A stretch of 64,000 bases of DNA from assembly GCA_001899145.1 (NCBI GenBank), contig MKVF01000004.1:62001-126000 (forward strand), written 5' to 3'. Origin of the DNA: Flavobacteriia bacterium 40-80. GTDB taxonomy: Bacteria > Bacteroidota > Bacteroidia > Flavobacteriales_D > Crocinitomicaceae. The notes beneath the pieces are model-generated. The model was given only the letters and a program-made list of their open reading frames with translations. It was not told where the DNA came from and searched no databases. A program made the position numbers and the translations under genes. Each line of letters starts with the position of its first letter. Position 1 is the stretch's first letter. This document shows positions 1 through 64,000 of this stretch, piece by piece.

Positions 1-378
1 GTTTTTGTTGGCAAAATTGGAAGTGTAAATAAACTTATAATGTGCTTTGGGAATACCGTTTTGATAGCTTCGCTTTTCGTCTAATTCCATTCTCACAAAC
101 GCACTTGTTTCAGCGATTTTTGAAAGGTGTTTTTCCAATGCTTCCCTTGTAATGTCGGGACTGATGATAATGTCAATATCCACCGAAAAACGTTTGGGCT
201 CGTTCATCAGTAAAATTAAACTCATTCCTCCTTTGAAGATAAAGGGTAGGTCAGTCAGCTTTAATTGTTCCAACAGATACAAAGCATAAATCATACTTTC
301 CATTAAAGCAGGGTCGTTGGTGTATTTCTTACATTTTTCAGCAATCCAATCGGCTGAAAGTGTTTTTACGTCAATCAT
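1..378 (-). CDS. AbiEii-type nucleotidyltransferase toxin, partial (runs off the window start)
   Basis: Reading the minus strand from ATG at 378 gives 126 codons without a stop, running off the left edge. Residues 49-51 (KGG) followed by RFSVDIDI at 63-70 match the GG...DxD nucleotidyltransferase core of AbiEii/AbiGii toxins, which in type IV toxin-antitoxin and phage-abortive systems transfer nucleotides to RNA targets. The start overlaps the stop of the upstream gene by 8 bp (371-378), the usual arrangement of an antitoxin-like gene followed by the toxin. The C-terminal half lies outside the window, so integrity cannot be judged. The family call is fairly sure; activity is unknown, especially since the partner gene is frameshifted. 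Confidence 0.8.
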   Translation of the reverse strand, partial: MIDVKTLSADWIAEKCKKYTNDPALMESMIYALYLLEQLKLTDLPFIFKGGMSLILLMNEPKRFSVDIDIIISPDITREALEKHLSKIAETSAFVRMELDEKRSYQNGIPKAHYKFIYTSNFANKN

Positions 379-1033
379 TCAATATATTTTTTGGAATATC
401 GGTGTTGTCATTAAAAAACTGTTTTAATTCAAGGTCTTTTCTTCTTCGCTTTGCGTAATGAAACAGTTTGGTAAAATCAATAGCATAACGATTGTAAGAA
501 TTGTTTACGATGTGAACCAACTCGCTGCCCTGAAAAGTGGTAAACAATTTTTTGTCGGAATACAAATCCACAATCAGTTTTTCAAGTGTAGTGGTCGTAA
601 CCTTGTTTACTTTCTGTACAGGCGATTTGGAAACCAACGGCAGCAAAACAATCGGATTTTTGCTTTCGTAGATGTATCGTTCTATTTCCTTTTCTTCGGG
701 CTGAATAAAAATGTCGCCCGATTTTTGTTCTTTCAAAAAATCGTAAACAGGCTCTAACGCTTCTTTTTCCATTTGCATAATGGTAACAGCTTTGGCAGGA
801 ATATGAAGCATAAATTCGCTGACGATTTGGGTTGTCCAAATACAAAATTTGAGCGTAGGAAACTGCTTTTCAATTTTGGTGTAAATTTTCTGTTCTGACT
901 TATCTATGCCGGGTTGAAAAACAGGTTTGAACGCCAACGTAAACAACCCACGAGAAACGGAAGTGATAATTTGCTGCTCTTTGAGATTGAAGATAACCCA
1001 CCTGAATGTTGTTTCTTTCAAATCGGGCTTCAA
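371..1033 (-). CDS. AbiEi-like partner protein (DUF6577-like), N-terminus lost by frameshift
   Basis: This is the upstream partner of the AbiEii-like toxin gene, overlapping it by 8 bp. The 220 residues begin inside a winged-helix-like segment (LKETTFRWVIFNLK, then SRGLFTL) typical of the proteins encoded beside AbiEii in Bacteroidota; the rest is the AbiEi-like C-terminal part. The missing N-terminus is present in another frame: from a GTG near 1125 one reads VKDKIHQQLKKHFEKGNLF, then the frame breaks at a run of five A (1066-1070 on the plus strand). One extra base there would join it to SRAEPYAFYKQLKPDL and give a normal protein. So the gene is either a recent pseudogene or carries a sequencing error. 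The family name is from memory of similar loci. Confidence 0.65.
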   Translation of the reverse strand: MKPDLKETTFRWVIFNLKEQQIITSVSRGLFTLAFKPVFQPGIDKSEQKIYTKIEKQFPTLKFCIWTTQIVSEFMLHIPAKAVTIMQMEKEALEPVYDFLKEQKSGDIFIQPEEKEIERYIYESKNPIVLLPLVSKSPVQKVNKVTTTTLEKLIVDLYSDKKLFTTFQGSELVHIVNNSYNRYAIDFTKLFHYAKRRRKDLELKQFFNDNTDIPKNILND

Positions 1034-1140
1034 CTGCTTGTAAAAGGCATACGGTTCCGCTCTTGAAAAAGATTGCCTTTTTCAAAATGCTTTTTAAGTT
1101 GTTGATGTATCTTGTCTTTTACCACAATTTTACCTGATTT

Positions 1141-1356
1141 CGGGACAAGATTACTGTTAAACCTGAGAAAATTTCTTTTAAAGAGGAAATTTCTTTTCCT
1201 GTTGACAAGTTATCGTCAGACGAAATTCAGACTTGGTTTCCTAAACCATATTATGAAATTAGTAATGGCAAGGCAATAGCAATTTATGGCAATTATGTGG
1301 AAGACTTATTTAAACTTAAACAACAAACAATATTAAAAGCAAGAGGAATATATTAA
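1141..1356 (+). pseudogene. C-terminal remnant of an unrecognised gene
   Basis: An open frame runs from just after a stop at 1135-1137 to TAA at 1354-1356 with no usable start codon. It translates to about 71 protein-like residues (mixed charged and aromatic, including WFPKPYYEISNGKAIAIYG) ending in KARGIY. It abuts the start of the AbiE-like operon on the opposite strand, which suggests the original gene lost its 5' part when that operon arrived. I do not recognise the family. It could also be chance open frame, though its composition looks coding. Confidence 0.4.
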
Positions 1357-1390
1357 AAACCACAGCATTGACTTTTTTTCTGTAATTTAG

Positions 1391-1482
1391 CCAACGGCTC
1401 ATAACATTGGCTACGTTTCTGCTAAATTGAACTTTCCGCCCAATTTATCCGCCACTGCGCAAAGCCCCGAACCGTTATAAGT
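1391..1482 (+). repeat. Cassette-boundary repeat, copy 1
   Basis: This non-coding stretch shares three ordered blocks with the repeat at 2945-3073: GCTCATAACA at 1397-1406, a GTTT-TGCTAAAT-GAACTTTC block at 1415-1436, and CGCAAAGCC-CGAACCGT at 1458-1475. Its right end (1457-1481) begins GCGCAAA and ends GTTATAAG, which is the inverted form of the left end of the second copy. The layout resembles attC-like or other cassette-boundary repeats seen between accessory genes in Bacteroidota, but I cannot confirm a recombination site. Confidence 0.6.
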
Positions 1483-1501
1483 AAACCACTGAACAACGAA
1501 T

Positions 1502-2932
1502 ATGAAAAATAAATCTCAATCAATAATATTTCTAAGACTACTTTCTCTGGCTTTAGTCTTGACGTCAAATGCAATTCACTCTGACGCATGCACAATTTTT
1601 TGTGCTAAAGACAAAACCGGACAAGTTTGGGCAGGAAATAACGAAGACCTGCTTTTTAACTTTAGAACATACCTAAATATTGTGGAACGCACCGACTCAA
1701 CGTTAGGTTGCATTTACTTTACTAATTCAAATAAACAGAGTGAATTTATACAAGGCGGAATGAATGAGGCAGGACTTTTTTACGACGGCAACGCTGTTCC
1801 GTACACGACATATAAAGACTTCGACAAAAAGAAAGCGTTCCCCGGTAGCGAAAGAAATATGATGGAATACATTTTAAAAAAATGTAAAACAGTTCCCGAA
1901 GTATTGGCACTTTTTAAAATCTATAGACTTCCGGGCACTGAAACAAGCCAAATGCATTTTGCTGACAAATATGGCAATTTTGGTATTGTTGTGGCTGACA
2001 GTATGTGGTTGACAAATGCGAACTATCAAATTTCAACAAATTATAATTTATGTCACCCCAATAGAGACAACGTGGAATGTTGGAGATTTCCAATTGCTGA
2101 ATCAATTCTAAAAACAAGAGAAATTAATTATGAAACTTTCAAAATGATTTGCGACTCTACAAGTCAAAAGAAAATGGCAGGAACAATCTATTCAAATATT
2201 CATAATCTCAATACTGGAGACATTTGGCTTTTTTATGGCATGAATTATAAAGCTCCTTTTAAAACAAATATTGCGACACTTTTATCAGGAGGTACTCGTT
2301 CCTTTTACCTTTATGAATTATTTAGTGACTTGCCTCTTGTATTAACCTATAAAACCTATTTAGCTTCAGATACTAAAACCGCTATTGAAAACCTGTCTTC
2401 ATTCAATTTGTCAGAAAGTGAAATACAAATCATTCTGCAACAAATTTCAAATGATTTAGTTGTTTGTAATCATGATTTTACGGCTTATCCGTTTCTATCA
2501 AAATTAATCAGCTCAATGAAAAAACCTAACGATATTCTTTGTATGTTTAATGCCTTTGCCCTGTTTTGTATGGACAAGAAAACTGAAGCGAAGACAATTT
2601 TAAAAGATATTTTAAAAGAAAACCCTAATGACGAACTTTGTAAGGATTTGCTTAATCAAATGAATGGTAACTTTAATAAAAAAACTAATCACAAATTTGA
2701 ATTGAAAGGATATGAAAATGCAAAGTTTGTTTATGTTGAGGGGTTAAGCGATCCGAGCATTGAGTATTTTTTAATAAAAAAAAGAACCAAATGGGTTGGT
2801 AAGTTTAGCTTGCCTCCCGAAGAGTATCAATACTATTTTTTGGTAGATGGCAAGAAAATTCTTGATCCGACTAATAGTAACATATTAAAAGAAGACGGCG
2901 AAACATATAACAGAGTTGTAATTAAAAACTGA
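1502..2932 (+). CDS. Secreted Ntn-hydrolase (linear amide C-N hydrolase/C45-like) with C-terminal glycogen-binding-like domain
   Basis: 476 residues with a signal peptide (about 1-29). Cys30 of DACTIFCAKD would become the N-terminal nucleophile after cleavage, followed by the GQVWAGNNEDL segment typical of choloylglycine-hydrolase / acyl-CoA:6-APA acyltransferase-like Ntn hydrolases, which cut linear amide bonds. The last 80 residues (about 398-476) look like an AMPK/CBM48-type early-set domain: FELKGYENAKFVYVEG near the start, then KWVGKFSLPP, YYFLVDG, DPTNSN. That domain usually binds alpha-glucan. The middle part (about 300-390) is helical and unassigned. The gene is alone, bounded on both sides by related intergenic repeats. 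Substrate is unknown; bile salts are unlikely in a free-living organism. Confidence 0.75.
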   Translation: MKNKSQSIIFLRLLSLALVLTSNAIHSDACTIFCAKDKTGQVWAGNNEDLLFNFRTYLNIVERTDSTLGCIYFTNSNKQSEFIQGGMNEAGLFYDGNAVPYTTYKDFDKKKAFPGSERNMMEYILKKCKTVPEVLALFKIYRLPGTETSQMHFADKYGNFGIVVADSMWLTNANYQISTNYNLCHPNRDNVECWRFPIAESILKTREINYETFKMICDSTSQKKMAGTIYSNIHNLNTGDIWLFYGMNYKAPFKTNIATLLSGGTRSFYLYELFSDLPLVLTYKTYLASDTKTAIENLSSFNLSESEIQIILQQISNDLVVCNHDFTAYPFLSKLISSMKKPNDILCMFNAFALFCMDKKTEAKTILKDILKENPNDELCKDLLNQMNGNFNKKTNHKFELKGYENAKFVYVEGLSDPSIEYFLIKKRTKWVGKFSLPPEEYQYYFLVDGKKILDPTNSNILKEDGETYNRVVIKN

Positions 2933-2944
2933 ATGCTGCTGCCA

Positions 2945-3073
2945 GCTTATAACAGCAGTTTTGCGCCAGGTAGCCGGACGAGATCCGTACCAATGTTTGT
3001 GCTAAATGTGAACTTTCGGCTTCGTATGAAAGGTAATGCTAAAAATCATGCCCATCGCCAAGCCTCGAACCGT
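2945..3073 (+). repeat. Cassette-boundary repeat, copy 2
   Basis: Carries the same three blocks as the repeat at 1391-1482: GCTTATAACA at 2945-2954, GTTT-TGCTAAAT-GAACTTTC at 2995-3017 and CGCCAAGCC-CGAACCGT at 3056-3073. Its left end (2946-2966) starts CTTATAAC and ends TTTGCGC, the inverse of the right end of copy 1. It is longer than copy 1 because of extra sequence between the blocks. No coding potential is visible. Confidence 0.6.
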
Positions 3074-3121
3074 AGATGAGAATCATGATACAACCTATAT
3101 AATCAAAAAGACAAAACAAAT

Positions 3122-3871
3122 ATGATAGAAGATAAACTTGCAGTATTAATTGATGCGGATAACGTACCTTATTCAAGGATAAAAGAAATGTTGGAAGAAA
3201 TTTCTAAAAACGGAACTCCAACTATAAAAAGGATCTATGCAGACTGGACAAAACCAACCGTTTCCGGATGGAAGAATGTGCTTTTGGAAAATGCGATAAC
3301 ACCCATCCAGCAATACAGCTATACTACAGGAAAAAACTCAAGTGATAGTGCAATGATCATTGATGCCATGGATATACTGTACTCTGAGAAAGTGAATGGT
3401 TTCTGCATTGTATCAAGCGATAGTGATTTTACCAGATTAGCAACAAGACTCCGGGAAGCAGGAATGACGGTCATCGGATTTGGAGAAAGAAAAACACCAC
3501 AGCCCTTTATTTCAGCATGTGATAAATTCATCTATTTGGAAATCCTGAAAACTGCGATTCCCGAAACTAAAAGCTCTAAAAAGCAAACTGCAAAACCAAA
3601 ACAGAAAGAAGAACCAATTAGTAAAGTAGATGCCAAAACAATTAAGCTTATAACAGATAGTGTTAATGATTTGGCGGATGAAAGCGGATGGGCATTTTTA
3701 GGAAATTTAGGAAGTTATATCCTTAAAAAGAAACCGGATTTTGATTCAAGGAACTATGGATTTCCTAAACTTTTGCCATTGATTAAAAATATTAATAAAT
3801 TTGAAATTGACGAAAGAGAAACCGGAGTTGGAAACAGAAGGCACATATACCTCAGAGAAAAAATACTTTAA
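3122..3871 (+). CDS. NYN (PIN-like) ribonuclease domain protein with C-terminal OST-HTH/LOTUS domain
   Basis: 249 residues. The N-terminal part (about 5-140) is a LabA/NYN domain of the PIN-like nuclease fold: VLIDADNVP at 8-16, DSAMIIDAMD near 78 and SSDSDFTRLATRLREAG near 100, which together supply the acidic metal-binding residues. A lysine-rich linker (about 142-165) leads to an OST-HTH/LOTUS-like domain (about 168-245; SGWAFLGNLGSYILKKKPDFD, then FPKLLPLIK), a module linked to RNA binding. The family suggests single-stranded RNA cleavage or RNA-targeted regulation; the target is unknown. It sits just after the cassette-like repeat, so it may belong to the accessory patch. Confidence 0.85.
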   Translation: MIEDKLAVLIDADNVPYSRIKEMLEEISKNGTPTIKRIYADWTKPTVSGWKNVLLENAITPIQQYSYTTGKNSSDSAMIIDAMDILYSEKVNGFCIVSSDSDFTRLATRLREAGMTVIGFGERKTPQPFISACDKFIYLEILKTAIPETKSSKKQTAKPKQKEEPISKVDAKTIKLITDSVNDLADESGWAFLGNLGSYILKKKPDFDSRNYGFPKLLPLIKNINKFEIDERETGVGNRRHIYLREKIL

Positions 3872-3976
3872 ATCTTAAACTTCATATAACAATAACATTT
3901 TAATTGACTTCTTTTAGAATTAAGCTTCTCCGCATAAGGAATCCTACTATAGAACATTAAATTAAACCTGAAAAAT

Positions 3977-4432
3977 ATGAAAACATTAATCGCAGCATTT
4001 CTCCTGACAGCCACCTTGTTCTCCTGTGATCATCAGGCGCCTTCCGCTCAAAAGAATTCAGAAAATGAAAAAATTATCCGGAAATATTTTGCTCACTTTA
4101 ATAAGCACGAATGGAAAGAAATGGCAGATATGTATGCCACTGTTTCCGAGTTTAAAGATCCGACATTTGGCAACGAAACCGTAAAGCAAAACCGGGAGCA
4201 GATCATTGAAAAATATTCCGGGTTAAGCGAAATCTTTCCGAATGTACAGGATAAGATCATCCGGATCTATCCTTCAGGTGAAAATCACATCATTGTTGAA
4301 TTTATCTCTACGGGAACAGCTCCGGACGGCTCAACATTTGAACTGCCGATCTGTACTATCTTCACTATCGAGAATGGGTTCATCACTAAAGATTTCACCT
4401 ATTACGACAATTTTGAGGAACCTAATGAATAA
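3977..4432 (+). CDS. SnoaL/NTF2-like lipoprotein
   Basis: 151 residues. The first 17 form an SpII signal with lipobox LFSC (Cys17), so the protein should be lipid-anchored. Residues about 28-148 have the NTF2-like/SnoaL pattern: helix EKIIRKYFAHFNKHEWKEMADMY, EFKDPTFG, then a strand-rich C-terminal half ending FITKDFTYYDNF. Members are small cone-shaped domains that bind ligands or act as isomerases/cyclases; no catalytic role can be assigned. It stands alone, convergent with xth after only 28 bp, and no terminator is visible between them. Confidence 0.75.
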   Translation: MKTLIAAFLLTATLFSCDHQAPSAQKNSENEKIIRKYFAHFNKHEWKEMADMYATVSEFKDPTFGNETVKQNREQIIEKYSGLSEIFPNVQDKIIRIYPSGENHIIVEFISTGTAPDGSTFELPICTIFTIENGFITKDFTYYDNFEEPNE

Positions 4433-4460
4433 ACGGTAAGTAAAATTCTTTACAGAAAGA

Positions 4461-5222
4461 TCACACAATTTCCAGGTACACCGGGCAATGATCCGAACCG
4501 TAGATGTCGTTTCTGATATCTGCATCCAGGACTCTTTCTTTCAGTGCTTCTGAAACTAAAAAATAATCAATTCTCCAGCCTACGTTCTTCGCTCTTGCTC
4601 CGGCACGGTACGACCACCATGAATACTTTGCTGTATCCGGCTGCCTGAAACGGAAAGTATCTATAAATCCATGTGAATGATAATTGTTCATTCCGTCAAT
4701 TTCTTCCTGCATATATCCTGCCGCTTTGTTATAATTTTGTTTCGGGCGGGCCAGATCAATGTCTTTATGAGCGACATTCAGGTCGCCACAGACCACCACC
4801 GGTTTTTCCTGCTGGAGACGCAATAAATACCCGAGAAAATCCTTGTCCCATTGCTGGCGGTACCCTAAGCGCAACAGGTCACTCCCGGAATTCGGTGTGT
4901 AAACCGTCACAAGGTAATAATCTTTAAATTCCAGTGTAATTACACGCCCTTCTTTATCATGTTCCGGAAAACCAATATCATACGTTACCGCGATCGGCTT
5001 TACTTTTGTCAGGATCGCAGTGCCCGAATAGCCTTTACGTTCGGCTTCATTCGCATAAATTTCATATCCTTCCAATGTCTGCAAAACCTCTTTTACCTGA
5101 TCGGTTGTCGCTTTTGTCTCCTGCAGGCAAATAGCATCCACATCCAGCTGCTGCATATCTTCTGTAAAGCTTCGCTGTGCAATCGCACGAATGCCGTTTA
5201 CATTAAAAGAAAGTATCTTCAT
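4461..5222 (-). CDS. xth: Exodeoxyribonuclease III (AP endonuclease)
   Basis: 253 residues, the normal length. The exonuclease/endonuclease/phosphatase fold motifs are intact: FNVNGIRA at 5-12, LQETKA near 33, the GDLNVAH metal-site segment near 146-152, WRIDYFLVS near 218 and the C-terminal SDHCPVYLEI with the catalytic His. The enzyme nicks DNA at abasic sites and trims 3' ends in base-excision repair. It follows the membrane-protein gene on the same strand after 2 bp, so the two are probably one transcript. Ordinary housekeeping copy. Confidence 0.95.
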   Translation of the reverse strand: MKILSFNVNGIRAIAQRSFTEDMQQLDVDAICLQETKATTDQVKEVLQTLEGYEIYANEAERKGYSGTAILTKVKPIAVTYDIGFPEHDKEGRVITLEFKDYYLVTVYTPNSGSDLLRLGYRQQWDKDFLGYLLRLQQEKPVVVCGDLNVAHKDIDLARPKQNYNKAAGYMQEEIDGMNNYHSHGFIDTFRFRQPDTAKYSWWSYRAGARAKNVGWRIDYFLVSEALKERVLDADIRNDIYGSDHCPVYLEIV

Positions 5223-5224
5223 TC

Positions 5225-5884
5225 TTATTTTATTTCTTCAAAATCATCAAAATCATCGTCTTTGTCCTTGTCCTCTTTTTTTTCCCTGAATTCCCTGCGG
5301 ACAGTAAATAAGGGGGCACCGGTCAGTAACGAAAAAATACTGTTGATAATTTTCTGAACAATATTCAAAAGGAAGAAGAAACCGATCACCTTGAAGACAA
5401 AGCCGATTATAAATGTATTTTCAATGCTCAGAATCCCGTCATAGAACCATTGACTGAGCCCGTAAGAAGCATATTGAGGAAAAGAAATAAAAAATACAAA
5501 CGCAGCAGCACTAAGTGTCACTGCTACTATTTCACCTGTCAGGCTGAACTTCGACTGGAACAACGGCATATCCGTCTGGATTGTTTTCATGAACTGATGC
5601 TTCTGCTGATCTTTTTGCAGATTGCTTATAAAATACATGAACAAAATAAGTCCGGTCAGCAGCAACTCCCGCATCATCAGCTCGTGCGTTCCCCGCTCAA
5701 AGCCGTTTAGTACCACTACATTAACCAACAGGATATATTTTGCCGTTTTCAAAAGGTATTCTTCCACAACAGACTGAACCCCTCCTCCTCTCAGTAAACT
5801 CAAAAGCAGGCGAATAATTCCCCAGATAAATCCAAAGATCGCAATCATTATTCCCAGCCTGAACGCTAATTCAAAAAACTTCAC
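5225..5884 (-). CDS. Uncharacterised inner-membrane protein
   Basis: 219 residues with a predicted GTG start (5882-5884); an internal ATG at residue 13 is possible but would clip the first membrane segment. Hydrophobic stretches at about 7-30, 50-65, 72-88, 118-140 and 158-182 suggest four or five transmembrane helices. The tail is strongly charged, first basic (RREFREKKEDK) and then acidic (DKDDDFDDFEEIK), and probably cytoplasmic. It is co-transcribed with xth. I do not recognise a named family, and a functional link to DNA repair is not implied. Confidence 0.7.
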   Translation of the reverse strand: MKFFELAFRLGIMIAIFGFIWGIIRLLLSLLRGGGVQSVVEEYLLKTAKYILLVNVVVLNGFERGTHELMMRELLLTGLILFMYFISNLQKDQQKHQFMKTIQTDMPLFQSKFSLTGEIVAVTLSAAAFVFFISFPQYASYGLSQWFYDGILSIENTFIIGFVFKVIGFFFLLNIVQKIINSIFSLLTGAPLFTVRREFREKKEDKDKDDDFDDFEEIK

Positions 5885-5968
5885 AGATGTAATTTTAGAG
5901 CACCAAAATACATAAAAAAAGGAGTTTTTACTCCAAAAATGTATCTTTACACATCAAAATCAGAAAAA

Positions 5969-8101
5969 ATGAAAAGATTTACATTGTTCGTAGTTCAGCT
6001 TTTCCTCGCTGCTGCCGTTTTTGCAGAAGAAGGAATGCTGATTCCCTCAGTGATTGATGCTTTTGAAAACGATATGAAAGCATTCGGAATGAAGCTTTCC
6101 GCAAAAGATATTTACGATATCAATAACGCCAGCCTGAAAGATGCCATTATTCATTTTGGCGGCGGCTGCACCGCTGAGATTGTTTCTCCGCAGGGACTGA
6201 TCCTGACCAATCACCACTGCGGCTACGGGCAGATCCAGCAGCATTCTTCATTGGAGAAGGATTATCTGAAAAATGGCTTTTGGGCGAAAACATTGAGTGA
6301 GGAGCTGCCAAATCCTGGCCTGACCGCGACAAGAATTGTACGTATTGAAGATGTTACCGCAGACGTTTTGAAAGGAATTGACCAGCTAAAAGATCCATCC
6401 GAAAAGAATGCAAAGCTGCTGGAAAATATCAAATCAGTCAAACAGCGTATGACTGCCGGGACAAAATTTGAAGCAGATATCAAAGCGTTTGATTACGGAA
6501 ATTCCTATTACTGCCTGATCAAGGAAACGTTTAAAGATGTGCGCCTGGTGGGAACTCCTCCCAATGCGGTCGGGAAATTCGGAGGTGATACGGACAACTG
6601 GGTATGGCCGCGACATACCGGGGATTTTTCTGTATTTCGCATTTACGCAGACAAGGACAACCAGCCGGCTGAATATAATGAGAGCAATAAACCGTATGTT
6701 CCTTTGCATTACCTGCCGATCGCAGCGGGAAAACGAACAGCAGGTGAATTTACTATGGTATATGGCTTTCCGGGAATTACCGAACAACACCTGATCAGCA
6801 ATGAAATTCAGTTCTACATGGAAACAGAACGCCCTTTACGGATTAAAATGCGCGATCTGTCCCTGGAAGTAATTGATGCTGCAATGCGGAGCAGTGATGA
6901 GTTGCGGATCAAATATGCCGCAAAACAGGCACGTATCGCCAATGCGTGGAAAAAATGGATCGGACAGTTAGATGGCTTAAAGCGGCTGGATGCTGTGAAC
7001 GTAAAGAAAGCTTACGAAAAAACATACAATGAAACAGCTGCAGGCAACAACGAATGGAATTCCAAATACGGAAAAATTACGGCACGGCTCAACCAGATTG
7101 AAACGGAATATAAAGCTTATAACCTGGATTATGCGCTTTTCGAGGAATTCTTATATGTCGGTCCGGAATTTTTCAAGCTGATCCGCGGTTTCGAAAGCTT
7201 CAAAGACAAATATGCTTCTTATGAAAAAGAAGGAACATTGACTGAAAAGCGTGACGCCTATCTGAAATCCATCGACAATTTTTTCAAAGATTATGATGCT
7301 AAGATCGATCAGGCGATTTTCGATAGGCAGTTTCCATTATTTTTAGTAAATTATGCGCTGCCGTCCGAAAATGCCATCCGTAAAAAAGCAGCAGCGGAAT
7401 GGAGCAAACAGATTTACGGTAAATCCATCTTTACTGAAAAAGAGCGACTGAAGAATTTTGTAAAAAATTACTCTCCGAAATCCGACAAAACACTTTTAAA
7501 AGACCCTGCAATTCAGCTGTACAATGGAATTACGGATGATTTCTCTGTCCGCGTAAGGCCATCTGTAATCAATTACAATACGGAGAAAAACGCGCTTTTA
7601 AAATTATATGTGGAAGGAAAATACATTATGTTCCCGAATGAGAAGCACTGGCCGGATGCGAATTCGACGCTTCGTATTACGTATGGTAAGCTCGAAGGTT
7701 CTCAGCCGAAAGACGGTATCAGCTACGTGGAACATACTACCGTTGACGGTATTCTGGAAAAATACCAGACAGGAAATCCGGATTTTGAATTACTGCCGGA
7801 ACTGGTAGATTTTTACAATAAAAAAGAGTACGGTGATTATGCCCAGGATGGAGAGATGTGGGTATGCTTCACGGGATCGAATCACACTACCGGGGGAAAT
7901 TCGGGCTCACCGGTAATCAATGCGGAAGGCTTCCTGATGGGATTGAATTTTGACCGTTCATGGGAGAGCACTATGAGCGACTTCATATTTGACCCGACCA
8001 GATGCCGGAACATTGTAGTAGATATCCGCTACGTGCTCTGGATTATGGAAAAATACGCAGGAGCGACACGATTAATTAACGAGATGGATATTCGTAGGTG
8101 A
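5969..8101 (+). CDS. dpp11: S46 family dipeptidyl-peptidase, DPP11-type (Asp/Glu-specific)
   Basis: 710 residues from the preferred ATG at 5969, which begins a clean signal peptide (MKRFTLFVVQLFLAAAVFAE). An in-frame ATG at 5939 adds ten unlikely residues and overlaps a TATCTTTA promoter-like box. Trypsin-like S46 triad: His82/83 in LTNHHCGYG, probable Asp219 in HTGDFSVFR, Ser645 in TTGGNSGSP. Residue +18 from the Ser is Arg (NFDRSWEST). In characterised S46 enzymes Arg there gives DPP11 specificity for Asp/Glu at P1, whereas Gly gives DPP7. The enzyme acts in the periplasm, removing dipeptides from oligopeptides so they can be imported. It is transcribed divergently from the membrane-protein/xth pair. 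Confidence 0.93.
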   Translation: MKRFTLFVVQLFLAAAVFAEEGMLIPSVIDAFENDMKAFGMKLSAKDIYDINNASLKDAIIHFGGGCTAEIVSPQGLILTNHHCGYGQIQQHSSLEKDYLKNGFWAKTLSEELPNPGLTATRIVRIEDVTADVLKGIDQLKDPSEKNAKLLENIKSVKQRMTAGTKFEADIKAFDYGNSYYCLIKETFKDVRLVGTPPNAVGKFGGDTDNWVWPRHTGDFSVFRIYADKDNQPAEYNESNKPYVPLHYLPIAAGKRTAGEFTMVYGFPGITEQHLISNEIQFYMETERPLRIKMRDLSLEVIDAAMRSSDELRIKYAAKQARIANAWKKWIGQLDGLKRLDAVNVKKAYEKTYNETAAGNNEWNSKYGKITARLNQIETEYKAYNLDYALFEEFLYVGPEFFKLIRGFESFKDKYASYEKEGTLTEKRDAYLKSIDNFFKDYDAKIDQAIFDRQFPLFLVNYALPSENAIRKKAAAEWSKQIYGKSIFTEKERLKNFVKNYSPKSDKTLLKDPAIQLYNGITDDFSVRVRPSVINYNTEKNALLKLYVEGKYIMFPNEKHWPDANSTLRITYGKLEGSQPKDGISYVEHTTVDGILEKYQTGNPDFELLPELVDFYNKKEYGDYAQDGEMWVCFTGSNHTTGGNSGSPVINAEGFLMGLNFDRSWESTMSDFIFDPTRCRNIVVDIRYVLWIMEKYAGATRLINEMDIRR

Positions 8102-8184
8102 ATTGAAGATTAGAAAATTACAGATTACAAATTGTGGATTAGGGAACGGGAACAGAAAAATTTTAATCTGGTTTTTAAATTCGC

Positions 8185-8192
8185 TAACTTTG
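8185..8192 (+). promoter_or_regulatory. Bacteroidota -7 box (TAnnTTTG) before the first cysteine-framed lipoprotein
   Basis: TAACTTTG matches the TAnnTTTG consensus exactly and lies 20 bp before the chosen ATG at 8213. No clear -33 TTTG is seen at the expected distance, so support comes from the -7 box alone. Confidence 0.45.
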
Positions 8193-8212
8193 AAAAAATG
8201 ATTTTAAACAAT

Positions 8213-8440
8213 ATGAAACAATCAGGAATTATATTATTCTCCGCTATTTTTCTTTCTTCCTGTGCGAAGACATGGAATTGTGAATGTCAGACGGCTTACG
8301 ACGAAACAACGGACACTCCTGTAATGAATACGTATGAAATTTCAAAAGCCACAAAACGGGAAGCAAAAGAACGTTGTGAGGGTACTTACTATGACGGTCC
8401 CTTCAAATTTGAGGCAAACAACATGTGTAAACTCAAATAA
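8213..8440 (+). CDS. Small cysteine-framed lipoprotein (family copy 1)
   Basis: 75 residues from ATG at 8213; an in-frame ATG at 8198 would add MILNN but sits almost on the expected transcription start. The SpII signal ends in lipobox LSSC. After the lipidated Cys comes AKTWNCECQTAYD, a K-rich helix (ATKREAKERC) and a terminal MCKLK. The pattern C-x(4-5)-C-x-C ... K-x(2-4)-A-x(2-3)-C ... C-x-(L/I/V) is shared with five other genes in this window. Four non-lipidated Cys could form two disulfides. No known domain is recognised. It likely sits at the surface-facing or periplasmic membrane leaflet. Separated by 86 bp from the next copy. Confidence 0.75.
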   Translation: MKQSGIILFSAIFLSSCAKTWNCECQTAYDETTDTPVMNTYEISKATKREAKERCEGTYYDGPFKFEANNMCKLK

Positions 8441-8496
8441 TTACTGAAATTCTGATTATATTGATTGATCGGTATTTTCAGAACCAATGAAAAATA

Positions 8497-8504
8497 TATA
8501 TTTG
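8497..8504 (+). promoter_or_regulatory. TAnnTTTG box before the lipoprotein/thioredoxin operon
   Basis: TATATTTG lies 22 bp before the ATG at 8527 and fits the -7 consensus. A matching -33 TTTG is not visible, so this is a moderate call for the promoter of the 8527-9834 gene run. Confidence 0.4.
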
Positions 8505-8526
8505 TAGCTAGCTTAAAAATTGATCT

Positions 8527-8739
8527 ATGAAAAAAGTTTTATTTATATCTGTCTCAGTATTTGCTTTAACTTCTTGTGTGAAAGACCATACCTGTGTTTG
8601 TACCGGCAAAAGCCACATTGAAAATACAGACATTAACTACAATTATAAGGTAAACGGTACAAAAAACAAAGCGAAAAAATCCTGCGAAGAGGACAGCTAC
8701 ACCAACACGGCAGCGGAAGTTACCTGTACATTAAAATGA
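8527..8739 (+). CDS. Small cysteine-framed lipoprotein (family copy 2)
   Basis: 70 residues. SpII signal MKKVLFISVSVFALTSC, then KDHTCVCTGK, a basic stretch (NKAKKSCEE) and TCTLK at the end. It keeps the lipidated Cys plus four spaced Cys of the family. Its stop codon overlaps the next start (ATGA at 8736-8739), so translation of the following lipoprotein is probably coupled. It opens a tight run of three such genes that ends in a thioredoxin-like membrane protein. Function unknown. Confidence 0.78.
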   Translation: MKKVLFISVSVFALTSCVKDHTCVCTGKSHIENTDINYNYKVNGTKNKAKKSCEEDSYTNTAAEVTCTLK

Positions 8740-8969
8740 TTTTGAAGCACATCGTGATTCTTTCTTTCCTTGTCCTTTTACTCTTTTCCTGTAAAAGGCA
8801 ATTTGCCTGTTGGTGCACAGCAAAGGTAACCGTGGATGGAGTGACTACCATCCATAAATACCAGGAGGCGGTTGTAGCCAAAACACGGAAAGAAGGAAAA
8901 AAACGATGTGAAAAGTATGCTCAGGATACGGAATATTCAGAAATTGAATGTGAACTATATGACTATTAA
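8736..8969 (+). CDS. Small cysteine-framed lipoprotein (family copy 3)
   Basis: 77 residues. Lipobox LFSC, followed by KRQFACWCTAK, the helix TRKEGKKRCEKYA, and IECELYDY. Starts inside the stop of copy 2 (4-bp overlap) and overlaps copy 4 by 11 bp. The Cys spacing is that of the family, with Trp between the two Cys of the CxC pair. The tight overlaps indicate one transcript and coupled translation. Unknown function. Confidence 0.78.
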   Translation: MILKHIVILSFLVLLLFSCKRQFACWCTAKVTVDGVTTIHKYQEAVVAKTRKEGKKRCEKYAQDTEYSEIECELYDY

Positions 8970-9177
8970 AAATATCGTTCTGACAACATCATTTTTAATC
9001 CTTGCTGCAGCCTGCAAAAAGCCATATACCTGTACCTGCACATCTACCTTGGGGAGCTTTGTGAGCACATCTGCCAGCGAGTCTAATTTTTCCTCAAAGA
9101 AGGAAGCGGAGGAAACCTGTAAGAAAAATGAAAATCTCACAGGATCGCCGAAGGTTGAGTGCAATATTATCCAGTAA
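8959..9177 (+). CDS. Small cysteine-framed lipoprotein (family copy 4)
   Basis: 72 residues from ATG at 8959. A longer frame from 8908 lacks a signal peptide at its start and lies inside copy 3, so the ATG that begins MTIKNIVLTTSFLILAAAC is preferred. Lipobox AAAC, then KKPYTCTCTST, SKKEAEETCKK and VECNIIQ. Followed after 9 bp by the thioredoxin-like gene. As for the other copies, four Cys beyond the lipid anchor are conserved. Confidence 0.75.
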   Translation: MTIKNIVLTTSFLILAAACKKPYTCTCTSTLGSFVSTSASESNFSSKKEAEETCKKNENLTGSPKVECNIIQ

Positions 9178-9186
9178 ACCAGTATT

Positions 9187-9834
9187 ATGTTATTAATCGT
9201 CAGCCTTCTTCTATCCACTCTCACCGTTGTATTTCATACATCTATTGAGGCATTTGTCTTAAACAGCGGCTTTTCGTGGACCGTAGCAAAGATTTTACCG
9301 TATTCTCTTTGTCTTGCTTTCGGAGCCATCGGCTTCTATTCGCTCTACAAGCTTTTAAAAGCAAAAAATAAAATGATCGGAATCATTGCAGGAATTGTTC
9401 TGATGAATCTCATTTTCTGGACGGACTTCAAATTTCATCCTATTTACCAGGGAGATTTTTCTAACGGAAGTGAGCAGTTCACCTCTGACGTTAAAGTGTT
9501 AAGGCCCGGATCACTGAGCGTCTTTGCAATTCCCGGCTGCCCTTTCTGTCACGGAAGCATCGAAAGTCTTAAAACCATTAAGAAACGCAAACCCGAGCTG
9601 GAAATTAATTTCATGGTCTGCTCGCTTGATAGTACCAGCGTAACTCAATATGAGAAGCCTGTCGACGGGAATTTCGGATTAATTCTTCTGAACGACAGCA
9701 CTACTTTCTCACAATTGAATATTCATTCTTTTCCCACTTTTATTTTTACCGATAAGCAAGGTAAGAAATACCGCTGGTCGAACGATACTTTTGGTGCTCC
9801 TGCCAAAGATTTTGTTGAAAGGAATGTTAAATAA
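9187..9834 (+). CDS. Membrane-anchored thioredoxin-fold protein with CPFC motif
   Basis: 215 residues. Three hydrophobic segments (about 2-20, 33-57, 63-80) anchor it in the inner membrane. The remainder (about 90-215) is a thioredoxin-like domain with redox pair CPFC at 118-121 (AIPGCPFCHGSIE) and a cis-Pro loop (IHSFPTFIFTDKQGK) near 183. Such domains exchange disulfides on the periplasmic side when anchored this way. It is the last gene of the run of cysteine-framed lipoproteins (9 bp after copy 4), so those lipoproteins are natural candidate substrates; this is inference from context. It lacks the eight-helix DsbD-type membrane domain, so its electron source is unclear. Confidence 0.75.
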   Translation: MLLIVSLLLSTLTVVFHTSIEAFVLNSGFSWTVAKILPYSLCLAFGAIGFYSLYKLLKAKNKMIGIIAGIVLMNLIFWTDFKFHPIYQGDFSNGSEQFTSDVKVLRPGSLSVFAIPGCPFCHGSIESLKTIKKRKPELEINFMVCSLDSTSVTQYEKPVDGNFGLILLNDSTTFSQLNIHSFPTFIFTDKQGKKYRWSNDTFGAPAKDFVERNVK

Positions 9835-9888
9835 GTTGGATAAAACTTCTTTTTTTCTGACATTTACTTTGCTTTTGTTTATTCAGGC

Positions 9889-10326
9889 ATGAAAACATAC
9901 AAAAAAATAGCTGCTTTTCTATTGATCGCCGTATTCATTTCTGCGACAATGGGAGTTACTATTTATAAGCATGTATGCCGTTCTGAGGGAGCTTTTACTT
10001 CTGTTTTTATCCAAAAAGAACACTCCTGTAAGGAACACAAAAAAGAAACAAAAGAATGTTGTCACAAAGAAACGAAGGAGACAAAGGAAGATTGCTGTAA
10101 AGATGAGATCAAATCCTATAAAGTTCAGAGTGATTATAATTACGAATCTCAAAAGATAAAATACCATTCGGTTTTATTGCTTCCATTCAAATGGCTTTTT
10201 AAAATCATTGGAAATTATTCCGATTCCGAGATCTCCCCGAAAAAAGTTTCGGGCTTTTTTGCAAACGCGCCCCCTTTTAAAAGCGGCATTTCTTATTTGC
10301 AGCACCTGCAAGTCTGGAGACTGTGA
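9889..10326 (+). CDS. HYC_CC_PP family protein
   Basis: 145 residues. Signal peptide or N-terminal membrane segment at about 6-25, followed by GVTIYKHVC (the HYC position, here HVC), a Lys/Glu/Cys-rich middle with two CC pairs (TKECCHKETK, KEDCCKDEIK) and a C-terminal ANAPPF (the PP motif). That motif order defines the HYC_CC_PP family, which in Bacteroidota is commonly found beside TonB receptors and HMA-domain proteins. Paired Cys and His suggest metal binding, likely copper or another soft metal, but this is inferred. First gene of a three-gene set. Confidence 0.75.
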   Translation: MKTYKKIAAFLLIAVFISATMGVTIYKHVCRSEGAFTSVFIQKEHSCKEHKKETKECCHKETKETKEDCCKDEIKSYKVQSDYNYESQKIKYHSVLLLPFKWLFKIIGNYSDSEISPKKVSGFFANAPPFKSGISYLQHLQVWRL

Positions 10327-10387
10327 TTTGATGTAGATTTTAGTCCTTATTTAAGGCTTTCAGTTTACATTTCAAATCACTTTTTTT
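10323..10387 (+). terminator. Hairpin plus T7 tract abutting the TonB receptor start codon
   Basis: GTGATTTGA at 10323-10331 pairs with TCAAATCAC at 10372-10380. The stem continues as TGTA/TACA after a 2-nt bulge, and a small CCTT/AAGG hairpin sits inside. Seven T follow at 10381-10387 and the ATG of the next gene is at 10388. The left arm overlaps the stop codon of the HYC_CC_PP gene. By form it is an intrinsic terminator or attenuator between two genes that look functionally linked. Confidence 0.55.
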
Positions 10388-12610
10388 ATGAAATATATTA
10401 AATATGTTTTTCTCATTTGCGTATTTCAGCTGAATGCACAAGTGAAAGGCGTAGTTTTCAGCATTGAGGAAAATCAGCATAAAACACCTCTTGCCTACGC
10501 CCAAATTAACTCGTCCGATAAATCTGTTTTCTATACGGATGAAAACGGGAATTTCGAATACATCATCTCCAGAAATGCTCCCGATACACTTATTTTTTCC
10601 TATCTGGGATACATTTCAGATACACTTATACTGAATAAATCCGACCGGTTTGCAGGTTATGAGATCCAGCTGTACCCAGAAAATATCCTGAAGGATATCA
10701 TCATCACAACGACTAAAAAATCTCACGGCATATCCAGAATGGACGCTTTGCAGGTAGAACGGATCGGACAGGGTGAGCTGCGGAAAGCAGCTTGCTGTAA
10801 TCTCTCCGAATCATTCGAAACCAACGCGTCCGTGGACGTAAACATGACAGATGCTGTCACCGGGACAAAGAAAATCCAGCTATTAGGGCTCGACGGTCAA
10901 TACACACAGATCCAGTTTGAAAATGTACCCGCACTCAGAGGCCTTGAAATGCCTTTCGGACTAAATTCCGTTCCCGGAACATGGGTAAACTCCATTCAGA
11001 TTACCAAAGGTGCGGGAAATGTTGTAAATGGTTACGAATCAATGGCGGGATTAATCAATGTGGAATTCCTAAAAGGACACGATCTTCCTCTTCTGTTCGT
11101 AAATCTTTACGGGAACATTTTCGGGCGCTTTGAAACAAATGTTCAGACAGGAATCGAAATTGGCAAGAAATGGTCAACCGGAATTTTTCTGCATTATTCT
11201 GAAAATTTTATGGAAATGGATCAGAATAAAGACGGGTTCAGGGACATTCCGGTAGGAAGACTGCTTTCTGCAATGAACCGCTGGAATTACGAAGGAGAAA
11301 AAATAGAAGCTCAATTCAGCATCAGGGCATTCCAGGAGAATAAATTTGCAGGACAGATCAATACGTTTGAACGGGATTTTGATACTCGTTACGGAACGGC
11401 ATTAAATCAGTCAGGTATAGAGTTTACATCAAAAACAGGCTTTTTATTCAAACAGGTATATCGCAGCCTCGGCGTAATTCTTAATTATAAATACCAGGAT
11501 CTGAACTTTAAGTTATCCAACACGAACTTTCAGGGATTTCAGAACAGAGTCTATGGGAATATCGTTTATGATGATATTTTCGGAAATACCTATCATAAAT
11601 ACAGAACCGGTCTGAGTTTTGTATATGATGACCTAAGCCAGAACCTGCTGCAACGAGGCAATCAGCTGTCAGATATCCGGACAGACGTGGTTCCCGGAGC
11701 TTTTTTCGAATATACCTATACCAGTACACGCTTTACAGGTGTGGCAGGACTTCGTTACGACCATCATTTAAAATTCAAAGGAATGCTTTCTCCGAGAATT
11801 CACGGAAAAGTAATTTTGACGGAAAAGACCGATCTTCGGTTTACCGCCGGAAGAGGCTGGAGAATGCCTAATTTTATGGTAGATAATCTTTCGCTGCTGG
11901 CTTCTTCCCGAAACTGGATAGCCAGTCAGGAATTACGCCCTGAGATTTCCTGGAATACCGGAATCTCCCTTGTACAGCGTTTTAAATTATTCGGACGGGA
12001 TGCTTCTGTCGTTGGAGATTATTATTATACATTCTTTGAGCAACAGCTGATTGTTGACCGGGATTTGGCATCCAACGAAGTGGTTTTTAAAAATCTGGAT
12101 GGCAGGTCTTTTTCTAATGCCGTTCAGATAGAGCTGGAAACAGAACCGCTCAAACGTTTTTTTGTAAGAATCGCCTATAAGTACCTTGATATTAAAGCAG
12201 AATATGGCAACAAGCTGCAACAACAGGTACTGATTCCAAAACACCGCGGAATGGTCAATCTCGCTTATAAAACGAGAAATAAACGCTGGGAGTTTGACCT
12301 GACAGGACATTTGTACGGGACATCACGACTTCCCGCTTACCAGGAAAGCGGAGTCGTAATCACCGACAAATGGACTCCTGTTTATCCAATTCTGAACGGC
12401 CAGGTGACTCATATTTACAAAAATTGGGATTTTTATATCGGTTTGGAGAACATGACCAATTATCGTCAGAAGAACCCGATTGTAGATGCGCAAAATCCAT
12501 TTGGAACTACTTTTGATGCAACACAGGTTTGGGGCCCCATTATGGGAACGAACGCTTATATTGGTATCAGATTTAACTTAAAACAAAAAAAACATGAAGA
12601 CAACGATTAA
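10388..12610 (+). CDS. TonB-dependent outer-membrane receptor, probably metal-related
   Basis: 740 residues. A signal peptide (ending near LNAQ) precedes a carboxypeptidase-regulatory-like domain (about 20-100), then a plug domain (about 115-235) with AACCNLSESFETNASVD, a CC-containing segment found in receptors paired with HMA proteins. The C-terminal 500 residues form the beta-barrel, ending in an alternating strand with terminal IGIRFNLKQKKHE. It imports a TonB-energised ligand across the outer membrane. Between a HYC_CC_PP gene and an HMA-domain gene (17-bp overlap with the latter), a metal or metallophore cargo is plausible; copper is a guess. Confidence 0.88.
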   Translation: MKYIKYVFLICVFQLNAQVKGVVFSIEENQHKTPLAYAQINSSDKSVFYTDENGNFEYIISRNAPDTLIFSYLGYISDTLILNKSDRFAGYEIQLYPENILKDIIITTTKKSHGISRMDALQVERIGQGELRKAACCNLSESFETNASVDVNMTDAVTGTKKIQLLGLDGQYTQIQFENVPALRGLEMPFGLNSVPGTWVNSIQITKGAGNVVNGYESMAGLINVEFLKGHDLPLLFVNLYGNIFGRFETNVQTGIEIGKKWSTGIFLHYSENFMEMDQNKDGFRDIPVGRLLSAMNRWNYEGEKIEAQFSIRAFQENKFAGQINTFERDFDTRYGTALNQSGIEFTSKTGFLFKQVYRSLGVILNYKYQDLNFKLSNTNFQGFQNRVYGNIVYDDIFGNTYHKYRTGLSFVYDDLSQNLLQRGNQLSDIRTDVVPGAFFEYTYTSTRFTGVAGLRYDHHLKFKGMLSPRIHGKVILTEKTDLRFTAGRGWRMPNFMVDNLSLLASSRNWIASQELRPEISWNTGISLVQRFKLFGRDASVVGDYYYTFFEQQLIVDRDLASNEVVFKNLDGRSFSNAVQIELETEPLKRFFVRIAYKYLDIKAEYGNKLQQQVLIPKHRGMVNLAYKTRNKRWEFDLTGHLYGTSRLPAYQESGVVITDKWTPVYPILNGQVTHIYKNWDFYIGLENMTNYRQKNPIVDAQNPFGTTFDATQVWGPIMGTNAYIGIRFNLKQKKHEDND

Positions 12611-12950
12611 ATTATTCATTGGAATAATATTCATATTCATTTCCTTTAACTCAAACGCTCAAAGCACGCCTGCAGTGACGGAAAAAACATTCAAGACTTC
12701 TGCGAATTGTTCTATGTGTAAAGAGCGAATTGAGGAGAAGCTCAATTACACCAAAGGAATCGTCTTTGCGGAATTAAATGTTCCTACCAAAATGCTGACG
12801 GTTAAATGGAAGACGAAAAAAATATCCGAGAGTGAAATAAAAAACCTCGTTTCTCATATCGGGTATGATATTGACGAAGTTCCTGCAAACGTGGAAAATC
12901 AAAGCAAACTACCATCTTGCTGTAAGCCTAATGCGGCGTGTGAGCACTGA
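12594..12950 (+). CDS. Heavy-metal-associated (HMA) domain protein, secreted
   Basis: 118 residues: signal peptide about 1-22 (ending SNAQ) and a single HMA ferredoxin-like domain (about 30-95) with metal-binding Cys39 and Cys42 in SANCSMCKERIE. A C-terminal tail adds three Cys (SCCKPNAACEH), possibly a second metal site. Overlaps the receptor gene by 17 bp, so translation is probably coupled. The natural role is periplasmic capture or hand-over of a soft metal ion entering or leaving via the receptor. Confidence 0.88.
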   Translation: MKTTIKLFIGIIFIFISFNSNAQSTPAVTEKTFKTSANCSMCKERIEEKLNYTKGIVFAELNVPTKMLTVKWKTKKISESEIKNLVSHIGYDIDEVPANVENQSKLPSCCKPNAACEH

Positions 12951-13054
12951 TTGTTGAATGATGAATTTTGAATACTGAATATTGAATGCCGGATTGCGAA
13001 TTTGTAATGTGCAATTTTCATTTTAAACCAGTAAATAACATTTTTAAACATTTT
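12951..13054. repeat. AT-rich intergenic stretch with degenerate TTGAAT/TGAAT repeats
   Basis: Several short copies of (T)TGAAT occur between about 12953 and 12986. Such degenerate intergenic runs are common in Bacteroidota and have no assigned role. Nothing else is visible before the inverted repeat at 13055. Confidence 0.35.
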
Positions 13055-13109
13055 GATAAGCCCGTAATGAGTAATTTTAGTAATTAAAACATTTCATTAT
13101 GGGCTTATC
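13055..13109 (+). promoter_or_regulatory. 16-bp inverted repeat spanning the start codon of the EcsC-like gene
   Basis: GATAAGCCCGTAATGA at 13055-13070 and TCATTATGGGCTTATC at 13094-13109 are complementary over 16 positions, the single exception being a G-U wobble in RNA. The loop is 23 nt (13071-13093), and the right arm contains the ATG at 13099. A TAATTTTA box (13072-13079) lies in the loop. If the left arm is transcribed, the hairpin would bury the start codon; if not, it could be a DNA operator. Confidence 0.5.
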
Positions 13110-13722
13110 TTCTTCCACAACGAATCGATTAATTAATCAGTTGCTGAATTTTACTTACGACAAAGTAAATGCTGGTTTTTTGAAATTCGATTCTGCTCAG
13201 CAAATTGTTGATGATTTGAAAAAATCAACAGTTTCGGATGAGGAATTAATACAAAAGATTATTCGCAAGCACCGGTTTTCCGCATTAGGAGCAGGCTTTG
13301 TAACCGGGATGCCGGGACTGGCATTTCTACCCATAACTTTGCCTTCCAATATTCTTGGTCTATTATTCATCCAAATGCGCCTGGCCTGTAGTATCGCGAT
13401 TGCCTGTGGCAATGACCTCGATGACCAGAAAATCCGGGAATTAATTTTTCTTTGTATTGCAGGAAACAGTGCATCTTCCGTGCTGAACGGTGTCGGAAAT
13501 TCACTTTCCACTTATTTTATAAATAAAACAGCACAGACGATCAACACTAAAATGACTCAATCCGTATCTCAGAAAGTCATTGAGAAAGGAGTGAAAAAAG
13601 TTTCCAAAAAGAAAAACCGCCTGATGCCGGTTATCAGTGGTGCCGTTAACTGCTTTTACGATCTGTTGTCAACCAATCAGGTAGCAATGACAGCTAAAGA
13701 AACATTTTTCAGGAATAATTAA
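13099..13722 (+). CDS. EcsC-like family protein
   Basis: 207 residues. The pattern resembles the EcsC family: a basic N-terminal helix bundle, a hydrophobic glycine-rich core (FSALGAGFVTGMPGLAFLPITLP), a second hydrophobic helix (ILGLLFIQMRLACSIAIACGND) and a conserved Asp-containing segment. The C-terminal part is basic (VIEKGVKKVSKKKNR). EcsC proteins are of unclear function, originally linked to an ABC exporter locus in Bacillus; here no ABC transporter is adjacent. Monocistronic, with a striking inverted repeat over its start. Family call is moderate. Confidence 0.6.
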   Translation: MGLSSSTTNRLINQLLNFTYDKVNAGFLKFDSAQQIVDDLKKSTVSDEELIQKIIRKHRFSALGAGFVTGMPGLAFLPITLPSNILGLLFIQMRLACSIAIACGNDLDDQKIRELIFLCIAGNSASSVLNGVGNSLSTYFINKTAQTINTKMTQSVSQKVIEKGVKKVSKKKNRLMPVISGAVNCFYDLLSTNQVAMTAKETFFRNN

Positions 13723-13763
13723 ATTCCGGATGAAAACCAAATAGGAAAGAATGCTAATTTCGG

Positions 13764-13771
13764 TATCTTTG
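13764..13771 (+). promoter_or_regulatory. TAnnTTTG promoter box
   Basis: TATCTTTG, an exact -7 consensus, 19 bp before the ATG at 13791. No good -33 element is seen. Confidence 0.45.
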
Positions 13772-13790
13772 TCTTCGAAAATTCAAGCGC

Positions 13791-14177
13791 ATGAGGACAA
13801 TACCTACAGCCTGCTATTTCCAGCAGATCAATGAAGCTGCCAAGGCAGGGAATGATTTAAAGATTTACAAAATCAATCATTCGGATTATGAAAATTTTGA
13901 TTTCTGCATCTATCAGAATCTGAGCACCTTGGAAATAGAGCTGGTTACCGATAAAGAAACAGCTTCCGGCTATGACTCCGACAATAGCTACCGTCAATTG
14001 CTGGACTGGAATAAATACTATCCTTTCATTCCCAAAACGCCAATTGCAGCTTATGTGCTCCCGAAAGACCTTTCGGTCGGTGAAGAAGTGATCTTAGAAG
14101 ATTATATCAGTAATGAAGGACCTACAAAAACCTCCCGGAAAGCAAAATGGAACGGACAGGATTTTGAGCTTCTTTAA
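13791..14177 (+). CDS. Uncharacterised small cytoplasmic protein
   Basis: 128 residues, no signal peptide or membrane segment. It is rich in aromatic residues (YENFDFCIYQN, DWNKYYPFIP) and acidic overall; the C-terminal third has a strand-rich stretch (VGEEVILEDYISN ... KAKWNGQDFELL) that could be a small beta-barrel. I do not recognise a family. It has its own promoter box, and the gap to the next gene suggests a single-gene unit. Composition and promoter placement support it being real. Confidence 0.65.
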   Translation: MRTIPTACYFQQINEAAKAGNDLKIYKINHSDYENFDFCIYQNLSTLEIELVTDKETASGYDSDNSYRQLLDWNKYYPFIPKTPIAAYVLPKDLSVGEEVILEDYISNEGPTKTSRKAKWNGQDFELL

Positions 14178-14328
14178 AGTGTTGTCCTCTTGAGTATTTC
14201 TACTTGCTGCTACTACGCATTTTTCCCTGTTTTAACGGTATTTTCTTGTTTTTAATTTTTAGTTAATTAATTTCGAATCTGTTATTAATTTTATTAGTAT
14301 ATTCATTACTGTTTTAAAAAAATTGAAT

Positions 14329-15333
14329 ATGGTTATTATTTGGAAAGGGATAGGCATTATTGTCCCGATAGCTTTAGTAGGAATCGGATATGTAGTGTCC
14401 TTATTTTATGATGATCGCAGGCTCGGAAATACAGATTTACTGGGATGGGCTTTATTGTACACTTCTCTGCTCTGTTTACTGGTTGGGTTAGCTGTCAGCA
14501 TTCCTTCAGAAGAAGAGCTGGAACGTACTCAGAAGAAATTAATCTTAAGGAAGCATACTTTCTTCTTTATTCCGATTCTGCTCTGGGGAATTCTGTTCTT
14601 GGGAATAAGCATTTATCTTCTGGCGATCTACGATCCAAATAAGAAAAGTAATATTTCAGAAGAAAATTTCACTACAGAACTCTCGGAGGAAGAAAAAGGA
14701 ACAGTCCTGAATTTTTACAATCCAACCAATGATACGCTGGTTTATTATATCATTGACAAGAATGGGGAGAAAATATCGGAAGAGCTTGCCGGTTATCAAT
14801 CCGGTTCTCAGCTTTCCGCCATGACAGACGACAGAAGCTATCTCATAGGAAGCAAAACTTCTGACGGAAGCCTGACATTGCTGATCGGAGGAGCAAAGGA
14901 AAACGAAAATTATGATAAAGACAAGTTCTTGATTGCCAAGGAAAATGGAAAAGAATTTCTTTTGAGAAAAATTCCGTCACCGACAACACCTTCCAATGAT
15001 TACGATGAAGTATGGATTCTGGCCGATCAGAATTACAATCTGGCGTTAATTGATATTTCTGATTTGTACAAAAACGGGAAGCTGAACAAGGATTTAGTCA
15101 ATAAAATAAACTGGAAAGGTAAAATCAGGAAGCACTATAGTGGCAATGACATTATAGAGGTCAAAGTAAATCATCCGGATAAAAACGGTACTGTTGAAAT
15201 TGTAGGGCCAAATACTGAATTCCCGGAAGAAATAGCAGATAAGACAGACATTTATTTCTTGATTGATTATCTTGAAGACAAAGATCTTACTGAAAAATAT
15301 CTGAATGAAGAAATAAACCGGTTAACAGAATAA
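14329..15333 (+). CDS. Uncharacterised membrane protein
   Basis: 334 residues from ATG at 14329; a TTG at 14323 would add only two residues. Hydrophobic helices at about 3-24, 40-58 and 82-106 anchor the N-terminus, with a basic loop between the second and third. The remaining 220 residues are soluble, strand-rich and acidic (EENFTTELSEEEKG, SNDYDEVWILADQNYNLALIDISDLYK) and look extracytoplasmic. No family is recognised. Followed by a strong hairpin terminator. Confidence 0.65.
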   Translation: MVIIWKGIGIIVPIALVGIGYVVSLFYDDRRLGNTDLLGWALLYTSLLCLLVGLAVSIPSEEELERTQKKLILRKHTFFFIPILLWGILFLGISIYLLAIYDPNKKSNISEENFTTELSEEEKGTVLNFYNPTNDTLVYYIIDKNGEKISEELAGYQSGSQLSAMTDDRSYLIGSKTSDGSLTLLIGGAKENENYDKDKFLIAKENGKEFLLRKIPSPTTPSNDYDEVWILADQNYNLALIDISDLYKNGKLNKDLVNKINWKGKIRKHYSGNDIIEVKVNHPDKNGTVEIVGPNTEFPEEIADKTDIYFLIDYLEDKDLTEKYLNEEINRLTE

Positions 15334-15346
15334 TATGTTTTTCCTG

Positions 15347-15381
15347 CAAGAAACGCCTGTTTTTAAAACAGGCGTTTCTTG
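15347..15381. terminator. Perfect-stem hairpin between convergent genes
   Basis: CAAGAAACGCCTGTTTT at 15347-15363 pairs exactly with AAAACAGGCGTTTCTTG at 15365-15381. It ends the upstream membrane-protein gene (plus strand) and may also serve the NtrC-type gene coming from the other side. The T tract is short. Confidence 0.65.
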
Positions 15382-15441
15382 TTTGGTAAGAACTTATATT
15401 TTAATACTATTGATTATTATACATTCACGAGAGGGGAATCA

Positions 15442-16611
15442 TCATGCTTTCGGATTGGCAAATTTCTTTACTTCTTCTCCACTGATTTCTCCTCCGCACA
15501 AAATAATCAATCGCTCAACGATATTTCTCAATTCGCGGATATTCCCTGTCCAGTCAATTGTTTTGAGCGCTTCATAAGCTTCCTTCGAAAAAGATTTTTT
15601 CGCAATCCCATGCTCCGAACAAATCATTGTCATGAAATGATCTGCCAGAAGAGGAATATCTTCTTTGCGCTCATTAAGATTCGGGACATGGATCAGAATC
15701 ACTGCCAGGCGATGATACAGGTCTTCACGGAAACGCCCTTCTTCAATCTCTTTTCGCAGGTCCTTATTCGTAGCGGCAAGTACACGGCAATCCACCTTAA
15801 TGTCTTTTTCACTTCCGACACGCTGAATGACATTTTCCTGCAATGCTCTCAACACCTTTGCCTGAGCGGCAAGGCTCATATCTCCGATTTCATCCAGAAA
15901 CAGCGTGCCACCACTGGCCAGCTCGAACTTTCCTTTTTTATCCTTGATCGCAGAAGTGAACGCTCCCTTCTCATGGCCGAACAATTCACTTTCTATCAGC
16001 TCTCCGGGGATCGCAGCACAGTTTACTTCAATAAACGGCATTTTTTTGCGGTTGGAATTATCATGCAGTGAGCGGGCAACCAGTTCTTTTCCCGTTCCAT
16101 TCTCTCCGGTAATCAGCACCCTTGCATCTGAAGGAGCTACTTTTTCTATCATTTCCTTGATATAAGTAACTTCGGGGCTTTCACCTATAATAGCGGATCC
16201 TTTAATTTTTTTGACTGTTGAACGAAGTGCTTTTGTTTCCTCGATCAAGGCGACTTTATCCGTTGCATTACGGACCGTAACCAGGATACGGTTCAGATCA
16301 AGAGGTTTTTCAATAAAATCATACGCTCCCTTTTTTATCGTATCGACAGCTGTTTCTATATTTCCATGGCCGCTGATCATGATAAAAGGAGTATCTATAT
16401 GTAATTCCTGGGATTTTTGGAGTACTTCTATCCCATCCATTCCAGGCATTTTAATATCACAAAAAGCCAGATCATAACGGGCAGCCTGGAGCTTTTCCAA
16501 TGCCTCTTTTCCGTCAACCGCTTCTTCTACATCAAACTTTTCAAATTCCAGGATTTCACGGAGCGCGCGCCTGATGCTTCTTTCGTCGTCAATAATTAAA
16601 ATTTTACCCAT
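15442..16611 (-). CDS. NtrC-type response regulator (receiver + AAA+), lacking a DNA-binding domain
   Basis: 389 residues. Receiver domain 1-120 with phosphoacceptor Asp52 (FCDIKMPGMDG) and an AAA+ sigma-54 activator domain from about 145 to 370: Walker A GENGTGKE, loop GHEKGAFTSA, Walker B GTLFLDEIG, arginine-finger region FREDLYHRL. The canonical GAFTGA loop that contacts sigma-54 reads GAFTSA here. After the AAA+ domain only about 20 residues remain, so the Fis-type helix-turn-helix is absent. Such short forms are common in Bacteroidota. It probably acts in response to a histidine kinase encoded elsewhere; none is adjacent. Confidence 0.9.
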   Translation of the reverse strand: MGKILIIDDERSIRRALREILEFEKFDVEEAVDGKEALEKLQAARYDLAFCDIKMPGMDGIEVLQKSQELHIDTPFIMISGHGNIETAVDTIKKGAYDFIEKPLDLNRILVTVRNATDKVALIEETKALRSTVKKIKGSAIIGESPEVTYIKEMIEKVAPSDARVLITGENGTGKELVARSLHDNSNRKKMPFIEVNCAAIPGELIESELFGHEKGAFTSAIKDKKGKFELASGGTLFLDEIGDMSLAAQAKVLRALQENVIQRVGSEKDIKVDCRVLAATNKDLRKEIEEGRFREDLYHRLAVILIHVPNLNERKEDIPLLADHFMTMICSEHGIAKKSFSKEAYEALKTIDWTGNIRELRNIVERLIILCGGEISGEEVKKFANPKA

Positions 16612-16668
16612 TTCACTGATTTTACGCTAAAATTATAAAAAGCAGGGCAAATACTATACCTTAAACAG

Positions 16669-16703
16669 AAAAAAGGGAGCTTATCATGATAAGCTCCCTT
16701 TTT
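16669..16703. terminator. Palindromic terminator downstream of the large repeat protein
   Basis: The 24-bp perfect palindrome 16675-16698 (GGGAGCTTATCA and its complement) is flanked by A and T runs, so it can end transcription on either strand. It lies 20 bp past the stop of the 1334-residue gene on the minus strand. Confidence 0.8.
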
Positions 16704-16723
16704 ATAATTTGACAAAACAAAAA

Positions 16724-19700
16724 TTACTTCACAATCGTAACATGCCCTTTCAGTTCCATCCGGTCATCTGAGTAAAGCTTTTTAACGTTGATCTTCCAGA
16801 TATATGTGCCGTCCATCTGTACCTTTCCAAGATATGTACCGTCCCAGCCATAATCGTGATCTAACGATTCAAAAATCAGTTCTCCCCAACGATTGAAGAT
16901 CTGAAGCTGATAGCTCGTAATATCAAATCCTGAGGTTAAGACCGGTTTGAAAACATTATTATATTCGTCTCCGTCCGGAGTAAACGCGTTTGGCACATAG
17001 TAGATCAGATCTTCCAAAACTCTGACAATTCTGTGAGTAGTATCGATACATCCGTCCTCAGAAATCGCAGTCAGGACTACAGCGTAATTTCCGGGATGAG
17101 TATCCGGAAAATAATGAACCGGATTTTCCTGATTGCTCGTAGCACCATCTTCAAAATCCCAGTGATAATTTACCGCATCTGAAGAATGGTTGAAGAAATT
17201 AACCATCGTATTCGAAGATTTCACTTCTCCCGGTGTCAGTTCAAAAGAAGCAACAGGATTTTTCAGAACACACAAGAACAACGGAGCGGTTTTACTGTTG
17301 GTACACCCTTCAGGTGTTGATACGGTTAATGTCACATCATAACATCCCGGCTCTTCCAGAATCAAATTCAGCTGTCCGCAACCAAGATAGGTTGTATCGC
17401 CGATTTTCCACTGGCAGCTGTCCAATATTCCGGTTGACAGGTTTGTCAATGAAGTGATAAGCGGTGAACAGGCTGAACCTTCGGAGGCTACAAAATCCAC
17501 CTGCGGAATCGGAATTGTAAAGATCCGAACGGTATCCTTATCTTTACATCCATGAATATCCACTCCTTCAACGATGTAATCTAAAGTGTCCTGAGGAACA
17601 AATGGGATTCCGTTGTAAACTCCGTTATTCCACTGGTAAGTCGCCGCTCCCTGCCCAAACAGTGCTGTGGACTGGCCTTCGCAGATTGAAAAATCATTTC
17701 CGGCGGAAACTACCGGTAATTCCCAAACTGTGATCACAGCCGTATCCGATACGGTATTCAGACAAGCCGAAACAGAGCTTTCCTGAACGGAAACCAGCTC
17801 ATACTGATAGGTTCCAGGAATTGCTGTCGGAACAGAAATTGTAGCTTGTCCGGTCGCTGAAGTTATGGTTTGAGGCGCTCCGCCGTTGATAATATACGTA
17901 AATGTGAACGGAGACACGCCGTTTGAGCCCTGAAATATTACAGTTGGCTGGGAATCGTTCCGGCATATTTGTGCGTTTCCGGAGATAGTCGCCATCGGCA
18001 ATGGATTTATCGTCACTGTCGCTGTTCCTCCCTGAGCAGCAGAACACTGCGTTACAGAAGCATCCTGTACGCTTACCAGCTCATAGACAAATACTCCAAC
18101 CACATTTGTCGGTGCATCAACGGCAGCTACATTCGATCCGGACGGAGTTGTTACGGTATGTTGCACCCCGTTTAACGTATAGGTAAATGTGTAAGGTGCC
18201 ACTGTATTTCCTCCTGTCAATGTTACCTGAGGCTGATTGGAATGCTGACAGATCGTAATATTCCCGGCAATGGTTGCTGTCGGCAATTCATTTACAACCA
18301 CCGTCACGCTTCCTGTTTGTGGATTCAAGCAGGCTGTCGAGCTCGCGTCCTGAACACTGATCAGGTTGTAAATATGTGAGCCGGATACATTGGTCGGAAC
18401 ATTGATTGTCGCTGTTCCGGAAGCATTGGAAGTTACCTGCAGCGTAGCACCGTTATTGTATGTGTATCTGAAAATATAAGGCCCCGTTCCGTTTGAGGCG
18501 TTAAAAGTAACTACCGGCTGAGGATCGTTCAAACAAACGGTTATATCTCCTGCGATAGTTGCTGTCGGTAAAGGATTAACATTTATATCCCTGCTGTCTG
18601 TATTAATACATCCTTCCGCGCTTGTTGCGGTTACGGTATAGGTTGTCGTCCCGACTGGCGGCGTGATATTTGCGCCATTTGACGGTACGTTATTATTCCA
18701 CACGTACGATACCGCATTTCCTGTTGCCAGCATTGTTACAAAATTCCCGCTACAGATCGTCGTATCATTTCCTGCATTTACCACTGGCAAAGAATAAACT
18801 GTCACAGTCACCTCATCCGTATTCTGACAATTGTTATTATCAGTACCTGTAACGGTATAAGTTGTTGTCACATTTGGATTTACCGTGTGAGAAGCGCCGG
18901 CTCCCAATCCGTTATCCCAGCTGTAAGTGGATGCGCCGGAAGCTGTTAAAGTCGTATTATCTCCGATACATATTCCCGCATCAAGACCTGCATTTACCAT
19001 CGGCAGCGGATTTACAGTTACCTGTACCTGATCTGTATTCACACAGTTGTTTGCATCCGTTCCCGTAACGGTATAGGTTGTTGTCACAGTTGGATTTACC
19101 GTGTGAGAAGCGCCGGCTCCCAATCCGTTATCCCAACTGTAAGTAGATGCGCCGGAAGCGGTCAATGTCGTATTATCACCAAAGCAAATTACGGCATCTG
19201 CACCTGCAGTTACGTTCGGCAAAGGATTCACCGTTACCTGTACCTGATCTGTATTCACACAACCGTTCACATCGGTTCCTGTAACAGTATAGGTTGTCGT
19301 CACAGTTGGGCTGACAGTGTGAGATGTACCGGCTCCCAATCCGTTATTCCAGCTGTAAGTGGAAGCACCGGAAGCGGTCAAAGTGGTATTATTTCCGATA
19401 CAAATCGCAGTATTAGTTCCGGCATCCACGGAAGGAAGCGCATTAACCGTCAGTTGAGCTGTTGCCGCAGAATAGCAGGCATTTGTTGGTGTAAAAGTAA
19501 CAGTGTAAGTTTCGGAGGAAGTTGTCGAAGAAGAGGAAAGATCCACCACACCTGTCGTTGCATTAACAGAAACAGTATTAGGTGAAACAGAATAGGTTCC
19601 CGCCAGCGGAGTCGAAAGGGTCGGCGAAGGATCTGCCGCATCAATACAATAAGCAGGGTCAGGATAAGACAGTGTGTAATTAATCAGTGGATTTACAGTC

Positions 19701-20728
19701 ACCAGCACCTGATCTGATGCCGCGCAACCATTATTATCAATTCCGTTCACCGTATATGTTGTGGTTGCAGCAGGTGTGAAAGCAACGCCATTTGTAACTC
19801 CGTTATCCCATGTAAAATTAGTTCCTCCGGAAGCAGCAAGCGTTACGCTTTGACCTGCGCAAATAGTTTGATCCGGACCTCCGTCGATATGCGGAGTAAA
19901 AACTGTTACGCTGAATGGTGCAGACTGACACAGCAAATTACCATTATCGTCATAAACTCCTGCTACAATAACAGTATCACTATAGATCGGAAGAGTAACC
20001 GTATTTCCGCTTGCCGTATTTGAGCCGTTAACATCCCATCCGATATTTGTTGTCAGACAAGGCCCTGCATTCACAAATACATTATCCAGTCCCCAGTTAT
20101 CACAACATCCTCCGGAAGATTGTGTCTGTACCCATCTGAACTTTGTACTCGTCGTCTGAGCTGCAGGAGGAATTGGAACGGCATAGGTATTCCATGTCGT
20201 ATAAGGAGTATTTCCTGCAGCGATAGAGTTATTTCCTCCGGGATTTGAAGGCAAAGTAAATCCTCCGGGGCTATAGTAGATAATATCTATCCAGGTTGCG
20301 CCGTTATCCGTACTGTATTGTATAGTTACTCCTTCATCTTGTTCATCAGGCCCTTCACAAGGAACAGCTCCTGCCTGAATGGCATACTTCATTTCAAATT
20401 CCAATGTTCCTCCTGTACATACGTCAAAATTATCCGTTACAATCTGTGGCGTTCCTGTTGCTGTGGATGCCCAGAAATAAGGAGAGTTATCCAATGAATT
20501 CCCGCAGAAAACACCATAATTCGCACCTCCGGAAGATTGCCATCCCGGTGGAATCGTCTGGTTATTAAAGTCAAATGCCTGATTGGCCTGCGTTACCGTT
20601 GCTGTTCCCGTATAAGTTATGGGAACTCCCGGGCAAACCTGGTTAGGGCCTGTTACGACAACTTCACAGGTTTGGGTATATGCCGTCAGGAAACAGCAAA
20701 GACTGCCTAATAATAGTATAGCTCTCAT
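16724..20728 (-). CDS. Giant secreted Ig/PKD-repeat protein with gliding-motility-type C-terminal domain
   Basis: 1334 residues. Signal peptide about 1-20, then a reelin-like/discoidin-like region (FDFNNQTIPPGW at 48-59 through about 225). Next come Ig-like units with an ICxG...TLTASG...TTTYTVTGTD pattern, three of them near-identical 72-residue copies, then three longer units beginning TATI(A/S)G. PKD-like domains follow (about 1110-1240, FEDGATSNQENPVHYF). The end is a gliding-motility-associated C-terminal domain (NAFTPDGDEYNNVF ... IFNRWGELIFES ... DGTYIWKI ... GHVTIVK), a type-B T9SS signal. So the protein is exported by T9SS and displayed or released, probably as an adhesin. Followed by a clear terminator. 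Confidence 0.93.
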   Translation of the reverse strand: MRAILLLGSLCCFLTAYTQTCEVVVTGPNQVCPGVPITYTGTATVTQANQAFDFNNQTIPPGWQSSGGANYGVFCGNSLDNSPYFWASTATGTPQIVTDNFDVCTGGTLEFEMKYAIQAGAVPCEGPDEQDEGVTIQYSTDNGATWIDIIYYSPGGFTLPSNPGGNNSIAAGNTPYTTWNTYAVPIPPAAQTTSTKFRWVQTQSSGGCCDNWGLDNVFVNAGPCLTTNIGWDVNGSNTASGNTVTLPIYSDTVIVAGVYDDNGNLLCQSAPFSVTVFTPHIDGGPDQTICAGQSVTLAASGGTNFTWDNGVTNGVAFTPAATTTYTVNGIDNNGCAASDQVLVTVNPLINYTLSYPDPAYCIDAADPSPTLSTPLAGTYSVSPNTVSVNATTGVVDLSSSSTTSSETYTVTFTPTNACYSAATAQLTVNALPSVDAGTNTAICIGNNTTLTASGASTYSWNNGLGAGTSHTVSPTVTTTYTVTGTDVNGCVNTDQVQVTVNPLPNVTAGADAVICFGDNTTLTASGASTYSWDNGLGAGASHTVNPTVTTTYTVTGTDANNCVNTDQVQVTVNPLPMVNAGLDAGICIGDNTTLTASGASTYSWDNGLGAGASHTVNPNVTTTYTVTGTDNNNCQNTDEVTVTVYSLPVVNAGNDTTICSGNFVTMLATGNAVSYVWNNNVPSNGANITPPVGTTTYTVTATSAEGCINTDSRDINVNPLPTATIAGDITVCLNDPQPVVTFNASNGTGPYIFRYTYNNGATLQVTSNASGTATINVPTNVSGSHIYNLISVQDASSTACLNPQTGSVTVVVNELPTATIAGNITICQHSNQPQVTLTGGNTVAPYTFTYTLNGVQHTVTTPSGSNVAAVDAPTNVVGVFVYELVSVQDASVTQCSAAQGGTATVTINPLPMATISGNAQICRNDSQPTVIFQGSNGVSPFTFTYIINGGAPQTITSATGQATISVPTAIPGTYQYELVSVQESSVSACLNTVSDTAVITVWELPVVSAGNDFSICEGQSTALFGQGAATYQWNNGVYNGIPFVPQDTLDYIVEGVDIHGCKDKDTVRIFTIPIPQVDFVASEGSACSPLITSLTNLSTGILDSCQWKIGDTTYLGCGQLNLILEEPGCYDVTLTVSTPEGCTNSKTAPLFLCVLKNPVASFELTPGEVKSSNTMVNFFNHSSDAVNYHWDFEDGATSNQENPVHYFPDTHPGNYAVVLTAISEDGCIDTTHRIVRVLEDLIYYVPNAFTPDGDEYNNVFKPVLTSGFDITSYQLQIFNRWGELIFESLDHDYGWDGTYLGKVQMDGTYIWKINVKKLYSDDRMELKGHVTIVK
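18785..19432 (-). repeat. Three tandem 216-bp coding repeats
   Basis: Units begin at about 18785, 19001 and 19217 with an exact 216-bp period (72 codons), inside the large secreted protein. The first two are nearly identical over long stretches; the third has diverged. Each encodes one Ig-like module. Such repeats can expand or contract by recombination and may collapse in short-read assemblies. Confidence 0.85.
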
Positions 20729-20770
20729 GATGGTAGGAATTAAATGAATGAATTATTGAATTATTGCTGT

Positions 20771-21193
20771 TTATTTGATATCTAAGTTTTCTATCCGGAT
20801 CTCTTTGAAGTTCCATGCGCCGGAAAAATTAGGATTCCTGATAAAAATCAGAGATCTGTCATCTGATTCGCAGGTAGCTGTGTATAACTGATTGGGGTTG
20901 AGTTTGAGGTAATATCTTGATTCGTCACTTCCGTTACAGCCGTTACATCCTTCTTCATATTGCACAGCAATATTACAGCCAATGGTTAATTCAGAATTTG
21001 TCAGATTTTTAATCTTTAGAAAGGCATATTGATACGGCAGTTTTCCGGGTTCAATTTCGCAGGAGCCGTCCGAATAAGATATTTGAAGCAGTTGGTTAGA
21101 TACTAACGTATGTTCCTTTTGAGAAAGGGAAACAGAGCTGATTGCACAACAAAATACGATGCTCCCTATAAGGTTTGGTAGATTTTTTTTCAT
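20771..21193 (-). CDS. Uncharacterised secreted protein
   Basis: 140 residues with a signal peptide (about 1-24, ending VSLSQ). The mature part is strand-rich with Cys spacing ...SCEIEPG..., IGCNIAVQYEEGCNGCNGSDESRYY and TCESDD, suggesting disulfides. No family is recognised and no T9SS C-terminal domain is present. It precedes the giant secreted protein on the same strand (42 bp between), so they may be expressed together and the small one may assist or accompany it. Confidence 0.65.
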   Translation of the reverse strand: MKKNLPNLIGSIVFCCAISSVSLSQKEHTLVSNQLLQISYSDGSCEIEPGKLPYQYAFLKIKNLTNSELTIGCNIAVQYEEGCNGCNGSDESRYYLKLNPNQLYTATCESDDRSLIFIRNPNFSGAWNFKEIRIENLDIK

Positions 21194-21270
21194 ATCCCAC
21201 AGTTTAGTTGTATCTATTAATTAAACAGATTTAACCACCGGAAGGTTGCCAAAACAGGAAAGAAATTTTA

Positions 21271-22260
21271 TTAAAAATTCAGCATCAAATTACAACCTCT
21301 TAGTTCTGAATAGTCTATGCGTCCTAAAATTTCGAAATATTTTTCTGTTTTTTTTCCTAAATCCTGTGTCTGGATAAAGGAACAGGAATATAAATTCGCT
21401 AAATCCACCACATTTACTCCTCCTGATCTCCCGCCTTCCAGGTACGAAAAGGGATCATTCTTATCCCGGATCAGGATCTTCATCCAGGAAGGAGTTTCAA
21501 ATTTTGTTCCTTCGGAGTAAGCCTGAGAAAGTAGCTCACACATTCCGTATTCCGAAAAAACGGTTTCCACCTGAAGCTTATCTTTCAATATAGCATGAAG
21601 CTCAGATTTTGAAATTTCTTGTCGCCTGCCTTTCATTCCTCCCGTTTCTATTACTTTTATACCCGGAAGCTCTACTCCTTCTTCGGCTAAGTCCAGCAAA
21701 GCGTACGTAACGCCGAACAGCACTGCTTTTTTCCCCTGGAGCATTGCCTTTTCATAGGTATCACGGATCATTTCCTTATCGTATAAGTAGAAATCTGACA
21801 ATTCATTTTTACTTGTTTTGATCAGGTGATCCACCATATAAACCAGGCTGGAGAATTGTTGTTCCACATAGTTCGGCAGCAGCGCGATAATGATCTGTTC
21901 TTCAGGATTTCCCACAAATTGCCGGTATGCTTTTTCAAAAGACAGCTCATATACTTTTTTATTTTCCAGGAAATGCGTGCTTCTGATCTGCTGTGTGGTT
22001 CCGCTGCTCTTAAAGATAGCTTCTACTGCTCTTTTCCCGGAACGAATCTCATGGTATTTAAAAAAGTCGATCGGAAGAAAAGGAATTTCTTGCAGCGATT
22101 GTGGCTGATTCTTACGTATTAAATCAGCATAATCCCGATAAACGGGAATTGTATCGTATTGGAAATAAAAAGTCTGAAGTGCCAGATCTTCAAACTCTTT
22201 ATCTGTTTTAATTGAAAAAATCTTTTCTATGTGCTGATCAGGATTCAATCTGCTGGTCAA
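21271..22260 (-). CDS. LuxE-like acyl-protein synthetase / adenylate-forming enzyme
   Basis: 329 residues with a predicted TTG start (22258-22260); an upstream stop only four codons away and no ATG nearby leave no better choice. The protein resembles the LuxE/acyl-protein synthetase family, an offshoot of phenylacetate-CoA-ligase-type adenylating enzymes: FLPIDFFKYHEI, IFKSSGTTQQIRSTHF (AMP-binding SSGTT), VIETGGMKGRRQEISK and FSEYGMCELLSQAY. It should activate a carboxylic acid as an acyl-adenylate; the acceptor is unknown. No luxA-D genes are present, so it is not bioluminescence. It overlaps the upstream gene by 23 bp. Confidence 0.8.
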   Translation of the reverse strand: MTSRLNPDQHIEKIFSIKTDKEFEDLALQTFYFQYDTIPVYRDYADLIRKNQPQSLQEIPFLPIDFFKYHEIRSGKRAVEAIFKSSGTTQQIRSTHFLENKKVYELSFEKAYRQFVGNPEEQIIIALLPNYVEQQFSSLVYMVDHLIKTSKNELSDFYLYDKEMIRDTYEKAMLQGKKAVLFGVTYALLDLAEEGVELPGIKVIETGGMKGRRQEISKSELHAILKDKLQVETVFSEYGMCELLSQAYSEGTKFETPSWMKILIRDKNDPFSYLEGGRSGGVNVVDLANLYSCSFIQTQDLGKKTEKYFEILGRIDYSELRGCNLMLNF

Positions 22261-22789
22261 ATTCTTCGATTTTCAACAAAATATCACTCAACAAATGGCT
22301 TTTCTGCTCATTATCCATCAGTGTTCTGATATTTTCCTTAATGATAATCTTCGCGTCCATTACTGTCGCTTCATCGAACGGCCCCGGCAGATTATCAATA
22401 ATCGTATGGCACTCAAGCGCTTCCATGAAACTTCCGTTAACAGCAATACGAACAAATTCATTTAAGTAGTCGTTGTAATCGTTTGTACTGTTCCATATTG
22501 TTGAAAGCAGAGCAACACGTAATTCTTCATCTTTCGAGCTCAGAATCACATCCATCAGAGCTTCAGGAGATGCTTCATCTCTAATATCAGAAATAAATGC
22601 GACAATCTGGACCTTCTGCTCTTCGGAACACTTATTATAAATCTCTGCCAGAACAGCTATAACGGAGCTGTCCCCGTACATTTTGAATCCTTCTATGGCT
22701 TCTTTGAATTTCTTTTTGTCCAGTGATCGTAAATCATCGACAAAACGCTGCAATTTAACCTTCCGGTTTTTTTCTTCCTTTTCGGACAT
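22238..22789 (-). CDS. Uncharacterised helical (HEAT-like) protein
   Basis: 183 residues, entirely helical in appearance, with several degenerate helix pairs (GDSSVIAVLAEIYNKCSEEQ, EASPEALMDVILSSKDEEL, LLSTIWNSTNDYNDYLNEF) that look like short HEAT/ARM-type repeats, a scaffold for binding proteins. Charged N-terminus (MSEKEEKNRKVKLQRF). No enzyme motif. Lies between an Nfu-type gene and the LuxE-like gene on the same strand, overlapping the latter by 23 bp; 28 bp separate it from the Nfu gene. All three are likely one transcript. Confidence 0.65.
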   Translation of the reverse strand: MSEKEEKNRKVKLQRFVDDLRSLDKKKFKEAIEGFKMYGDSSVIAVLAEIYNKCSEEQKVQIVAFISDIRDEASPEALMDVILSSKDEELRVALLSTIWNSTNDYNDYLNEFVRIAVNGSFMEALECHTIIDNLPGPFDEATVMDAKIIIKENIRTLMDNEQKSHLLSDILLKIEEFDQQIES

Positions 22790-22817
22790 ATTATATCTTA
22801 TACCTTAGAAATGATGA

Positions 22818-23417
22818 TTATTCATTTTCAGCCACTACTTCCTTCACTTCCGCTATGTGCTGCTTTAAAATCGTCTCAATACCATGCTTCAGCGTTACTG
22901 TCGAAGACGGACAGCCGGCACAGGATCCTTTCAACATTACAGTAACCACTCCTTCATGAAAATTTCTGAATTCAATGGCACCGCCGTCATTTTCAACAGC
23001 AGGGCGTACAAATTCATCTAAAATATTACGTATGGCATCATCAAACTCAGACGGTGCATAACTTTTTTGCTCAACCATACTCTCTTTTGAAGGTTGCGGA
23101 CGTTCTGCCGGCATCTGAATCAAAATGTCCTTTCCTTCCTGAATCCAGTTTTTAATGAATTCACGCAATTCCATTGTAATATAATCCCAAGTAATGCTTT
23201 CGTTTTTGGTAACCGTTATAAAATTACTGGAAATAAAAACGGATTTCACAAACGGGAATTTAAACAGCTCTTCCGCCAGAGGAGAATATCCTTTTGCTTC
23301 TGCCACTGAGTAAAATTCCGCTGTTTTCTCAGACATGATAAGGTATTTGTTAGCTACAAATTTCATAGTAGCCGGATTCGGAGTCATCTCCGCATATAAT
23401 GTAATCGGAACGTTCAT
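22818..23417 (-). CDS. Nfu-type Fe-S cluster scaffold/carrier protein
   Basis: 199 residues. N-terminal Nfu_N domain (about 6-95; TPNPATMKFVANK, KFPFVKSVFISSNFITVTK), an acidic/proline linker, and a C-terminal NifU-like domain (about 118-195) with the cluster-binding CxxC in LKGSCAGCPSSTVTLKHGIE. Such proteins carry [4Fe-4S] clusters from the assembly machinery to client enzymes in the cytoplasm. Length and domain order match the Bacteroidota Nfu proteins. It heads a three-gene run. Confidence 0.92.
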   Translation of the reverse strand: MNVPITLYAEMTPNPATMKFVANKYLIMSEKTAEFYSVAEAKGYSPLAEELFKFPFVKSVFISSNFITVTKNESITWDYITMELREFIKNWIQEGKDILIQMPAERPQPSKESMVEQKSYAPSEFDDAIRNILDEFVRPAVENDGGAIEFRNFHEGVVTVMLKGSCAGCPSSTVTLKHGIETILKQHIAEVKEVVAENE

Positions 23418-23619
23418 ATTTTTATTTTGTAATGCAAAAATACAATTCGGTAATCAATCTTTTTCTTTTTTATATAAACTTTAAAAGTTTCAGTACAATA
23501 TACACAAAACCCACAAAAGTTATCAAATTGTTAAATCAAATATTAATTTAAAAAATAAGGATTCATAATTAGTTTTTTTTTAGCTACTTTAACGTCATAA
23601 TTTCAAAAAACTTAACAAA

Positions 23620-23829
23620 ATGAAAAAAGTATTATTTGTTGCTGCTGTTGCAGTATTAGGATTATCATCCTGCAAAAAAGATTGGACATGTAGCTGCACA
23701 GGAACATCAGGTTCAGCAAACGTAGCAACTTACAGCAACACAACTAAAAAATTAGCAACGGATGCATGTAAGACTTACGAAACAAATGCAAAAACTGTTT
23801 TCCCTAATATTGCTTGTGAAGTGAAATAA
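23620..23829 (+). CDS. Small cysteine-framed lipoprotein (family copy 5)
   Basis: 69 residues. SpII signal MKKVLFVAAVAVLGLSSC, then KKDWTCSCTGTSG, an alanine/threonine helix with TKKLATDACK, and NIACEVK at the end. The signal is nearly identical to that of copy 6, so these two are the closest pair in the family. It stands alone between a long AT-rich leader and a good terminator, suggesting strong independent expression. Function unknown; the Cys pattern equals that of the 8.2-9.2 kb copies. Confidence 0.8.
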   Translation: MKKVLFVAAVAVLGLSSCKKDWTCSCTGTSGSANVATYSNTTKKLATDACKTYETNAKTVFPNIACEVK

Positions 23830-23855
23830 TTTACGTTCTTATCGTGATTAAAAAT

Positions 23856-23885
23856 AAAAGCTGTCCTAAGGACAGCTTTTATTTT
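23856..23885 (+). terminator. Intrinsic terminator after lipoprotein copy 5
   Basis: AAAAGCTGTCC and GGACAGCTTTT form a strong stem with a 3-nt loop (23856-23880), followed by ATTTTTA. Confidence 0.88.
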
Positions 23886-24115
23886 TATGATGAGAATAGA
23901 TTTATAGCTATTATTCAGACAAACTCAAAATTCAAGCATACACTGTTCGATCTGCTAACCAATTGATTTTATTCATCTCCAAAACAATCATTATCCATTA
24001 GAATTTTGCAATTTAAAATACCAGCAAATACGTAATCTAAATACCAACCAGACGGTATTGACACGCAATCAGGTTCCTCTACCTTTGAGACAATAATTAT
24101 AATTATCTAAAATTT

Positions 24116-24313
24116 ATGAAAAAAGTATTATTTGTTGCAGCTGTTGCGGTATTGGGATTCACTTCCTGCAAAAAAACATGGATGTGTGAATGTAAATGGT
24201 CTTACAATACTACATTAGACGGAATAGTGGATACAAAGAAAAATGCTCAGACTGCATGTGAAGCAAAAAGCAATGCTACTGTTGGAAAAACCTGCACGCT
24301 CTTGTCACACTGA
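24116..24313 (+). CDS. Small cysteine-framed lipoprotein (family copy 6)
   Basis: 65 residues. SpII signal MKKVLFVAAVAVLGFTSC, followed by KKTWMCECKWS, KKNAQTACEAK and KTCTLLSH. The four post-lipobox Cys are retained. Has its own terminator. The first 18 codons match copy 5 almost exactly at DNA level, which points to recent duplication with faster divergence of the mature part. Function unknown. Confidence 0.78.
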   Translation: MKKVLFVAAVAVLGFTSCKKTWMCECKWSYNTTLDGIVDTKKNAQTACEAKSNATVGKTCTLLSH

Positions 24314-24335
24314 CTTCCGGTATTATTAAAAAAAT

Positions 24336-24362
24336 CAGGCAGCCTTTCAGGCTGCTTTTTTA
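24336..24362 (+). terminator. Intrinsic terminator after lipoprotein copy 6
   Basis: GCAGCC (24339-24344) and GGCTGC (24350-24355) form a GC stem with a 5-nt loop and are followed by a run of six T. Confidence 0.85.
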
Positions 24363-24445
24363 TTTAAAAATTAATTTTAACTTAATACTATGTTTTTATT
24401 CAGGATAAATTAAACTTTTAAATTGGCGCGATTTTGAAAAAGAAG

Positions 24446-26527
24446 ATGAGGTTTAAAAATTTTATTTCCCGGGATACCAGTTGGCTGAGCTTCAATGCAC
24501 GCGTTTTACAGGAAGCCGGGGATGCAACTGTTCCGCTAATCCAGCGAATCCGTTTTTTAGGAATTTTCTCCAACAATATGGATGAGTTTTTCCGCGTCCG
24601 TGTAGCTACATTGAAAAAAATGGCAGATTACACGGAAAAGACAGAAAAAAAAGGCAAGCATCCATCTGAACAAAATCCACAGGCTATCCTTGATGATATT
24701 CACATGACCGTGCTGCGGCAGCAGAGTGAATTCAACCGGATCTGGGACAATGTCCAGTCTGAAATGAATAAACGCGGAGTTCATATCATCGACGCAGAAC
24801 ATCTAAACGAAGAACAGCAGGTTTTCGTCCGCAATTACTTTGAAAATGACGTAGAATCGAATATCATTCCCTTACTCATCGAAAACATTCAGGAGATGCC
24901 TTATCTCCGGGACAAAAGCTTATATCTGGGCGTAGTGATGAAACGGAAGGATTCTTCTTACAGCCAGAAATATGCGATCATTGAAGTTCCCAGCCGGATC
25001 TTAGGCCGTTTTAAGGAGCTTCCCGCTCCCGAAGGAAAGCATGACATTATTTTACTGGAAGATGTTATCCGTTTTAACCTTCCCCATATTTTTTCCTATT
25101 TTGGATTTGATTCATTCGATGCACATGTCTTCAAAATAACCAAGGATGCGGATTTTGATATTGATGACGACATTTCTACTTCCCTGGTTCAGAAAATTGA
25201 AAAAGGCTTAAAAAGCAGGAGAAAAGGGAAACCTGTCCGCTTTGTGTATGATAAAAATATGGATTCCGGGTTGCTGGAATACCTGATGCGGAAACTGAAC
25301 CTTTCAAGGAAGGACAATGTCATTCCCGGCGGGCATATCCACAATTTTAAACATTTCATGGATTTTCCGGATATTCTTCCAAATCTTATAAACGATGACC
25401 GGAAACCATTCATCCACCCGGACTTTAAAAATAAGCTGCGTGTTACGGATGTTATCCTGAAAAAAGATGTGATGTTGTCTTTCCCTTATCACTCTTATGT
25501 TTCCGTTATTGACTTACTGCGTGAAGCAGCGATGGATCCGGAAGTTACCTCCATTAAATTAACTGCTTACCGCCTGGCTCCCAATTCAAAGATCATTAAT
25601 GCGCTTATCAATGCCATCCGAAACGGGAAAGATGTCACTGTAATGCTGGAATTAAGTGCCCGTTTTGATGAGGAAGCCAACCTGGAATGGAAAGAAGTGC
25701 TGGAGCAGGAAGGAGTAAAGGTATTGCTTGGCGTTCCAAACATGAAAGTTCATGCCAAATTGTGTATCATAAACAAGAAAATTAACGGGAGGACAAAAAG
25801 CTATGGATTTGTCAGCACAGGAAATCTTAACGAAAAAACAGCCCGTTATTATGCCGATCAGCTGCTGCTTACCGCCAACAGGAATATCATGGCAGATATT
25901 CACCGGATTTTTAAATTTCTGGAGTCACCAAAACCGGCGATGAACTTATCAATGCTGGAGAATTGTAAAACACTGCTCGTCAGCCCTGTAAATATGAGGC
26001 AGAAAATAGTCGAGCTGATTGATAAAGAAATCGCTTTTGCAGCAGCTAAAAAAAATGCGGAAATGACTATTAAGCTCAATTCTTTAAGTGATCTGGAAAT
26101 GACAGAAAAAATTAAAGAGGCTGCTATAGCCGGAGTGAAGGTCAATCTTATTGTAAGAGGAATTTTCTCAATGAAATCGCAAAACAATAAATTCAAGTAT
26201 CCCATCAAAGCAATCAGCATTATTGATGAGTATCTGGAGCATGCCCGGATTTTCATCTTCAACAATAGTGGTAAGGAAAAAATCTATATCTCTTCTGCTG
26301 ACTGGATGCCCCGAAATTTAGACCACCGTATCGAAGCAGCCGCACCGATTACCAACAAAAAAATAAAACAAGAATTAAAAGATTTAATTGAAATACAACT
26401 GAAAGGCAATGTTAAAGCCCGTATTCTTGACAATGAATTAAAGAATGAGTATATTTCAACGGACGGGAGCAAGCCTTTTCGTTCCCAGACAGAAACATAC
26501 AAATATCTTTCAGAAAAGAAACATTGA
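24446..26527 (+). CDS. ppk1: Polyphosphate kinase 1
   Basis: 693 residues from ATG at 24446; an upstream TTG (24434) would add KKKM only. All PPK1 domains are present: N-terminal helical domain starting FISRDTSWLSFNARVLQEA and NNMDEFFRVRVA, the head domain, and the catalytic C1/C2 domains with the phosphohistidine site in MKVHAKLCIINKK and the second motif HARIFIFNNSGKEKIYISSADWMPRNLDHRIE. It polymerises the terminal phosphate of ATP into polyphosphate, reversibly. The ppx gene follows at once (8 bp from stop to its ATG), so synthesis and degradation enzymes share a transcript. Confidence 0.96.
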   Translation: MRFKNFISRDTSWLSFNARVLQEAGDATVPLIQRIRFLGIFSNNMDEFFRVRVATLKKMADYTEKTEKKGKHPSEQNPQAILDDIHMTVLRQQSEFNRIWDNVQSEMNKRGVHIIDAEHLNEEQQVFVRNYFENDVESNIIPLLIENIQEMPYLRDKSLYLGVVMKRKDSSYSQKYAIIEVPSRILGRFKELPAPEGKHDIILLEDVIRFNLPHIFSYFGFDSFDAHVFKITKDADFDIDDDISTSLVQKIEKGLKSRRKGKPVRFVYDKNMDSGLLEYLMRKLNLSRKDNVIPGGHIHNFKHFMDFPDILPNLINDDRKPFIHPDFKNKLRVTDVILKKDVMLSFPYHSYVSVIDLLREAAMDPEVTSIKLTAYRLAPNSKIINALINAIRNGKDVTVMLELSARFDEEANLEWKEVLEQEGVKVLLGVPNMKVHAKLCIINKKINGRTKSYGFVSTGNLNEKTARYYADQLLLTANRNIMADIHRIFKFLESPKPAMNLSMLENCKTLLVSPVNMRQKIVELIDKEIAFAAAKKNAEMTIKLNSLSDLEMTEKIKEAAIAGVKVNLIVRGIFSMKSQNNKFKYPIKAISIIDEYLEHARIFIFNNSGKEKIYISSADWMPRNLDHRIEAAAPITNKKIKQELKDLIEIQLKGNVKARILDNELKNEYISTDGSKPFRSQTETYKYLSEKKH

Positions 26528-26535
26528 AGTACAGG

Positions 26536-27423
26536 ATGAGATTAGCAGCCATTGATATCGGGAGTAATGCGGCAAGACTTTTAATTGCTGAAATTATTGA
26601 AAAAGAAGACGGAACAGTTGAAACAAACAAGCTGAACCTGATCCGGGTACCTTTTCGCCTGGGGATGGATGTCTTTAACAAAGGTAAGATCGGAAAGCAA
26701 CGTGAAAAAATGCTGGTAGAAACATTGCAGGCTTTTGGCCATCTCATGAGCGCTTACAGTGTTGACAAGTACCGTGCATGTGCCACAAGCGCCATGCGGG
26801 ATGCTAAAAACAGTAAAGAAATTTTACAGGCTGTAAAAAGAACTTCCAAGCTGGACATTGAGATTATTTCAGGTGATGAGGAAGCTTCTTTGGTTTTTGA
26901 AACGCATATCACAGACAAGCTGGATGCTTCCAAATCCTATTTATACATTGATGTGGGCGGAGGAAGCACGGAATTGAGCCTGTTCAGTGACGGAAGGCAC
27001 ATTTACCGGAAATCGTTTAATATCGGAACAATTCGCTTGCTTAGTGGTCTTGTAAAGGAAAAAGACTGGGACAATATGGAACGTGAAATCAAAGAGCAGG
27101 TAAATGATAAAGAGCATGAGCTGATCGGGATCGGTTCCGGAGGAAATATCAATAAAGTGTTCTCCCTGACAAAAAAGAAAGACGGAAAGATGATTTCGGT
27201 TTCCACGCTGAAATCCTACCTGAAAGACATGGAAAAGATGACTGTCGGAGAGCGTATGAAGGAATATAATTTCAAAGAAGACCGTGCTGACGTTATTGTT
27301 CCTGCACTTGAAATTTATACCAAAGTTGCCAGATGGGCAGGCATTCATGAAATGTATGTCCCGAAAATCGGAGTGGCTGACGGTTTAATTCATCAGCTGT
27401 ATGAAACTGAAAGAAGAAAGTAA
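26536..27423 (+). CDS. ppx: Exopolyphosphatase / Ppx-GppA family phosphatase
   Basis: 295 residues from ATG at 26536, preferred because MRLAAIDIGSNAARLLIAEI is the standard start; a TTG at 26524 overlaps the ppk1 stop. ASKHA-fold phosphate motifs: DIGSNAARL (6-14), CATSAMRDAKNS, ISGDEEASL and IDVGGGSTELSLF. About the length of the short two-domain Ppx/GppA form, without the HD domain. It removes phosphates from polyphosphate ends or hydrolyses pppGpp; coupling to ppk1 favours polyphosphate. Confidence 0.93.
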   Translation: MRLAAIDIGSNAARLLIAEIIEKEDGTVETNKLNLIRVPFRLGMDVFNKGKIGKQREKMLVETLQAFGHLMSAYSVDKYRACATSAMRDAKNSKEILQAVKRTSKLDIEIISGDEEASLVFETHITDKLDASKSYLYIDVGGGSTELSLFSDGRHIYRKSFNIGTIRLLSGLVKEKDWDNMEREIKEQVNDKEHELIGIGSGGNINKVFSLTKKKDGKMISVSTLKSYLKDMEKMTVGERMKEYNFKEDRADVIVPALEIYTKVARWAGIHEMYVPKIGVADGLIHQLYETERRK

Positions 27424-27428
27424 TTTCT

Positions 27429-28088
27429 TCATTCTCTATATCTGAAATACTTACCTGTTTTTGAATCTCTTGTAACATTCATCTGTTCTCCGGAATCAAT
27501 ACTTCTAACAAGCAGGTAATTTCCTTTATCACTTTTCTTAGCTGCATTTGAATCGAACCGAAACTCAGGAAAGCCTTCAACGGTCTGAATATTCAGGCTT
27601 TCCAGGTAAACAAGCCGGAGCGAATCATGGCTGCGTTCCGACAATTCTTTCTCTATGTTTTCAATCATTCGTTTTTTTACAACTTTTTTTCTCCAGTTTT
27701 CTGCTTTATTCTCCCCCAAATCAAACAGACTTGTGGAAGGAGGTTCATTGTATAATTTCTGAAGCGTAACGTAAGTAGCAAAATCTGATTCTTCAGATTT
27801 TAACAATTCGAGAATATCGTCTGATCTGAGAGTTTTCAGATAATTAGTATAAGAGCTGTCCAGAATTATTTCAAAGCCTATTGTATAATACAGCCCATTA
27901 TCGGCTTTTCCGGATGATAAGACAACCTGATAGCTAAAAGAATCATTCAGCAGCATGCGCTCTCTTTTTTCCAAATATATTGTATCATTGCCGTGCTCCT
28001 GTGAAACAGAATAATCCGCTTTTCCTTTACAACCAGGTAAAAGAACAAAAAGTACAACAATGATCAATCCGATATTTTTAATTTCCAT
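27429..28088 (-). CDS. Lipoprotein, tandem family copy C
   Basis: 219 residues from ATG at 28088; a longer frame from 28127 has no signal peptide at its start and lies in the upstream copy. The lipobox LLPGC leads to KGKADYSVSQEH. The middle is helical and charged. The last 55 residues (NIQTVEGFPEFRFDSNAAKK ... SIDSGEQMNVTRDSKTGKY) are almost identical to those of the neighbouring copy and similar to those of the larger protein upstream. Overlaps copy B by 11 bp. No known family is recognised. Confidence 0.72.
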   Translation of the reverse strand: MEIKNIGLIIVVLFVLLPGCKGKADYSVSQEHGNDTIYLEKRERMLLNDSFSYQVVLSSGKADNGLYYTIGFEIILDSSYTNYLKTLRSDDILELLKSEESDFATYVTLQKLYNEPPSTSLFDLGENKAENWRKKVVKKRMIENIEKELSERSHDSLRLVYLESLNIQTVEGFPEFRFDSNAAKKSDKGNYLLVRSIDSGEQMNVTRDSKTGKYFRYRE

Positions 28089-28737
28089 ACTTCGAATATT
28101 TACCTGTTTTTGAATCTCTTGTAACATTCATCTGTTCTCCGGAATCAATACTTCTAACAAGCAGATAATTTCCTTTATCACTTTTCTTAGCTGCATTTGA
28201 ATCGAACCGAAACTCAGGAAAGCCTTCAACGGTCTGGATATTCAGACTTTCCAGGTAAACAAGCCGGAGTGAATCATGGTTACGTTCTGACAATTCCTCT
28301 TTCCAATATTCAATCACTCGTCTTTTTACAACTTGCTTTCTCCAGTTCTCAGCTTTATTTTTATCTAAATCAAACAAACTCGGAGAAGGAAATTCATCAT
28401 ATAATTTTTTGAGTGCAACATAAGTTGCCAAGTCTGATTCTTCTGACTTTAACAACTTAAGAATATATTCTGATTTAAGAGTTTTCAGATAATTGGTATA
28501 AGAACTGTCCAGAATTATTTCAAAGCCTGCGGTATAATACAGACCATTCTCCGACCGGTCATATATCCGTGCAATCTCATAATAAAAAGAATCATTCAAT
28601 AATATATATTCTTTCTTTTCTGCAAATGTGGTATCATTGACATGTTCCTGTGAAATAGAATAATCCGCTTTTCCTTTACAGCTCAGTAAAAAAACAAAAA
28701 ACGAAATAATGATTAACCCATTGTTTTTAGTCTTCAT
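28078..28737 (-). CDS. Lipoprotein, tandem family copy B
   Basis: 219 residues. Signal with lipobox LLSC, then KGKADYSISQEHVND, GLYYTAGFEIILDSSYTNYLKTLKSE, a helical segment, and the shared C-terminal domain ending KTGKYSKYGN. It is the same length as copy C, and DNA identity with it is highest over the last 170 bp at an offset of 649 bp. It overlaps the upstream larger gene by 11 bp, exactly as copy C overlaps it, so each unit was copied with its junction. Function unknown. Confidence 0.75.
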   Translation of the reverse strand: MKTKNNGLIIISFFVFLLSCKGKADYSISQEHVNDTTFAEKKEYILLNDSFYYEIARIYDRSENGLYYTAGFEIILDSSYTNYLKTLKSEYILKLLKSEESDLATYVALKKLYDEFPSPSLFDLDKNKAENWRKQVVKRRVIEYWKEELSERNHDSLRLVYLESLNIQTVEGFPEFRFDSNAAKKSDKGNYLLVRSIDSGEQMNVTRDSKTGKYSKYGN

Positions 28738-29590
28738 ATTTTGAATATTTACCTGTTTTCGGATTTCTTACAACGTTCATTTCTTTTCCGGAATCAATGC
28801 TTTTAACAATCAGGTAATTTCCCTTACTGCTTCTTTTCGCAACATTTGAATCAAATCTGAAATCAGGAAAACCTTCAACCGTTTGAATATTAGCATGATC
28901 CATTAAATAGGCTTTTCTTAGATCAATTCCCAACTGCTCATAACGTGCAAGATGCGTCGTCCCTGCTACTACTCTGGCCCTGATATCAGTGGTCTTATCA
29001 TTATTATATTGCTCCAATAATTTGTCTGTCTTCTCATCACCATACGAATATTCGATCTGCGCAGCTACCTTTAACTGGTTGATCTCGCCTTCCTTTTCAA
29101 GCTCTGCCCATTTTAAAGCAAACTGTTTTGGAGTAATTTCACCTTTTGCTACTAGATTTTTATATTTTCCAAATTTAGCCGTCAACAATCTGTTGGTCAT
29201 CTCATGTGCTAAAACCAAAATAATAGTCTCTAATTCAGATATTTGCTTAATTCTTATTTTTCCCGTGTCAGGATCAGTATCTCCCAATACGCTAATTGTA
29301 GTTGATAACGAAATAACTTCCGAATAGTTTGCTAAAGTGATACCGTTTCGCTGCATTAATACTGCAAAGGTGACACTTCTCTTTTTCGCATAGTCCAGCG
29401 CTTCATATATAACAGACGGTGGCTCGCTTTTTGTCTGCTGGAAGGCAATGCTTATTTCTTCCGGTTTTTCGGATTGTACTTCCTGGAAATTTACTTTTGT
29501 TTCCGGTTTTTTCGGCATTACCTTCCGGCGAAACAAGCTATTATGAGAACTCGTCAGATTCGATTGGGGTTTATGAAGGCGTGTATGCAT
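28727..29590 (-). CDS. Uncharacterised protein sharing its C-terminal domain with two lipoproteins (copy A)
   Basis: 287 residues starting MHTRLHKPQSNLTSS; an internal start at residue 25 (MPKKPETK) is possible. No signal peptide is visible. The central part (about 55-200) contains a hydrophobic helix with HE (TIILVLAHEMTNRLL), a pattern that recalls but does not meet the HExxH zincin motif. Residues about 232-287 (NIQTVEGFPDFRFDSNVAKR ... MNVVRNPKTGKYSKYED) match the C-terminal domain of the two downstream lipoproteins. All three form one overlapping operon. I do not recognise the family. A secreted effector or surface protein with lipoprotein partners is one possibility, unproven. Confidence 0.7.
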   Translation of the reverse strand: MHTRLHKPQSNLTSSHNSLFRRKVMPKKPETKVNFQEVQSEKPEEISIAFQQTKSEPPSVIYEALDYAKKRSVTFAVLMQRNGITLANYSEVISLSTTISVLGDTDPDTGKIRIKQISELETIILVLAHEMTNRLLTAKFGKYKNLVAKGEITPKQFALKWAELEKEGEINQLKVAAQIEYSYGDEKTDKLLEQYNNDKTTDIRARVVAGTTHLARYEQLGIDLRKAYLMDHANIQTVEGFPDFRFDSNVAKRSSKGNYLIVKSIDSGKEMNVVRNPKTGKYSKYED

Positions 29591-29599
29591 ATTCCTTGG

Positions 29600-29831
29600 C
29601 AGCTATATATTGGTAAAGATCGGAAATCAAAAACTTCTGTGGTAGAGTATTTATACCCTATTTTATAGTAACGAACAAAGAATATTTATATTTTTTACCG
29701 GTCAGGAGTGTGAATAAGAATTAACAAAGAAAATTTTACCCTATTTATAGTATCTTCCCAATCTGTACTGACATTAAAAAATTTTCTTCTTTGAAAAAAA
29801 TGAAATTAATACTTCTCCAACATGAACCACG
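29600..29831. other. AT-rich intergenic region with two copies of a CCCTATTT-TATAGTA motif
   Basis: No gene is seen. Two near-identical 18-19 bp elements, TATACCCTATTTTATAGTA near 29652-29670 and TTTACCCTATTTATAGTA near 29735-29752, sit upstream of the tandem lipoprotein operon. A related ACCCTATTTAT occurs at 39241-39251. They could be regulator sites or chance AT-rich similarity. Confidence 0.3.
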
Positions 29832-30944
29832 TTAATTTGTGATATTTGCACTATACACGTTATTGCTCAACTGATTATCATAAATATTATCTGCTGGAGT
29901 TGATCCATTCAAAATAAAATTATTCCCGCTAATAATATCTCCGGTACTATCTTCTAATCTAAGTCCTCCGGTTCCGTTTTGAATGACTTGATTATTAGAA
30001 ATAATAACTCGTTTTGCATTAACAATTCTTATTCCATTACTATGATTACTTATCACCTGATTACCTATAAAAGAATTGTTATATGAACTATTCTCTGTTG
30101 AATCTTCATAATAGAAGATCCCATCACATTTATTATTTTTAACTATGTTATTAGAAATCAAATTCTTTTGAGCCCCATTCCCCAAATAAATTCCCGATTT
30201 TGTTTTTCCTGATTCGCATACACCACCATTGTTATACACCTGATTATTTGACACAATACAATTTTGCGGCCCATCTCCGGAGTAAGAAACAATGCCATCA
30301 AGGCCTATTCCGTGCAGCTCATTTCCATAACTGTAATTCCCAGTGATATTAATGTATTTTGACTTATTTACGGAAATTCCGATTCTGTTATTTGATGTAG
30401 AATTACCAACAATATTGCAAAAATAAACACTTCCGTCATCATCACTAAGGGCAATTCCTACTCCAGATTCGCTAAGTGCCCCGGTTACCGTATTTTCTCT
30501 AACTTCAACATTATAGGTATTAGGACCCCTCAACAAAATTCCTTTATCAGCGAAATCCTTTATAGTCAACCCGCTAATGTAAATATTAGATGAACTTTTT
30601 ATCTGAATACCTTTAGCTGTTGGGTTCAAAGTACTGTCACGATAAATTAACGCCCCTGTACGATCTCCTATTATACTGACATTTTTACACCCTATTATAT
30701 TTATTATATCATAATTCCGGTATAATCTTCCGTAAATTTTTAAAACAATATTGCTTTTCATATTGATTGACGGAACATTATAATAATCTCCCGATTCAAT
30801 TTCAATACATCCTCCTCCATTTGCAGACAATGTATTAATGACAGTATTAATGCTTGCGATATTTGCTTGATTTATTGCTACGCAATTTTGGGCTTTTACC
30901 GTGCTAAAAGCCATAGATAATAAACTTATAATAAATATTCTCAT
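29832..30944 (-). CDS. Secreted right-handed parallel beta-helix protein (NosD/pectate-lyase-like)
   Basis: 370 residues with a signal peptide (about 1-18, ending VKAQ). From about residue 60 onwards it is a string of PbH1-type turns such as NIYISGLTIKDFADKGILLRG, GIGLDGIVSYSGD, LISNNIVKNNKCDGIFYYEDS and VIISNNQVIQNGTGGLRLEDS, the signature of a beta-helix. Such proteins bind or cleave polysaccharides. No T9SS sorting domain is visible at the C-terminus (ends SANITN). More AT-rich than its neighbours, which hints at acquisition. Catalytic residues cannot be identified. Confidence 0.8.
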   Translation of the reverse strand: MRIFIISLLSMAFSTVKAQNCVAINQANIASINTVINTLSANGGGCIEIESGDYYNVPSINMKSNIVLKIYGRLYRNYDIINIIGCKNVSIIGDRTGALIYRDSTLNPTAKGIQIKSSSNIYISGLTIKDFADKGILLRGPNTYNVEVRENTVTGALSESGVGIALSDDDGSVYFCNIVGNSTSNNRIGISVNKSKYINITGNYSYGNELHGIGLDGIVSYSGDGPQNCIVSNNQVYNNGGVCESGKTKSGIYLGNGAQKNLISNNIVKNNKCDGIFYYEDSTENSSYNNSFIGNQVISNHSNGIRIVNAKRVIISNNQVIQNGTGGLRLEDSTGDIISGNNFILNGSTPADNIYDNQLSNNVYSANITN

Positions 30945-31054
30945 GTTGATCTTTTATTGCAATACAAAGCATTCCTTGATAATATTCAAAATTATTTATT
31001 TAAAAATTAACAAATAAATACATTTTAAATAGAAAACAAAACGGATTTATGATT

Positions 31055-32035
31055 TCACCTCACTACCCCAAAAACACTTTCTACCGCAATTTGTTTAATG
31101 TACTCCGTAGAAATCTTTCCTTCTGTTGGCTCTTTACTGTTAGTCAGCACAAAAACACGTTCTCCTATTGGTCTCCATCTTCCCGGGTGAATCGGGCGTG
31201 TTTGTGAATAAATCCCAACAGCCTTTAATCCCAGTACAGCTCCGATGTGCAGTGGTCCTGTACTACAAGCTGCAATCGCATCGCATTTAGAAATGAAACA
31301 TATAAATTCCGGCAGCGAGAATTTACCCGTTACATCCTTAATATTAGGATGTTGCGGAATCTTATCTCTGAACAATTCTCCTTCCTTTTCTGTGCCTGTA
31401 AAATAAACGGTTTGTCCTTCTTCTGCCAGTTTCAGCGCCAGCTCAATATATTTTTCTATCGGCCATTCCAGAGCGCTCCCTTGCGATTTGGGATGTAAAA
31501 TCACTTTTTTTCCTTTGGAAAGCATCACCGGTAAATTCTGTTCTTTTGCCTTAAATACTGATAGTAATTCCCTTATTTCTTCCAATGAAGGCACAGCGGA
31601 TACTCCAAAATATTCGAACAGCTTAAAATTCAGCTGTGATTCATGTAAATCCGATTTTTTTCGGGTAAAGTCCGGGCGAATATTACACGTAAACAAGTGA
31701 AATAAGCGATGTGAAGTCCCGATACGATTCGGAACTTTCGCTTTTTTCATCAGCTTAGCAATTTCTTTCTTCGGGAAAACATGAACACAGGTATCTATTT
31801 TCAGTGACCGGATAAAATTTACCTGCTCTTCCGAAGATTTGCTTTCTAAATTTTTCCATTCTATAATTTCATCAATTACAGGGAAACACTCCAATACAGG
31901 GCGTGTGTAAGTATTCCCCAGAAAAATCAGCTTACAACCCGGGAATTGCTTCTTTAACCATGCACATACCGGCAGTGTTAAGATCACATCACCGATACTG
32001 TCTGTCCTGGAAATTAAAATCGTTTCCGGTTTCAT
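31055..32035 (-). CDS. Glycosyltransferase family 9 (heptosyltransferase-like)
   Basis: 326 residues. Opening ISRTDSIGDVILTLPVCAWLKKQFPG and the C-terminal half (VILHPKSQGSALEWPIEKYIELALKLAEEG, CDAIAACSTGPLHIGAVLGLKAVGIYS) are the two Rossmann lobes of GT9, GT-B fold. These enzymes add heptose or related sugars to lipopolysaccharide core at the inner membrane. Overlaps the upstream GT2 gene by 4 bp (ATGA at 32032-32035), so both are translated together. The sugar donor is not certain. Confidence 0.88.
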   Translation of the reverse strand: MKPETILISRTDSIGDVILTLPVCAWLKKQFPGCKLIFLGNTYTRPVLECFPVIDEIIEWKNLESKSSEEQVNFIRSLKIDTCVHVFPKKEIAKLMKKAKVPNRIGTSHRLFHLFTCNIRPDFTRKKSDLHESQLNFKLFEYFGVSAVPSLEEIRELLSVFKAKEQNLPVMLSKGKKVILHPKSQGSALEWPIEKYIELALKLAEEGQTVYFTGTEKEGELFRDKIPQHPNIKDVTGKFSLPEFICFISKCDAIAACSTGPLHIGAVLGLKAVGIYSQTRPIHPGRWRPIGERVFVLTNSKEPTEGKISTEYIKQIAVESVFGVVR

Positions 32036-32787
32036 GATTTTTGTAATGTTAGCAGTTTTGTATATTTCACATACGTTGCATAAGCACTTCGCTTAGAAAT
32101 AAGCCAGCCTGTACGGCCATCCAGGAAGCCCAGCTTCAAAAAGAAACTTTTAATAAATTGAAAGCCGGTTTTCAGCAAGATCAGCAGCCAATTAGTACGC
32201 TTTCCATTTCTGTAGGCTGCTTTTGAGGCTATTTCTCCAAAATATTCGATCTGCTTATAATGCTGTTCTGCCGAATAATAGGAATAATGCAATAGGTCAC
32301 CTTTCAGATGAACAATATTATTCCCAGTGATAACCTCCAGGCGGTCGTGCGGATTTTCCCCGCGCCACTCCGCATTTGATTTTTTCACTAATCTGATCTT
32401 TGTATCCGGATACCAGCCGCAATATTTTACCCAATGCCCGCAATAATATGTCAGGCGGTTAAACTTATACGCATCTGCAACCGGATTCTCCAATGTATTC
32501 AGGATTGAATTTGCTAATTCCGATGTAAGGGCTTCATCTGCATCTAAGGACAATACCCACTCATTTTTTGCTCCTTGTAGGGCGATATTCTTCTGCTGGA
32601 TGTGTCCTTCAAACGGATTTTCTATAAAATGTACCTTCGGATAAGACAAAGCAATTTCTTTCGTTCTGTCTTTTGAAAAAGAATCGACGATCAGGATCTC
32701 ATCTGCCACAGGCAGTAATGATTCGATACATCTTGCAATGTTCTTCTCTTCGTTGAAAGTAATGATTGCTGCGGTAATGGAAGTCAT
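32032..32787 (-). CDS. Glycosyltransferase family 2 (WaaE-like, LPS core)
   Basis: 251 residues. GT-A fold: TAAIITFNEEKNIARCIESL at 4-23, DEILIVDSFSKDRTKEIA, the DXD-type WVLSLDADEAL near 80, and WRGENPHDRLE with the catalytic segment seen in WaaE/KdtX-like enzymes that glycosylate the inner core. Pairs with the GT9 enzyme by 4-bp overlap and follows metG after 8 bp. Location is the cytoplasmic face of the inner membrane. Confidence 0.88.
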   Translation of the reverse strand: MTSITAAIITFNEEKNIARCIESLLPVADEILIVDSFSKDRTKEIALSYPKVHFIENPFEGHIQQKNIALQGAKNEWVLSLDADEALTSELANSILNTLENPVADAYKFNRLTYYCGHWVKYCGWYPDTKIRLVKKSNAEWRGENPHDRLEVITGNNIVHLKGDLLHYSYYSAEQHYKQIEYFGEIASKAAYRNGKRTNWLLILLKTGFQFIKSFFLKLGFLDGRTGWLISKRSAYATYVKYTKLLTLQKS

Positions 32788-32795
32788 CTTAACAA

Positions 32796-34868
32796 TTAAC
32801 GAATTTCACCACCTGCTTTGAATCCTTTCTCCGGGATCATAAAGCTCAGCTTACCATTTTCATCTTCCGCCATCAAAATCATTCCCTGAGATTCTACTCC
32901 TCTGATTTTTCTTGGTTCCAGGTTCAACAGGACAGCGACTGTTTTTCCGACTACTTCTTCCGGCGTATAGTATTCTGCTATTCCGGAAATAATTGTCCGG
33001 GTGTCAATTCCCGTATCTACCGTTAATTGCAGTAATTTATCTGCCTTTTTCACTTTTTCTGCAGCTGTAATTGTTCCCAGACGAATATCCATTGCAGAGA
33101 AAAGATCGAATGTTGTCGCTGCTTTTTGCGAAGCAGGCTCTTTGTTCGTTTCAACCGGCTTATTGTTTTGCTGGCTTTGCTTCAGGATTTCCAATTCTGC
33201 TTCCACCAGTGTATCTTCAATTTTCGGAAACAGAATATCCGGAGTTTTCACTTCTGTATCAACTGCAAGTAAATCAGTCTTCCCGATCTCCTCCCAAGTC
33301 GTTAAGTCAAGTCCTAAACAGTTTCTTAGCCTAGCTGCTGTCGTCGGTAAAAACGGTTCCAGAATCAGGGACAGATTAGCTGTAATCTGCAACGCTATGT
33401 GCATGATCGTTTCTACTCTTTTTTCATCTGTTTTCACCAGCTTCCATGGTTCTGTATCTGCCAGGTATTTATTACCTAATCGTGCCAGATTCATTACTTC
33501 AACCTGCGCATCACGCAATTTATAAGCGTATATCAATTTAGAAATACGCTGCGGGAATTCTTTGATCTCCGCTAAAATCGCTTCGTCTTCCGGAGTTATT
33601 GCCCCCAGAGCAGGAACTTTACCTCCGTAATATTTCTGGGTCAGCACCAGTGCTCTGTTCACGAAATTACCCAAAATTGCTCCCAGCTCGTTATTTACAC
33701 GTGCCTGATATTCTTTCCAGGTGAATTCACTGTCTTTTGTTTCCGGAGCAATCGCCGTCAACGTATATTTTAATTCATCCAGCTTATCCGGATATCTCTC
33801 TAAGTATTCATGTAACCACACTGCCCAGTTCCTGGAAGTGGAAAGCTTGTCTCCTTCGAGGTTCAGAAATTCGTAAGCAGGAACGTTATCCGGCAAGATC
33901 AGATCGCCGTGGTCTTTCAGAAGAATCGGGAAGATAATCGTATGAAATACAATGTTGTCTTTCCCGATAAAATGAATCAGCTTCGTATCTCCTTTCCAGT
34001 AATCTTCCCAGTTTTTATTATTATCGATAGCCCACTGCTTCGTAGCGGAAATATAACCAATAGGAGCATCCAGCCACACATACAGTACTTTTCCGTTCGC
34101 ACTTGGTAACGGGACTTTCACACCCCAATCCAGATCCCTTGTCATCGCACGTGCATGTAAGCCGTTGTCGATCCACGACAGCGCCTGCCCCAACACCTGG
34201 TTCCTCCATTCTTTCGGATCATGCTGTTGTTTTCCGTCCAGAATCCCGTCTTTGATCCAGGGACGTAGCCATTCTTCATGACGGTCCATCGGCAAAAACC
34301 AATGTGAAGTCGATTTTAACACCGGTGTCTTTCCGCTCAGCGTAGAAACGGGATTAATCAATTCCGTGGGACTCAGGTCCGAACCACACTTTTCACACTG
34401 ATCACCATACGCGTTCGGATTGTGGCATTTCGGACACTCTCCTGTCACATAACGGTCTGCTAAAAATTGCTGGAATTCCTCGTCAAAAAATTGCTGTGTT
34501 GTTTCCTCCACAAATTTTCCATTCTGCTCCAGCTTCAGAAAGAACTCCTGCGCTGTTTTATGGTGTAATTCGGAAGAAGTCCGGTGATAAATATCAAAAT
34601 GGATGTTGAACTTTTTAAAGGAATCCCCAATCATCTTATCATACTTATCGACGATCTCCTGTGGCGTGATTCCTTCTTTTTTAGCCCGTAATGTAATGGC
34701 CGCACCATGTTCATCACTTCCGCAAATGAATGCAACATCGTGCTGATTCATCCTGAGAAAGCGCACAAAAATATCAGCGGGAAGGTAAACTCCTGCTACG
34801 TGTCCTAAGTGAAGCGGTCCGTTAGCATAAGGTAAGGCTGCCGTAACAGTATATCTGGATTTTGTCAT
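32796..34868 (-). CDS. metG: Methionyl-tRNA synthetase
   Basis: 690 residues. Class I synthetase motifs: HIGH-like signature PYANGPLHLGHVAG near 15-28, a zinc-binding knuckle CPKCHNPNAYGDQCEKCG, the KMSKS-like DKLSTSRNW and an anticodon-binding helical domain. A C-terminal EMAP/Trbp111-type tRNA-binding domain (about 585-690; IRLGTITAAEKVKKADKLLQL ... NLEPRKIRGVESQGMIL) is attached. It charges tRNA-Met, including initiator tRNA. Followed on the same strand by two LPS glycosyltransferase genes, an odd but probably conserved pairing. Confidence 0.97.
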   Translation of the reverse strand: MTKSRYTVTAALPYANGPLHLGHVAGVYLPADIFVRFLRMNQHDVAFICGSDEHGAAITLRAKKEGITPQEIVDKYDKMIGDSFKKFNIHFDIYHRTSSELHHKTAQEFFLKLEQNGKFVEETTQQFFDEEFQQFLADRYVTGECPKCHNPNAYGDQCEKCGSDLSPTELINPVSTLSGKTPVLKSTSHWFLPMDRHEEWLRPWIKDGILDGKQQHDPKEWRNQVLGQALSWIDNGLHARAMTRDLDWGVKVPLPSANGKVLYVWLDAPIGYISATKQWAIDNNKNWEDYWKGDTKLIHFIGKDNIVFHTIIFPILLKDHGDLILPDNVPAYEFLNLEGDKLSTSRNWAVWLHEYLERYPDKLDELKYTLTAIAPETKDSEFTWKEYQARVNNELGAILGNFVNRALVLTQKYYGGKVPALGAITPEDEAILAEIKEFPQRISKLIYAYKLRDAQVEVMNLARLGNKYLADTEPWKLVKTDEKRVETIMHIALQITANLSLILEPFLPTTAARLRNCLGLDLTTWEEIGKTDLLAVDTEVKTPDILFPKIEDTLVEAELEILKQSQQNNKPVETNKEPASQKAATTFDLFSAMDIRLGTITAAEKVKKADKLLQLTVDTGIDTRTIISGIAEYYTPEEVVGKTVAVLLNLEPRKIRGVESQGMILMAEDENGKLSFMIPEKGFKAGGEIR

Positions 34869-34888
34869 TGTCTGATTTCAATTGTATG

Positions 34889-34896
34889 CAAAATTA
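34889..34896 (-). promoter_or_regulatory. TAnnTTTG box upstream of metG
   Basis: On the minus strand TAATTTTG ends 20 bp before the metG ATG. A TTG at the -33 position is imperfect (about 21 bp away). Confidence 0.45.
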
Positions 34897-34995
34897 AAAA
34901 TTACGGCTTGCAAATCACAAATCACCTATTAAAATTGAACGCAGGGAAGCCGGAATTCGCGTTGTGCACAGAAAAGATTTATTCTTTTCTCCGGA

Positions 34996-35598
34996 TCATT
35001 TATTTTTCGCAATTTCATACACTATCAAAAACGGGAGCCAGGAAGCAACAGAGAGTAGTGCATACTGCCAGCCCTGAGACAAATCCCTTCCAAATATCCA
35101 GAGTAAGATTCGTAAATTAACCCCGGATAAAAGCAGAATATAAAACCGCGTCATCCAGAGCCGGTGTTGCTGAATATTTCGTTGCTTAATCCTTTTCAAT
35201 GCAAATATGAGAAACATCAAAGAAAGTCCTGTCAACAAGAGAAATGCGGCAATTCCTGGTGCTCCTCCAAATGAATAAAAACTCATCAGCAGCGACGAGG
35301 GAAGAAAGAGCAGTAAAGCAATATAAGCTGCTGTTTTTCCCAGCAAACGGTGGAGCCGTACAGACTTCCGGTGAATATTAAAGAAAATCAGCAAACCACA
35401 CAGCACCATCAGAAACGGTGTGCAAATCAGGTGCATCCATAAAAAGTATTTATAGAAATCGTCCCAGATATCTATTTTGTCGTATAAAAATCCACGATTA
35501 AAATCCGGATAAAAATAACTCAGGCCGGTATAGAATATCAAAGTGGAAATAACAACCGAATAGCAATAGAGGAATGAGCGGGCGATGATATTTCTCAT
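34996..35598 (-). CDS. DUF2306-like membrane protein
   Basis: 200 residues with about five transmembrane helices (about 8-28, 53-73, 85-108, 112-133, 150-168, 175-193 at least in part). Features of the DUF2306 group: KYFLWMHLICTPFLMVLCGLLIFF, HRLLGKTAAYIALLL, and QQHRLWMTRFYILL with His residues facing the membrane. Function unknown; such proteins are often heme-b or quinone-related by analogy, not proven. Three bases downstream of the WG-repeat lipoprotein gene, so probably co-transcribed. Confidence 0.75.
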   Translation of the reverse strand: MRNIIARSFLYCYSVVISTLIFYTGLSYFYPDFNRGFLYDKIDIWDDFYKYFLWMHLICTPFLMVLCGLLIFFNIHRKSVRLHRLLGKTAAYIALLLFLPSSLLMSFYSFGGAPGIAAFLLLTGLSLMFLIFALKRIKQRNIQQHRLWMTRFYILLLSGVNLRILLWIFGRDLSQGWQYALLSVASWLPFLIVYEIAKNK

Positions 35599-35601
35599 TT
35601 C

Positions 35602-37128
35602 TTACCCTGCAAATCCGCAAATTGCTATTTTGGATTTCAGGTATTTTTGTTCACCTTCCTTTTGTAAACGGTCAATCCATTCATCCAGAAAGCGGATGTT
35701 TTCTTTTTCTACCGGTGTCAATAGCTTTGAAACATCTTTATGTATCATTTTATACCACTTTTTGACAAAAAATACATTTTTCCAGAACGTATCCTGAAAA
35801 ATATAACCCTTTGATGCAAGTATCTGATTTTTCATGTACTGCAAATCATAAAGGGATAAAAAAGAACGTATTTCGTAATAAGGCTCTTCATTTTCTCTTT
35901 CCGGCAATGCCTTTACATATGTCCCTTTCAGGTAATCTTCCGTCAGCTTTACCACTCCGGCCATAGGGAATTTAAACTGCTCCCCGAGTGCAACAATCTT
36001 TCCTTCAGGACGAATTGAAAAATAGGAATAAAAAGTAGCGATGGTGTAATTCAATGTATCACGATCAGTAAATTCCGGCTCATAATCCACTTTCACGTAT
36101 TTCAGCTCAAGTAAAGTATCATTGATGTACCGGACTTTCATCTCTTCCTCAACAGCTGCTCCGTTGCAATAAAAATTCACTCCATAATTCTCAATTAGTT
36201 TCTTTTTATCCAACCTCTTACCCATTTCATCAAATGAGTTCACCAGATATTCATTGCGTAAATAATCCCTTCCGAAAACTCCCTTCTCCACAAAACTGTA
36301 CAGGATACTTTTATATTTCCTTCCACTCCGGCGAATCTCATTAATTTTTCCGTTGTAGCTCTCTGTTCCCATCTCCTCATTATCGAGAGTCAATGAAATA
36401 TATTCTCTTTCTTCCTGATTTAAAACAGAAAGGTAGGATGGCAGGTAAACCCGTGATCCTGAAAATGAATCTTCTTCTTTGTTCAGCTCAAACCATTTTG
36501 CAAAGCGCTCATCTCTGGCATTAAAAGATTTTCTGTCATCAGATAAGTATTCAAATGGATTTTTTTCGTCTTCCAGCAGCTTTAATTGTCCGTCATCCAT
36601 GATTTTAAACTTCTTTCCGTCACGAAAACCAATAGCAGCATAAGCAGCATAACCAACAGGGATAATATAATCAAACTGGGGCTGTACTAAAATGTTGTTG
36701 ATATAGTCAAACAGTCCGAATTTTCCGCCTTTTTTTATTTCAACAATTCCCGAAGCAATTGTCCCGGGATTTCCGATCATCTCATATTCCGGCTGGAGAA
36801 GCACTTCTCCTTTCGAGCTCAGCAAGCCTTGCTTCTTATAAGCATCTTTTGCAGAAAGCTTAACAGAAGAAAAAACATATAGATTATCGTGTTCCGTTCT
36901 GCTAACACAAGTGAGATTCGGGAACTTTTTTAAAAGGTCTTTCTGTTCCTTTTGGAGATTTCGATCATTGGTATTATAGGCCGTATAAGTCTCTTCCAGG
37001 CGAGGATTCAGATCTTCAGCAAGCGTGTTCTTTTCCGTTTCCTTACCCTCCTGAGCATTACTTTTACAGGAAAAAGTCATCCCGGCAAACGCTGACATTA
37101 TTAGTGCTAAAAGTATTTTTTTCATCAT
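35602..37128 (-). CDS. WG-repeat lipoprotein
   Basis: 508 residues (or 507 from the second Met at 37125). Lipobox MTFSC. Residues about 85-180 carry WG-type beta repeats (KQGLLSSKGEVLLQPEYEMI, GKFGLFDYINNILVQPQFDYI), a fold seen in surface and envelope proteins; the remaining 320 residues lack recognisable domains. Membrane-anchored, likely in the outer or inner membrane. Transcribed ahead of the DUF2306-like gene. No function is assigned. Confidence 0.75.
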   Translation of the reverse strand: MMKKILLALIMSAFAGMTFSCKSNAQEGKETEKNTLAEDLNPRLEETYTAYNTNDRNLQKEQKDLLKKFPNLTCVSRTEHDNLYVFSSVKLSAKDAYKKQGLLSSKGEVLLQPEYEMIGNPGTIASGIVEIKKGGKFGLFDYINNILVQPQFDYIIPVGYAAYAAIGFRDGKKFKIMDDGQLKLLEDEKNPFEYLSDDRKSFNARDERFAKWFELNKEEDSFSGSRVYLPSYLSVLNQEEREYISLTLDNEEMGTESYNGKINEIRRSGRKYKSILYSFVEKGVFGRDYLRNEYLVNSFDEMGKRLDKKKLIENYGVNFYCNGAAVEEEMKVRYINDTLLELKYVKVDYEPEFTDRDTLNYTIATFYSYFSIRPEGKIVALGEQFKFPMAGVVKLTEDYLKGTYVKALPERENEEPYYEIRSFLSLYDLQYMKNQILASKGYIFQDTFWKNVFFVKKWYKMIHKDVSKLLTPVEKENIRFLDEWIDRLQKEGEQKYLKSKIAICGFAG

Positions 37129-37225
37129 TGATATTTTAATGAAGATACAAATTAATAAAGAACCGGTTCATTGCCTGTTTAAAAGTAAACCTCCGTTCTG
37201 GAAAAGTAATTATCCTTATACCAGA

Positions 37226-38467
37226 TTAATGCTCCGCCCAGATTTTCGCCAGCTCCACCAATGTTTTCACTGCTTTTTGCATGTCCTGAACAGAAACATA
37301 TTCGTGCTTCGAGTGGATTCCCATTTCTCCCGTGAAAATATTCGGGCAAGGTAATCCCATAAATGATAAACGGGAACCATCAGTTCCGCCACGAATAATC
37401 ATAGGCCTCGGCGTAACTCCTGCCTGTTCCATTGCTTTAACGGCATATTCTGTAACAAACGGAACTGTATCCAGCACTTCTTTCATGTTACGGTATTGTT
37501 CAATTACTTCAAATTCCGCTGTCGCACCGGGATATTGCGCGATCGTTTCATCTAAAATGGATTTTAACCGTGCTTCATATTCAGCAAGCTTTTTAGTATC
37601 ATGGTCACGGATAATGAAACTCACCATTGTTTTCTCCAGAACACCTTCAATGGAAGTCGGATGAACAAATCCTTCTTTTCCGGAAGTTGTTTCAGGAGAC
37701 CATTCGTTTTTCGGCAAAGCCGTTAAAAATGCTCCCGCAACTTTCATCGCATTTACCATTTTTCCTTTTGCATATCCCGGGTGAGCCGAAATACCATGGA
37801 TTGTAATTTTCACTGCATCAGCAGAGAATGTTTCATCTTCAATGGAGCCTAATTCACCACCATCCAGCGTATAGCCATAGTCAGCTTTCAGCTTATTCAT
37901 ATCCAGCTTTTCTACTCCTCGCCCTACTTCTTCGTCCGGTGTGAACAAGATGCGAATATCTCCGTGTTCTACTTCAGGATGATTTACCAAATAATTAGCC
38001 AGATCCATAATAATTGCTACTCCTGCTTTATCATCAGCACCTAATAATGTCAAGCCGGAAGCTGTAATAATATCATCTCCTATTCTTTCCTTCAGATATG
38101 GGTGCTTTTCAGTTGTAATCACCTGTGTTGTATCATCCGGTAAAACAATCGGGGAACCATCCCAGCTTCGGTGTACAATCGGCTTCACATTCGTTCCGCT
38201 GCAATCAGGAGCCGTATCCATGTGTGAGCAGAAACAAATCGTAGGAATCGTATCTTTTCTGCTTGTGGAAGGAATGGTTGCAAAAACATAGCCCCATTCA
38301 TCCATATATGCATCTTCTAACCCTATTTCCAATAGTTCTTCAACAAGCACCTTTGCCAGGTCTTTTTGCTTCATGGAAGACGGAAATGTTTCTGAGTTGG
38401 GGTCTGCTGTCGTATCTATCTGAACGTATTTCATGAAACGTTCTTCGACTGTATAATTGTAGCTCAT
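37226..38467 (-). CDS. pepT: Peptidase T (tripeptide aminopeptidase)
   Basis: 413 residues, the family length. M20 metallopeptidase: CFCSHMDTAPD (zinc ligands His and Asp, near 80), TLLGADDKAGVA (bridging Asp), TPDEEVGRGVE (catalytic and metal-binding Glu), GGELGSIEDETF, the dimerisation domain with SAHPGYAKGKMVNA, and IRGGTDGSRLSFMGLPCPNIFTG with the last zinc ligand region. It frees the N-terminal residue from tripeptides in the cytoplasm. Followed by a bidirectional terminator shared with ndk's 3' side. Confidence 0.96.
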   Translation of the reverse strand: MSYNYTVEERFMKYVQIDTTADPNSETFPSSMKQKDLAKVLVEELLEIGLEDAYMDEWGYVFATIPSTSRKDTIPTICFCSHMDTAPDCSGTNVKPIVHRSWDGSPIVLPDDTTQVITTEKHPYLKERIGDDIITASGLTLLGADDKAGVAIIMDLANYLVNHPEVEHGDIRILFTPDEEVGRGVEKLDMNKLKADYGYTLDGGELGSIEDETFSADAVKITIHGISAHPGYAKGKMVNAMKVAGAFLTALPKNEWSPETTSGKEGFVHPTSIEGVLEKTMVSFIIRDHDTKKLAEYEARLKSILDETIAQYPGATAEFEVIEQYRNMKEVLDTVPFVTEYAVKAMEQAGVTPRPMIIRGGTDGSRLSFMGLPCPNIFTGEMGIHSKHEYVSVQDMQKAVKTLVELAKIWAEH

Positions 38468-38493
38468 AAATTATTTATTCAATATTTTAAATT

Positions 38494-38526
38494 AAAAAAA
38501 CCGATAATAAAATTACCGGTTTTTTT
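38494..38526. terminator. Hairpin between ndk and pepT
   Basis: A7-CCG and CGG-T7 arms with one internal mismatch form a stem flanked by A and T runs, able to act in both directions. It separates the ndk transcript from pepT on the minus strand. Confidence 0.65.
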
Positions 38527-38545
38527 ATGAATGAGGTTTATTTCC

Positions 38546-38965
38546 TTAGAATTTTTCTCTTCCGGAAAAATGAAAATTTCCTTCAATTTCCGCGTTTTCG
38601 TCGCTGTCAGAACCATGAACGGCGTTTTCACCAACTGATTTTGCGTATTTTTTACGGATCGTTCCTTCGGCTGCATCTGCGGGGTTTGTCGCCCCGATCA
38701 GTTTTCTGAAATCTTCCACCGCGTTATTTTTCTCCAGAATTGCAGCAACAATCGGTCCTCTTGTCATAAACTCCACCAATTCTCCAAAGAAAGGTCTCTC
38801 TTTGTGTACTGCGTAAAATTCCTGAGCGTCAGCCACTGTCAATTGTGTCAGTTTTAAAGAAACAATTCTGAAACCTGCTTCTGTAATCATATTCAAGATA
38901 CCACCGATATGTCCTGCTTCAACAGCATCCGGTTTAATCATTGTAAACGTTCTGTTTCCTGCCAT
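38546..38965 (-). CDS. ndk: Nucleoside diphosphate kinase
   Basis: 139 residues. Canonical motifs: [17 protein letters not shown] at 8-24, [33 protein letters not shown] and the active-site His in NAVHGSDS near 115. It swaps gamma-phosphates among NTPs, keeping nucleotide pools balanced. Length and motifs are normal. An exact TAnnTTTG promoter box precedes it, and a terminator follows. Confidence 0.98.
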
Positions 38966-38984
38966 TTTAATTTGATTTGGACTG

Positions 38985-38992
38985 CAAAGATA
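38985..38992 (-). promoter_or_regulatory. ndk promoter -7 box
   Basis: TATCTTTG on the minus strand, an exact TAnnTTTG match, 19 bp before the ndk start codon. No clear -33 TTTG is visible. Confidence 0.6.
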
Positions 38993-39233
38993 AAGCAGTT
39001 TAGCAAATTAATGAATTTTTGAGAAAAAAATATTGGTTTCTGCCCGATCTGCTCTGCACTTTGAAACCGGAAGATTTTGAACAGAAATTAAATCCTTCAG
39101 AGTAATATGAAATTAAAAATCCTGTCTCATTTTACTGAAACAGGACTCTTTAAGTGAATAGTGGTAAAGTCAGGCAGAGTCTCCCATATTAAGTAGTTTT
39201 ACAAAATTACGGCAGTTTCCGAAGTTATTCTAC
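38993..39233. other. Gene-free stretch upstream of the two-component operon
   Basis: No open frame with protein-like composition and no RNA gene are visible. A weak hairpin (CCTGT at 39121-39125 with ACAGG at 39140-39144) is the only structure noticed. The interesting elements, a palindrome and promoter, lie just beyond. Confidence 0.4.
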
Positions 39234-39245
39234 AGGGTTAACCCT
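39234..39245. promoter_or_regulatory. 12-bp palindrome AGGGTTAACCCT, candidate operator
   Basis: A perfect palindrome 16 bp upstream of the -33 element of the kinase/regulator operon. Its position just above the promoter suits an activator or autoregulator site, for example for the response regulator encoded in the operon. Inference only. Confidence 0.35.
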
Positions 39246-39261
39246 ATTTATTTCTCTACAT

Positions 39262-39293
39262 TTTGACATTACTTCATGTATCAATTATTTTTG
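39262..39293 (+). promoter_or_regulatory. Promoter of the histidine kinase/response regulator operon
   Basis: TTTG at 39262-39265, a 20-bp spacer and TATTTTTG at 39286-39293 fit the Bacteroidota consensus fully. The ATG at 39298 follows after only 4 bp, so the mRNA is expected to be leaderless or nearly so. Confidence 0.7.
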
Positions 39294-39297
39294 CTTT

Positions 39298-40971
39298 ATG
39301 AATAGACGAGTTTTGATTGCCGCAGGAAGCATGATTCTCCTGGCCGGAGTATTCTTTTTTCTGCCAAATCAGCCGGAGTATAAGTCTGTCCGGACCTCAG
39401 GCAATAACATTTCTTTTGAAGAGGACTCATTGCATTTCATTCAGCTTCTGACAAAGGGACAAGAAATATACGCGTTGAGGGACAAGCTTGAAAGCGTACA
39501 AAAATCGCTGGTTTATTTTGATTCCGCGTTGGTTATTGCCGAACGGCTAAACAATCTTCAAATGAAAGCAGCTGCTCATTTTTATATCGGGAATGTGTAC
39601 AATGCGTGGAACGGGCAGCCTGAAAAGACCATCGAGCATTATCAGAGAACATTTGATCTCTATAAGCAGATACCAAGACAGGAAGCCCGGGACTACTATC
39701 TTAAGTACATACTTGCCCACGCTTATGATAAAGCCCATGATACTCTGAAATGCACTGAAATTTTGAATGAAGTTTATGAATCATTAAACTTCACTCCTGA
39801 AGATGTCAAAATGAAGCTGGGATTCATGGCAGAGTATGCCTGGATCAGCGCTAACATCGGGAATTACCTGCTTTCAGAAAAATTTTTAGACCGGCACGTT
39901 GACAGAAAATCCATTCAGAATGATCCTCAGAACAATAATTATCTTGATCATTATTACATTACCCGTGCAAAAATAGACATCCTGGGGAAAAAGCGGGTTC
40001 GTTCCCCTTATACGGATTCGATCGAATTATCTATTGGCGAGCATTTAAGTAATTTTGACAAACAATATTATTTTAACAGCCTGTCCAATCTTTATCTGGC
40101 TTCAAAAGAATATAAAAAAGCATTTGAAACCCGAAATAAAGAAATTGCTTTGAGTGAAAAGATCAATTCCGGCGAGATCACAAATCTTTTACAAAAGAAT
40201 CAGCTTTCAAAACAGTTAAATGATACTATAAAAGAAAATCAGATCATAGACTATAAATTGAAGATAAAAAATCTATGGCTGCTCATTTCCGGTTTCTTAA
40301 TACTCCTGTTACTGGTATCTTTCCGTTTATTTCAGATCCAAAAAAACAGAAAACAGATTAAAAAAGAAACGCAGATGAAAACGCTGTTCACCAAACAGCT
40401 GTTCAAGGCCATAGAGGATGAGCGAAAACGTATAGCAACAGATCTACATGACGGAATCGGAAATGAGCTCGGGGCAATGAAGCATCTTTCTGCTGCTCCG
40501 GTCGAACAATGGAATACAAAAATTGATTCTATTATTGAAGAAATACGCACTATCAGCAGAAATCTTCATCCTGTTATGTTTGACAGGATCGGATTAAAAA
40601 TCACGCTGGAACAGCTGGTGGAACGTGTACAATATCACCAGAATTTTATGCTGACGACAGAAATTGATTACACAACAAGCCTGGGTTCAGATGTAGAATT
40701 ACAGGTGTACAGAATAATACAGGAAGCGGTAACGAACATAATAAAGCATGCTAATGCAATTGCAGGGAAAATTACGATCACAGAAAACGATAGAATTGTC
40801 TTTGTCGAAATCAAGGATAACGGAAAGGGATTCAATATGAAAGACATACTGGAAAACGGGAAATCTTTCGGCCTGTTGAACATTATAGAGAGGAGCAGAG
40901 CTATCGGAGGTCAGGCAATAATTAAATCGGACAACTCAGGTACACTTATTACTATTGAAATATTTAAATAA
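39298..40971 (+). CDS. Sensor histidine kinase, NarX/DegS-type (HisKA_3), with TPR-like N-terminal sensor
   Basis: 557 residues. An N-terminal membrane segment (about 4-24) exposes a helical TPR-like region (about 45-310; MKAAAHFYIGNVYNAWNG, YNEVYESLNF-type repeats). A second membrane helix lies at about 330-348, followed by the kinase: phosphoacceptor His384 in ATDLHDGIGNELGAMKHLS, and HATPase motifs QEAVTNIIKHANA (N box), DNGKGF (G1) and SFGLLNIIERSRAIGG (G2). It phosphorylates the LuxR-type regulator encoded 6 bp downstream. The signal is unknown; the layout matches many Bacteroidota TPR-sensor kinases. Confidence 0.93.
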   Translation: MNRRVLIAAGSMILLAGVFFFLPNQPEYKSVRTSGNNISFEEDSLHFIQLLTKGQEIYALRDKLESVQKSLVYFDSALVIAERLNNLQMKAAAHFYIGNVYNAWNGQPEKTIEHYQRTFDLYKQIPRQEARDYYLKYILAHAYDKAHDTLKCTEILNEVYESLNFTPEDVKMKLGFMAEYAWISANIGNYLLSEKFLDRHVDRKSIQNDPQNNNYLDHYYITRAKIDILGKKRVRSPYTDSIELSIGEHLSNFDKQYYFNSLSNLYLASKEYKKAFETRNKEIALSEKINSGEITNLLQKNQLSKQLNDTIKENQIIDYKLKIKNLWLLISGFLILLLLVSFRLFQIQKNRKQIKKETQMKTLFTKQLFKAIEDERKRIATDLHDGIGNELGAMKHLSAAPVEQWNTKIDSIIEEIRTISRNLHPVMFDRIGLKITLEQLVERVQYHQNFMLTTEIDYTTSLGSDVELQVYRIIQEAVTNIIKHANAIAGKITITENDRIVFVEIKDNGKGFNMKDILENGKSFGLLNIIERSRAIGGQAIIKSDNSGTLITIEIFK

Positions 40972-40977
40972 AAATAT

Positions 40978-41604
40978 ATGAACTTCCTTATAGCAGACGA
41001 TCACCCGTTCACACTCGCCGGAACAAAGAGCTTCATTGAAGAATCAGGACACAAAGTAATCGCTACTTGCACGGAAGGAAGATCAGCGCTGGAAAAAATA
41101 AAAAGATTGCTCCCTGATGTTGTTGTTTTAGATATCAACATGCCCGGTCTGGACGGAATCGAAGTGCTGGAGCTGATCCGTTTAAACAGGTTACCCGTAA
41201 AAGTAATTTTTCTCACCTCTCACAATGAAATGAGCATTTACAAAAAAGCAAGCGAATACGGGGTCGATGGCTATCTGCTCAAAAATTTTGCACAGGAAGA
41301 GCTTGCTGACTGTATCAGCACTTTGCTGCGAGGAGAAGAATACTTAAGTCCCAGAATTTCATCAAACCTGGTCAAGGACAATCAATATCATAAGGACCAG
41401 ATACTCGCAAAGCTTAATTTTGTGGAAACCAAAGTATTTGAGCTTGTTTCCCGGCAAAAAAGCACTAAAGAAATAGCCGAATTACTGTTTTTATCGGAAA
41501 AAACAGTGGAAGCTTACAGAACCAGCATTATTGACAAACTTGATTTGCCAAAGGAAAGAAACTCCTTATTGAAGTTCGCAAGCAAATTCTCACAGTTTTC
41601 CTAA
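40978..41604 (+). CDS. LuxR/NarL-type response regulator
   Basis: 208 residues. Receiver domain (1-120) with Asp52 (VVVLDINMPGLDG), conserved DD near 8-9 and the Thr/Lys switch residues (FLTSHNE, GYLLKN). The C-terminal LuxR-type helix-turn-helix (about 140-200; VETKVFELVSRQKSTKEIAELLFLSEKTVEAYRTSIIDKL) binds DNA. Partner of the upstream kinase, 6 bp away. Its 3' end overlaps the NUDIX gene on the other strand by 15 bp. Confidence 0.95.
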   Translation: MNFLIADDHPFTLAGTKSFIEESGHKVIATCTEGRSALEKIKRLLPDVVVLDINMPGLDGIEVLELIRLNRLPVKVIFLTSHNEMSIYKKASEYGVDGYLLKNFAQEELADCISTLLRGEEYLSPRISSNLVKDNQYHKDQILAKLNFVETKVFELVSRQKSTKEIAELLFLSEKTVEAYRTSIIDKLDLPKERNSLLKFASKFSQFS

Positions 41605-42048
41605 AGAAGGAGCATTATCAGTCAGCTTCTGCGCAACTATTTTATCAACCGGGAATTCCAGCATTTCCGGAGTTAATTCTGATAAGGCAATCCACCTTAA
41701 CTGTTCTCCTTCGGAAGCTAAAGGCATTTTTTTTTCTGAAACTGATGCTATTGTTTCTTTCTCTATCTCTGCATAAAAGTAGAAAGAGATCAGCTGTGCT
41801 TCCGTGTTAAACGCAGATATCTGAAGAAAATCGTTCACATAAAACAGCTCACCGACAGTAGCTTCCAGACGGAATTCTTCCTGGAACTCACGCCTTAAAC
41901 CTTCTTTCAGGCCTTCTCCAAACTCCAGGCCTCCGCCCGGAAACTTAGTAAATGCTTTACCAAAACGAAATTCATCAGAAACCAGGAGCTGCTGCTGCTC
42001 ATTAATCACAATTCCGTACACACGGATGTTAAAGTGTTTGGGTATCAT
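41590..42048 (-). CDS. NUDIX hydrolase
   Basis: 152 residues. The Nudix box GGGLEFGEGLKEGLRREF continues into QEEF and fits GX5EX7REUXEEXGU, binding metal and hydrolysing nucleoside-diphosphate-linked substrates; the exact substrate cannot be told. Starts 4 bp inside the end of the MazG-like gene (ATGA overlap region 42045-42048), so these two nucleotide-cleaning enzymes form an operon. Tail-to-tail overlap of 15 bp with the response regulator. Confidence 0.9.
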   Translation of the reverse strand: MIPKHFNIRVYGIVINEQQQLLVSDEFRFGKAFTKFPGGGLEFGEGLKEGLRREFQEEFRLEATVGELFYVNDFLQISAFNTEAQLISFYFYAEIEKETIASVSEKKMPLASEGEQLRWIALSELTPEMLEFPVDKIVAQKLTDNAPSLGKL

Positions 42049-42446
42049 TCCACTTCCAGAATCTTCCTGATATCCGGTTTAAAGTATAATTCTGACTTCA
42101 AAACTTTTCCGTCTTCACGATAAATCGGATTCCCGTCTTTATCTAATTTGCTCATGTTGGAACGTTGAATTTCTTCAAAAACTTCTACAATTTTATGCTG
42201 CAGACCGTGGCGGAGAATAGTTCCACATAAAATGTAGAGCTGATCGCCCAAAGCATCAGCGATTTCAACAAGATCTCCGTTTTTTACCGCTTCGAAATAT
42301 TCTTCGTTCTCTTCTTTCATCAGGTTAAAACGCAGCTCTGCTTCATTTTCCGGAAGGAGCACAGGTTCGTAATGATTTTTTATTCTGAACGCATCGTGAA
42401 ATGCTTCAACTGCTCCTATGATTTTTTCAAATTCCATCGTTTTCAT
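42045..42446 (-). CDS. MazG-like NTP pyrophosphohydrolase
   Basis: 133 residues (ATG at 42446, or 42437 for the MEFEKII start). The all-alpha NTP-PPase signature is present: MKEENEEYFEAVKNGDLVEIADALGDQLYIL with the EExxE...ExxD metal ligands near 47-70. It would remove pyrophosphate from (possibly non-canonical) NTPs. Coupled to the NUDIX gene by a 4-bp overlap. Homologous proteins are sometimes annotated as phosphoribosyl-ATP pyrophosphohydrolase-like; hisE is not implied. Confidence 0.85.
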   Translation of the reverse strand: MKTMEFEKIIGAVEAFHDAFRIKNHYEPVLLPENEAELRFNLMKEENEEYFEAVKNGDLVEIADALGDQLYILCGTILRHGLQHKIVEVFEEIQRSNMSKLDKDGNPIYREDGKVLKSELYFKPDIRKILEVE

Positions 42447-42461
42447 TTTTTATCTGAAATA

Positions 42462-42492
42462 GAAAAGGGCTGAATAACTCCAACCCTTTTTC
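42462..42492. terminator. Terminator-like hairpin after rplI
   Basis: AAAAGGGCTG (42463-42472) and CAACCCTTTT (42481-42490) pair with one mismatch and a short loop. On the minus strand it would end the rpsF-rpsR-rplI transcript, 20 bp past the rplI stop. Confidence 0.5.
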
Positions 42493-42511
42493 AATATTGT
42501 TTTGTAAAGAA

Positions 42512-42958
42512 TTATTCTCCTACAACTTCAAACTTGAATGCTGCTTTAACAGTTTTATGCAAGTTTGCTTCAGCATCGTAAGTTCCAACTTCTTTAATCG
42601 GCTCGTCTTTAATTTTCAACGATTTTCTGTCGATCTCATGACCTGCAGCTTTTAATGCTTCCGCCAATTGTACAGTGTTTACAGAACCAAAAATTTTACC
42701 GTTTTCACCCACTTTAGTAGTGATTTTCAATACTACTTCCTGGATTTTAGCTGCTAATTCCTGAGCTTCAGCAACAATTTTGGATTCTTTATGAGCGCGT
42801 TGCTTCAATTTCTCTTCGTGCGCTTTTTTGTTAGAAGGAGTTGCTAAAAGCGCATACCCCTGAGGAATAAGGTAATTACGTCCGTAACCTGGTTTTACAG
42901 TTACCAACTCATCTCTATATCCTAACTTATCTACGTTTTTCAATAAAATTACTTCCAT
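42512..42958 (-). CDS. rplI: 50S ribosomal protein L9
   Basis: 148 residues, full length. N-terminal domain MEVILLKNVDKLGYRDELVTVKPGYGRNYLIPQGYA carries the L9 signature, followed by the connecting helix and the C-terminal domain (KIFGSVNTVQLAEALKAAGHEIDRKSL). Part of the large subunit near the L1 stalk base. Last gene of the rpsF-rpsR-rplI operon. Confidence 0.98.
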   Translation of the reverse strand: MEVILLKNVDKLGYRDELVTVKPGYGRNYLIPQGYALLATPSNKKAHEEKLKQRAHKESKIVAEAQELAAKIQEVVLKITTKVGENGKIFGSVNTVQLAEALKAAGHEIDRKSLKIKDEPIKEVGTYDAEANLHKTVKAAFKFEVVGE

Positions 42959-42990
42959 TTTTAACTAATTTAAATGATTTGACAACCGGC

Positions 42991-43254
42991 TTATTTCAAC
43001 ATATCACCAACGTATGGTAAAATTGCCAGATGACGCGCTCTTTTAATAGCTTTGTTAACCTTCGTTTGGTATTTTTTAGAAGTACCTGTAATGCGGCGAG
43101 GTAAAATTTTACCTTGCTCGTTCACTAATTTCAATAAGAAGCTAGCGTCTTTGTAATCAATAAATTTAATACCGCTTTTTTTGAAGCGACAGTATTTTTG
43201 TTTTTTAATGTCGATGTTAATCGGCGTTAAATAACGAATATCATTTTGTGCCAT
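42991..43254 (-). CDS. rpsR: 30S ribosomal protein S18
   Basis: 87 residues: [24 protein letters not shown], then [27 protein letters not shown] and [22 protein letters not shown], all conserved S18 blocks. Binds 16S rRNA with S6 on the small-subunit platform. Lies between rpsF and rplI; no ssb gene intervenes as it does in many other phyla. Confidence 0.98.
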
Positions 43255-43283
43255 AATCTTCGAAAATTTTTAAGTTTAATAAA

Positions 43284-43634
43284 TTAAGCTTCTACTTTTT
43301 TAGCTTCTCCGTGCTTCGCTCTTCTTCTGTCCGCATAAGCCAGATGATCAACATCCATCTTAATAGTCAGAAAACGCATAACGCGCTCATCACGTTTGAA
43401 AATCACTTCTAAGTCACCAACAACAGTTCCTTCACCTTCGAATTCAATCAAAGCATAGAAACCAGTTGTTTTTTTCTGAATCGGGTAAGCTAATTTTTTC
43501 AAGCCCCAGTTCTCAATGTGCTTAATTTTTCCACCAAAAGCAACAATTTCATTTTCGAATTTTTGCACTGCTTCCTTTGCCTGATCATCAGACAAAACGG
43601 GAGTTAAAATGAAAACAGTTTCGTAAGAATTCAT
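43284..43634 (-). CDS. rpsF: 30S ribosomal protein S6
   Basis: 116 residues: MNSYETVFILTPVLSDDQAKE, NWGLKKLAYPIQKKTTGFYALIEFEG and RVMRFLTIKMD are S6 hallmarks; the tail is basic (RRRAKHGEAKKVEA). First gene of the operon, with a full consensus promoter 26 bp upstream. Only about 20 nt of leader are available, too short for an obvious S6-S18 regulatory hairpin. Confidence 0.98.
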   Translation of the reverse strand: MNSYETVFILTPVLSDDQAKEAVQKFENEIVAFGGKIKHIENWGLKKLAYPIQKKTTGFYALIEFEGEGTVVGDLEVIFKRDERVMRFLTIKMDVDHLAYADRRRAKHGEAKKVEA

Positions 43635-43659
43635 ATAATAAATATTTAATTTAAGGGTG

Positions 43660-43690
43660 CAAATTTAATCCTTTTTCTGAAGAAATCAAA
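43660..43690 (-). promoter_or_regulatory. Consensus promoter of rpsF-rpsR-rplI
   Basis: On the minus strand TTTG (43687-43690), a 19-bp spacer and TAAATTTG (43660-43667) match the Bacteroidota promoter perfectly. It is the best promoter in the window and a reference for judging the others. Confidence 0.8.
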
Positions 43691-43717
43691 TTTTTGACAA
43701 TTATTCGTTGATAAAAT

Positions 43718-45664
43718 TTACTGCTCTTCTATATGCTTGTTAAATTCCTTACCGACATTGATCGGAACGTATTCCAGTGCGACATTCGTACGGTCCAGCC
43801 CGAAATCTTCAACAGAATCCAATCCTAATTTTTTAACGAAACGATATGTTTTTACAACAGTCAGCTGAAAAGGAGTCAGCATATTAGTGGTCGCTACACG
43901 TGTATTGATCACCACAAATTTAAAATCCACATCTTTAAACGTATCTCCGATAGAATTGAATACACTTCTGTTTTGCAGCTCACCTTTCTCCACTAATTTC
44001 TGGTGAATTTTACGGATCATGTATTCCATACGATGCTCCTCTTTAAATCCGAGGTGTAACGCAACATAATAGCAGTGCTGAGGAACAATTGGTTCCACCG
44101 AGTAGCCGACACCCCAAGGTTCCGTCGTAATATCCAGATGGACAAACCAGGTAACTTCCGCTTTTCTCGGCTTCTTACGGAACAATGAATAAAAGATCGT
44201 TGAATCCAGTTTTTTTACATTTGCCGAACGTGTCGGGTAAACCAGGTTCGTCGCTTCGTACATAATCCCGTTGTCTTCTCTTATTTTTCCGAGCAAAGGC
44301 ACGACATCCGCCATTTTTACATATTCGGTAATACGGGAACGCAATTGCCTTGCTTTGTAATACATATAAAGGAAAAAGAAGAAAATAGCAGAAAGAAACA
44401 ATGCAAACCAGCCACCACTGTGAATTTTGCTCGTATTAGCGGACAGTAATTTCATTTCTATTGCCAGAAAACCGATAAATATAACCACATAGAACCATTT
44501 GAACCGTGGAAATCTTGCCATCAGCAAGTAACCCAGCAGCAATGAAGTCATGATCATATTAATGTTTATCGCCAGTCCGTAAGCAGCCGTCATGCTTTCC
44601 GAGCTATTAAAAACGATCACCACACAGGCTGCACCGATCATCAGGAACCAGTTAATAGCAGGAATATAGATCTGTCCTTTATGTTCTGACGGATATTTGA
44701 TTTTGAAATTTGTCCACAGACGCAACTTCATTGCTTCGTTCATCAATGTGAAGATTCCGGAAATTACTGCCTGAGAAGCAATAATAGAAGCTGTGGTCGC
44801 CAAAATGATCACAAAACCTATCAGGTATTTTGGTACCATTTGGTAAAACACTGTTTCTCCTTTTTGCAGCTGGAAATCAGGTAATGTGCAGATAGCTGCC
44901 TGACCGAAATAATTCACTAAGAGCGCTGACAAAATAAAGATCCAGCTGATCCGGATATTTTTCTTCCCGCAATGCCCCAAATCCGAATAAATCGTCTCCG
45001 CCCCGGTAATACATAAAGTGACACCTCCTAAAATCGCCAGTACATAAGGGGAGCGAAAAATCAGGTTTATGGCATATTTCGGGTTTATAGCTTCAATAAT
45101 AGCCGGGTTTTTCATAATATTGATAATTCCCAGATACATTAACATTCCAAACCATAAAACCATTACCGGCCCGAATGTCTTTCCTAATTTTTCAGTACCG
45201 AACTGTTGTACGAAGAAGAGGATTAAGATAATCCCGAGAACATACGGTTTCGGGTTAATGTCCGGCGCAATATACGCCAACCCTTCAACGGCTGAGGAAA
45301 TAGAGATCGCAGGTGTAATGAAGCCATCTGCCATCAGTGTGGCGCAGCCGATCAGTGTAGGAACAATAATCCAGCGTTTTTTCTTCTTTTTCAACAAAGC
45401 GTAAAGGGCAAAAATTCCTCCTTCTCCATTGTTATCCGCGCTCAGCGCATAAACGATATATTTCAAAGTGATGATCAGCATCAGCAACCAGAAAATACAG
45501 GAAATCCCTCCGTAAATAGTCTGTTTATCCAGATGCCTTCCTCCTTCGGTAATCGCCTGGAATACATACAGCGGTGAAGTACCGATATCTCCAAAAACAA
45601 TCCCCACTGTAACTATCAATCCTGAAAGGGTCAAAACCTTCTTTGCACTGCTTGTCGAACTCAT
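43718..45664 (-). CDS. kup: Kup-type potassium uptake protein
   Basis: 648 residues. About twelve transmembrane helices fill the first 430 residues, with family motifs GIVFGDIGTSPLYVFQAI at 20-37, NGEGGIFALYALL near 76 and ITGAETIYSDLGHCG near 215; a cytoplasmic C-terminal region follows. Kup/HAK/KT proteins bring in K+ with protons across the inner membrane. Single gene with its own TACATTTG promoter box. Normal length. Confidence 0.97.
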   Translation of the reverse strand: MSSTSSAKKVLTLSGLIVTVGIVFGDIGTSPLYVFQAITEGGRHLDKQTIYGGISCIFWLLMLIITLKYIVYALSADNNGEGGIFALYALLKKKKKRWIIVPTLIGCATLMADGFITPAISISSAVEGLAYIAPDINPKPYVLGIILILFFVQQFGTEKLGKTFGPVMVLWFGMLMYLGIINIMKNPAIIEAINPKYAINLIFRSPYVLAILGGVTLCITGAETIYSDLGHCGKKNIRISWIFILSALLVNYFGQAAICTLPDFQLQKGETVFYQMVPKYLIGFVIILATTASIIASQAVISGIFTLMNEAMKLRLWTNFKIKYPSEHKGQIYIPAINWFLMIGAACVVIVFNSSESMTAAYGLAININMIMTSLLLGYLLMARFPRFKWFYVVIFIGFLAIEMKLLSANTSKIHSGGWFALFLSAIFFFFLYMYYKARQLRSRITEYVKMADVVPLLGKIREDNGIMYEATNLVYPTRSANVKKLDSTIFYSLFRKKPRKAEVTWFVHLDITTEPWGVGYSVEPIVPQHCYYVALHLGFKEEHRMEYMIRKIHQKLVEKGELQNRSVFNSIGDTFKDVDFKFVVINTRVATTNMLTPFQLTVVKTYRFVKKLGLDSVEDFGLDRTNVALEYVPINVGKEFNKHIEEQ

Positions 45665-45683
45665 TTTCTAAAGAAATAAAACC

Positions 45684-45712
45684 CAAATGTACACGGAAAC
45701 TTAAAGTAACAA
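45684..45712 (-). promoter_or_regulatory. kup promoter
   Basis: TACATTTG (45684-45691, minus strand) with TTG at 45710-45712 after an 18-bp spacer. The ATG of kup is 19 bp downstream. Confidence 0.6.
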
Positions 45713-45935
45713 GAGAAAATTTTCTTTTTTTTCTCACTGTCCGTATAACCTGTCTTATTTTTTACGTTATACCGGATGTAATAATTTGCAGCAACCCCGG
45801 GCAGGCTTGATCTGATTCCGGGCTGAACAGACCTTACACCGGCATTACTTTACTCCCGGATTTCGGGAAATCCTTCTGAAAATTTAAAAATAGTTTGAGC
45901 TGTTTTTAAATCAGAATTGGTATTATTAACGCATC
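45713..45935. other. Intergenic region before the OMP/GLPGLI cluster
   Basis: GC-richer than usual intergenic DNA here, with scattered CCGG/CCCGG words but no convincing hairpin, open frame or RNA family. I see nothing that can be named. Confidence 0.3.
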
Positions 45936-48635
45936 ATGATGAAAAAAATAATAGTATTTATTGCATTTCTTTCAGCAGTATCAGGCTTCTCTCAAAATAT
46001 GAAAATCAGCGGTACAATCATCGACACTAATCTCTTTCAACCAGTGTATTATGCCAAAACATACCTGATCCGTGTTTCCGATTCCGTCATTTACCACTAT
46101 AAGAACACAGATGAAAACGGTACGTTTGAATATATTGTTCCTGTTGATACCTATCGCTTATTTCTATCGCATCCCAATTTTAACGATAAGGAATTTATAT
46201 TTGTCGGAACAGCGGAAAATAATGATTTTGAATTAGGCGAACTCTCTCTGGCCGAAAAAGGAAGTATGATTGAAGGGTTAACGATTTATGCCTATAAAGA
46301 CCCGATTTATTACAAAGGTGACACGCTTATCTATGTTGCAGATTCTTTTGCCACAAAGGACAACGCAATGGTCGAAGACCTGCTGAAAAGACTTCCCGGA
46401 ATCACAGTTGAAGATGATGGAAGCATTAAATCCCAAGGAAAAGAAATTTCAAAAGTCTTAGTGGACGGAGATGAGTTTTTTGGATCGGATCCGACTATCG
46501 CCACCAAAAACCTTGCTGCAAAAAGCATCGATAAAGTACAGATCTATGAGACCAATCCGGAAAATGGTTCAGCAACGGATGATAAAATTCAGGTGTTGGA
46601 TCTGAAGCTGAAAGCAGAAGCTAAGAAAGGATGGTTTGCCAAAGCAAGTGCTGCAACCGATTTTCGTCAATTTTATGAAGGACAGCTTCTTTACAACCGC
46701 TTTCAGAACAAACAAAAGATCTTTGCATTCGGACTTGGATCCAACACACTCAATTCCGCTGTAAGTAAAAGTGATGCATCCGCAGCAGGTGTAAGCAGTC
46801 AGTTTCTTGGTGGAGGCGGCTCTGTCAGCGGTTATCCGCAGACATTCCGTCTGGGAGGCTTATTCAACGATCAGATCACCGAAAAATTCAAGCTGGGTGT
46901 GGATTATATTTTTTCTGATTCCCGCGTAAAAAAGGAAACGGAGAAGAATACGGAATATCTATTACCTGATACCACTTATTACTCGCAGTATAGAGAAGAG
47001 CAGTATTCCAAAAACCAGACACACAATCTGGGTATCAACATTAATCTTAACCCGGACTCTTCGCAGACATTGATGATTCAGCCACGATTCTCATTATCAA
47101 CAGCAGAAAATAATTCACTGTCCGTCAATAACTTCTTAGACGCGAATCAAAATGCTGTCCGTCGTGCAGACAACAGTACCTCTTCCACCACCAACTCATT
47201 TTCAACAAATACACGCCTGCATTACCGAAAACGTTTTGCAAAAGAAAGAAGGACTCTGGAACTGACCGATTACATAGTTTACAATCAATCTAAAAATAAA
47301 AACTCACTGCTGTATTCAGACTACTTCTACCTGCTTGGCTATACAGATAACGAGATCAGACAGATGAAAAACAATGACAATAATAATTTTGGAAACACAC
47401 TGAATGCAGCCTATACTGAGCCACTTTCCGACAAATGGAAAATGACATTCAACTACGAATTATACAATAATGTTAACAGTAAAGAGCTTCTCTCCTACAA
47501 TTATGACGGAACAGCTTACACTGATCTGGATTCCGCGACCTCAAACCGGTTTAAAACCAATAAGATACAAAACAAAGCAGGAATTGGGATCAATTACGAC
47601 AATAAAACACACAGCATTGCTATCGGAATGAATGTCCGCAATGTGCTGGTGAACAACGAGAATTTTTTCACTTTAAAAAGCATTAACCAGAATGTCACAA
47701 ACGCCTTACCTTCTTTCACCTATCGTTATAAAATTTCTCAGAATTCACGGTTAAACACCCGGATCTCCACCAATTCCAGTTTACCAAATGTAGATTATCT
47801 TTCTCCCGCACGGGACAATACCAACCCGAATGCAGTACTAATGGGAAATGAAAACCTCAAGCCGGATTACAACATTTCGGCAAATGCAGATTATTCCATT
47901 TTCAAGCCGATTTCGGGCATCAATTTCAATATTGGAGCAAGTGCGAAATATACTTTCAATGATTTCGCAAGATCGGTAACTTACGACAGCCTGGGAAGAA
48001 GTGTTTCCATGTATCAGAACATCAATACGTTCAATGCCCTTTCCGGAAATTTATACTTCAGTGTTCCTTTGTTTAAAAAAGTAATCCGCCTAAGTCCCAG
48101 ATTCGACTACACGAATTCCAATCAGAACAGCTTTGTGGACGGCGTCAATAACCTTGCGAACGTCCATAATTTTATTCCGGAGCTGAATATTTCAGCTCTC
48201 ACCGATTTTATGGAAATTTCGACCGGATTGCGCCTGACAGAGCAAATCGGAAAAAATTCCATCAATACAAATCTGAATATCAGAAATACGGTCTGGAGAT
48301 ATAACTTTGACATGAAATTTTTCCTGCCGTGGAAAATTGATGTCAGCACCAATGCCAATTACAACAACTATTCAAATATGTCACAAGGTTACAATATCAA
48401 CTATTTCATCTGGAATGCGGCAATTGAAAAAAGAATAGGAAAATATGATCAGTGGAAACTTGGAATTGAAGGTTACGATTTGATGAATCAGAATACACAA
48501 GTCAGCAGAACCATCTCTATCAATACGATCGTTGACAGCCGCATCAATATTATTACCAGGTATTTTCTGTTCCGTATAACTTATTCTTTCAACAGCACTT
48601 TACGTGTCAATACATCGAAAAATGAAGCTAAATAA
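45936..48635 (+). CDS. Outer-membrane beta-barrel protein with carboxypeptidase-regulatory-like domain (cluster copy 1)
   Basis: 899 residues (MM start; 898 from 45939). Signal peptide about 1-20 (ending GFSQ), a CarboxypepD-reg-like domain (about 22-100), a plug-like region (about 110-225; DPIYYKGDTLIYVADSF, LLKRLPGITVEDDGSIKSQGK-type block, KVLVDGDEFFGSD) and a long beta-barrel of the OMP_b-brl_3 type rich in Asn/Tyr/Thr. Resembles TonB receptors but without an obvious TonB box. The following GLPGLI gene overlaps it by 14 bp. Probably a transporter or surface protein; its ligand is unknown. Confidence 0.85.
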   Translation: MMKKIIVFIAFLSAVSGFSQNMKISGTIIDTNLFQPVYYAKTYLIRVSDSVIYHYKNTDENGTFEYIVPVDTYRLFLSHPNFNDKEFIFVGTAENNDFELGELSLAEKGSMIEGLTIYAYKDPIYYKGDTLIYVADSFATKDNAMVEDLLKRLPGITVEDDGSIKSQGKEISKVLVDGDEFFGSDPTIATKNLAAKSIDKVQIYETNPENGSATDDKIQVLDLKLKAEAKKGWFAKASAATDFRQFYEGQLLYNRFQNKQKIFAFGLGSNTLNSAVSKSDASAAGVSSQFLGGGGSVSGYPQTFRLGGLFNDQITEKFKLGVDYIFSDSRVKKETEKNTEYLLPDTTYYSQYREEQYSKNQTHNLGININLNPDSSQTLMIQPRFSLSTAENNSLSVNNFLDANQNAVRRADNSTSSTTNSFSTNTRLHYRKRFAKERRTLELTDYIVYNQSKNKNSLLYSDYFYLLGYTDNEIRQMKNNDNNNFGNTLNAAYTEPLSDKWKMTFNYELYNNVNSKELLSYNYDGTAYTDLDSATSNRFKTNKIQNKAGIGINYDNKTHSIAIGMNVRNVLVNNENFFTLKSINQNVTNALPSFTYRYKISQNSRLNTRISTNSSLPNVDYLSPARDNTNPNAVLMGNENLKPDYNISANADYSIFKPISGINFNIGASAKYTFNDFARSVTYDSLGRSVSMYQNINTFNALSGNLYFSVPLFKKVIRLSPRFDYTNSNQNSFVDGVNNLANVHNFIPELNISALTDFMEISTGLRLTEQIGKNSINTNLNIRNTVWRYNFDMKFFLPWKIDVSTNANYNNYSNMSQGYNINYFIWNAAIEKRIGKYDQWKLGIEGYDLMNQNTQVSRTISINTIVDSRINIITRYFLFRITYSFNSTLRVNTSKNEAK

Positions 48636-49374
48636 TCTGTTAATCACGTTTCTGTTCACGCTTTTGTCCCACATCTGCATATCTCAGATGCGTTACGGGA
48701 CAATTGTATTTGAACGAAAAACCAATCTGGAAAAACGTTTTAGTTCAGCTTATAACAGCAGAGAAACAGGAGGCCCCGGCGGACGAGGAGGAAAAGAGTA
48801 TAACAGCTCAAACAAATATCTTACGGAAAAGCTTACATTGTATTTTAATGATACTGTCAGCCTGTTCGTTACTGAGCCATTGGAAAACATCAATGACCAG
48901 CAAAAAACATTTCAGACACAGACACTGATAAATTTTAATAGGAAAACTATTGAAACACAAATTAATATTCTGGGAGAAAGCTTCCTGATCCAGGACACCT
49001 TGCCAAAAAGAATATGGAAATTCACCGGCAAGGTAAGAACAATTGCCAGTACGGAATGTAAGCAGGCAATCTGCACGATCAATGATTCCACGATCATTTA
49101 CGCCTGGTTTGACACAGAAGTGATGCCTGCGGTCGGGCCGGAAAGCTACTGGGATCTCCCGGGAGCGATCCTTGGACTGGCTTACGAAGACGGAGCCGTT
49201 ACCTATTTCGCGCAGTCAATATCATCTGATTTCGTAGATATTAACCAGTTATACGCCAAAACAAAATCTAAAAAAACATATTCCCGCCATTCGTTTATCA
49301 CTGAATTTGCGGAGAAATACACAACAAATTACCGCTTGTACAATTTGATAAAAGACCTGCTGCATTTTTTCTAA
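48622..49374 (+). CDS. GLPGLI family protein (cluster copy 1)
   Basis: 250 residues from ATG at 48622 (a GTG at 48604 would put six polar residues ahead of the signal). Signal peptide about 1-21, then a family body with RTIASTECKQAICTINDSTIIYAWFDTEVMP and the GLPGLI hallmark near 190 as WDLPGAILGLAYEDG. These secreted Bacteroidota proteins are found next to outer-membrane beta-barrel proteins; their role is not known. Overlaps the upstream barrel gene by 14 bp, as the second pair does. A Gly/Arg-rich stretch (ETGGPGGRGGKEY) is unique to this copy. Confidence 0.85.
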   Translation: MKLNNLLITFLFTLLSHICISQMRYGTIVFERKTNLEKRFSSAYNSRETGGPGGRGGKEYNSSNKYLTEKLTLYFNDTVSLFVTEPLENINDQQKTFQTQTLINFNRKTIETQINILGESFLIQDTLPKRIWKFTGKVRTIASTECKQAICTINDSTIIYAWFDTEVMPAVGPESYWDLPGAILGLAYEDGAVTYFAQSISSDFVDINQLYAKTKSKKTYSRHSFITEFAEKYTTNYRLYNLIKDLLHFF

Positions 49375-49405
49375 ACTTTACCATGGATTTTTAAATTCAC
49401 GACAT

Positions 49406-52135
49406 TTGAAAAATTTAATATTACCCTTATTCTTACTTTTTGCATCCAGCAATTTCGCGCAGAATCTGGAGATAAAAGGAAAACTAATTGATCCGGCAAC
49501 ATCTGAAGGACTGAAAAATGCGGTCGTCTTTCTTGTAAATGTGGATGATTCATTAATTGTCAGCAGGAAAGTGACCGGAGCAGACGGATTAATTGATATG
49601 CAACAGCCGCTGGGAAATTATCAGCTGTTCATCAACCACCCGAATTTTAACGAACGGGAATTCTACTTCATCGCAACCGAAGAAAGTTATTTCTATGATT
49701 TGGGAGACTTTTCGCTTCCCGATAAAAGCCAGACACTGGATGAAGTAACCATTTTTGCTTATAAGGATCCAGTGTATTATAAAGGAGATACGCTGATTTA
49801 CGTTGCTGATTCATTCAAAACCAGTCCGAATGCGGTTGTAGAAGACTTATTGAAAAAGCTTCCCGGAATCGAGGTGGACAAAGACGGAAAGATAAAAGCA
49901 CAGGGAAAAGAAGTGTCCAGAGTATTGGTTGACGGTGATGAATTTTTCGGTTCAGATGCTACCATGGCCACCAGAAACCTTTCCGCTAACAGTGTGGAAA
50001 ATGTTAAAGTGTATGAGAAAGAGCTGAATGACGCAGCGGCAGGTGACGACAAGGTACAAGTCATTGATCTGACCTTAAAAGATGAGGCTAAAAAAGGCTA
50101 TTTCGGAAAAGCAAGCTTCGCAACGGACTTCAGGCGTTACTATGAAGGAGAAGGGCTCTTCAATTATTTCACGCCAAAAAGAAAGCTTTCCGCTTACGCA
50201 CTTTCCTCCAATACCACAAAAACCAGCTTAGCCTGGCAGGATGCCAATAAATTCGGGATCGAGCTCTCCGGTAATTATACCTACGATGAAGAAACGGACA
50301 GCTGGGAGAAAAATGAAAACGTAGTGAGCGAGGAAGGTTACCCGCAAATGTGGAAGACTGGTGTCTACTATGAAGAGAAAATATCAAAAAAGCTGAAGCT
50401 CGGCGCGAATTACACCTATACCAATTATCGTGTCAAAAAATCCGAAAACCGGTTTTCACAATATTTCCTTGAGGATACGGTGTATTACAACAAGGCAGAA
50501 AGCAATTCGGAGCTACAACATCAGAAGCACGAGCTGAACATGAGTGTAAAATGGGACATTGACTCTACACAATCTCTTGAGATCATACCAAAGTTCAATT
50601 ATTTTGAAACAGGTGAGAACATCCAGTCCCTGCAACAGTATCTTTCTCAGGATACCGTAGCCATGAGGAACGGTACAACGAATAAAGAATATGACCAGCA
50701 CGGAAGCAACCTTAAAACAAAGGTTACTTATATCAAAAACTTCGGCTCCAAAAAAGGGAGAAAGCTGATGCTGATCGATAATTTTACGTTTGATGAATTC
50801 AATAAAAATACCAACCTGTACTACGAGGATGAACTGCCGGCTATCGGAACTTCCTTTAACCTGATCGACCAGCAGAAAGCGGAGGACAGAACGATCCTTT
50901 CCAATCTGTTGATTGCAAGATACACCGAGCCGATCAGTAAAAAATGGGCGCTGGAATTCAGCTACGAAAATTTCAACATTAAAAATGACCGTGCTCAGAA
51001 CTCTTTCAATAATAACGGAGGAAGCTATGATCAGTTAGACTCCCTGACATCCAATGATTTTCAATCTCTGAAATTTCAGAATATTGTTGGTGTTGCAGGT
51101 ATTTTTACTCATAAGAAGATTTCTTTCACCCTCGGAACAAAGGTCAGAAATGTCCTGATAGACAATGAAAATTACTTTACAAATACAGTGATCAATCAAA
51201 ATATCACCAATATTCTTCCATATACGAAGTTTGTGTACAAATTTCATGACGCATCCAAGCTGGAATGGAACAACAGAACTTATTCCACACTTCCGACGAT
51301 CAATCAGCTGCAGCCTGTATATGATAATGAGAATCCGAATAATATCCAGATCGGTAATGCCCGTTTACTTCCGACCTATTCCATCAGCTCTACTCTTAAT
51401 TACAATACTTACAAGCCCGTTTCAGGAATATGGGTATATGCAGGAGCAAATACACGTTACACTAAAAATGACTTTGCCCAGAACATTACTTTCGATCAGC
51501 TCGGAAGAAGTGTGTCCGAATATAAAAATATCGACATGTTCAATTATTTCAATTTCTGGGGAGGTTTCGGATTTCCGGTTTATAAAAAAGTGCTTTACAT
51601 CGGGCCGAATCTTCAATATACATTCAACAATTCTTACAGCTTTATCAATGACAAGCTGATTAAAAACGTGGGAAATACTCCGGGAGCGGAACTGAGAATT
51701 GATTTCGATACGGAAAAAATCTCTGCAAATGCCAGCTTCGGATACCGTATGAACATGGTTAAAAATGTTATAAATCCGCAATCCAATCAAAAAAATGACA
51801 TTTATAAGGTCTCTTTCTATTTCAAGTACCAAATGCCGTTAAAATTCATACTTGAAACTGATTTTGATTATTTTGCGATGCGAGGTCTGAGCGCGGATTA
51901 TAACACGAATTATTTTCTATGGAATGCTGCTTTCGGAAAGAAATTCTTCAAAAGAGATCAGTTACGCATTGACCTGATTGCCAATGACATTCTTAATCAG
52001 AACAAGAGCATCAGCCGTTTCAACTCCGTCAATGTGATTACGGACTCCAGAAAGCTGATTATTACCAGATATTTTTTACTAAAGCTGACGTATCAGTTCA
52101 ACTCCTCAAAAATTAAATCAAATGGTGAAGATTAA
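49406..52135 (+). CDS. Outer-membrane beta-barrel protein with carboxypeptidase-regulatory-like domain (cluster copy 2)
   Basis: 909 residues. The start is TTG at 49406: the signal peptide (KNLILPLFLLFASSNFAQ) begins there and no in-frame ATG precedes it, since the ATG at 49383 is in another frame. Domain order repeats copy 1: CarboxypepD-reg-like, plug-like block (DPVYYKGDTLIYVADSF, LLKKLPGIEVDKDGKIKAQGK-type, RVLVDGDEFFGSD) and a beta-barrel. High similarity in the first 230 residues, lower in the barrel, suggests duplication followed by ligand divergence. Overlaps its GLPGLI partner by 14 bp. Confidence 0.85.
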   Translation: MKNLILPLFLLFASSNFAQNLEIKGKLIDPATSEGLKNAVVFLVNVDDSLIVSRKVTGADGLIDMQQPLGNYQLFINHPNFNEREFYFIATEESYFYDLGDFSLPDKSQTLDEVTIFAYKDPVYYKGDTLIYVADSFKTSPNAVVEDLLKKLPGIEVDKDGKIKAQGKEVSRVLVDGDEFFGSDATMATRNLSANSVENVKVYEKELNDAAAGDDKVQVIDLTLKDEAKKGYFGKASFATDFRRYYEGEGLFNYFTPKRKLSAYALSSNTTKTSLAWQDANKFGIELSGNYTYDEETDSWEKNENVVSEEGYPQMWKTGVYYEEKISKKLKLGANYTYTNYRVKKSENRFSQYFLEDTVYYNKAESNSELQHQKHELNMSVKWDIDSTQSLEIIPKFNYFETGENIQSLQQYLSQDTVAMRNGTTNKEYDQHGSNLKTKVTYIKNFGSKKGRKLMLIDNFTFDEFNKNTNLYYEDELPAIGTSFNLIDQQKAEDRTILSNLLIARYTEPISKKWALEFSYENFNIKNDRAQNSFNNNGGSYDQLDSLTSNDFQSLKFQNIVGVAGIFTHKKISFTLGTKVRNVLIDNENYFTNTVINQNITNILPYTKFVYKFHDASKLEWNNRTYSTLPTINQLQPVYDNENPNNIQIGNARLLPTYSISSTLNYNTYKPVSGIWVYAGANTRYTKNDFAQNITFDQLGRSVSEYKNIDMFNYFNFWGGFGFPVYKKVLYIGPNLQYTFNNSYSFINDKLIKNVGNTPGAELRIDFDTEKISANASFGYRMNMVKNVINPQSNQKNDIYKVSFYFKYQMPLKFILETDFDYFAMRGLSADYNTNYFLWNAAFGKKFFKRDQLRIDLIANDILNQNKSISRFNSVNVITDSRKLIITRYFLLKLTYQFNSSKIKSNGED

Positions 52136-52850
52136 AAATATATTCCTCGCACTGCTTGTTTTCAGCAGCTGGATTTCCTTCTCTCAGGTAACGGAAGGAT
52201 ATATCAGATATGAGCGCCGGATGAACCTTTTCAAGAAATATCCGGATAAAGACTCTCAACGCTGGATCGGTGAAAAAAACAAATACAGCACGGATCATTT
52301 TTTCCTTTATTTCAATGATTCATCTTCGGTTTATATTCCTGATCCTGATGAAGAGAAAAACGAAATTATGAAATGGCTGGTATTACAGCATTCCATGATC
52401 CAGAACTTTAATACAATGCAGAATGTAAGTTTGTTAAACATTTACGGGCAGGTAGTTGTAATAGAGGACCAATTACGTCCCAGAGCCTGGAAATATACCG
52501 GGAAGATCCGGACAATCGCCAATTATGAGTGTAAACAGGTACTTCTTGATGTAAATGATACTACCACGCTTTATGCATGGTTTACGACTGACATTATTCC
52601 CCAAGTTGGCCCGGAAAATTTCTGGGGGCTTCCCGGAGCGATTCTTGGTGTTGCCTCTGAAGACGGAAGAATCACTTATTTTGCGACGGAAGTAGTCGAG
52701 AAAAAGGTTGACTTAGAAAAGGTAAAACCGAAATACAGCAATAAAAAAGCGGGCGATTTCAAAGCATTAAAGGAAAGAGTTGCAAAGGAATTTACCCAGA
52801 AAGAAGCAAAGCCGCTGGTGAATGAAATTATGATCTGGCAATATTATTAG
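52122..52850 (+). CDS. GLPGLI family protein (cluster copy 2)
   Basis: 242 residues; signal peptide about 1-22 (ending ISFSQ), body with RTIANYECKQVLLDVNDTTTLYAWFTTDIIPQVGP-type segments and the hallmark WGLPGAILGVASEDG. It lacks the Gly/Arg insert of copy 1 but carries an acidic PDPDEEKNE loop. Starts 14 bp before the upstream stop. Followed by a strong terminator that ends the four-gene cluster. Confidence 0.87.
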   Translation: MVKIKNIFLALLVFSSWISFSQVTEGYIRYERRMNLFKKYPDKDSQRWIGEKNKYSTDHFFLYFNDSSSVYIPDPDEEKNEIMKWLVLQHSMIQNFNTMQNVSLLNIYGQVVVIEDQLRPRAWKYTGKIRTIANYECKQVLLDVNDTTTLYAWFTTDIIPQVGPENFWGLPGAILGVASEDGRITYFATEVVEKKVDLEKVKPKYSNKKAGDFKALKERVAKEFTQKEAKPLVNEIMIWQYY

Positions 52851-52868
52851 AATTAATAAAATCCAAAT

Positions 52869-52902
52869 AAAGAAGGCTGCCAATGGCAGCCTTCTTTATT
52901 TT
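52869..52902. terminator. Bidirectional terminator between GLPGLI copy 2 and the esterase gene
   Basis: AAAGAAGGCTGCC (52869-52881) pairs exactly with GGCAGCCTTCTTT (52885-52897) over a 3-nt loop, with T-rich flank on both strands. It sits between convergent genes. Confidence 0.85.
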
Positions 52903-52916
52903 CAATATTATCAGGA

Positions 52917-54611
52917 TCATCTTCTGATCTCTACTTTAATTGTTTTTTGATTTTTACCGGTCAGGTTAACAAAGTAAACACCGTCACTTAATTCAGACAC
53001 ATCAATCAGCTGGCTGTTTGAAGAAATAATTCCGGTTTTGATCACTTTCCCTGTCAGATCCATCAATTCAAAGGAAGCGTACATTCCGGACAGTTGCTCT
53101 CCTTCAATCACAAAATTATTTTGAGCCGGATTCGGATACAGAATAATTTTTTGAGAAGCGATATCCTCAACTGCCAGGCAATCATCTACCGTTACAGTTA
53201 AAACAGCTGTTTTTACACAACCTTTATCAGAAGTCCCTGTTACTGTATAAGCTGTTGTAACAGCAGGAGAAACAACCTGAACAGTATTCGGATTCAGTCC
53301 CTGATCCCAGGAATAAGCAGCAGCTCCGCTTGCAGTCAAAGTAACGCTTTCACCCTTACAGATCGTACTTTCATCCGCAGTCAGCTGCACATCTGGCAAT
53401 TCATTCACGACAACAGTAAACCATAATGTATCACTGAATGCCAGTAAATGATTCACTTCCACATATCCCAGCTGGAACGTTCCTGCCTGAGTAGCGGAAA
53501 ATACTCCGTTCGGGCTGTCAGTAGTTATATTCATCCCTGAAGATGTAAGCCAGTAATGCGCTTTCGTGCCCTGCGGCTGTATATTTGCATTAAAAGCATC
53601 GTTTCGGCAGGTATAGATCGTGTCCGGACTCAGCTTTGAAGGAATAGGCTTTACCAGGTTGAATAAGAATTTATTGGTTCTCGGAATCAATGTATCATGC
53701 CAGAAAGCATTCGGGCCGGAAGAAGGGAAAGTCCCGTTATCTGAACCATCCAGCATGTGCAGATTAGAAGTGGAATTGATAAATTCATTGTAAACACCGA
53801 GATTATTCATTCTTATAGAAACAGGAAAACCGCCATACGTTTCAGGCAGGGTCGGAACACCGAAAGGATGTCCTTTGTCATACGGGACCGTTCCGTCATT
53901 TATTCCGTGCATAATTAACGCAGGCACATCTCCGGCCTCAATAATCGAAGTATCCTGAACAGCTCCCCAAAAATCAAGCACAGCGCGTACTTTTGAAGAA
54001 ACCACATACGTATTTCCGGCGCAGTCCAGGCATCCCAGATTATTCACTGTACCTCCTCCGTATGTACTTGCAGGCCGTTCTGTTTCTTTATCCATATATC
54101 CTACATGAAGCGCAATGTATCCGCCTGCAGACATTCCTCCGAAGAAAATGTAGTTCGTATCAATGCCGTAAGTATTCGCAAACTGCTTAAAATAACGAAC
54201 AGCTGCCTTTCCGTCCTGGATACCGCGATAAACAGCACGTTCCGCACTTTGCCCGTCCAGCGGATTAAAACCTTTCCGGTAAGCAATGGTTGCTGTGACA
54301 TATCCACGTTTTGCAAAAGAATCACATAATGCTACCATATCATCCACGTCTTTAGAACCATTCAGGAAACCTCCCGCGTGCGCCATGATGATCAAAGGCC
54401 GTTTGGTCAGCGTATCTCCGTAAGGACGGTAGACGTTCAGCTTTAAATCTTCATTCCAATAGGGAAATACCCACTGGGGCGCGGTTCCGTACTGCACATC
54501 CATATTGGAAGTAGTTGTCGTAAATATTTGCTTTTTATATCTATTGGGATTATATTGCGCCGTTATTAAAAACGAAACAAATAAACAGGAAAAGAGTACA
54601 AATGCTCTCAT
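52917..54611 (-). CDS. Secreted alpha/beta-hydrolase (esterase-like) with Ig-like domain and T9SS sorting domain
   Basis: 564 residues. Signal peptide about 1-18. The alpha/beta-hydrolase domain (about 40-320) has HAGGF (oxyanion region), nucleophile Ser in FFGGMSAGGYIAL, and the LIMHGINDGTVPYDKGH acidic/His region. Then two Ig-like segments (CRNDAFNANIQ... and ICKGESVTLTASGAAAYSWDQ), and a type-A T9SS C-terminal domain (LYPNPAQNNFVIEG ... DLTGKVIKTG ... DGVYFVNLTGKNQKTIKVEI). So it is exported by T9SS and may stay on the surface. Fold suggests an esterase or feruloyl/acetyl-esterase; substrate unknown. The Ig module resembles those of the giant repeat protein. Confidence 0.88.
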   Translation of the reverse strand: MRAFVLFSCLFVSFLITAQYNPNRYKKQIFTTTTSNMDVQYGTAPQWVFPYWNEDLKLNVYRPYGDTLTKRPLIIMAHAGGFLNGSKDVDDMVALCDSFAKRGYVTATIAYRKGFNPLDGQSAERAVYRGIQDGKAAVRYFKQFANTYGIDTNYIFFGGMSAGGYIALHVGYMDKETERPASTYGGGTVNNLGCLDCAGNTYVVSSKVRAVLDFWGAVQDTSIIEAGDVPALIMHGINDGTVPYDKGHPFGVPTLPETYGGFPVSIRMNNLGVYNEFINSTSNLHMLDGSDNGTFPSSGPNAFWHDTLIPRTNKFLFNLVKPIPSKLSPDTIYTCRNDAFNANIQPQGTKAHYWLTSSGMNITTDSPNGVFSATQAGTFQLGYVEVNHLLAFSDTLWFTVVVNELPDVQLTADESTICKGESVTLTASGAAAYSWDQGLNPNTVQVVSPAVTTAYTVTGTSDKGCVKTAVLTVTVDDCLAVEDIASQKIILYPNPAQNNFVIEGEQLSGMYASFELMDLTGKVIKTGIISSNSQLIDVSELSDGVYFVNLTGKNQKTIKVEIRR

Positions 54612-54668
54612 AGGCTTGATTTTTGAATAAATAATTTAATTAACAATTATTGTAAATTTAATATAAAA

Positions 54669-55211
54669 ATGAAATATACGTATCATGTAAAAGAAAAAGA
54701 CTTCCTGAACTTTCAATTATTCCACCTGAGCCAGGCAGAGGAATTCAAAGCAAGACTACGGAAGCAAAGGCTATCTATCATGCTGCTTAACATTGCATTC
54801 GGTATATTTTTTGCCCTCGAAAAAAAGTTCCTGATCACCTCTATTTTTGTTACGATCGGTATCCTGTGGTTTTTTCTTTACCCGAACAGAATAAAGCGCA
54901 TTTATAAAAAACGTTTCCAAAATGAGATACAGGAAAAGTATCAACAGCATTTTGGTGTGGATGCCGCTTTTGAAATCAACGAAACCACACTTAAGACAGT
55001 AGATAAAGGTGGATTTTCCGAAAAAAGATACGATGACATTCTGAAAATTGTGCATTTACCGGAAGCAACATACATCATCTTCAAAAACAAGCAGACGTTC
55101 ATTCTTCCGCAGGATGCGACAGAAAATTACGACAGTATGAAAAATGAGCTGAGCGCTAAAGCACAGCAGATGAATATCACTGTTCAGGATCTGCCGGACT
55201 GGAAATTTTAA
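54669..55211 (+). CDS. YcxB-like membrane protein
   Basis: 180 residues. Two membrane helices (about 37-52 and 57-73) split the N- and C-terminal halves. The C-terminal cytoplasmic half (about 100-170; FEINETTLKTVDKGGFSEKRYDDILKIVHLPEATYIIFKNKQTFILPQD) has the YcxB-like PH-type strand pattern. Function unknown. Promoter and partner unclear; stands alone ahead of clpP. Confidence 0.65.
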   Translation: MKYTYHVKEKDFLNFQLFHLSQAEEFKARLRKQRLSIMLLNIAFGIFFALEKKFLITSIFVTIGILWFFLYPNRIKRIYKKRFQNEIQEKYQQHFGVDAAFEINETTLKTVDKGGFSEKRYDDILKIVHLPEATYIIFKNKQTFILPQDATENYDSMKNELSAKAQQMNITVQDLPDWKF

Positions 55212-55284
55212 ATCCGAAATTTGCGTTAAACTTCGTGAATTTTGAATAAACTGAATTATATTTACGCTGTTAAAAAAATAAATT

Positions 55285-55953
55285 ATGTTTAGAGACGATG
55301 AATTCAAAAAGTATGCTACGAAACACATGGGTATCAGCAGCATGCATTTATCAAACTATATAGAATCCTCATTAACTCCTTATATCATTGAAGAACGTCC
55401 GCTGAACATGACACAGATGGACGTATTCTCAAGATTAATGATGGATCGGATCATCTTTCTGGGAACAGGAATCAATGATCAGGTAGCGAACATTATCAAT
55501 GCCCAGCTGTTATTCCTGGAGTCTGTTGACGCAAAAAAAGACATTCAGATCTATCTGAATTCTCCGGGAGGTTCGGTATATGCCGGATTAGGTATTTATG
55601 ACACCATGCAGTACATCCGTCCTGATGTGGCGACAATCTGTACGGGAATGGCCGCATCAATGGGAGCAGTACTGATGTGCGCAGGAGCAGAAGGAAAACG
55701 TTCCGCATTAAAGCACGCACGCGTTATGATCCACCAGCCTCTTGGCGGAGCACAGGGACAGGCTTCTGATATCGAGATCACTGCACGGGAAATTCAAAAG
55801 CTGAAAAAAGAGCTGTACGAAATCATAGCACAGCACTCCAAGCAAACGTATGAAAAAGTATGGGAAGATTCTGACAGAGATTACTGGATGACAGCGGAAG
55901 AAGCAAAAGATTACGGAATGGTCGATGAAATATTGATCAGAAACCCTAAATAA
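55285..55953 (+). CDS. clpP: ATP-dependent Clp protease proteolytic subunit
   Basis: 222 residues, slightly longer than the 190-200 of many ClpPs because of an N-terminal extension. Triad: Ser in GMAASMGAVLMCAG, His in RVMIHQPLGGAQG, Asp in a later segment; the FLGTGINDQVANIINAQLLFLESVD block is standard. Assembles as a tetradecamer that degrades proteins fed by ClpX. Precedes clpX on the same strand with a hairpin between. Confidence 0.97.
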   Translation: MFRDDEFKKYATKHMGISSMHLSNYIESSLTPYIIEERPLNMTQMDVFSRLMMDRIIFLGTGINDQVANIINAQLLFLESVDAKKDIQIYLNSPGGSVYAGLGIYDTMQYIRPDVATICTGMAASMGAVLMCAGAEGKRSALKHARVMIHQPLGGAQGQASDIEITAREIQKLKKELYEIIAQHSKQTYEKVWEDSDRDYWMTAEEAKDYGMVDEILIRNPK

Positions 55954-55973
55954 GTAATTATTTAAAAAAGCAC

Positions 55974-56006
55974 AAAGCCTTCAACCTGTGTTGACAGGCT
56001 TTTTTT
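55974..56006 (+). terminator. Hairpin with T run between clpP and clpX
   Basis: AAAGCCTTCAAC (55974-55985), loop CTGT, GTTGA (55990-55994), then one unpaired C and AGGCTTT (55996-56002) make a stem, followed by more T up to 56006. The clpX ATG is at 56015, only 8 bp past the last T. It looks like an intrinsic terminator inside the operon. Confidence 0.65.
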
Positions 56007-56014
56007 CATATTAT

Positions 56015-57244
56015 ATGGCAAAAAAAGATATAACATGCTCCTTTTGCGGGCGTCCTGCTTCAGAGGTTTCTATTATCATTCCGGGACTCTCCGGTCATAT
56101 CTGTGATAATTGTATTTCTCAGGCTCACCGCATTATTGAAGAAGAATTCAAATATGCTAAAAAGCAACCCAACAGCAAGCAGGAGGTTCAGATACTGAAG
56201 CCGGCGGAAATAAAATCAAACCTGGATAAATACGTTATCGGGCAGGAAGATGCAAAGAAAGTACTTTCGGTAGCGGTTTACAATCATTATAAGCGCCTGA
56301 GCCAAAAAACGCAGGAAGATGAAACGGAAATTGAAAAATCCAATATCATCCTGGTTGGAAGAACCGGAACAGGAAAAACATTGCTTGCAAAAACTATTGC
56401 AAAAATGCTTAATGTTCCGTTCTGTATCGCTGATGCAACGGTTCTGACAGAAGCCGGCTATGTCGGTGAAGATGTTGAGAGCATCCTGTCACGTCTGCTT
56501 CAGGCATCGGACTATGACGTGGCAGCAGCAGAAAAAGGAATTGTTTTCATTGATGAAATTGACAAGGTTGCACGAAAAAGTGACAATCCTTCCATTACGA
56601 GAGATGTTTCCGGAGAAGGTGTGCAGCAAGCTCTTCTGAAATTGCTGGAAGGTTCGATTGTAAATGTTCCGCCTCAGGGAGGAAGAAAACATCCGGAACA
56701 AAAAATGATCCAGGTAGATACAAAGAACATTCTGTTTATATGCGGCGGGGCATTTGACGGAATTGAAAAGATCATCGCCCGGCGGGTAAATACACAAACC
56801 ATCGGTTTCAGTAATGAAAGTGTACGGATTGAGAATGAAAATTTATTGCGTTATATCATTCCTTCTGACATCAAAACTTTCGGATTAATTCCTGAGCTTA
56901 TCGGCCGTTTCCCTTCACTTACTTATCTTCAGCCGTTAGACGCAAAAAGCTTAAGACGCATCCTGACAGAGCCTAAAAACGCCCTGATCAAGCAATATGT
57001 AAAATTGTTCGAGATGGATGGAACCAAGCTGACATTTGAAGGGGACGCTTTGGATTTTATCGTTGAAAAAGCGATCGAATACCAGCTGGGAGCAAGAGGA
57101 CTCCGCTCTATCTGTGAAGCCATTCTGAATGACCTGATGTTTGAGCTTCCGGGATCGGACATCAAAGAATTCAAAGTTTCAAGAGGCTACGCAGAGGAAA
57201 AGCTCGGCAAAAATGAGAAATTTCAGGTGAAACAGCTGGCTTAA
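56015..57244 (+). CDS. clpX: ATP-dependent Clp protease ATP-binding subunit ClpX
   Basis: 409 residues from ATG at 56015 (an upstream GTG at 55988 would start inside the terminator hairpin). N-terminal zinc finger [14 protein letters not shown]...CDNCI (about 8-38), AAA+ Walker [15 protein letters not shown], Walker [19 protein letters not shown], the pore loop GYVGEDVE, sensor-2 region [14 protein letters not shown] and a C-terminal domain. It unfolds substrates and threads them into ClpP. Ordinary housekeeping copy. Confidence 0.97.
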
Positions 57245-57297
57245 TTTCCTTAACGTTTAATTAATGCTACCTTAATTTTAAAGGCAAGTTGAAACTC

Positions 57298-57305
57298 TAC
57301 ATTTG
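57298..57305 (+). promoter_or_regulatory. TAnnTTTG box before the PhoB-like regulator
   Basis: TACATTTG, an exact -7 match, 22 bp before the ATG at 57328; the -33 position reads TTTT instead of TTTG. Confidence 0.45.
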
Positions 57306-57327
57306 ACAAAAATTAAGTTCAGATAAT

Positions 57328-58035
57328 ATGAGTTTTAACTTGTCTATTCCCACCAAAAATCAAACTGTTTTACTCGTTGATGATGAAGAGGACATTCTGG
57401 AATTCCTCAAGTATAATTTAGAAAAAGAAGGTTATCGTATATACACTGCAAAAGACGGACAGGAAGCTGTTAATCTGACTCAGAAATACCGCCCGGATTT
57501 AGTGATTATGGATGTCATGATGCCGAACCTGGATGGAATAGAAGCGTGTCATGCGATTCGTTCAGACAACAAAATTCCCCAACCGGTCATCGCTTTCCTT
57601 ACATCACGTTCGGAAGATTATTCCCAGATAGCAGGATTTGAAGTGGGCGCGGACGATTATATCACAAAGCCGATCCGCCCGAGATTACTGGTCAGTAAGG
57701 TCGAATCTTTGCTGAGAAGAAAAAAAACAGATCAGGTTCCTTCCAATATTATTTCCCTAAGTGGCATATCCATTGACAGAAACCGTTATATTGTCAAAAA
57801 CAACGATATTGAAGTGACACTCCCGAAAAAAGAATTCGAGCTGCTGGATTTATTGATTTCCCAACCGGATAAAGTCCATACCAGGGATGAGATTTTATCA
57901 AAGATCTGGGGCAATGATATCATTGTGGGAGAGAGAACTATTGATGTTCATATAAGAAAATTAAGAGAAAAGTTCGGGAATCGTTATATTCGTACCATAA
58001 AAGGTGTTGGATATACATTTAATTATGAAAAGTAG
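57328..58035 (+). CDS. OmpR/PhoB-family response regulator
   Basis: 235 residues. Receiver with Asp62 (LVIMDVMMPNLDGIEA) and VLLVDDEEDIL near 14-24, then a winged-helix Trans_reg_C domain (about 140-232; LPKKEFELLDLLISQPDKVHTRDEIL, VGERTIDVHIRKLREKFG, IRTIKGVGYTFNYEK). Controls transcription by binding direct repeats. Overlaps the kinase gene by 11 bp, so translation is coupled. The target regulon cannot be told; phoB/phoR identity is possible but not shown. Confidence 0.95.
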   Translation: MSFNLSIPTKNQTVLLVDDEEDILEFLKYNLEKEGYRIYTAKDGQEAVNLTQKYRPDLVIMDVMMPNLDGIEACHAIRSDNKIPQPVIAFLTSRSEDYSQIAGFEVGADDYITKPIRPRLLVSKVESLLRRKKTDQVPSNIISLSGISIDRNRYIVKNNDIEVTLPKKEFELLDLLISQPDKVHTRDEILSKIWGNDIIVGERTIDVHIRKLREKFGNRYIRTIKGVGYTFNYEK

Positions 58036-59116
58036 CAAACCGATTCTCGTTCCTGTTATTGGAAGTCTTGTTACAGGAACCATTTCTGTAATATTGTTCG
58101 GCAGTATCGGGTTTTATTTTTACAAGGAGAATATCGGTGTTATTGTTCTTCTGTCCTCCCTCCTTACCATCATCAATTTTATCATTTTTTATTTCCTGTT
58201 CCACCGTTACCTGAATAACCGCCTCAATGCGCTTTTCCGGACAATTAAAAATGACCGCGTGCAGAATGAGCAGAACCGGCGTTCCTTTAATATGACTGAA
58301 AATGTGCTCGATCAGGCAAATCGCGCCACAAAAGAGTTCGTGAAAAAGAAGCAGGAAGAGATCGTTAGATTGCAGGAACAGGACAAATACCGAAAGGAAT
58401 TCATCGGGAATCTTGCCCATGAGCTCAAAACACCGCTTTTTGCCATGCAGGGCTATATCCTTACATTGTTAGACGGCGGAATTGACGATCCGGAAATAAA
58501 CACAAAATTTCTGGAACGAGCGGCTTCTTCCACAGAAAGGATGATTAACCTGATTGAAGATCTGGATGCGCTGAATAAATTTGAATCGAACCGGATCGGA
58601 CTGGAAAAAACAAACTTCCCGATAAAAAAGCTGATCAAGGAAGTAATTGATTCCTTAGAGCTGAAAGCAGTAGAAAAGAAAATTACATTTGATATTTCAG
58701 GCTTCTCCAACCAGGAAGTAAACGCCGACCGCGGGAAGATTAACCAGGTGTTGACGAACTTGATCAACAACGCCATTGTATATGGAAATGAAGGTGGAAA
58801 AATCACCATCCGCAGCTTCGACCTGAACGATCTTATCTTAGTGGAAATTGCCGACAATGGACCCGGAATAGAAAAAGACGATCTTCCACGTATCTTCGAA
58901 CGGTTTTACCGCGTTGAAAAATCAAGAGCACGAAATCTGGGCGGTTCGGGATTAGGATTGGCTATAGCGAAACAGATCATCGATCTGCACAAGCAGAACA
59001 TCAATGTACGCAGTTCAGCAGGAATAGGAACAACCATCGGCTTTACATTAGACAAGGCGAAAAATGAAGCGCATGAGATCACTACCAGCCGCGGGTTAAA
59101 AATTCACAAATCATAA
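58025..59116 (+). CDS. Sensor histidine kinase, PhoR-like
   Basis: 363 residues from ATG at 58025 (a TTG at 58004 is inside the regulator). Two transmembrane helices (about 10-32 and 39-60) with almost no periplasmic loop, a HAMP-like helix, then the kinase: His132 in GNLAHELKTPLFAMQGYILTLL, N box VLTNLINNAIVYGN, G1 DNGPGIEKDDLPRIFERFYR, G2 GGSGLGLAIAKQII. The tiny loop means sensing is likely intramembrane or via another protein. Its 3' end overlaps the opposing glycosyltransferase gene by 6 bp. Confidence 0.95.
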   Translation: MKSSKPILVPVIGSLVTGTISVILFGSIGFYFYKENIGVIVLLSSLLTIINFIIFYFLFHRYLNNRLNALFRTIKNDRVQNEQNRRSFNMTENVLDQANRATKEFVKKKQEEIVRLQEQDKYRKEFIGNLAHELKTPLFAMQGYILTLLDGGIDDPEINTKFLERAASSTERMINLIEDLDALNKFESNRIGLEKTNFPIKKLIKEVIDSLELKAVEKKITFDISGFSNQEVNADRGKINQVLTNLINNAIVYGNEGGKITIRSFDLNDLILVEIADNGPGIEKDDLPRIFERFYRVEKSRARNLGGSGLGLAIAKQIIDLHKQNINVRSSAGIGTTIGFTLDKAKNEAHEITTSRGLKIHKS

Positions 59117-60067
59117 CTCGTCAGCAAGTTCGCTGTAATCACTCGCTATTGTAAATTTTTCCCGGTGCAGATCAGCCAGGTATACTTGTTCACTTTGCAT
59201 CGGAGAGGGAATTAAAATCACTTTTTCCGGATCTAAAAAATGTAGGTCCATAATAGTCGTATAACCCGAATGTGAAATAATTCTGTTTGCAGCAGCGAGT
59301 ACCTCATCCTGGGCACTCTCCTCTACTCTTTTCAAAAATTCAGAATGAACCGGAAGATCAGTAATACAATGAATCAGCTCATTTTTCCGATCTGCATAGC
59401 CTTCCACTGCTTTCAACAGCTCGTTGGCATACAATACCGGCCCGCTGATAACCGCGACAAAAAATGTTTTTTCTGTTTGTCCACCTTTCATTTGAAAGCG
59501 TGACTGCGGCCCGGTAAATTCCACCGGAATTTTTAATCCTTTTTCATCAGACAGCTTCCCCGCAAAGGTATGCTGTTCGTTGTCCAGGATCCAGACAGCA
59601 TTAAAATTTTTATTAATGAGATAATGATGTGTTTTTTGAAGAAGAGCATTTTTAACCGGCAACCAGCACTGGTGCGTCACAAAAACAGACGGCACATGCT
59701 TTGAATAAAATCCATACCTGTGATCGCTGATCACAAGATCAACCTGCTCCTGCCTTACAATCTCTTCACACCGTTGATGATCGCGCTGATGCTCTTTTAA
59801 AAGGGCGGGTAACTGAATAAAATTTTTCTGTATTAATGATTTATCCAGTGAAAACCGAAAAGAATATTCATTACTTAAATGATACGAAACTTCATGTTGG
59901 AAGTATTTAAGGAAAATATTTTTTTGCTCTTCACTACAAGCGATATGAATTTTATTACTTTGATTTTGAAGCTTTCGGACTAAAGGAATGGAACGATACA
60001 CATGACCAAAACCCCAATTCAGTGCAGACAAGAGAATCTTTTTTGAATAAACTTCTTTTAATAACAT
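59111..60067 (-). CDS. GT-B fold glycosyltransferase (MurG/UGT-like)
   Basis: 318 residues. Opening KKILLSALNWGFGHVYRSIPLVRKL resembles the GHxxR glycine loop of MurG/UDP-glycosyltransferase-type GT-B enzymes, and ANRIISHSGYTTIMDLHFLDPEKVILIPSPMQSEQVY matches the donor-binding lobe. The donor and acceptor are unknown. Stands alone between a two-component pair and a divergent T9SS cargo gene. Confidence 0.75.
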   Translation of the reverse strand: MLLKEVYSKKILLSALNWGFGHVYRSIPLVRKLQNQSNKIHIACSEEQKNIFLKYFQHEVSYHLSNEYSFRFSLDKSLIQKNFIQLPALLKEHQRDHQRCEEIVRQEQVDLVISDHRYGFYSKHVPSVFVTHQCWLPVKNALLQKTHHYLINKNFNAVWILDNEQHTFAGKLSDEKGLKIPVEFTGPQSRFQMKGGQTEKTFFVAVISGPVLYANELLKAVEGYADRKNELIHCITDLPVHSEFLKRVEESAQDEVLAAANRIISHSGYTTIMDLHFLDPEKVILIPSPMQSEQVYLADLHREKFTIASDYSELADEL

Positions 60068-60140
60068 CGACCGAAAGCAATTTAACCAAAAGTTTCAAAC
60101 GTCTGCACTAATGGAGCCTAACTAATAAAATAAACACATT
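60068..60140. other. Start of a divergent intergenic region
   Basis: No gene visible; AT-rich. The region to 60343 holds a palindrome and a promoter for the T9SS cargo gene (listed separately), and presumably the promoter of the glycosyltransferase on the minus strand. Confidence 0.3.
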
Positions 60141-60158
60141 TCAAAACAATTGTTTTGA
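60141..60158. promoter_or_regulatory. 18-bp perfect palindrome, candidate operator
   Basis: TCAAAACAATTGTTTTGA is a perfect palindrome between the divergent glycosyltransferase and T9SS-cargo genes, about 74 bp upstream of the former. Symmetry and position suit a dimeric repressor or activator site. No T run follows, so it is not a terminator. Inference. Confidence 0.4.
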
Positions 60159-60283
60159 TGTAAAGCTAACTGTATCAAGGTTAACTATAACATAAACGTA
60201 AAAATACTTTTTTTTATTTGATTCGCTTCAAATATTAACACTATTAAAAATACTTTAGCAAAAGCACGAACCCGGGAATTTAT

Positions 60284-60313
60284 TTTGGACCCAACTGTAG
60301 GGCGATAAATTTC
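60284..60313 (+). promoter_or_regulatory. Promoter of the T9SS cargo gene
   Basis: TTTG at 60284-60287, an 18-bp spacer and TAAATTTC at 60306-60313 (one mismatch from TAnnTTTG). The ATG is at 60344. Confidence 0.5.
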
Positions 60314-60343
60314 GTTAACCTGTCAGAACTTTAAAACAGATAT

Positions 60344-61261
60344 ATGAAAAAATCAATACTTTTTTTGCTTCTCTTTCTCTCGACATTTTTATCTGCACAG
60401 GAAGAATTTTCATTTCAGCTGTATTTTGAAGACGCGGCAGGGACTAAAGACACTATTACGTTAGGATATGATCCTTTGGCTACGGATGGCATAGACGCTA
60501 CTTTCGGCGAAGCGAACATTTTAAACCAACCGTGGGGAGATAGTTTAGATGTAAGAATTGGAGATCTGACATATCAGGCTTATCCATTAGAATGGCTGAG
60601 TAATAATAGTTATTTAACGAAAAAACAAATATTAACATTGCTCTGTGATGAAGAATCGATCGAAGTAAATTCTTCATCGGTTTCTTTACAGTTTAAAATT
60701 CAGAATTTACCAATTAAAATAAGTTGGAATTATGATTTATTTGGCAATACTTGCAGATGGAAAAGCTCTTTTTATGGAAATATTTATGGATCAGGCTGGT
60801 ATGGCCCGGGAATTCTTTTAGGTAGCAATAACGGTGATTATCTCTTAAATTATAACAATGTTAACAATAATGACCCTGCTCCCTTTATGATTATAAATGA
60901 AGATCAAAATTATCTTTGGAAATTAATTCAAGCTTATGAAACCAATGGAGACACTATAGCGGTTTTGCAATTCGCTTTTTGGGGTTCTAAAAGTAATGGT
61001 ATAAATACCAATACTTTTCCAATTATGAGTATTTCTCCCAACCCCTCAACAGATCTAATGACAATTGATTTATCAGACAATTGGAATAATGAACCGTATG
61101 AACTTACTATTTATCAATTAGACGGGACACTGATGAAAAAACAAGCGCTCTCATCAAATATTAATACTATCTCCGTAAATGAACTGAATAGAGGAATTTA
61201 TTTCTTCACATTAACAGATAATGCAGGAACAACTGTAACCCAAAAAATTATGAAGAATTAG
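60344..61261 (+). CDS. Uncharacterised secreted protein with T9SS type-A sorting domain
   Basis: 305 residues. Signal peptide about 1-18 (ending LSAQ). The middle (about 20-220) is strand-rich and contains many Asn/Gly/Tyr (NNSYLTKKQI, GNTCRWKSSFYGNIYGSGWYGPGILLG). The C-terminus is a type-A T9SS domain (ISPNPSTDLMTIDLSDNW ... IYQLDGTLMKKQAL ... NRGIYFFTLTDNAGTTVTQKIMKN). It is exported by T9SS and probably kept on the surface or released. AT-rich compared with its neighbours. Function unknown. Confidence 0.85.
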   Translation: MKKSILFLLLFLSTFLSAQEEFSFQLYFEDAAGTKDTITLGYDPLATDGIDATFGEANILNQPWGDSLDVRIGDLTYQAYPLEWLSNNSYLTKKQILTLLCDEESIEVNSSSVSLQFKIQNLPIKISWNYDLFGNTCRWKSSFYGNIYGSGWYGPGILLGSNNGDYLLNYNNVNNNDPAPFMIINEDQNYLWKLIQAYETNGDTIAVLQFAFWGSKSNGINTNTFPIMSISPNPSTDLMTIDLSDNWNNEPYELTIYQLDGTLMKKQALSSNINTISVNELNRGIYFFTLTDNAGTTVTQKIMKN

Positions 61262-61416
61262 TAATGATGACACCTACAGCATAAACACAGTCAGTATAAT
61301 CATAGTTGTAAATTAGGGATTATATCATAAATATCTTTAATATCAGGAAAGAAAAATTCCCAAAAGTTAGTCCTAAAGGAAGATAGAGATGCAAATAACT
61401 TATGAAACAAAAATTA

Positions 61417-61424
61417 TATCTTTG
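61417..61424 (+). promoter_or_regulatory. TAnnTTTG box directly before trmB
   Basis: TATCTTTG, an exact -7 consensus, ends 4 bp before the trmB ATG at 61429. It makes the upstream in-frame ATG at 61402 unlikely and suggests an almost leaderless mRNA. No -33 TTTG is evident. Confidence 0.45.
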
Positions 61425-61428
61425 TTTC

Positions 61429-62109
61429 ATGGGAAAAAACAAACTTCGCCGCTTTGACGAAATGAAAGGTATGCCTAACTGCTTCGAGCCAATGGCAGAA
61501 ACTTTATCTGAAGAGCCGTTTCCGTTAAAAGGCAAATGGCGCACAGATTACTTCAGAAATGACAATCCGATAGTTCTGGAATTAGGATGTGGAAAAGGTG
61601 AATATTGTATTGGCCTGAGCCGGCATTATCCTGAAAAAAACTTTATCGGAGTAGATATAAAAGGTGCCCGGATGTGGGTTGGAGCAAAGCAGGCACTGGA
61701 AAGCAATCTTTCAAATGTGGCATTTCTAAGAACGCGAATTGAGCTTATCGAACGTTATTTTGATACGGATGAAGTAGATGAGATCTGGTTGACATTTTCC
61801 GATCCGCAACCCAACAAGCCAAAAAAACGCCTGAGCTCAAAGATTTTCATTGAACGGTATAAAAAATTCCTGAAAAAAGGAGGAATCATCCATCTGAAAA
61901 CAGATAGTGATCTGCTATTCGAATCAACCTTGGAGGAGATCAACGAGCACCGCTATGAAATGTTAGAATGCACCAAAGACTTATACGCGGAACTCCCTGA
62001 AAATTTAGATGAAAAAACAAAAGATATCCTTCATATCAAAACGCACTACGAAAAGCTTTTTACAGCAAAAGGAAGCATCATAAAATACTGTACATTCAAG
62101 GTGCATTAG
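61429..62109 (+). CDS. trmB: tRNA (guanosine(46)-N7)-methyltransferase
   Basis: 226 residues from ATG at 61429 (MGKNKLRRFDEMKG). The start nine codons upstream would be inside the promoter box. SAM-binding core VLELGCGKGEYCIGLSR, IGVDIKGARMWVGAKQAL, and the TrmB signature EIWLTFSDPQPNKPKKRLSS all present. It methylates G46 in the tRNA variable loop. Ordinary housekeeping copy; its 3' end overlaps the anti-sigma gene by 4 bp on the opposite strand. Confidence 0.96.
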   Translation: MGKNKLRRFDEMKGMPNCFEPMAETLSEEPFPLKGKWRTDYFRNDNPIVLELGCGKGEYCIGLSRHYPEKNFIGVDIKGARMWVGAKQALESNLSNVAFLRTRIELIERYFDTDEVDEIWLTFSDPQPNKPKKRLSSKIFIERYKKFLKKGGIIHLKTDSDLLFESTLEEINEHRYEMLECTKDLYAELPENLDEKTKDILHIKTHYEKLFTAKGSIIKYCTFKVH

Positions 62110-63344
62110 TACGTCACACGTACCACAGCACCTTGATATACAGCTTTCGTTTCAAAATTTGCTTTTTCGGACAACCTAACCGTCCATACATAGCGCGTAT
62201 TTGGAGCTACCAGTTCTCCAGTTCTTTTATCAATACCATTCCATGGATTAGAGGCCGTATTTGTCATGAAGATAACATCTCCTGTTCTTGGGTCGATGAT
62301 CTGCATTTCAAAAAGCACATCCCGCTCATAAAGCGCATACGGTAAAAAAGTCTTGTTACGTTCGTCTCTGCTATCCACATTGAAGGCTGTAACAGCTAAC
62401 AAGTTATAGTCCTCGCGTACCTGAACGGTATAAGCATCTTTTAATTCACAGCCATTCTCCATGCCTGAAAAGTTAACTTTTACGTCTCCTCTGCTGAAAG
62501 CAGGAACCAGGATCTCTTTTTTCGTTCCCAGTGTCTGTCCGTTTAATTCCCATTTGTAGGCTGATAAATCTCCATTTGTCAACTTAACAGGAATAAAAGG
62601 AAGCCCTTTTTCATAAACGACCTCATCAGCAATAAAGTTCAGCTTGGGAGCATCCACAACTTCAAGAGATTGCAAGAGTTTCCCATCCGCAGATTTCACT
62701 TTATAAAATCCGGAAGCAAGGTCAGATGCGTTCAGCTCTTTGTATGCTCCTAACTGATAGGATGTATTCTCACCGACAATAAATACTGCAGCATCATTAT
62801 TATTCAGCAATGATTTTCGTTCGGTTTTACAGATTACCTTATTCCAGTTCAAAGAAATTTTACTGATAGCAGACGTTGTTCCTTTATCAGGATTAACCGT
62901 ATTTTTTACTCCCTGAACTTCTTCTTTCTGAGAATCAGGGACAGCTTGTAATTCAGCTAATTGAGAAGCAGGCTGCTTCTCCGTTTTTAATTCCGTAACG
63001 ATCTTATTCTGAATAGTTTCAGAATTTATCTGGTGCACAGCTTCTTTTTCCTGCGTATTATTGTTTACATCCGTTTTCGGCTGTTCTGTCGTTTCAGGAT
63101 TTTCTTTCGTTTTCTCAGAAGCAACAACCGGCTGCTGTGCTGCATCATCCGAATTAAAATAAATTACACCGCCGGCAATGGCCACCACAGCTACTGCAGC
63201 AGCAATCCACCACTTCACAGCAGACGAAGCTGTTCCGGCAGCAGCAGAAGCATCCAGACGGGAAGAAAGACTTTCCCAAGCTTTGGGATCGTACACTTCT
63301 TCGTGCTGTTCTACCTGCTGTTTTATAAAATCATCTAATTTCAT
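62106..63344 (-). CDS. Anti-sigma-factor-like membrane protein with gliding/T9SS-like C-terminal domain
   Basis: 412 residues. An N-terminal cytoplasmic helix region (MKLDDFIKQQVEQHEEVYDPKAWESLSSRL) precedes one transmembrane segment (about 45-62; WWIAAAVAVVAIAGGVIYF), then an acidic, Thr/Gln/Glu-rich linker (about 75-150) and a large periplasmic part. The last 90 residues (FNVDSRDERN, FEMQIIDPRTGDVIFMT, NPWNGIDKRTG, YVWTVRLSE) resemble, in degenerate form, the gliding-motility-associated C-terminal domain carried by T9SS cargo. Directly downstream of an ECF sigma gene (10 bp), so it is the likely anti-sigma partner. Domain calls are by eye. Confidence 0.65.
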   Translation of the reverse strand: MKLDDFIKQQVEQHEEVYDPKAWESLSSRLDASAAAGTASSAVKWWIAAAVAVVAIAGGVIYFNSDDAAQQPVVASEKTKENPETTEQPKTDVNNNTQEKEAVHQINSETIQNKIVTELKTEKQPASQLAELQAVPDSQKEEVQGVKNTVNPDKGTTSAISKISLNWNKVICKTERKSLLNNNDAAVFIVGENTSYQLGAYKELNASDLASGFYKVKSADGKLLQSLEVVDAPKLNFIADEVVYEKGLPFIPVKLTNGDLSAYKWELNGQTLGTKKEILVPAFSRGDVKVNFSGMENGCELKDAYTVQVREDYNLLAVTAFNVDSRDERNKTFLPYALYERDVLFEMQIIDPRTGDVIFMTNTASNPWNGIDKRTGELVAPNTRYVWTVRLSEKANFETKAVYQGAVVRVTY

Positions 63345-63354
63345 ATATACTGTT

Positions 63355-63921
63355 TCAATACATTTTTTTCAACTTATCCTTCAGTGCTTTCTGGAGATTT
63401 GCCTTTGCTTTTGCCAGATTCGATTTGGAAGTTCCTTCTGAAATCCCAAGTGTATCCGCTATTTCTTTATGTGAGTAATTTTCAATTACAAACATGTTGA
63501 AAACGGTACGGTATGCGGGACTCAACTCTGCAATCGCTTTCATCACCAGCTGTGAATTCATCTCGGTCAGATCTTCATCTCCAAATCCCGAAAGTGTATC
63601 ATCCACATCTCTGAAAACCGAATCATCATCGTAGAGGACAGGATCTTTTTTTGATTTACGGTAATGATCTATACATGTATTTACCATAATTCTTCTCACC
63701 CAGCCTTCAAACGAGCCTGCATCTTCATATCGTTCCAGCTTATCAAAGATCTTAATAAATCCGTCCTGCAATAATTCCTGAGCCGTATCGCGGTCAGAAG
63801 TATAGCGCAGACAAACCGTCAGCATTTTTGAATAAAAAAACTTAAATAATGCTTCCTGGCTTGCCCGCTCCTGGCGCAAACAACCCTGAATAATATTATC
63901 TAATTTCTCTTTTTTATCCAC
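63355..63921 (-). CDS. ECF-family RNA polymerase sigma factor
   Basis: 188 residues with a GTG start (63919-63921); no in-frame ATG occurs before residue 33. Region 2 (about 22-95; LFKFFYSKMLTVCLRYTSDRDTAQELLQDGFIKIF, then FEGWVRRIMVNTCIDHYRK) and region 4 (about 128-182; LSPAYRTVFNMFVIENYSHKEIADTLGISEGTSKSNLAKAKANLQ) are complete, with an acidic linker between. Redirects RNA polymerase to a special set of promoters. Operon with the anti-sigma-like gene. The regulon is unknown. Confidence 0.93.
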   Translation of the reverse strand: MDKKEKLDNIIQGCLRQERASQEALFKFFYSKMLTVCLRYTSDRDTAQELLQDGFIKIFDKLERYEDAGSFEGWVRRIMVNTCIDHYRKSKKDPVLYDDDSVFRDVDDTLSGFGDEDLTEMNSQLVMKAIAELSPAYRTVFNMFVIENYSHKEIADTLGISEGTSKSNLAKAKANLQKALKDKLKKMY

Positions 63922-64000
63922 AAGTTTCTAATTTGAAAAACGTCCCGTTCTTTGAATGGTTGCCTGTTGTAAAAAAATAAAACTGTAAAATTGAATTTAT

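Follow-up and report, generated by a model that had tools for sequence, protein, structure and literature searches.

The small cysteine lipoproteins and the membrane thioredoxin (TrxM) encoded together in the DNA analysed here form a real and conserved pair, and represent a new enzyme-client family rather than a new chemistry. TrxM is probably a thiol-disulfide oxidoreductase of the inner membrane that faces the periplasm, with the small lipoproteins as clients that it matures by forming or reshuffling their disulfides. The computed basis for this proposal is the conserved pairing of the genes, their co-occurrence, the even cysteine counts, the predicted folds of both proteins and the positive-inside topology of TrxM. 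From it we infer a direct action of TrxM on the lipoproteins, serving their maturation rather than their reduction in use, as well as the place and timing of that action.

The window, by which we mean the whole 64,000-nucleotide stretch analysed, contains the following features.

8185..8192, + strand: TAnnTTTG-box match TAACTTTG, 20 bp before Lp1; such a match alone is no functional evidence
8213..8440, + strand: Lp1, cysteine lipoprotein of 75 aa that matches the family profile
8497..8504, + strand: TAnnTTTG-box match TATATTTG, 22 bp before Lp2
8527..8739, + strand: Lp2, cysteine lipoprotein of 70 aa; mature domain modelled as beta-beta-alpha-beta (pLDDT 93.8)
8736..8969, + strand: Lp3, cysteine lipoprotein of 77 aa, overlapping Lp2 by 4 bp
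8959..9177, + strand: Lp4, cysteine lipoprotein of 72 aa from the ATG at 8959, overlapping Lp3 by 11 bp
9187..9834, + strand: TrxM, membrane protein of 215 aa; its thioredoxin domain is predicted to be periplasmic and has the motif C118-P-F-C121, with the conserved P183 occupying the cis-Pro position
23620..23829, + strand: fifth lipoprotein copy, 69 aa, divergent from a NifU-like gene
24116..24313, + strand: sixth lipoprotein copy, 65 aa

The original prediction, made from the sequence of this stretch, described an operon of four lipoproteins and a thioredoxin. The coordinates bear out the two overlaps and the gap of 9 bp between Lp4 and TrxM, and Lp2-Lp3-Lp4-TrxM is a tight unit; Lp1 falls outside it. 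TAnnTTTG is the consensus of the Bacteroidota -7 box. Since 86 bp separate Lp1 and Lp2 and both have a box of their own in front, Lp2-Lp3-Lp4-TrxM would probably be a single transcript, possibly starting at TATATTTG, with Lp1 started separately. Such boxes are not enriched in the window (60 observed against 71.6 expected by chance), and it is their placement before Lp1 and Lp2, unlike their overall number, that is suggestive.

Each of Lp1-Lp4 has the predicted architecture on 70-77 residues: a lipobox cysteine, a C-x-C, a lysine-rich stretch with one cysteine and a terminal C-x-(L/I), the C-terminal motifs being CKLK, CTLK, CELY and CNII. The six copies counted in the window were recovered and two more lie on another contig (L004, L005), giving eight in the genome. 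Their five cysteines are invariant in 8/8 of these copies and across 81 aligned mature sequences, 79 of which are distinct TrxM-linked copies. Chance open reading frames are ruled out by full-length homologues of both families, with invariant cysteines, in many genomes. No known lipoprotein family was matched by Lp1-Lp4 over the Pfam or NCBIfam cut-offs, and the 81 aligned sequences gave only isolated weak matches at E<=0.01 (three in Pfam, one in NCBIfam).

In the model of mature Lp2, C7 and C9 lie on strand 1, C37 at the end of the helix and C51 on strand 3. Foldseek found no match to this model at E<=0.001, and a sequence search of the PDB found none at E<=1. The best match in a second structure comparison was PurS (Z 5.8), which may reflect merely a common arrangement of the modelled fold. 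The signal for surface export of Bacteroidota lipoproteins, as given for Capnocytophaga canimorsus (PMC5080379), is C-X-K-(D/E)2-X. Neither K-(D/E)2 nor Q-A-(D/E)2 follows the lipid cysteine in any of the 81 lipoproteins (lysine occupies +3 in 79 and one acidic residue +4 in 63), so that by sequence a periplasm-facing location is more likely than surface exposure.

Cysteines were counted in 138 distinct lipoprotein frames at E<=1e-6 among the loci examined, one of which is a frameshift fragment. The number of non-lipid cysteines is even in all 137 intact frames, which were chosen by profile and not randomly and are thus biased toward the canonical pattern. Four canonical non-lipid cysteines are present in 132 (127 counted by script and five by eye, where the script had anchored at a cysteine of the signal peptide). 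Among the other five frames, one carries two additional cysteines, three have two cysteines only, and the fifth combines two canonical cysteines with an extra CxxC. Four of these deviating frames each lack both the second cysteine of the CxC and the last cysteine; in none is either lost singly. The even numbers and the paired loss support disulfides and not a four-cysteine metal site. Joint loss of the second CxC cysteine and the last cysteine would imply that C9 pairs with C51 (Lp2 mature numbering), leaving C7-C37 as the second predicted pair, in agreement with the modelled fold.

The same pattern makes a role in metal handling quite improbable. The CxC and the other two cysteines would then hold a soft metal such as copper, at a site that TrxM would keep reduced, as TlpA keeps the Sco1 site reduced. 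The cysteines, however, change pairwise and stay even in number, as disulfides do, and no conserved histidine or methionine accompanies them. What favours metal handling is the gene neighbourhood: an HYC_CC_PP protein, a TonB receptor and an HMA protein lie 3' of TrxM in the window, HYC_CC_PP-like or TonB genes do so in some genomes of g15 and g16 (in G049 and G063 with no lipoprotein there), and TrxM of g11 often follows a ZIP-like gene (named by eye). Against this, HYC_CC_PP or the same TonB cluster borders few of the 48 flanking contexts described below.

TrxM itself was anticipated to be a three-helix membrane protein with a CPFC thioredoxin domain, and the AlphaFold2 model (mean pLDDT 97.0) agrees, showing long helices compatible with three membrane spans, followed by a thioredoxin fold. 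All 82 aligned TrxM sequences share P85, C118, C121 and P183. A CxxC is found in 123 of the 124 strong TrxM places, the sole exception being a fragment, and the first such motif reads CPYC in 44 and CPFC in 37. The loop that joins helices 2 and 3 carries a mean net charge of +4.4 and the outer segments carry -1.0 and -1.6, from which the thioredoxin domain is predicted to face the periplasm. The best Foldseek match of the model is 1lu4 (E 3.5e-6, prob 1.00), a secreted disulfide oxidoreductase of M. tuberculosis which we take to be DsbE; 22 PDB chains match at E<=0.001, and DsbF, ResA, TlpA and CcmG are among the matches. TrxM resembles TlpA, ResA, CcmG and M. tuberculosis DsbE-DsbF in its thioredoxin fold, CxxC and conserved proline. 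It differs from them in that its family has mainly CPFC or CPYC, a multi-helix anchor and apparently specific clients, and the window TrxM passes no Pfam cut-off (the best, Thioredoxin_2, scores 20.3 bits where 27 are required). At E<=1e-3, a different criterion from the family cut-offs, 14 of 82 TrxM relatives match Thioredoxin_9 (best 6e-7) and 10 match Redoxin (best 1e-7). Plasmid-borne spread of TrxM was rejected, as 72,556 plasmid records gave no match to it at E<=1e-5.

The original prediction proposed a profile survey of linkage alongside the structure predictions given above. Within the family, the TrxM profile matched 133/150 genomes at E<=1e-3. Linkage was counted over the 124 strong TrxM places (fragments included, two pieces in G050 and one in G023) in flanks of 1.5 or 2.5 kb, shorter at contig ends. 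A lipoprotein gene lies within 1 kb on the same strand in 61/124 (56 upstream) and on the opposite strand in 1/124; about 0.15 would be expected by chance (arithmetic from 417 lipoprotein matches in 150 genomes of ~3 Mb each). The linked cases come from 16/24 genera. These 61 do not include the one-disulfide variants, a copy with a frameshift ahead of TrxM in G009 or what is probably a tail fragment in G023. The linked pairs are surrounded by 35 upstream clusters, 34 downstream clusters and 48 flanking combinations (blastp E<=1e-8, contig ends taken as one class). A tree built from 122 TrxM rows shows 21 changes of the linked state, and well-supported branches force no fewer than 14 of these. 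Given the varied flanks and the repeated changes on the tree, the lipoprotein and TrxM genes remain or return together despite changing surroundings.

About a fifth of the lipoprotein copies are linked in cis (~80 against the 417 matches), and unlinked TrxM genes frequently have different neighbours in common, for example topB in g7 and the ZIP-like gene in g11 (names by eye). A majority of homologues with no linked thioredoxin is what the original prediction had named as counting against it; most copies are indeed unlinked, but strong lipoprotein matches occur almost only in genomes with TrxM. The lipoprotein was found (E<=1e-6) in 98 of 117 family genomes with strong TrxM (E<=1e-12) against 5 of the 33 without (150 genomes, Fisher p 3.8e-13). 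The same holds within four genera, with counts for genomes with and without TrxM of 7/7 against 0/6 in g2, 6/6 against 1/6 in g10, 9/9 against 1/10 in g18 and 11/12 against 0/7 in g19. A stratified test gives p 1.5e-10, to be read with the caveat that genomes within a genus are related and hence not independent, that some are incomplete and that independent losses were uncounted. TrxM-bearing genomes of these four genera hold at least 55 lipoprotein matches unlinked to TrxM, so loss of a single cassette would not clear all lipoproteins.

Five genomes have lipoproteins without strong TrxM, and in one of them, G111, a contig edge carries a fragment of TrxM. In the reverse direction, no lipoprotein was found at E<=1e-6 in 19/117 genomes with TrxM. 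This asymmetry is the pattern expected of clients that require their enzyme. TrxM genomes without a lipoprotein, together with TrxM clades that sit beside other genes, indicate that TrxM must have other or additional roles.

The outside of the family was surveyed in an order sample of 249 genomes, with lipoproteins in 90 (E<=1e-4) and TrxM relatives in 109 (E<=1e-8), both counts including the family genomes. At least 15 of the 31 listed TrxM places outside the family are linked, in f3, f5, f9 and f61. Twenty of the 31 were examined, 14 of them chosen because the pair was already apparent; in 15 of these 20 a same-strand lipoprotein gene immediately precedes TrxM. Of the remaining five, L266 and L268 are cut off by a contig end. 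There is one further outside pair (L189), whose partner was found only in a separate profile run. Many of the TrxM partners outside the family are ~300 aa long. MauE was matched in two of four scanned partners, both from f9 (E 3.1e-20 and 1.3e-20), which are thus MauE-thioredoxin fusions; the scanned partners from f3 and f61 gave no MauE match. Motifs like CGCFG or CGCTG were seen by eye in L189, L259, L260 and L261. A phylum sample of 296 genomes yielded lipoproteins in three (E<=1e-3) and TrxM in six (E<=1e-8), and from this scarcity the lipoprotein-TrxM system looks concentrated in the order. Among these phylum hits, the TrxM relatives of f26 and f40 (L185-L188) have no lipoprotein in their short flanks, and one genome of f14 (G181) has five lipoproteins and no TrxM at E<=1e-8.

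The lipoprotein and TrxM genes are adjacent in five families of the order and tend to be present or absent jointly, which strongly supports a functional tie between the two. That the two are inherited bystanders, envelope genes which are adjacent with no action on each other, is in our judgement scarcely probable. Most lipoprotein copies, and entire TrxM clades, are unlinked, as bystanders might be. Bystanders would not be expected to persist as a pair across changing flanks, nor to recur in other families with TrxM relatives of different membrane architecture, nor to show dispersed lipoprotein copies that are absent where TrxM is absent, in four genera.

MauD, of the methylamine utilisation cluster, has a thioredoxin-like fold. 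With the small membrane protein MauE it offers the nearest precedent, a membrane redox pair tied, as TrxM appears to be, to one cysteine-rich periplasmic client, and two f9 partners of the same lipoproteins are MauE fused to a thioredoxin domain. One source speculates that MauE forms the disulfide bridges of methylamine dehydrogenase; it also reports homologues of mauE, in one case together with mauD, in candidate RiPP clusters of Streptomyces (PMC7794033). There are differences: the clients here are multicopy lipoproteins, and a search for the MauE domain in the window TrxM found nothing at E<=1, so that by this test TrxM is no member. The best reading by analogy is that the TrxM-lipoprotein pair works like MauE/MauD. 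The original claim that no such system had been described holds for the pair itself, of which no description was found in the literature searched (top-ranked matches, with most subscription papers and bioRxiv preprints outside the scope), but not in general, as MauE/MauD is a described precedent.

Two other systems invite comparison. DsbL/DsbI is a dedicated Dsb pair accompanying arylsulfate sulfotransferase, and shares with the present locus a thiol oxidoreductase gene beside the gene of its own client; unlike that system, the genome of the window has no DsbB match. Etrx1/Etrx2 of Streptococcus pneumoniae are reportedly envelope thioredoxin lipoproteins that serve methionine sulfoxide reductase. 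They too form an envelope thioredoxin system involving lipoproteins, but the Etrx lipoproteins are themselves of the thioredoxin family whereas those described here are modelled as small beta-beta-alpha-beta domains.

We propose that the clients of TrxM are encoded both next to its gene and at other sites in the genome. Once lipidated at the inner membrane they would need two disulfides, predicted as C7-C37 and C9-C51, and the presence of strand-1 cysteines at i and i+2 would make mispairing easy. TrxM, adjacent in the inner membrane, would make or reshuffle the pairs, and the lipoproteins with their disulfides set would then move to the outer membrane. The genome of the window contains DsbD (E 6.5e-28), while VKOR and DsbB were searched for there and neither was found. 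This fits a reductive or isomerising role of TrxM better than that of an oxidase, and makes a DsbD-fed isomerase or reductase as likely as an oxidase. The original prediction that the thioredoxin forms, breaks or reads the lipoprotein disulfides is supported as to the tie and the disulfides, the latter by even numbers and paired changes, while TrxM may form, break, reshuffle or read them.

The reducing power offered by DsbD, in a genome with no VKOR or DsbB found, would also suit a redox relay, in which the lipoproteins, held reduced or switched by TrxM, pass electrons on to repair outer-membrane or surface proteins, comparable to pneumococcal Etrx. We regard such a relay as unlikely. In its favour, the CxC is a chemically plausible site of thiol exchange, and lipoprotein matches reach 14 per genome, among the 150 of the family, where TrxM is mostly single. 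However, the paired cysteine changes speak against the CxC as an obligatory reactive pair: three of the four variants lacking its second cysteine and the last cysteine adjoin TrxM or sit among TrxM-linked copies (L165, L170, L111). The lipoprotein model is, moreover, not a thioredoxin fold.

Maturation by TrxM remains our preferred reading, and a broader version can be put forward as a speculation that we hold with little confidence. One membrane thioredoxin (or MauE-thioredoxin) would both write and read the disulfides of multicopy, fast-diverging two-disulfide lipoproteins that are retained only where a genome has the enzyme, as a system specific to the order in which the lipoproteins form a redox-set outer-membrane layer. 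To our knowledge, disulfide oxidation and proofreading in Bacteroidota lipoproteins are poorly known. The pair provides a compact set of enzyme and clients with one, two or three predicted disulfides, and close relatives without the whole set, so that the choice of clients by a membrane thioredoxin becomes directly testable. It also brings to light a lipoprotein family that has no Pfam or NCBIfam model, and it provides a new candidate class of clients for the MauE domain.

Several observations concern the surroundings of these genes. MauE is present in the genome of the window at another site (L271:1053-1893, - strand), as a stand-alone protein (E 4e-21) beside an 89-aa two-cysteine protein that is weakly DUF6520-like (E 9e-4, below cut-off), again MauE adjoining a small cysteine protein. 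Downstream of TrxM, 9889-12950 encodes the HYC_CC_PP family protein (NF047658, E 3e-14), the TonB receptor and the HMA protein. HYC_CC_PP-like genes are also 3' of TrxM in G049, G063 and G064, and in L013 (G015) an HYC_CC_PP-similar protein and a TonB-like gene follow it. Within 22818-23829 the NifU-like gene is divergent from the lipoprotein copy, and a similar gene adjoins the lipoprotein-TrxM pair in L010 and L013. With the NifU-like gene bordering the pair at those loci, an ancestral NifU-like/lipoprotein/TrxM site may have been split in the window genome and TrxM relocated.

A search of named genomes with a single window protein as query found one relative, a Flavobacteriia MAG from groundwater whose gene pair resembles that of G014. 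At L012:1468-2292 (- strand) the TrxM frame follows directly after the lipoprotein stop, in the same frame and with no ATG at its front; translation of TrxM perhaps begins at a TTG or results from read-through of that stop. In G010 the TrxM gene is followed, at L011:2267-2658, by a tandem of two additional partial copies of its own 3' end. Elsewhere in the window, at 27429-29590 (- strand), three adjacent genes share by eye a similar C-terminal tail of ~50 residues, and the first two, unlike the third, are alike in their front part as well.
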